Below are positions 1 to 12,849 of a DNA stretch of 12,849 bases, in pieces. The first letter of the stretch is position 1. Each line of letters begins with the position of its first letter. The DNA is taken from NCBI GenBank assembly GCA_016932965.1, contig JAFGBW010000183.1, forward strand, positions 1 through 12,849, written 5' to 3'. Under the pieces are notes generated by a model that made no database searches, was not told the DNA's origin, and saw nothing but the letters and a program-made list of their open reading frames with translations. Made by a program: the position numbers and the translations under genes. Origin of the DNA: Candidatus Auribacterota bacterium. GTDB taxonomy: Bacteria; Auribacterota; JAFGBW01.

Positions 1-116
1 ATGGCAAACAGAACCAGCATCTGACCTTTTATCTTCTTATAGCCAGGAAAATTTATAATGGCGCAGCCATTGGGTCTGTATTGTTTTTCTTCGTTATTGG
101 TGGTGAGTTCGTTCAT
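1..116 (-). CDS. TadG-like pilus assembly protein, N-terminal fragment (runs off left edge)
   Basis: Only the first 38 codons are visible. The product begins MNELTTNNEEKQYRP and reaches a KGQMLVLFA segment at the window edge. This matches the start of the membrane anchor of TadG-like proteins (a basic residue plus GQ, then a hydrophobic stretch), which belong to Tad/Flp pilus assembly systems at the inner membrane. The ATG (114-116) overlaps the TGA of the upstream TadE-like gene in an ATGA arrangement, so the two are almost certainly co-transcribed and translationally coupled. The fragment is too short to exclude another TadE/TadG-family pseudopilin-like protein. The family call rests on the short motif and the neighbour. 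Confidence 0.6.
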   Translation of the reverse strand, partial: MNELTTNNEEKQYRPNGCAIINFPGYKKIKGQMLVLFA

Positions 117-751
117 GTGAGCGAATCCTTGGAACGGGTCGTTATTCTCAGGAAATAATCAGTCTGCATGGGAATGCGCATGTCGCTAGCAGTAGTGTAA
201 CCCAGGAATTGCGGAGATGTGATTCCCACCGTATCATGGACAGCAAGATTGAAATTTAAAAATTCATAAAACAAACGGTTGGCCACCGGTATTTTCAAGG
301 GAAAATTATAACGGAGGCGGATTCTCAGGACTTTTTCAGACTGACTCAGCTGATCCAGGGTTTTGACCTGATTCAGGCGGGTCCGTATGTTCGGGTTAGT
401 GAGTATTTGAATGGAAAGGTTTCCGTTGTTGAAATCCTGCATGGCCTTGTTTTTACCCTGTGAAATTTTTGATTTTGAATCTGTGGTCACATATAAAGAG
501 GACATGGCCATGCTTGCCGCTTCCTTCATGCTGTTGGGGTCGGCTTTTGAGACAATTCCAGCCCTGGCAGCGCAAAAGGAGGCATAGGTTAAAAGCAAAC
601 GGGCATGCATGATCAACACAAGCTGAAAAAAACAGCATAACGCCAGAAGATACAATGGGATCACCAGGGCAAACTCCACAATGGCAGAGCCCTTTTTCTT
701 CAAAAAGCGTTTTTTCAGCTTCATGATGGCCATGTTAAAAGAAACCATCAT
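113..751 (-). CDS. TadE-like pilus/pseudopilin protein
   Basis: The product is about 212 residues. After a strongly basic N-terminus (KLKKRFLKKK, residues 11-20) comes GSAIVEFALVIPLYLLAL (21-38), the TadE-family signature in which a glycine is followed by a hydrophobic helix carrying a glutamate (E26). A second recognisable part is the YNFPLKIPVANRLFY segment near residue 150. Such proteins are single-span inner-membrane components of Tad/Flp pilus or related secretion systems. The start is uncertain: GGAG directly abuts the first ATG (751) and lies 3 nt from the second (748), and ATGs at codons 7 and 10 are also possible. The gene overlaps the downstream TadG-like gene by 4 bp and is divergent from fba. 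No other tad genes (ATPase, secretin, prepilin peptidase) are visible, so the rest of the locus would lie to the left. Confidence 0.75.
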   Translation of the reverse strand: MMVSFNMAIMKLKKRFLKKKGSAIVEFALVIPLYLLALCCFFQLVLIMHARLLLTYASFCAARAGIVSKADPNSMKEAASMAMSSLYVTTDSKSKISQGKNKAMQDFNNGNLSIQILTNPNIRTRLNQVKTLDQLSQSEKVLRIRLRYNFPLKIPVANRLFYEFLNFNLAVHDTVGITSPQFLGYTTASDMRIPMQTDYFLRITTRSKDSLT

Positions 752-779
752 CTCCGTAAAGAGGAATTCATATTTTCAA

Positions 780-807
780 TTGAATAATTCGTATTGAATC
801 CTATAAT
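780..807 (+). promoter_or_regulatory. Probable sigma-70-type promoter of fba
   Basis: A TTGAAT -35 element (780-785) and a perfect TATAAT -10 element (802-807) are separated by 16 bp and point to fba. Transcription would start near 814, leaving a leader of about 90 nt. The -35 box overlaps a perfect 10-bp palindrome, TTCAATTGAA (775-784), which could be an operator or chance in AT-rich DNA. The call rests on consensus matching only. Confidence 0.55.
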
Positions 808-904
808 AGCTTTCATATTTTTTCGGTCTTTGCGACTTTAGCGCTATGATCAAAACATGTTCATTTCCTGCTTTGAGCAGACAGACACAAGAAAGGAATC
901 TACA

Positions 905-1885
905 ATGGCAAAAAGAGTGAGTTATAAGAAACTGGGGCTTGTGAATACCCGTGAAATGTTTAAAAACGCCATGGCAGGAGGCTATGCCATCCCGGCATAC
1001 AATTTCAACAACATGGAGCAGCTCCAGGCCATCATCAAGGGATGCAGCCAGAGCCAGTCGCCGGTCATCCTGCAGGTTTCAAAAGGCGCCAGGGATTATG
1101 CCAACCAGACCCTGTTGAGATACATGGCGCTCGGAGCCGTTGAAATGATGAAACAGATGGGAAACCCCATCCCGATTGCGCTTCATCTGGATCATGGCGA
1201 TTCATTCGAGCTCGCGAAATCCTGTATTGATTCCGGTTTTTCCTCAGTCATGATCGACGGATCTCATCTTCCCTTTGCGGAAAATGTGAAACTGACCAAA
1301 AAAGTGGTCAAATATGCGCATAAGTATGACGTCACCGTGGAAGGGGAGTTGGGTGTTCTGGCAGGCATTGAGGATGAAGTTTCATCAGAGCATACGCATT
1401 ATACCAAACCAGAGGAAGTGGAGGAGTTTGTCTCCAAAACCGGTGTGGACAGTCTGGCCATATCTATCGGGACTTCCCACGGGGCCTATAAATTCAAACT
1501 GAAGCCGGGCGAATCCGTTCCCCCTCTGCGTTTTGATATCCTGGAGGAAGTCGAGAAAAGACTCCCCGGATTTCCCATTGTCCTTCACGGCGCTTCATCC
1601 GTTTTGCCCCAGTACGTGGATCTCATCAATCAATTCGGCGGAAAGATGGATAACGCTGTCGGAATCCCTGAAGAACAATTAAGGCAGGCCGCCAGATCCG
1701 CTGTCTGCAAAATCAACATCGACAGCGACGGACGCCTTGTGTTTACCGCCATCATTCGTAAGGTTTTTTCGGAAAAACCCGGTGAGTTCGATCCCAGAAA
1801 ATATCTTGGTCCGGCCAGGGAGGAACTGATAACAATGATCGTCCGGAAAAATCAGGACGTCCTCGGCAGCGCCGGGAAAGCCTAG
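905..1885 (+). CDS. fba: Class II fructose-1,6-bisphosphate aldolase
   Basis: The 326-residue product is a zinc-dependent ketose-bisphosphate aldolase. It would cleave fructose 1,6-bisphosphate to dihydroxyacetone phosphate and glyceraldehyde 3-phosphate, or run in reverse, in the cytoplasm. Family landmarks are present in order: HLDHG at 94-98 (catalytic Asp96, zinc ligand His97), the SVMIDGSH segment at 114-121, VEGELG at 145-150, SIGTSHG at 187-193 (zinc ligand His192) and VLHGASS at 226-232 (zinc ligand His228). I chose ATG 905 because GAAAGGA (about 891-897) lies at good spacing before it and the MAKRVSYKKLGLVNTREMF start is typical. An in-frame ATG at 857 would add 16 unconserved residues. 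The gene is monocistronic in view, convergent with the minus-strand hydrolase/pgk pair, and has a near-consensus promoter. A tagatose-bisphosphate aldolase is the main alternative, but the context with pgk favours glycolysis/gluconeogenesis. Confidence 0.95.
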   Translation: MAKRVSYKKLGLVNTREMFKNAMAGGYAIPAYNFNNMEQLQAIIKGCSQSQSPVILQVSKGARDYANQTLLRYMALGAVEMMKQMGNPIPIALHLDHGDSFELAKSCIDSGFSSVMIDGSHLPFAENVKLTKKVVKYAHKYDVTVEGELGVLAGIEDEVSSEHTHYTKPEEVEEFVSKTGVDSLAISIGTSHGAYKFKLKPGESVPPLRFDILEEVEKRLPGFPIVLHGASSVLPQYVDLINQFGGKMDNAVGIPEEQLRQAARSAVCKINIDSDGRLVFTAIIRKVFSEKPGEFDPRKYLGPAREELITMIVRKNQDVLGSAGKA

Positions 1886-1916
1886 TTATCTGTAAGTTTT
1901 AAAAGGCATGATTAAA

Positions 1917-2094
1917 CACGAAACGCACGAAGGACACGAAAAAGAATTTGTCATACCCCGATTGATTCGGGGTATCCGGAAAATGTTTACTTTAATAAAA
2001 ATTTTAAATACAGGATTGCCCGAACAAGTCGTGCGATGACATTTCCTTGTGAACGAAGCGAACAAAAACTTCCGTGCTTTTAGTGCTTTTCATG
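1917..2094. repeat. MITE-like element with imperfect CACGAA-periodic inverted arms
   Basis: The left arm (1917-1943) contains three CACGAA units spaced exactly 9 bp apart (1917, 1926, 1935). The right arm (2069-2094), read on the minus strand, has the same 9-bp rhythm in decayed form: CATGAAAAG, CACTAAAAG, CACGGAAG. The arms are therefore imperfect inverted repeats about 175 bp apart end to end. CACGAAGGA-type tandems are, to my knowledge, common intergenic repeats in several bacterial phyla. No transposase is present, so this is at best a non-autonomous or dead element. Confidence 0.5.
1949..2041. repeat. REPIN-like pair of inverted palindromic repeats
   Basis: The 93-bp element is bounded by a perfect 6-bp inverted repeat, TGTCAT (1949-1954) and ATGACA (2036-2041). 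The left unit is a perfect 9-bp stem (ATACCCCGA 1953-1961, TCGGGGTAT 1967-1975) followed by CCGG. The right unit, in opposite orientation, starts CAGGAT (2011-2016) and continues GCCCGAACAAGTCGTGCG, a decayed version of the same palindrome. Two inverted REP-type units around an AT-rich spacer is the REPIN arrangement. The element lies inside the CACGAA-armed repeat. Confidence 0.5.
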
Positions 2095-2167
2095 ATCTCA
2101 AAAAGGAAAAAGTATTTTATTAAAGAGTGATATAGAAAAACTAAAAAACAGATAACCACTTCTTACA

Positions 2168-2205
2168 CCGGATGCGTATTCGCTGGTTTTATCTTGCTTA
2201 TCCGG
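2168..2205. repeat. Inverted repeat resembling an enterobacterial REP/BIME
   Basis: CCGGAT (2168-2173) and ATCCGG (2200-2205) form a 6-bp perfect inverted repeat around 26 bp. The flanks CCGGATGCG and CTTATCCGGCC match the outer parts of the well-known E. coli REP hairpin, while the middle differs. It may be a REP-type element or a chance stem in the convergent gap. Confidence 0.3.
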
Positions 2206-2267
2206 CCTTACCCTGAAGGTGATTTTAAAACAACCAACCGTATCGTCGTTACTAAAGCCGTTTGTTT

Positions 2268-3341
2268 TTAAGTTTTCTTTTTTTTACGTTCTTTTTTCCC
2301 GGAAGGGATTGGATGAGGGGACAGAAGCTCTTCCTGTCGGGAAAGCGGTTTGATCATGGTTTTTGCGAAATCGTCCGTGTAGCCGAAGAGAATGTAGCCC
2401 GGAACATGGAAGGATTCCACGAGTTTGATCTCCTTGTATAAATGGGTCGGCGTCATGCCCGGCAGATAGGCCGCCAGCCCCGAATAAAAAGGTGTCGAAG
2501 TCTCTCCCAAGATACGGGTTTGCGTGTTCAGCCACTGATACAGGGACTCCAGTTTGAGAGTGTAATTCATGGGGACCAGGAAGGAAAAGATTCCTTTTTT
2601 TGCCCAGGTTTCCCAGTCCTGGGCCATTTCCTTTTTGGCACGGTACAGATCGTAGAATACGCAGGCTGAAAGCGCTATAGCTGGTTCTTTTTGCTTGATC
2701 AGAATGCTGATATCCTTGACAAAATTATTCAGGATGTTTTTTCGGATTCTGGTGATAGTGCGCGGAACTTTTTTTTCTTCATAAAAACGGATATAATCGA
2801 GCTGGATGCCGTCCACATTGAATTGCTCCAATACTTCCCGGATGATGTCCTGTACCAGTTCTCTGTTTTCCTGCTGGGAAGGATCAAGCCAGGGGGTTTG
2901 GGCCTGATATTGGATTTTGCCTTTCAGATTTTTAAGGCACCGGCCGCGTCTGATCATTTTTTTTATTTGTTCAGGAGGCGCCCAGTGCATGAAAAATGTG
3001 AGGATTTTAGCATGCACCCGGATTCCGGCTTCGTGGGAGACCCGGACGAGATTTTCCAGGGAATCTTTCGGTTGTTTGACCGGCAGATATTTGCTGGGAT
3101 AAAAGGCGACCCCGGCTGAGGCGAAATTCACGAAGATGTCCGTGATCCCGATTTTTTTGATCCGGGTGATGACGGTTTCCCATTCATAAAGGGTCGGATC
3201 CGATACCCAGATTCCTTTTATTGACAATGAGGATTCTTTTGAAACCGCGGGAGTGCAGAAAACCGTAAAAAAGAAAAGGAGAATTGAGAATTTAAAAGGG
3301 AAAAAAATAGATTTTCGTTCCAAGGGCAGCAATGAGGCCAT
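2268..3341 (-). CDS. Exported GHL10-like putative glycoside hydrolase
   Basis: From ATG 3341 the product is 357 residues. A basic stretch (LERKS) is followed by a hydrophobic core (FFPFKFSILLFFFTVFCTPA) and a plausible signal-peptidase site near AVS-KE, so the protein is probably secreted to the periplasm or surface. The rest is one TIM-barrel-like domain of the GHL10 (DUF187/YngK-related) type: SIKGIWVSDPTLYEW opens it, WLDPSQQENRELV and VDGIQLDYIRFYEE (about 176-189) are the family hallmarks, and FLVPMNY and the GLAAY segment follow. The family is thought to act on polysaccharide or cell-wall glycans, but the substrate is not predictable here. The C-terminus is a lysine-rich tail. A TTG at 3365 in the same frame would add 8 residues, but it lies inside a tandem repeat. 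No clear ribosome binding site precedes either start. The gene follows pgk by 46 bp and may be its second cistron. Confidence 0.75.
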   Translation of the reverse strand: MASLLPLERKSIFFPFKFSILLFFFTVFCTPAVSKESSLSIKGIWVSDPTLYEWETVITRIKKIGITDIFVNFASAGVAFYPSKYLPVKQPKDSLENLVRVSHEAGIRVHAKILTFFMHWAPPEQIKKMIRRGRCLKNLKGKIQYQAQTPWLDPSQQENRELVQDIIREVLEQFNVDGIQLDYIRFYEEKKVPRTITRIRKNILNNFVKDISILIKQKEPAIALSACVFYDLYRAKKEMAQDWETWAKKGIFSFLVPMNYTLKLESLYQWLNTQTRILGETSTPFYSGLAAYLPGMTPTHLYKEIKLVESFHVPGYILFGYTDDFAKTMIKPLSRQEELLSPHPIPSGKKERKKKKT

Positions 3342-3370
3342 TTCGAATGAATCATTAATTCTCAATTCTC
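3279..3370. repeat. 14-bp perfect inverted repeat around the GHL10-like start codon
   Basis: GAGAATTGAGAATT at 3279-3292 is the exact reverse complement of AATTCTCAATTCTC at 3357-3370. The left arm lies in the signal-peptide codons and the right arm upstream of the start, so the 64-nt loop of the minus-strand mRNA contains the ATG at 3339-3341. It could affect initiation, or may just record the insertion of a dispersed repeat. Confidence 0.55.
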
Positions 3371-3381
3371 AATTCTCAATT
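3357..3381. repeat. AATTCTC short tandem repeat between pgk and the hydrolase gene
   Basis: Three perfect 7-bp copies of AATTCTC run from 3357 to 3377, followed by a partial copy, AATT (3378-3381). The array fills most of the 46-bp gap between the pgk stop and the hydrolase ATG. Copy number could vary by slippage, and this would change the spacing between the two cistrons. Confidence 0.85.
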
Positions 3382-3387
3382 ATAAAT

Positions 3388-4584
3388 TTACTTATCCAAC
3401 AGCACGGCGATGCCGGGCAGTGTTTTCCCTTCTAAAAACTCCAGGGAGGCTCCTCCTCCGGTGGAGACATGGGACATCTTGTCGGCCAGGCCCATTTGTT
3501 CGATGGCGGCGACGGAGTCTCCTCCTCCGACAACGGTGACCGCATTGGATTGGGACAGCGCTTTGGCTATGGACAGGGTGCCTTTTGCAAAGTTTTCCAT
3601 TTCAAACACGCCCATGGGACCGTTCCAGACAATAGTGCCTGCTTTCATGATTTCTTCCTCGAAATTTTTGATGGTCTTCGGGCCGATGTCCATTCCCTGG
3701 TAATCAGAAGGGATGCTGTCAAAGGGGACTACCTGTTTTTTTGCGTCGTTTTTAAAATCATCAGCCACGACGTTGTCAACAGGCAGAAGAACCCTGATGC
3801 CGTTTTCCTTTGCTTTCTGAAGGAAATTTTTTGCAGTTTCGATGTTGTCCGGATCCAGGAGGGATTTCCCGATTTCCAGTCCTTTTGCCTTGAAGAAGGT
3901 GTACGCCATGCCGCCGCCGATCAGCATGGCTCCGTCTTTTCCGACGACATCGGCCATCTTGTTTAAGACGTCGATTTTGGTTCCCACCTTCGCTCCGCCG
4001 ATGATGGCGACCAGGGGTCTTTTCGGATTGGATAAAACCTGTCCCAGGTAGGTGATTTCCTTTTCGATTAAAAAACCCGCGTAAGCAGGCAGATGACCGG
4101 CCAGGCCCGCCGTGGAGGCATGCGCCCGGTGGGCGGTTCCAAAGGCGTCATTGACGTAAATTTGACCCAGTTTCGCCAGCTGAGATGTGAAATTCGGTTC
4201 ATTTTTTTCCTCCTCGCGGTGAAAACGGACATTTTCCAGCATGCAGACCTCGCCGTCCTTCAGGGAGGAAACCAGTTGTTCCACTTCCGGACCGATGCAG
4301 TCCTTGGCCATTTTGACCTGGGTCCCCAGCAGTTCGCTAACGCGGACGCTTACAGGCTCCAGCGAGAATTCAGGAGTGACACCTTTTGGACGGCCAAGGT
4401 GGCTCATCAATACCAGTTTGGCTCCGGCATCTTTTAAGTGTTTCAGGGTGGGCAACGCGCCGCGAATCCGGGTGTCATCCGTGATTTTCCCGTCCTGCAT
4501 GGGGACATTGAAATCCACTCTCACGAGGACTGTTTTTCCTTTTAATTCCGGCATCGGAATATCTTTGACGGTTTTTTTATTCAT
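3388..4584 (-). CDS. pgk: Phosphoglycerate kinase
   Basis: The 398-residue product has the usual bacterial length. It transfers phosphate between 1,3-bisphosphoglycerate and ADP in cytoplasmic glycolysis/gluconeogenesis. Landmarks are present in order: VLVRVDFNVP (19-28), the SHLGRPKG basic loop (61-68), LENVRFHREEEKN (116-128), YVNDAFGTAHRAHAS (143-157), IIGGAKVGTKID (194-205), the WNGPMGVFE segment (320-328), VVGGGDSV (351-358) and STGGGASLEFLEGK (374-387), which closes the nucleotide site. The start is ATG 4582-4584, preceded by AAGGAG at ideal spacing. An upstream in-frame ATG at 4659 would add 25 residues without similarity to the family. A promoter candidate lies about 60-80 bp upstream. 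The GHL10-like gene follows after 46 bp. Confidence 0.97.
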   Translation of the reverse strand: MNKKTVKDIPMPELKGKTVLVRVDFNVPMQDGKITDDTRIRGALPTLKHLKDAGAKLVLMSHLGRPKGVTPEFSLEPVSVRVSELLGTQVKMAKDCIGPEVEQLVSSLKDGEVCMLENVRFHREEEKNEPNFTSQLAKLGQIYVNDAFGTAHRAHASTAGLAGHLPAYAGFLIEKEITYLGQVLSNPKRPLVAIIGGAKVGTKIDVLNKMADVVGKDGAMLIGGGMAYTFFKAKGLEIGKSLLDPDNIETAKNFLQKAKENGIRVLLPVDNVVADDFKNDAKKQVVPFDSIPSDYQGMDIGPKTIKNFEEEIMKAGTIVWNGPMGVFEMENFAKGTLSIAKALSQSNAVTVVGGGDSVAAIEQMGLADKMSHVSTGGGASLEFLEGKTLPGIAVLLDK

Positions 4585-4640
4585 GTGGCTCTCCTTAACT
4601 ATTAAAAAGCTCGATCGATTTTGGTTGCATTGAATGAAAT

Positions 4641-4669
4641 ACTCTATACGCCGATTCACGGATGATCAA
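4641..4669 (-). promoter_or_regulatory. Candidate sigma-70 promoter of pgk
   Basis: On the minus strand TTGATC (4664-4669) and TAGAGT (4641-4646) are separated by 17 bp. The -10 is a 4/6 match to consensus. The start site would fall near 4634, giving a leader of about 50 nt before the pgk ATG. Only sequence matching supports it. Confidence 0.35.
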
Positions 4670-4700
4670 GAGTTTTGTATCCGGGTCCCCTAATAATAAT

Positions 4701-4732
4701 CTCGCGCAAAGGTGCAGGGACGCAGAAAAAAA
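4701..4732. repeat. Degenerate CGCAAAG-type short tandem repeat
   Basis: GCA occurs every 8 bp (4706, 4714, 4722) in the run GCAAAGGT, GCAGGGAC, GCAGAAAA, preceded by CTCGC. This looks like a decayed copy of the CGCAAAGA tandem found between genes in many bacteria. It has no coding role that I can see. Confidence 0.45.
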
Positions 4733-4826
4733 ATCATCAGATCTGAAGCGAAGGAACATTCAGTACCAAACAATAACAATTTTTAATAAACTGAAATAGA
4801 CCATTGATTTTTGTATATCTCAATTT

Positions 4827-4863
4827 CCCTCGCCCCTTGCGGGAGAGGGTCGAGGGTGAGGGG
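4827..4863. repeat. CCCTC/GAGGG palindromic dispersed repeat
   Basis: CCCTCGCCC (4827-4835) pairs with GGGAGAGGG (4841-4849) over 8 of 9 positions with a 5-nt loop. The following CGAGGGTGAGGGG can pair alternatively with the same left arm. Its form is that of the common intergenic CCCTCTCCC-GCAAGGG repeat family. It is not followed by a T tract on either strand, so it is unlikely to be an intrinsic terminator. Confidence 0.6.
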
Positions 4864-4981
4864 AATGGATATCCTGTATATTCCGTCTGAAAATGAAAGG
4901 AATTCCCACTGCCGCTTTCATCCGGAAAATTATTCGGAGGGGTTTGATGCGACGTCATGCCTCCTTTTGGTGAAGCCAAGG

Positions 4982-7900
4982 TCAGGCTCCTTGTGAAACG
5001 ATTCGGTCCGGACGAAGCTGAGGAGTTTGCGGCGAAGGCTGTTTTTGATTTATTTCGAGTGATTCCAGTTCAGCTCTGAGGATCGAATCAATCAGGTTTT
5101 GGACGGCGGATTTTTCTGTTTTTGAATCTCGGATCACTTCCTGTGTGGACCTGAGGTCTTTTCCATGTTCCAATCTGTAGGCCTTGCGGTCCATTTCAAG
5201 TCTGATCAAAACAGAAAGACTTTTGGGATCGTTTTTCAAAAGATGTTCCAGCAGTTTTTCACCGATGAAAAGCGTGCTGCCTTTGGCTTCACCGTAATGG
5301 GCGTAACTTTTACCTTTTTCATTTCCTGCCACAGACAACAGATCCTGCAGGAGCACCAGCCGGGTTTCGCCAAACAGTTTTCGTACGGATTCATCCAGAG
5401 TCAGATAAATGCCGTCTCCTATCGTTCCATTCATGAATTCTTTCATGAGGGTCACGATTTCAGGTTCAGGTTCAGCTGAAGGGAGTCCTGTATTTAACGT
5501 GTCCGGTTTGAAACTTTTAACTGTTCCGTGTAAACGGGTTTCACCGGGCTGCAGGTTTGCCTGATCCAGTCTGGCTGATATCCGGGTTCCGGCTGTTTCA
5601 TTTGATATCCCTTCCGTCCCGGCTGGTTTTCCATCAGGCGTTAGAGAAAAATGTCCTTTGAGTTCTTCCAGGTTGATCTGGCCGGGAAGATCCTTGCCGC
5701 CGATATGAAAATAATCCGTCACATCGCCGACCGGAACATAGCCCAGCCCCCGGTTTCTGGCCTCCATGATTTTGGCAACGGCTTCAGCCACATCATAGGG
5801 CCTGTCCTCCCGGATGCGGATGAAATGCTGCCCCTTTTCTTTAAATGCCTGGACAGGGGATGCTCCCTCGCCAAAACCAATGGCAAAGATTTCAACCCCG
5901 GCCTTGCGGTACATCTCAAGAACTGCTTTCAGCTCAGGGGTCTGTTGTGTGCCGGATATCGCCCCGTCCTGACCGTCAGTGAACAATACAAGAGTTTTGT
6001 TTTTTGCCCGCCGGACTTCAGGGCGCAGATGAGAGCCGGTAAAATCCGATAATTTTTCCTTCAATGCTTTCAGCATATCGTTCCCGTTGTGACCCACCTG
6101 TTTGCCCATGGCGACACATTTTGATTTCCATTGTTCCTGGCTGTAAAATCTTCCCATTTCACAGACTGTGACCGGAGGCTGATCCGTGTAAAAGGACATG
6201 TCATAGAAGAAATGTTTTGGCGCTGCCTCCCTCCATTTTCTGCAGTTATCGCCTATGCATTTGACCGCATAGCCCATTTGTTTTGTAAAGGGGCTGAGGC
6301 TTCCGCTGAAATCTCCCAGGAACATGAAGGCATGGGGGGACATGTCCCATACCTGAAAGCGTTTGATCAATGCGTCCTGCTGTTTCAGCATGGCGCGGTA
6401 GGGATCGATCTCAAGCCCGGTCCTGCTTCTGACCGTGAGAGTCTTTTTTCTGGCACGGATGCTGTTTAACCCCCTTTGAAAGACAGCATTCGCATATCCT
6501 TGTCCGTTCAGCCCCATTTTTTCATATTCATCATTTGAGGCTTCAATTCTATTTTCAATTTCCTCCGCTGTTTTTCTGGATTTCTCAAAATCCCGGATCC
6601 GGTCCTGTTCCCTTCTTTTTTCAACATCTTCAGGAAGGTTCTGCGGGGTCTGATGAGTCACTTCATCCGAGCCTTCGTTCCGGGTGACCTGGATTTCCTG
6701 TGCAGCCCCTCCCTCGACTGTTTCTATCTCCACCTCAATTTCACCATCCACTCCCTGCATCAATTCAGCGTATTCGCTCTCTCCTTTTCCTGTTCCGGCC
6801 TTCTGTTTATAAGAACCCTTGTTCCCGCTGGCAAGATAGGACGGATGGTCGTACAGATAACAGGCGATCTCTTCCAATTGTTCATCACCTAACGTACGGA
6901 CAATTTCTGTGACTTTTGAAATGTCAGCAGAGTCGAATGCATCGCTTATCTGCGGAGCATAACCGTCCCGCTGTTCCATTTCCCATAAACGAAGAAGAAT
7001 CCCGTTTAATATTCCCTTGGCTGCCTGGGTATAATAGGATTTGGGATCTTGGGCCAGCCAGGGGATCAATGAATTTTCAAGATATTGTTTTTTCCCCTGA
7101 CTGTGCATGAGAGGGGAAAGCATGGAATTCAATTCAATATTTTTCGGGACTATCCTGCCGGGACTTGTGTCATTTCTGTGACCCAGTTCATGATGCGCCG
7201 TCCATTCGGTCTGAAGGGAATCTTTCCCTCCATTTTTGGAGGCATCCACCAGTGCAAATTCTCCGTCAAAATAGCCCAGTTTTGTCCCTTTTTCCAGGCC
7301 CTTGCCCTCAATAACAAATGCTTCTCCGCTTGTTTCCCATCCGGGTTTGTGGGAGAGCGTGATCTTCTTTAATATTTTGTTCGGGAATAAATGCAAAAAC
7401 CGGGTTGTCCGGTTTCCCGGTTTGCTCATGAAAACAACAATATGCCTGTCAAACGGAATGAACTTTTTTCTGAATTCCAATATCGCGTATTTGATGAGGT
7501 CCTTTTGGGGATAAATATAGGAATACTGGGTCTGAATGTATTCCAGAAGTTCTTTGAGTGTGGAAGCACCTTCCGGTATCCCCATCTGTTTATCCAGTTC
7601 TTCAGCCATGGCCAGGAAATCCTGATTGAACCGGGCCCCGTCCCGGTTGGCCAGGGCGCGCATATAATGGGAAAGTCCTTCCAGAAAAACATCTATTTTA
7701 TTGTTTGGATCTTCGGCATCGATCAGTTTGGGAGCGGCATGAAATTTTTGTGCGGTTTCAGAAATGAGATTGGAATCATAGTCGATCTCCTTGATATTGA
7801 CCGGAGCTTCAACAGGGGGAACATGGGGGCGTTTGGGGGCAGGAGGGATGATTTCTATTTTTATTTTGCCCCAGACTCCCCAGAACGTTTCTGTGATAGA

Positions 7901-10900
7901 GGGCCTGTCTTTTTTTTCCGGCAGTTCCATCCAGGCAACGATCATTTTATCCAGAATCCTTTTGTCTATGGCGTCCCGCCCTGAGAAGGAATCCGGATTA
8001 AAGGTGAATACGAGCTGGACATTGGGGCCTATCTCAAAGGGTTCTTCACCGGGAAACATGGGAGAGATCCTTTTTTCCCCTCTCAAGATAGGTTCCAGGA
8101 TCCACAGGATTTCAGGCCTGATATTGGCCTCGTCTATGTCAATGACCACATTTCCTTTTTTGAGCCAGTCATAGAGTTCCTTGGTTCTTTTATGAAAGGT
8201 TTCGTCAATGGACTGCTCAATGTCAAAGGTCCAGTCTTCTGTCCGGCTTTTTTTATGGCACTGGTATTTATAATATTCCATTCCCTTTAGAGCGGCATAA
8301 TGTGCCGTCAGGGTGGTCTTGACCGCTCCGGGCTCTCCTATAAAGGCGACGGCTTTTCCTGTTTCGCCTGCGCGGGAGAGCACTTCCAGCCCGAGCCTGG
8401 GAGCGGTTCCGCTGTATGAGATCCGGTCTTTTTCCGGCATTTCCAACGGGGTTTTTGCGGTTTCTGACGGGTAGAAAGGCACGCCTCCGACCGAGATGAT
8501 TTTTCCGTCAATATTCCCCGTTGTGGTTTCCAGTTCATGCTTCAGCTCGGGTTTTTCCGCTAAACCGAGTGTGTCTTTGAGAATCTCCCTGAAGTATTCA
8601 AAATCCTCTTTTTTGAATCTGGAACCGATGATCCGCAGGGCCTCGGTACTGATCAGGTCCCGGGTCAGCTTCTGCAGTTCCTCAAAATCCGCTTTTTTAT
8701 CAGGCGGCGGTCCGTGGAAAAGCATGGAATCCAAATCCCTGCCCAGTCTGATGTTGAGCTCATCAATTTTTTTATTCTGCAATTTGGCTTTTTGAATGCA
8801 TTCGGCGAGTGTGTAAAAAATCGTAGGGCTTAAGTCATACGTCTGTTCCGCGAACCAGCGGTTTGCCGTTTCGGCTGAATCGATCTGCATGAGGGCTGAA
8901 TACAGGCGGCACAGAAGAAGCGCTTCTTCGAGATTCAGCCCGTATTTCCGGACAAGCACGGTTTCAAAATCAGAGAGTTTTTTTGCGTTATGATGATAAA
9001 TTAAAAATTCGGCATGGATCTTGTCCTGCTGTATCCCGGACGGTTCTTTCGGAAAATGTTCGGGATTGAAGTCCGGATTCCATTTATAATGACTGCCTTT
9101 TGCATCCATTGGGAGAAGAACGTTTTCCCGGACAAGAGCCAATAGTTTCTCCTGTCTGACGGTCTGTTCTCCGGAAAGCATGTTAAGGATATCGTATTTG
9201 CTGTAGATGCCGGAGGCAGGGGGGTCTTCGCGGGGAACGCCGAGCTTGATCCACCGGTTGAAAAACGCGCTGGAAAAATCCTGCACGGAATCGGAGGCGA
9301 TTTCCGCGATGAAATGGATATGCGGGGGACGGATGAATTTTTTCAGTCTTCCATCCCCCATTTCGATTTCGATGAATCCGTCCTCTAAAAATCCGTTCAA
9401 AGCGGTTCGCAAATCCTCGCTCCAGAGGTCGATGTTTCTGATCCAGATCGTTTTGGGTTCCGGAGTTGTTTTGGATGTTTTCATCTCTTCATATTCTTCT
9501 TCTGTCATGAGATGCTGGGTGATTTTACCGAGGATAAACCCAATATCCGTTGTGGATGGCTTTCCGTGAAAATCAGGAAAGAGCCCGCCCAGGGTTTCAA
9601 GCCTTGAATGATCGGGGGTCGCGTCAATGACGCAGAGGGAGGAATGCATGTCGGAACAGATTTTTTCGATGAGTTCATGGGTGCGGGAGCCTTGTTCATT
9701 GATGAATAAAACCGGCTCTCCTGACTCCATGCTGAGTTTGGCGATAAAAGCCTGTTCCAGCTCATTATCTGTAAAAAGCTGTTCCTGTGTTTTGGGATGG
9801 AACGCGGATTTCTTGAGGGTCTGGAATTTTTCTTCCAGTCTGGGAAGGCTTCCCGGTTCGATCCGTTCGATCGTTTTTCCTATCAGTCGTTCCACCTCAT
9901 TTTTTTCCCAGGTGTGCGAGAAAAAGGACTCATACACGATCCGCAGAGAAACATAATAATTGAACAACGGATCATTGTCTTTTTCGTTTGACCATTGAAA
10001 CAATTTGGCGGCCCTTCTGATTTCACGTTTGGAGATGTAATGCCTGTCCGTATCATCCAGCCCAAGGTCAGTGCCGATCCTTTTTTTCAATTCAGTATGG
10101 AAGGAGCTTATTTCAAGTGCCAGTTTTTCCAGCCGGGCTGATTCAATCCCGTAATCCTCCAGATAATACTCATAGAGTCCTTTCAGGGTATCCGGTCCGT
10201 CGTCTTCAGAAACCTGGATGAAAATGAGGTTGGATGCGGTTTCGCTTTTGACCACTTCGCGGGCCTGGGTTTCCCCTGGAAGGTTGTTGGTGATGATGAG
10301 CCTGAAATCAGGATGGACGGTCAGAGGAATTTCAAGCCCGGGAAATTCATGCAGCGTAAAAGTTCTCCCCGGAGTCCGGTCGCGTAAAAGAACCGAGAGC
10401 CAGTTTAAAAGCGCTCGTCCTTTTTTTCCGACCGCCCCTTCGTCAACCACAAACACGCCGCCGTGAGTGATGGCCTCTAGTAATGTTTGCCGGAAATGAC
10501 CTTTTTCGTCAGGGATGTTGTTTCTCCGGATGTTTCCGTGCGCATCCTGGCTGTAGCCGCCCACCCAGTCCGAGAGATTACGCTGTCCGTGCATCTGGAA
10601 AACATAGGAGGGGATCCCAAGGAGAAGGGCGATTTCTTTGGAAATACTGGTTTTTCCTGCGCCTGATCCGCCTTCAAGGTCAACCGCCCATCCCCTTTCA
10701 AAGGCTTTCAGGACCGAGAGCTCAACGTCTTTCAGGACATCCGTTTCCATGAGAAAATTTTTACGGATGAGGGTCTTTTTCTGTTCCTTATCCTGCGGGT
10801 GAAGAATGTCTGAAAGGTTGAGGATTTTTCCCTGAAAAGCGGTGATTTCATGGCCTTTTCTTAAATAGACCGGTTCCGGTTTTTTAGTGATACTTTTATA

Positions 10901-12849
10901 AGTGAGTCCTTTTGCAGGCTTATGGCGGGTTTCAAAATATCGGCCCTGATAATTCAGATACACTTTGTCATCTTCACCCAGGACAAAATAAAACGGCAGT
11001 CCTTTATATTGGGGACGGAATTCCGGATTAAAGAAATTTTTAACCGCTTCTTCAGCCCTGGGCATTTCTAACGACGGAGGAGGCAGTCCTTTGGGTTCCA
11101 AAAGTGTGACGGCTTCTGCTGATATTTCAGAGACGTTGTGCCCGACTCCGGTTGCGGCATTGATGAAGGTTCCTTTTTCTTTGTCAGCCATGATGCATTT
11201 TTGATTAAGCAAAATGGTGTTTATTTCACCCTTATCACTGATTGCAACCAAAGTGCCGTTTTGGAGCACTTCAAAAAAGTTACAATATCTTCCGTAGGAA
11301 TCAATAGGAAGCGGCGGTGCATTGGGGTTGTTCGGATCAAAGACCAGTATCTGGCTTCCCTGTCCCATCATTGATCTGGACATCACTGCCAGACGCCCGT
11401 CCGGCAATAAATTCATGTGATGGATGGAATCACCTGATCCCGTCAGCATAATTACAGGAGATTCTTTGGGTTTAGCAGGGTCATAAATCTTGATTGCTCC
11501 GCCCATTCCGCCAACAGCCAGCCGTTCATCGGGCAATACCAGCATGGTATAAATCGAAGAGCCGTCCGTTATCAGAGGAACCGGTTCTGAATCAGGTTCT
11601 GCAGGATTATAAATCATTATTTCGTTCATGTGATGAGCAATAACAAGGCGATTATCCGGGAGCTTTCTTATTTCAGAAATACCGAAATGATCGGTAAAAA
11701 AAGGGATGGTCATAGGATCTGCCTGTGGATTGTGAAGATCATAAATCAGCATTGCATCTATGCTTTTATTCGCAATAAGTTGACCCAGGGGATATTGAGG
11801 TGATGGAGGAAGCACTTCCAAACGATATATTTTCTTATTGATCTTATTGAAGTAAACAGGGGGATTGATAGGAGCTTTCAAGTCGTAGATGTATATTTCA
11901 CCATGATCATCCCCTATAGCCACACAGATAGAGCCATCGGGCAGCCTCTGCATGGCTGTGATTTTTTTTCCTAAAGAAACCAATGATATCGGTTCTGCTT
12001 TTGGATCCGCCATGTCATAAATTTTTATTCCGCCATCAACGCACCCCACAACAAGAGCTCCATTGGGATATTGTTTTGAAGATGGTAATGTCATGGTTAT
12101 AGACACCATATGACCGTCTGCCTCTTGAATTTTTTCCCTGATCCATTCTTTTTCAAACACCATGCCCTGTTCCAAGTCAGGTTTGTTTAGTGTTGCCTTT
12201 TCCTCCCAATCCTCAGGATCTGGATGCGCGTTCACGATGCGGGATATGGATTGGGCCTGGGGAAGTTTTTGTTCAGACCTGGTCTCGTCGGCTAATCTGT
12301 CGATTTTTTCCTTCAGCTCCTCCTGCCAGGGCCTGGGGGACTTGGGTTCTAAAAGTGTGACGGCTTCTGCCGGTATCTCAGAGATGTTGTGCTCGACTCC
12401 GGATGCGGCATTGATGAAAGTTCCTGCTTGTTTATCCGCCATGATGCAGGTGGAATCCAATGTAATGACAATGATTTCGCCTTCCTCTCCAGCCACTGCC
12501 AGCTGATTGTCTCCAACAAGCTGCATGGAACGGACATTTTTTCCATATGAGCCAACTGTAGTGGGTTGGGTTTCCTTGGGCTGATTCAGGTCATAGATTT
12601 TGATCTCTCCTCCATCTCCAGCCACAGCCAGACGGCCTTTTGGGAATTCATTTGTAACAGGAAGCATTTGCATGGAATAGACAAAATCTCCATAAGGGAC
12701 AAGTGAGGTTGGCTCTTTATCAGGGTGATTGAGGTCATAGATTTTGATCTCGCCGCTTTGACCAACTACAGCCAGACGGCCTTTTGGGAATTCATTTGTA
12801 ACAGGAAGCATTTGCATGGAATAGACAAAATCTCCATAAGGGACAAGTG
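4982..12849 (-). CDS. Giant midasin-like protein: beta-propellers, three AAA+ modules, zincin-like motif, VWA domain (5' end outside window)
   Basis: The frame is open from the right edge to the TGA at 4982-4984, at least 2621 codons (over 285 kDa). Residue 1 here is the Met at 12817; 10 complete codons precede it and the true start is outside the window. Order: propeller blades (to 120), cap motif CIMADK..LLEPK (124-159), helical linker (160-235), a seven-bladed propeller (236-540), a second cap (541-576), a small region (577-689), AAA-1 (about 690-870), AAA-2 (about 1030-1196), a helical region, AAA-3 (about 1470-1640), a helical region, a zincin-like HELGH (1876-1880), an acidic/charged linker (about 2010-2100), a VWA domain (about 2160-2356) and a helical tail. 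AAA-1 has the midasin/dynein (AAA_5) pattern, including WVGGYS after the Walker A helix. No signal peptide or membrane span is visible in the window, so a cytoplasmic remodelling machine is likely. Related bacterial systems normally split MoxR ATPase and VWA into separate genes. Target and biological role are unknown. It seems monocistronic in view. Confidence 0.9.
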   Translation of the reverse strand, partial: LVPYGDFVYSMQMLPVTNEFPKGRLAVVGQSGEIKIYDLNHPDKEPTSLVPYGDFVYSMQMLPVTNEFPKGRLAVAGDGGEIKIYDLNQPKETQPTTVGSYGKNVRSMQLVGDNQLAVAGEEGEIIVITLDSTCIMADKQAGTFINAASGVEHNISEIPAEAVTLLEPKSPRPWQEELKEKIDRLADETRSEQKLPQAQSISRIVNAHPDPEDWEEKATLNKPDLEQGMVFEKEWIREKIQEADGHMVSITMTLPSSKQYPNGALVVGCVDGGIKIYDMADPKAEPISLVSLGKKITAMQRLPDGSICVAIGDDHGEIYIYDLKAPINPPVYFNKINKKIYRLEVLPPSPQYPLGQLIANKSIDAMLIYDLHNPQADPMTIPFFTDHFGISEIRKLPDNRLVIAHHMNEIMIYNPAEPDSEPVPLITDGSSIYTMLVLPDERLAVGGMGGAIKIYDPAKPKESPVIMLTGSGDSIHHMNLLPDGRLAVMSRSMMGQGSQILVFDPNNPNAPPLPIDSYGRYCNFFEVLQNGTLVAISDKGEINTILLNQKCIMADKEKGTFINAATGVGHNVSEISAEAVTLLEPKGLPPPSLEMPRAEEAVKNFFNPEFRPQYKGLPFYFVLGEDDKVYLNYQGRYFETRHKPAKGLTYKSITKKPEPVYLRKGHEITAFQGKILNLSDILHPQDKEQKKTLIRKNFLMETDVLKDVELSVLKAFERGWAVDLEGGSGAGKTSISKEIALLLGIPSYVFQMHGQRNLSDWVGGYSQDAHGNIRRNNIPDEKGHFRQTLLEAITHGGVFVVDEGAVGKKGRALLNWLSVLLRDRTPGRTFTLHEFPGLEIPLTVHPDFRLIITNNLPGETQAREVVKSETASNLIFIQVSEDDGPDTLKGLYEYYLEDYGIESARLEKLALEISSFHTELKKRIGTDLGLDDTDRHYISKREIRRAAKLFQWSNEKDNDPLFNYYVSLRIVYESFFSHTWEKNEVERLIGKTIERIEPGSLPRLEEKFQTLKKSAFHPKTQEQLFTDNELEQAFIAKLSMESGEPVLFINEQGSRTHELIEKICSDMHSSLCVIDATPDHSRLETLGGLFPDFHGKPSTTDIGFILGKITQHLMTEEEYEEMKTSKTTPEPKTIWIRNIDLWSEDLRTALNGFLEDGFIEIEMGDGRLKKFIRPPHIHFIAEIASDSVQDFSSAFFNRWIKLGVPREDPPASGIYSKYDILNMLSGEQTVRQEKLLALVRENVLLPMDAKGSHYKWNPDFNPEHFPKEPSGIQQDKIHAEFLIYHHNAKKLSDFETVLVRKYGLNLEEALLLCRLYSALMQIDSAETANRWFAEQTYDLSPTIFYTLAECIQKAKLQNKKIDELNIRLGRDLDSMLFHGPPPDKKADFEELQKLTRDLISTEALRIIGSRFKKEDFEYFREILKDTLGLAEKPELKHELETTTGNIDGKIISVGGVPFYPSETAKTPLEMPEKDRISYSGTAPRLGLEVLSRAGETGKAVAFIGEPGAVKTTLTAHYAALKGMEYYKYQCHKKSRTEDWTFDIEQSIDETFHKRTKELYDWLKKGNVVIDIDEANIRPEILWILEPILRGEKRISPMFPGEEPFEIGPNVQLVFTFNPDSFSGRDAIDKRILDKMIVAWMELPEKKDRPSITETFWGVWGKIKIEIIPPAPKRPHVPPVEAPVNIKEIDYDSNLISETAQKFHAAPKLIDAEDPNNKIDVFLEGLSHYMRALANRDGARFNQDFLAMAEELDKQMGIPEGASTLKELLEYIQTQYSYIYPQKDLIKYAILEFRKKFIPFDRHIVVFMSKPGNRTTRFLHLFPNKILKKITLSHKPGWETSGEAFVIEGKGLEKGTKLGYFDGEFALVDASKNGGKDSLQTEWTAHHELGHRNDTSPGRIVPKNIELNSMLSPLMHSQGKKQYLENSLIPWLAQDPKSYYTQAAKGILNGILLRLWEMEQRDGYAPQISDAFDSADISKVTEIVRTLGDEQLEEIACYLYDHPSYLASGNKGSYKQKAGTGKGESEYAELMQGVDGEIEVEIETVEGGAAQEIQVTRNEGSDEVTHQTPQNLPEDVEKRREQDRIRDFEKSRKTAEEIENRIEASNDEYEKMGLNGQGYANAVFQRGLNSIRARKKTLTVRSRTGLEIDPYRAMLKQQDALIKRFQVWDMSPHAFMFLGDFSGSLSPFTKQMGYAVKCIGDNCRKWREAAPKHFFYDMSFYTDQPPVTVCEMGRFYSQEQWKSKCVAMGKQVGHNGNDMLKALKEKLSDFTGSHLRPEVRRAKNKTLVLFTDGQDGAISGTQQTPELKAVLEMYRKAGVEIFAIGFGEGASPVQAFKEKGQHFIRIREDRPYDVAEAVAKIMEARNRGLGYVPVGDVTDYFHIGGKDLPGQINLEELKGHFSLTPDGKPAGTEGISNETAGTRISARLDQANLQPGETRLHGTVKSFKPDTLNTGLPSAEPEPEIVTLMKEFMNGTIGDGIYLTLDESVRKLFGETRLVLLQDLLSVAGNEKGKSYAHYGEAKGSTLFIGEKLLEHLLKNDPKSLSVLIRLEMDRKAYRLEHGKDLRSTQEVIRDSKTEKSAVQNLIDSILRAELESLEINQKQPSPQTPQLRPDRIVSQGA
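5750..6340 (-). other. VWA/MIDAS domain of the giant protein
   Basis: Residues about 2160-2356. AFMFLGDFSGSLSPF carries the MIDAS DxSxS motif (D2169, S2171, S2173), and LVLFTDGQDG supplies the later metal-site Asp (D2281). In between, GHNGNDMLKAL stands where many VWA domains have the metal-binding Thr, here seemingly replaced; this spacing recalls the midasin and cobaltochelatase (CobT/BchD) VWA group. Four cysteines (C2187, C2192, C2219, C2234) lie between the two metal motifs. In related machines this domain docks substrate or adaptor onto the AAA ring through the metal. Confidence 0.85.
7058..7465 (-). other. Zincin-like HELGH region of the giant protein
   Basis: Residues about 1785-1920. 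TAHHELGHRND contains HExxH (H1876, E1877, H1880; bases 7178-7192), the zinc-binding helix of many metallopeptidases. It follows a glycine- and beta-rich stretch (KGTKLGYFDGEFALVDASKNGG) and is followed by IELNSMLSPLMH. A third ligand is not certain; E1895 or H1905 are candidates. The order metallopeptidase-like region then VWA is the same as in DUF2201 proteins, which are partners of MoxR ATPases. Peptidase activity is inferred from the motif only. Confidence 0.5.
7898..8410 (-). other. AAA+ module 3 of the giant protein
   Basis: Residues about 1470-1640. Walker A is GEPGAVKTT (1494-1502), Walker B is VVIDIDEAN with D1562 and E1563 (bases 8129-8134), and sensor 1 is FTFNPDSF with N1607. The segment FSGRDAIDKRILDK occupies the arginine-finger region of MoxR-type ATPases. 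All residues for ATP binding and hydrolysis are present. Confidence 0.85.
9230..9730 (-). other. Degenerate AAA+ module 2 of the giant protein
   Basis: Residues about 1030-1196. The P-loop position reads INEQGSRTHEL, with Arg1045 where the Walker A Lys is expected, and the Walker B position reads TIWIRNIDLW, with Leu1131 in place of the catalytic Glu. LETLGGLFPDF matches the position of the GGY loop in AAA-1, and FFNRWIK (R1188) has the form of the family's arginine finger. The fold is therefore inferred to be AAA+ but hydrolysis is unlikely. It may still complete the active site of a neighbouring module. Confidence 0.7.
10208..10750 (-). other. AAA+ module 1 of the giant protein (dynein/midasin-related)
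   Basis: Residues about 690-870. Walker A is EGGSGAGKTS (715-724; core bases 10649-10672), Walker B is VFVVDEGAV with D792 and E793, and sensor 1 is LIITNN (840-845). LSDWVGGYSQDAHG after the P-loop helix is the AAA_5 hallmark also seen in midasin. The expected arginine-finger position (SETASNLIFIQV) has no Arg, so a finger from another module would be needed. A helical lid continues to about residue 980. Confidence 0.9.
11090..11197 (-). repeat. Cap motif copy 2 (after the complete propeller)
   Basis: The 36 residues from CIMADKEKGTFINAATG to LLEPK (541-576) are 30/36 identical to copy 1 at 12341-12448, at an offset of exactly 1251 bp (417 codons). Its position at the end of the last blade suggests it closes the propeller and leads into the AAA part. 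Confidence 0.85.
11162..12112 (-). other. Complete seven-bladed beta-propeller of the giant protein
   Basis: Residues about 236-552. Seven repeats of 41-48 residues share the pattern of a short hydrophobic strand, LPDG or a similar turn, RLAV or similar, and a closing strand such as IKIYDP followed by a Pro/Asp loop. Blade closers seen are IKIYDMADP, IYIYDLKAP, MLIYDLHNP, IMIYNPAEP, IKIYDPAKP, ILVFDPNNP and a final INTILL. Seven is the usual closed-ring number. It is WD40-like in length but lacks strict WD dipeptides, so the exact propeller family is open. Confidence 0.7.
12341..12448 (-). repeat. Cap motif copy 1 (after the partial upstream propeller)
   Basis: Residues 124-159 begin CIMADKQAGTFINAASG and end LLEPK. 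The copy differs from copy 2 at only six residues. It is followed by a helical, charged linker (WQEELKEKIDRLADE and onward) instead of the AAA region. Confidence 0.85.
12419..12849 (-). other. C-terminal blades of a second, truncated beta-propeller
   Basis: Three blades are visible, closing with IKIYDLNHP, IKIYDLNQP and IIVITLD. The last has the same shape as the last blade of the complete propeller and is followed by the same cap, so this is inferred to be the end of another seven-bladed ring whose first blades lie outside the window. Confidence 0.65.
12624..12849. repeat. 144-bp tandem repeat of propeller blades
   Basis: Bases 12624-12705 are identical at all 82 positions to 12768-12849, a shift of exactly 144 bp (48 codons), and the second copy is cut by the window edge. 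Each unit encodes one blade including QMLPVTNEFPKGRLAV. Bases before 12624 match at the same shift only partly (the GATTGAGGTCATAG region versus GATTCAGGTCATAG), so the identity has a sharp border. The array probably continues to the right. Confidence 0.95.

Follow-up and report, generated by a model that had tools for sequence, protein, structure and literature searches.

The window, a stretch of 12,849 nucleotides, corresponds to the whole of contig C262 from genome G000, a metagenome-type assembly of 3.14 Mb in 300 contigs. Its reverse strand carries one giant open reading frame that runs off the contig (Table 1), and Pfam assigned the other genes in the window to a TadE-like protein, a class II aldolase, a GHL10 glycosidase and phosphoglycerate kinase (PGK). 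As the first-pass annotation had stated for the surroundings of the giant gene, the window contains neither a MoxR nor a VWA gene apart from it, and Rfam gave no match there. The spacer between the giant gene and the PGK gene (4737-4979) encodes, outside any gene, a PSPSTLSRKGRGK-like string that resembles a repeat apparently inserted in a giant frame of another genome (G012:C54, see below). With respect to the giant gene itself, the first-pass annotation had described one frame of at least 2621 codons encoding propellers, three AAA+ modules, a HELGH motif, an acidic linker and a VWA domain. The open frame and all of these motifs were found, and HELGH and the DFSGS motif of the VWA domain were located.

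Table 1. Features of the giant reading frame in the window (aa, residues of the translated frame).
Feature	Position (nt)	Strand	Basis
Giant ORF, 3′ half of a longer gene	4982..12847	-	2621 codons + stop, 5′-open at contig end
Truncated WD40-like propeller repeats, aa 1-165, putative end of the array begun on C29	12353..12847	-	Pfam propeller models; similarity to C29 propellers
Inter-propeller linker RPWQEELKEK..DPEDWEE..LNKPDLEQGMVF, aa 171-235	12143..12337	-	Five homologous copies on C29
Second propeller, aa 236-600	11048..12142	-	Pfam; similarity to C29 propellers
AAA4: P-loop GGSGAGKT aa 726-733, Walker B VVDEGA aa 800, without Arg finger	9818..10780	-	Pfam AAA_5; ortholog is module 4 of G012:C21
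AAA5, degenerate: without P-loop or Walker B acids; Arg-finger-like FFNRW (R1198) retained	8978..9775	-	Profile alignment
AAA6: Walker A GEPGAVKT aa 1504, Walker B IDIDEAN aa 1569, without Arg finger	7778..8455	-	AAA_5 E 2.9e-13; ortholog is module 6 of G012:C21
Zincin-like domain: HELGH aa 1886-1890 (nt 7178-7192) and conserved NIELxSM	6848..7450	-	Motif conservation in relatives
Acidic low-complexity linker, aa 2018-2110	6518..6796	-	Composition
VWA domain: MIDAS DFSGS aa 2179-2183, FTDG strand	5813..6355	-	Pfam near cut-off; homologue alignment
C-terminal module, aa 2396-2612, common to six giant ORFs of G020	5012..5662	-	Sequence similarity

The profile searches that had been proposed for the separate segments matched AAA_5 over two stretches (E 2.9e-13) and WD40/propeller families in Pfam, while the VWA domain fell just under the Pfam cut-off (23.4 bits against 23.8; its homologue in G012, with 29.5 bits, lies above it). 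Pfam recognised neither the degenerate AAA modules nor the HELGH region, and a sub-threshold match to GvpN was the only one from NCBIfam. The three AAA modules had been called canonical, degenerate and canonical. The first two calls stood, as AAA4 matched AAA_5 and a profile alignment placed the motifs of AAA5 in the right register, backing a degenerate AAA. The third did not, since the Walker A motif of AAA6 has no Gly before the Lys and is hence not fully canonical. The C-terminal module, of ∼130-200 residues, recurs at 30-41% identity in six giant ORFs of genome G020 (L024, L025, L081, L082, L083 and L084), where its companion domains are unrelated, for example EPSP synthase, amino acid kinase or response-regulator-like domains. 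The majority of these six ORFs end with a conserved ..SYLRAxKxIxxMA tail. The ORF at L083:1060-7122, of 2021 residues, has a signal-like N-terminus and a complete EPSP synthase domain inside (E 1e-38).

When genome G000 was searched with the window frame, one other place was found, G000:C29:1171-9768 (+), a frame of 2866 codons that is open on its 3′ side at the contig end. In order, it encodes a hydrophobic stretch (MFKKITGYLIFFLTGIWLTF), AAA1 without a P-loop, AAA2 with GSSGVGKT, AAA3 without a P-loop, and five linker-propeller units. Both frames leave their contig ends within the propeller array, and the propellers and linkers are 38% identical between the two contigs (608 columns, E 8e-96). 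The N-terminal AAA part on C29 and the C-terminal part in the window are each present in one copy in G000, and neither a third contig with propellers nor a second N- or C-terminus was found in this genome. Furthermore, codon usage of the two halves correlated at 0.946, against 0.74-0.80 with neighbouring genes. On account of the single copies, the similar propellers, the shared codon usage and the lack of a third propeller contig, we read the two frames as parts of a single gene, 5487 codons long or more, that was broken at the propeller repeat array, with a putative join. C29 would thereby supply a candidate for the missing 5′ end, the recovery of which had been proposed. The predicted full chain shows the order hydrophobic N-terminus, AAA1-2-3, some six to seven propellers, AAA4-5-6, HExxH, acidic linker, VWA/MIDAS and C-terminal module, so that the earlier count of three AAA modules holds for the window but not for the full chain, which would have six. 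Conceivably, C29 and C262 could represent two separate giant genes that share propellers and contribute three AAA modules each to a two-chain ring; the join is indeed absent from the assembly and both frames are truncated. We consider this improbable, because each half is single-copy with no second terminus in G000, and because a relative in G012 keeps all six modules in a single frame, where their order is unchanged and each is orthologous to its positional counterpart. The gene that precedes the C29 half, at L026:3-908 (-), encodes the motif HESAHQAVGG, and its product may resemble SprA-type putative metallopeptidases.

This relative in G012 (G012:C21, JACPWU010000065.1) belongs to the same phylum as the window genome; its GenBank label 'Chlamydiae bacterium' was not accepted as the true placement. 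Its single frame reaches at least 5976 codons without closing on either side and encodes, in this order, AAA1 to AAA6, HELGH, an acidic region and a VWA domain whose motif reads DGSGS. It is collinear with both halves: its first three modules correspond to AAA1-3 of C29, and the rest to AAA4-6, HELGH and VWA of C262. A tree of P-loop module cores grouped its module 2 with AAA2 of C29 (support 98), module 4 with AAA4 of the window (88) and module 6 with AAA6 of the window (81). Since propellers are missing between AAA3 and AAA4 of G012:C21, they were either inserted in the window type or lost in G012:C21. This ORF contains three copies of a hydrophobic motif, GVLIEGLAWALHL..GILFPLAHGEG (L023, aa 1-45, 3390-3430 and 4770-4812), which flank the AAA-VWA block. 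The ORF stops at the contig edge, and another HETAH motif lies close by. In all, the window type was present in two of the 44 genomes of its phylum, and it is therefore rare or fast-evolving. A scan of genome contigs returned a G012 contig as the single relative, and a scan of viral contigs returned none. Matches in G009, G018 and G142 were rejected as ordinary single AAA proteins of 317-328 residues.

A second giant frame of the same genome, G012:C54, is uninterrupted over 6885 codons and has both ends within its contig. It carries six canonical P-loops (aa 2078, 2543, 3002, 3432, 3754 and 4292), followed by HESMH...NILEDGRIE, a region rich in Gly and a VWA domain whose motif is DASES; cousins of this kind give DYN_lid matches. 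Among themselves, its odd modules, in which a long insert precedes Walker B, show 35-39% identity and its even modules 43-55%, while odd-even pairs mostly show 23-35% identity over shorter stretches. The chain looks like a long-short pair that was tripled. A relative in G020, cut off at the contig end, is 59% identical over the first AAA pair. The G012:C54 ORF (L079) also includes in-frame copies of a IPLPRGEGLGEGE..TPSLTLPARGREL-like repeat at aa 2712-2758 and ∼4060-4090; the same repeat, at 73% identity, is found with stop codons elsewhere in G012. The first copy is missing in G020, so a repeat element seems to have entered the giant gene and left it unbroken.

Comparison of these chains revealed how the catalytic residues are distributed. 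In both genomes with the window type, the P-loop Lys and the Walker B Glu are retained in modules 2, 4 and 6, whose finger position no longer carries an Arg. Modules 1, 3 and 5, in contrast, are devoid of P-loop and Walker B and keep [ND]R or SR at the finger position, module 3 being the weakest case. In Rea1, the Arg finger of a site comes from the next module (PMC6286127). With a Rea1-like geometry, the fingers of modules 3, 5 and 1 would complete the sites of modules 2, 4 and 6, and we infer that ATP is bound at three composite sites, AAA2/3, AAA4/5 and AAA6/1, the last of which needs the ring to be closed. The modules of G012:C54 retain both P-loop and finger, so the alternating losses would be a derived division of labour. 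As the ATP-binding and finger roles appear to be allotted to alternate modules, the window type would be a natural experiment on the fewest sites that a ring needs.

The C29 and G012:C54 chains start with signal-peptide-like sequences (L026:1171-1240 and L079:4459-4640), odd for ATPase-rich proteins, and such N-termini hint at export or at tethering to a membrane. An exported ATPase ring would lie where ATP is not expected, which counts against the remodelling machine that we propose below. The protein would then be a surface or exported giant protein, a common kind in PVC-group bacteria, with AAA modules that are structural or extracellular, perhaps after proteolysis of the chain. In agreement with this idea, membrane segments lie on both sides of a module in G012:C21, and giant genes are frequent in such phyla, those of the PVC group being mostly reported to encode poorly annotated, adhesive or degradative proteins (PMC10066038, PMC12057145). 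However, the P-loop Lys, the Walker B Glu and the P-loop/finger pattern were kept at a chain identity of 23-27%, which points to ATP hydrolysis and makes an exported structural protein unlikely.

The fused AAA-HExxH-VWA layout was found in other genomes, also beyond the phylum. The chain encoded by G302:C7, 1418 residues or longer, comprises a long-type AAA, a short-type AAA, HEGGH...NVIEDGR and a VWA domain, and gave a near-threshold match to the midasin lid; the contig is cut on the 5′ side, so that two AAA modules are a minimum. In the same phylum as G302, G422:C83 and G416:C18 hold neighbouring gene pairs, in which a double-AAA gene (1127 and 1097 codons, respectively) is joined by one for HExxH-VWA (798 and 994 codons). 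The pairs and the fused chain have the same domain order as the window type, unfused or partly fused, but differ from it in that each chain has two AAA modules, so that a ring would presumably take three chains, and in that propellers are absent.

Four related chains, and two genes that stand apart, have an HExxH domain at this position, and it lies ahead of the VWA domain in every relative examined. A HELGH...NIELxSMLxPL block is conserved between the window chain and a homologue that is 27% identical overall. HELGH and the downstream NIEL are conserved and may correspond to the HExxH motif and the Glu ligand of a gluzincin-type metallopeptidase; the structural model of the HELGH-VWA region (pLDDT 36.7) is too poor to show the fold. 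The first-pass annotation had regarded the HELGH region as a possible effector and had drawn a link to conflict systems. The constant position of the HExxH domain before the VWA domain fits a standing part of the co-chaperone as well, and this is the likeliest role, while peptidase activity is possible. For the chain as a whole, a fused MoxR-VWA-propeller immune system would have propellers that sense an invader, a ring that switches and a HELGH peptidase as effector. Ternary systems of MoxR, VWA and β-propeller proteins have been described (PMC7159879), and PF20030 (bpMoxR) weakly matches relatives of the window chain. These scores are under the cut-off, however, and the window gave no PF20030 match at E 1. 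Moreover, neither the window chain nor the C29 chain was matched by any PADLOC model, the neighbours are the housekeeping-type PGK, aldolase, glycosidase and TadE genes, and an HExxH domain found in every relative examined is hardly a swappable effector. We therefore did not retain the link to conflict systems, and an immune function of this kind appears distinctly unlikely. The sensor role that the first-pass annotation gave to the propellers likewise gained no support.

That the protein is a single-chain midasin-like machine, as claimed in the first-pass annotation, gained support from searches against PDB sequences, which cover families with solved structures and nothing beyond them. The AAA4-5 profile of the window matched midasin with E 1.9e-31, a value that sums over six modules, single midasin modules giving up to 29 bits; Rix7 (4e-5) and NorQ (1e-4) followed. 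With the AAA1-3 profile of C29, midasin was found at 5e-28 and nothing else below 0.1, and with the AAA region of G012:C54 at 2e-83, followed by NorQ at 5e-8. An even module of G012:C54 matched AAA3 of Rea1/Mdn1 (70-73 bits), and the best match of an odd module was AAA2. By sequence, midasin is by far the nearest of the solved structures. The odd and the even modules of G012:C54 each formed their own group in the module tree (100), and AAA2 and AAA4 of Rea1 together formed another (98). The deep nodes joining window-type modules and midasin were without support, and there was no one-to-one pairing with Rea1. As position-by-position kinship to midasin was thus not supported, separate assembly from related stock seems likelier than a shared six-module ancestor. 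Acquisition of a eukaryotic midasin by these bacteria through lateral transfer could account for midasin being the best PDB match by far. Nevertheless, the modules of the six-P-loop cousin cluster together and not singly with those of Rea1, another phylum holds the double-AAA and HExxH-VWA gene pairs and the fused long-short chain, and we know of no midasin with an HExxH domain ahead of its MIDAS domain. Such a transfer is highly improbable.

Our best explanation, which we consider probable though well short of certain, is that the window encodes the C-terminal half of a single-chain, ring-forming, midasin-type AAA+ remodelling machine with three composite sites, a docking VWA domain and a propeller arm. 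The six AAA modules would close into one ring that hydrolyses ATP at the composite sites, and the chain is probably membrane-tethered through its N-terminus. NorQD and Rea1 served as models for the rest of the cycle. In NorQD, a finger of the VWA domain lies inside the pore of the MoxR ring and is rotated by ATP-driven steps (PMC13036017), and in Rea1 the MIDAS domain docks on the ring and pulls assembly factors off pre-ribosomes (PMC11603028; see also PMC6286127). By analogy, the VWA domain of the window chain, with the HExxH domain as the N-terminal domain of this co-chaperone, would dock on the ring and hold an acidic residue of the substrate through its MIDAS. The propellers may form a side arm that contacts partners or substrate. 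The ring would then turn or pull the VWA domain in cis against a second contact, probably the propeller arm, and separate the two. The structure prediction that had been proposed for the segments contributed little: AlphaFold with a two-sequence alignment gave no usable fold for AAA4-6 (pLDDT 39.5) or for the HELGH-VWA region. The poor AAA4-6 model nonetheless aligned in Foldseek over ∼1000 columns to dynein and Rea1, which we count as weak support.

As to the origin of such chains, we propose, with slightly less than even confidence, that bacteria assembled midasin-type single-chain hexamers themselves, apparently more than once, from a long-short AAA unit and an HExxH-VWA co-chaperone. Two genes would have given rise to one long-short chain and this to a tripled six-AAA chain; the window type would then have split alternate modules into ATP binders and finger donors, leaving exactly three composite sites, and gained its propeller arm. 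Midasin may descend from this stock or parallel it. Single-chain six-AAA rings, such as those of dynein, midasin and RNF213, are regarded as eukaryotic inventions. In the open-access literature, no bacterial single-chain six-AAA midasin-like protein was found, and as far as could be found the six-AAA midasin layout was known until now from eukaryotic midasin alone. The question of how such rings arose becomes testable with bacterial six-AAA chains, some of which have six P-loops, and with their relatives in the form of gene pairs and fused pairs.

Among known systems, the bpMoxR/VMAP ternary systems share MoxR, VWA and β-propeller parts with the window type, but there these are encoded by separate genes with one AAA per MoxR chain, and the absence of a PADLOC match and of defence neighbours sets the single window-type chain further apart. 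The MoxR-VWA systems (NorQ-NorD, CobS-CobT and GvpN relatives) likewise combine AAA_5/MoxR-clade modules with a VWA domain, to which the DFSGS MIDAS of the window chain can be compared, and GvpN, NorQ and CobS were the next-best matches after midasin. They consist of six identical AAA chains and a separate VWA protein, whereas the window type has everything in one chain. Dynein heavy chain and RNF213 resemble it as single-chain six-AAA rings with some dead modules; their motor and ubiquitin-ligase parts, respectively, are absent from the window type, and to our knowledge neither has a VWA/MIDAS domain. From midasin, the window type is set apart by the propellers between AAA3 and AAA4, the HExxH domain before the VWA domain and the N-terminal hydrophobic segment, by P-loops at modules 2, 4 and 6 where the functional sites of Rea1 are at AAA2-AAA5 (PMC6286127), by modules that are not orthologous by position, and by the lack of a recognised long helical linker like that of Rea1. 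The acidic linker, which had been likened to that of midasin, is indeed present, but with ∼100 residues (27 D/E) between HExxH and VWA it is far shorter than the D/E-rich region of midasin (∼600 residues). What is shared with midasin/Rea1/Mdn1 are six AAA modules in one chain, seen directly in G012:C21 and G012:C54 and predicted for C29 plus C262, the long/short alternation of modules, seen in G012:C54, and a C-terminal VWA/MIDAS domain on the same chain after an acidic stretch.
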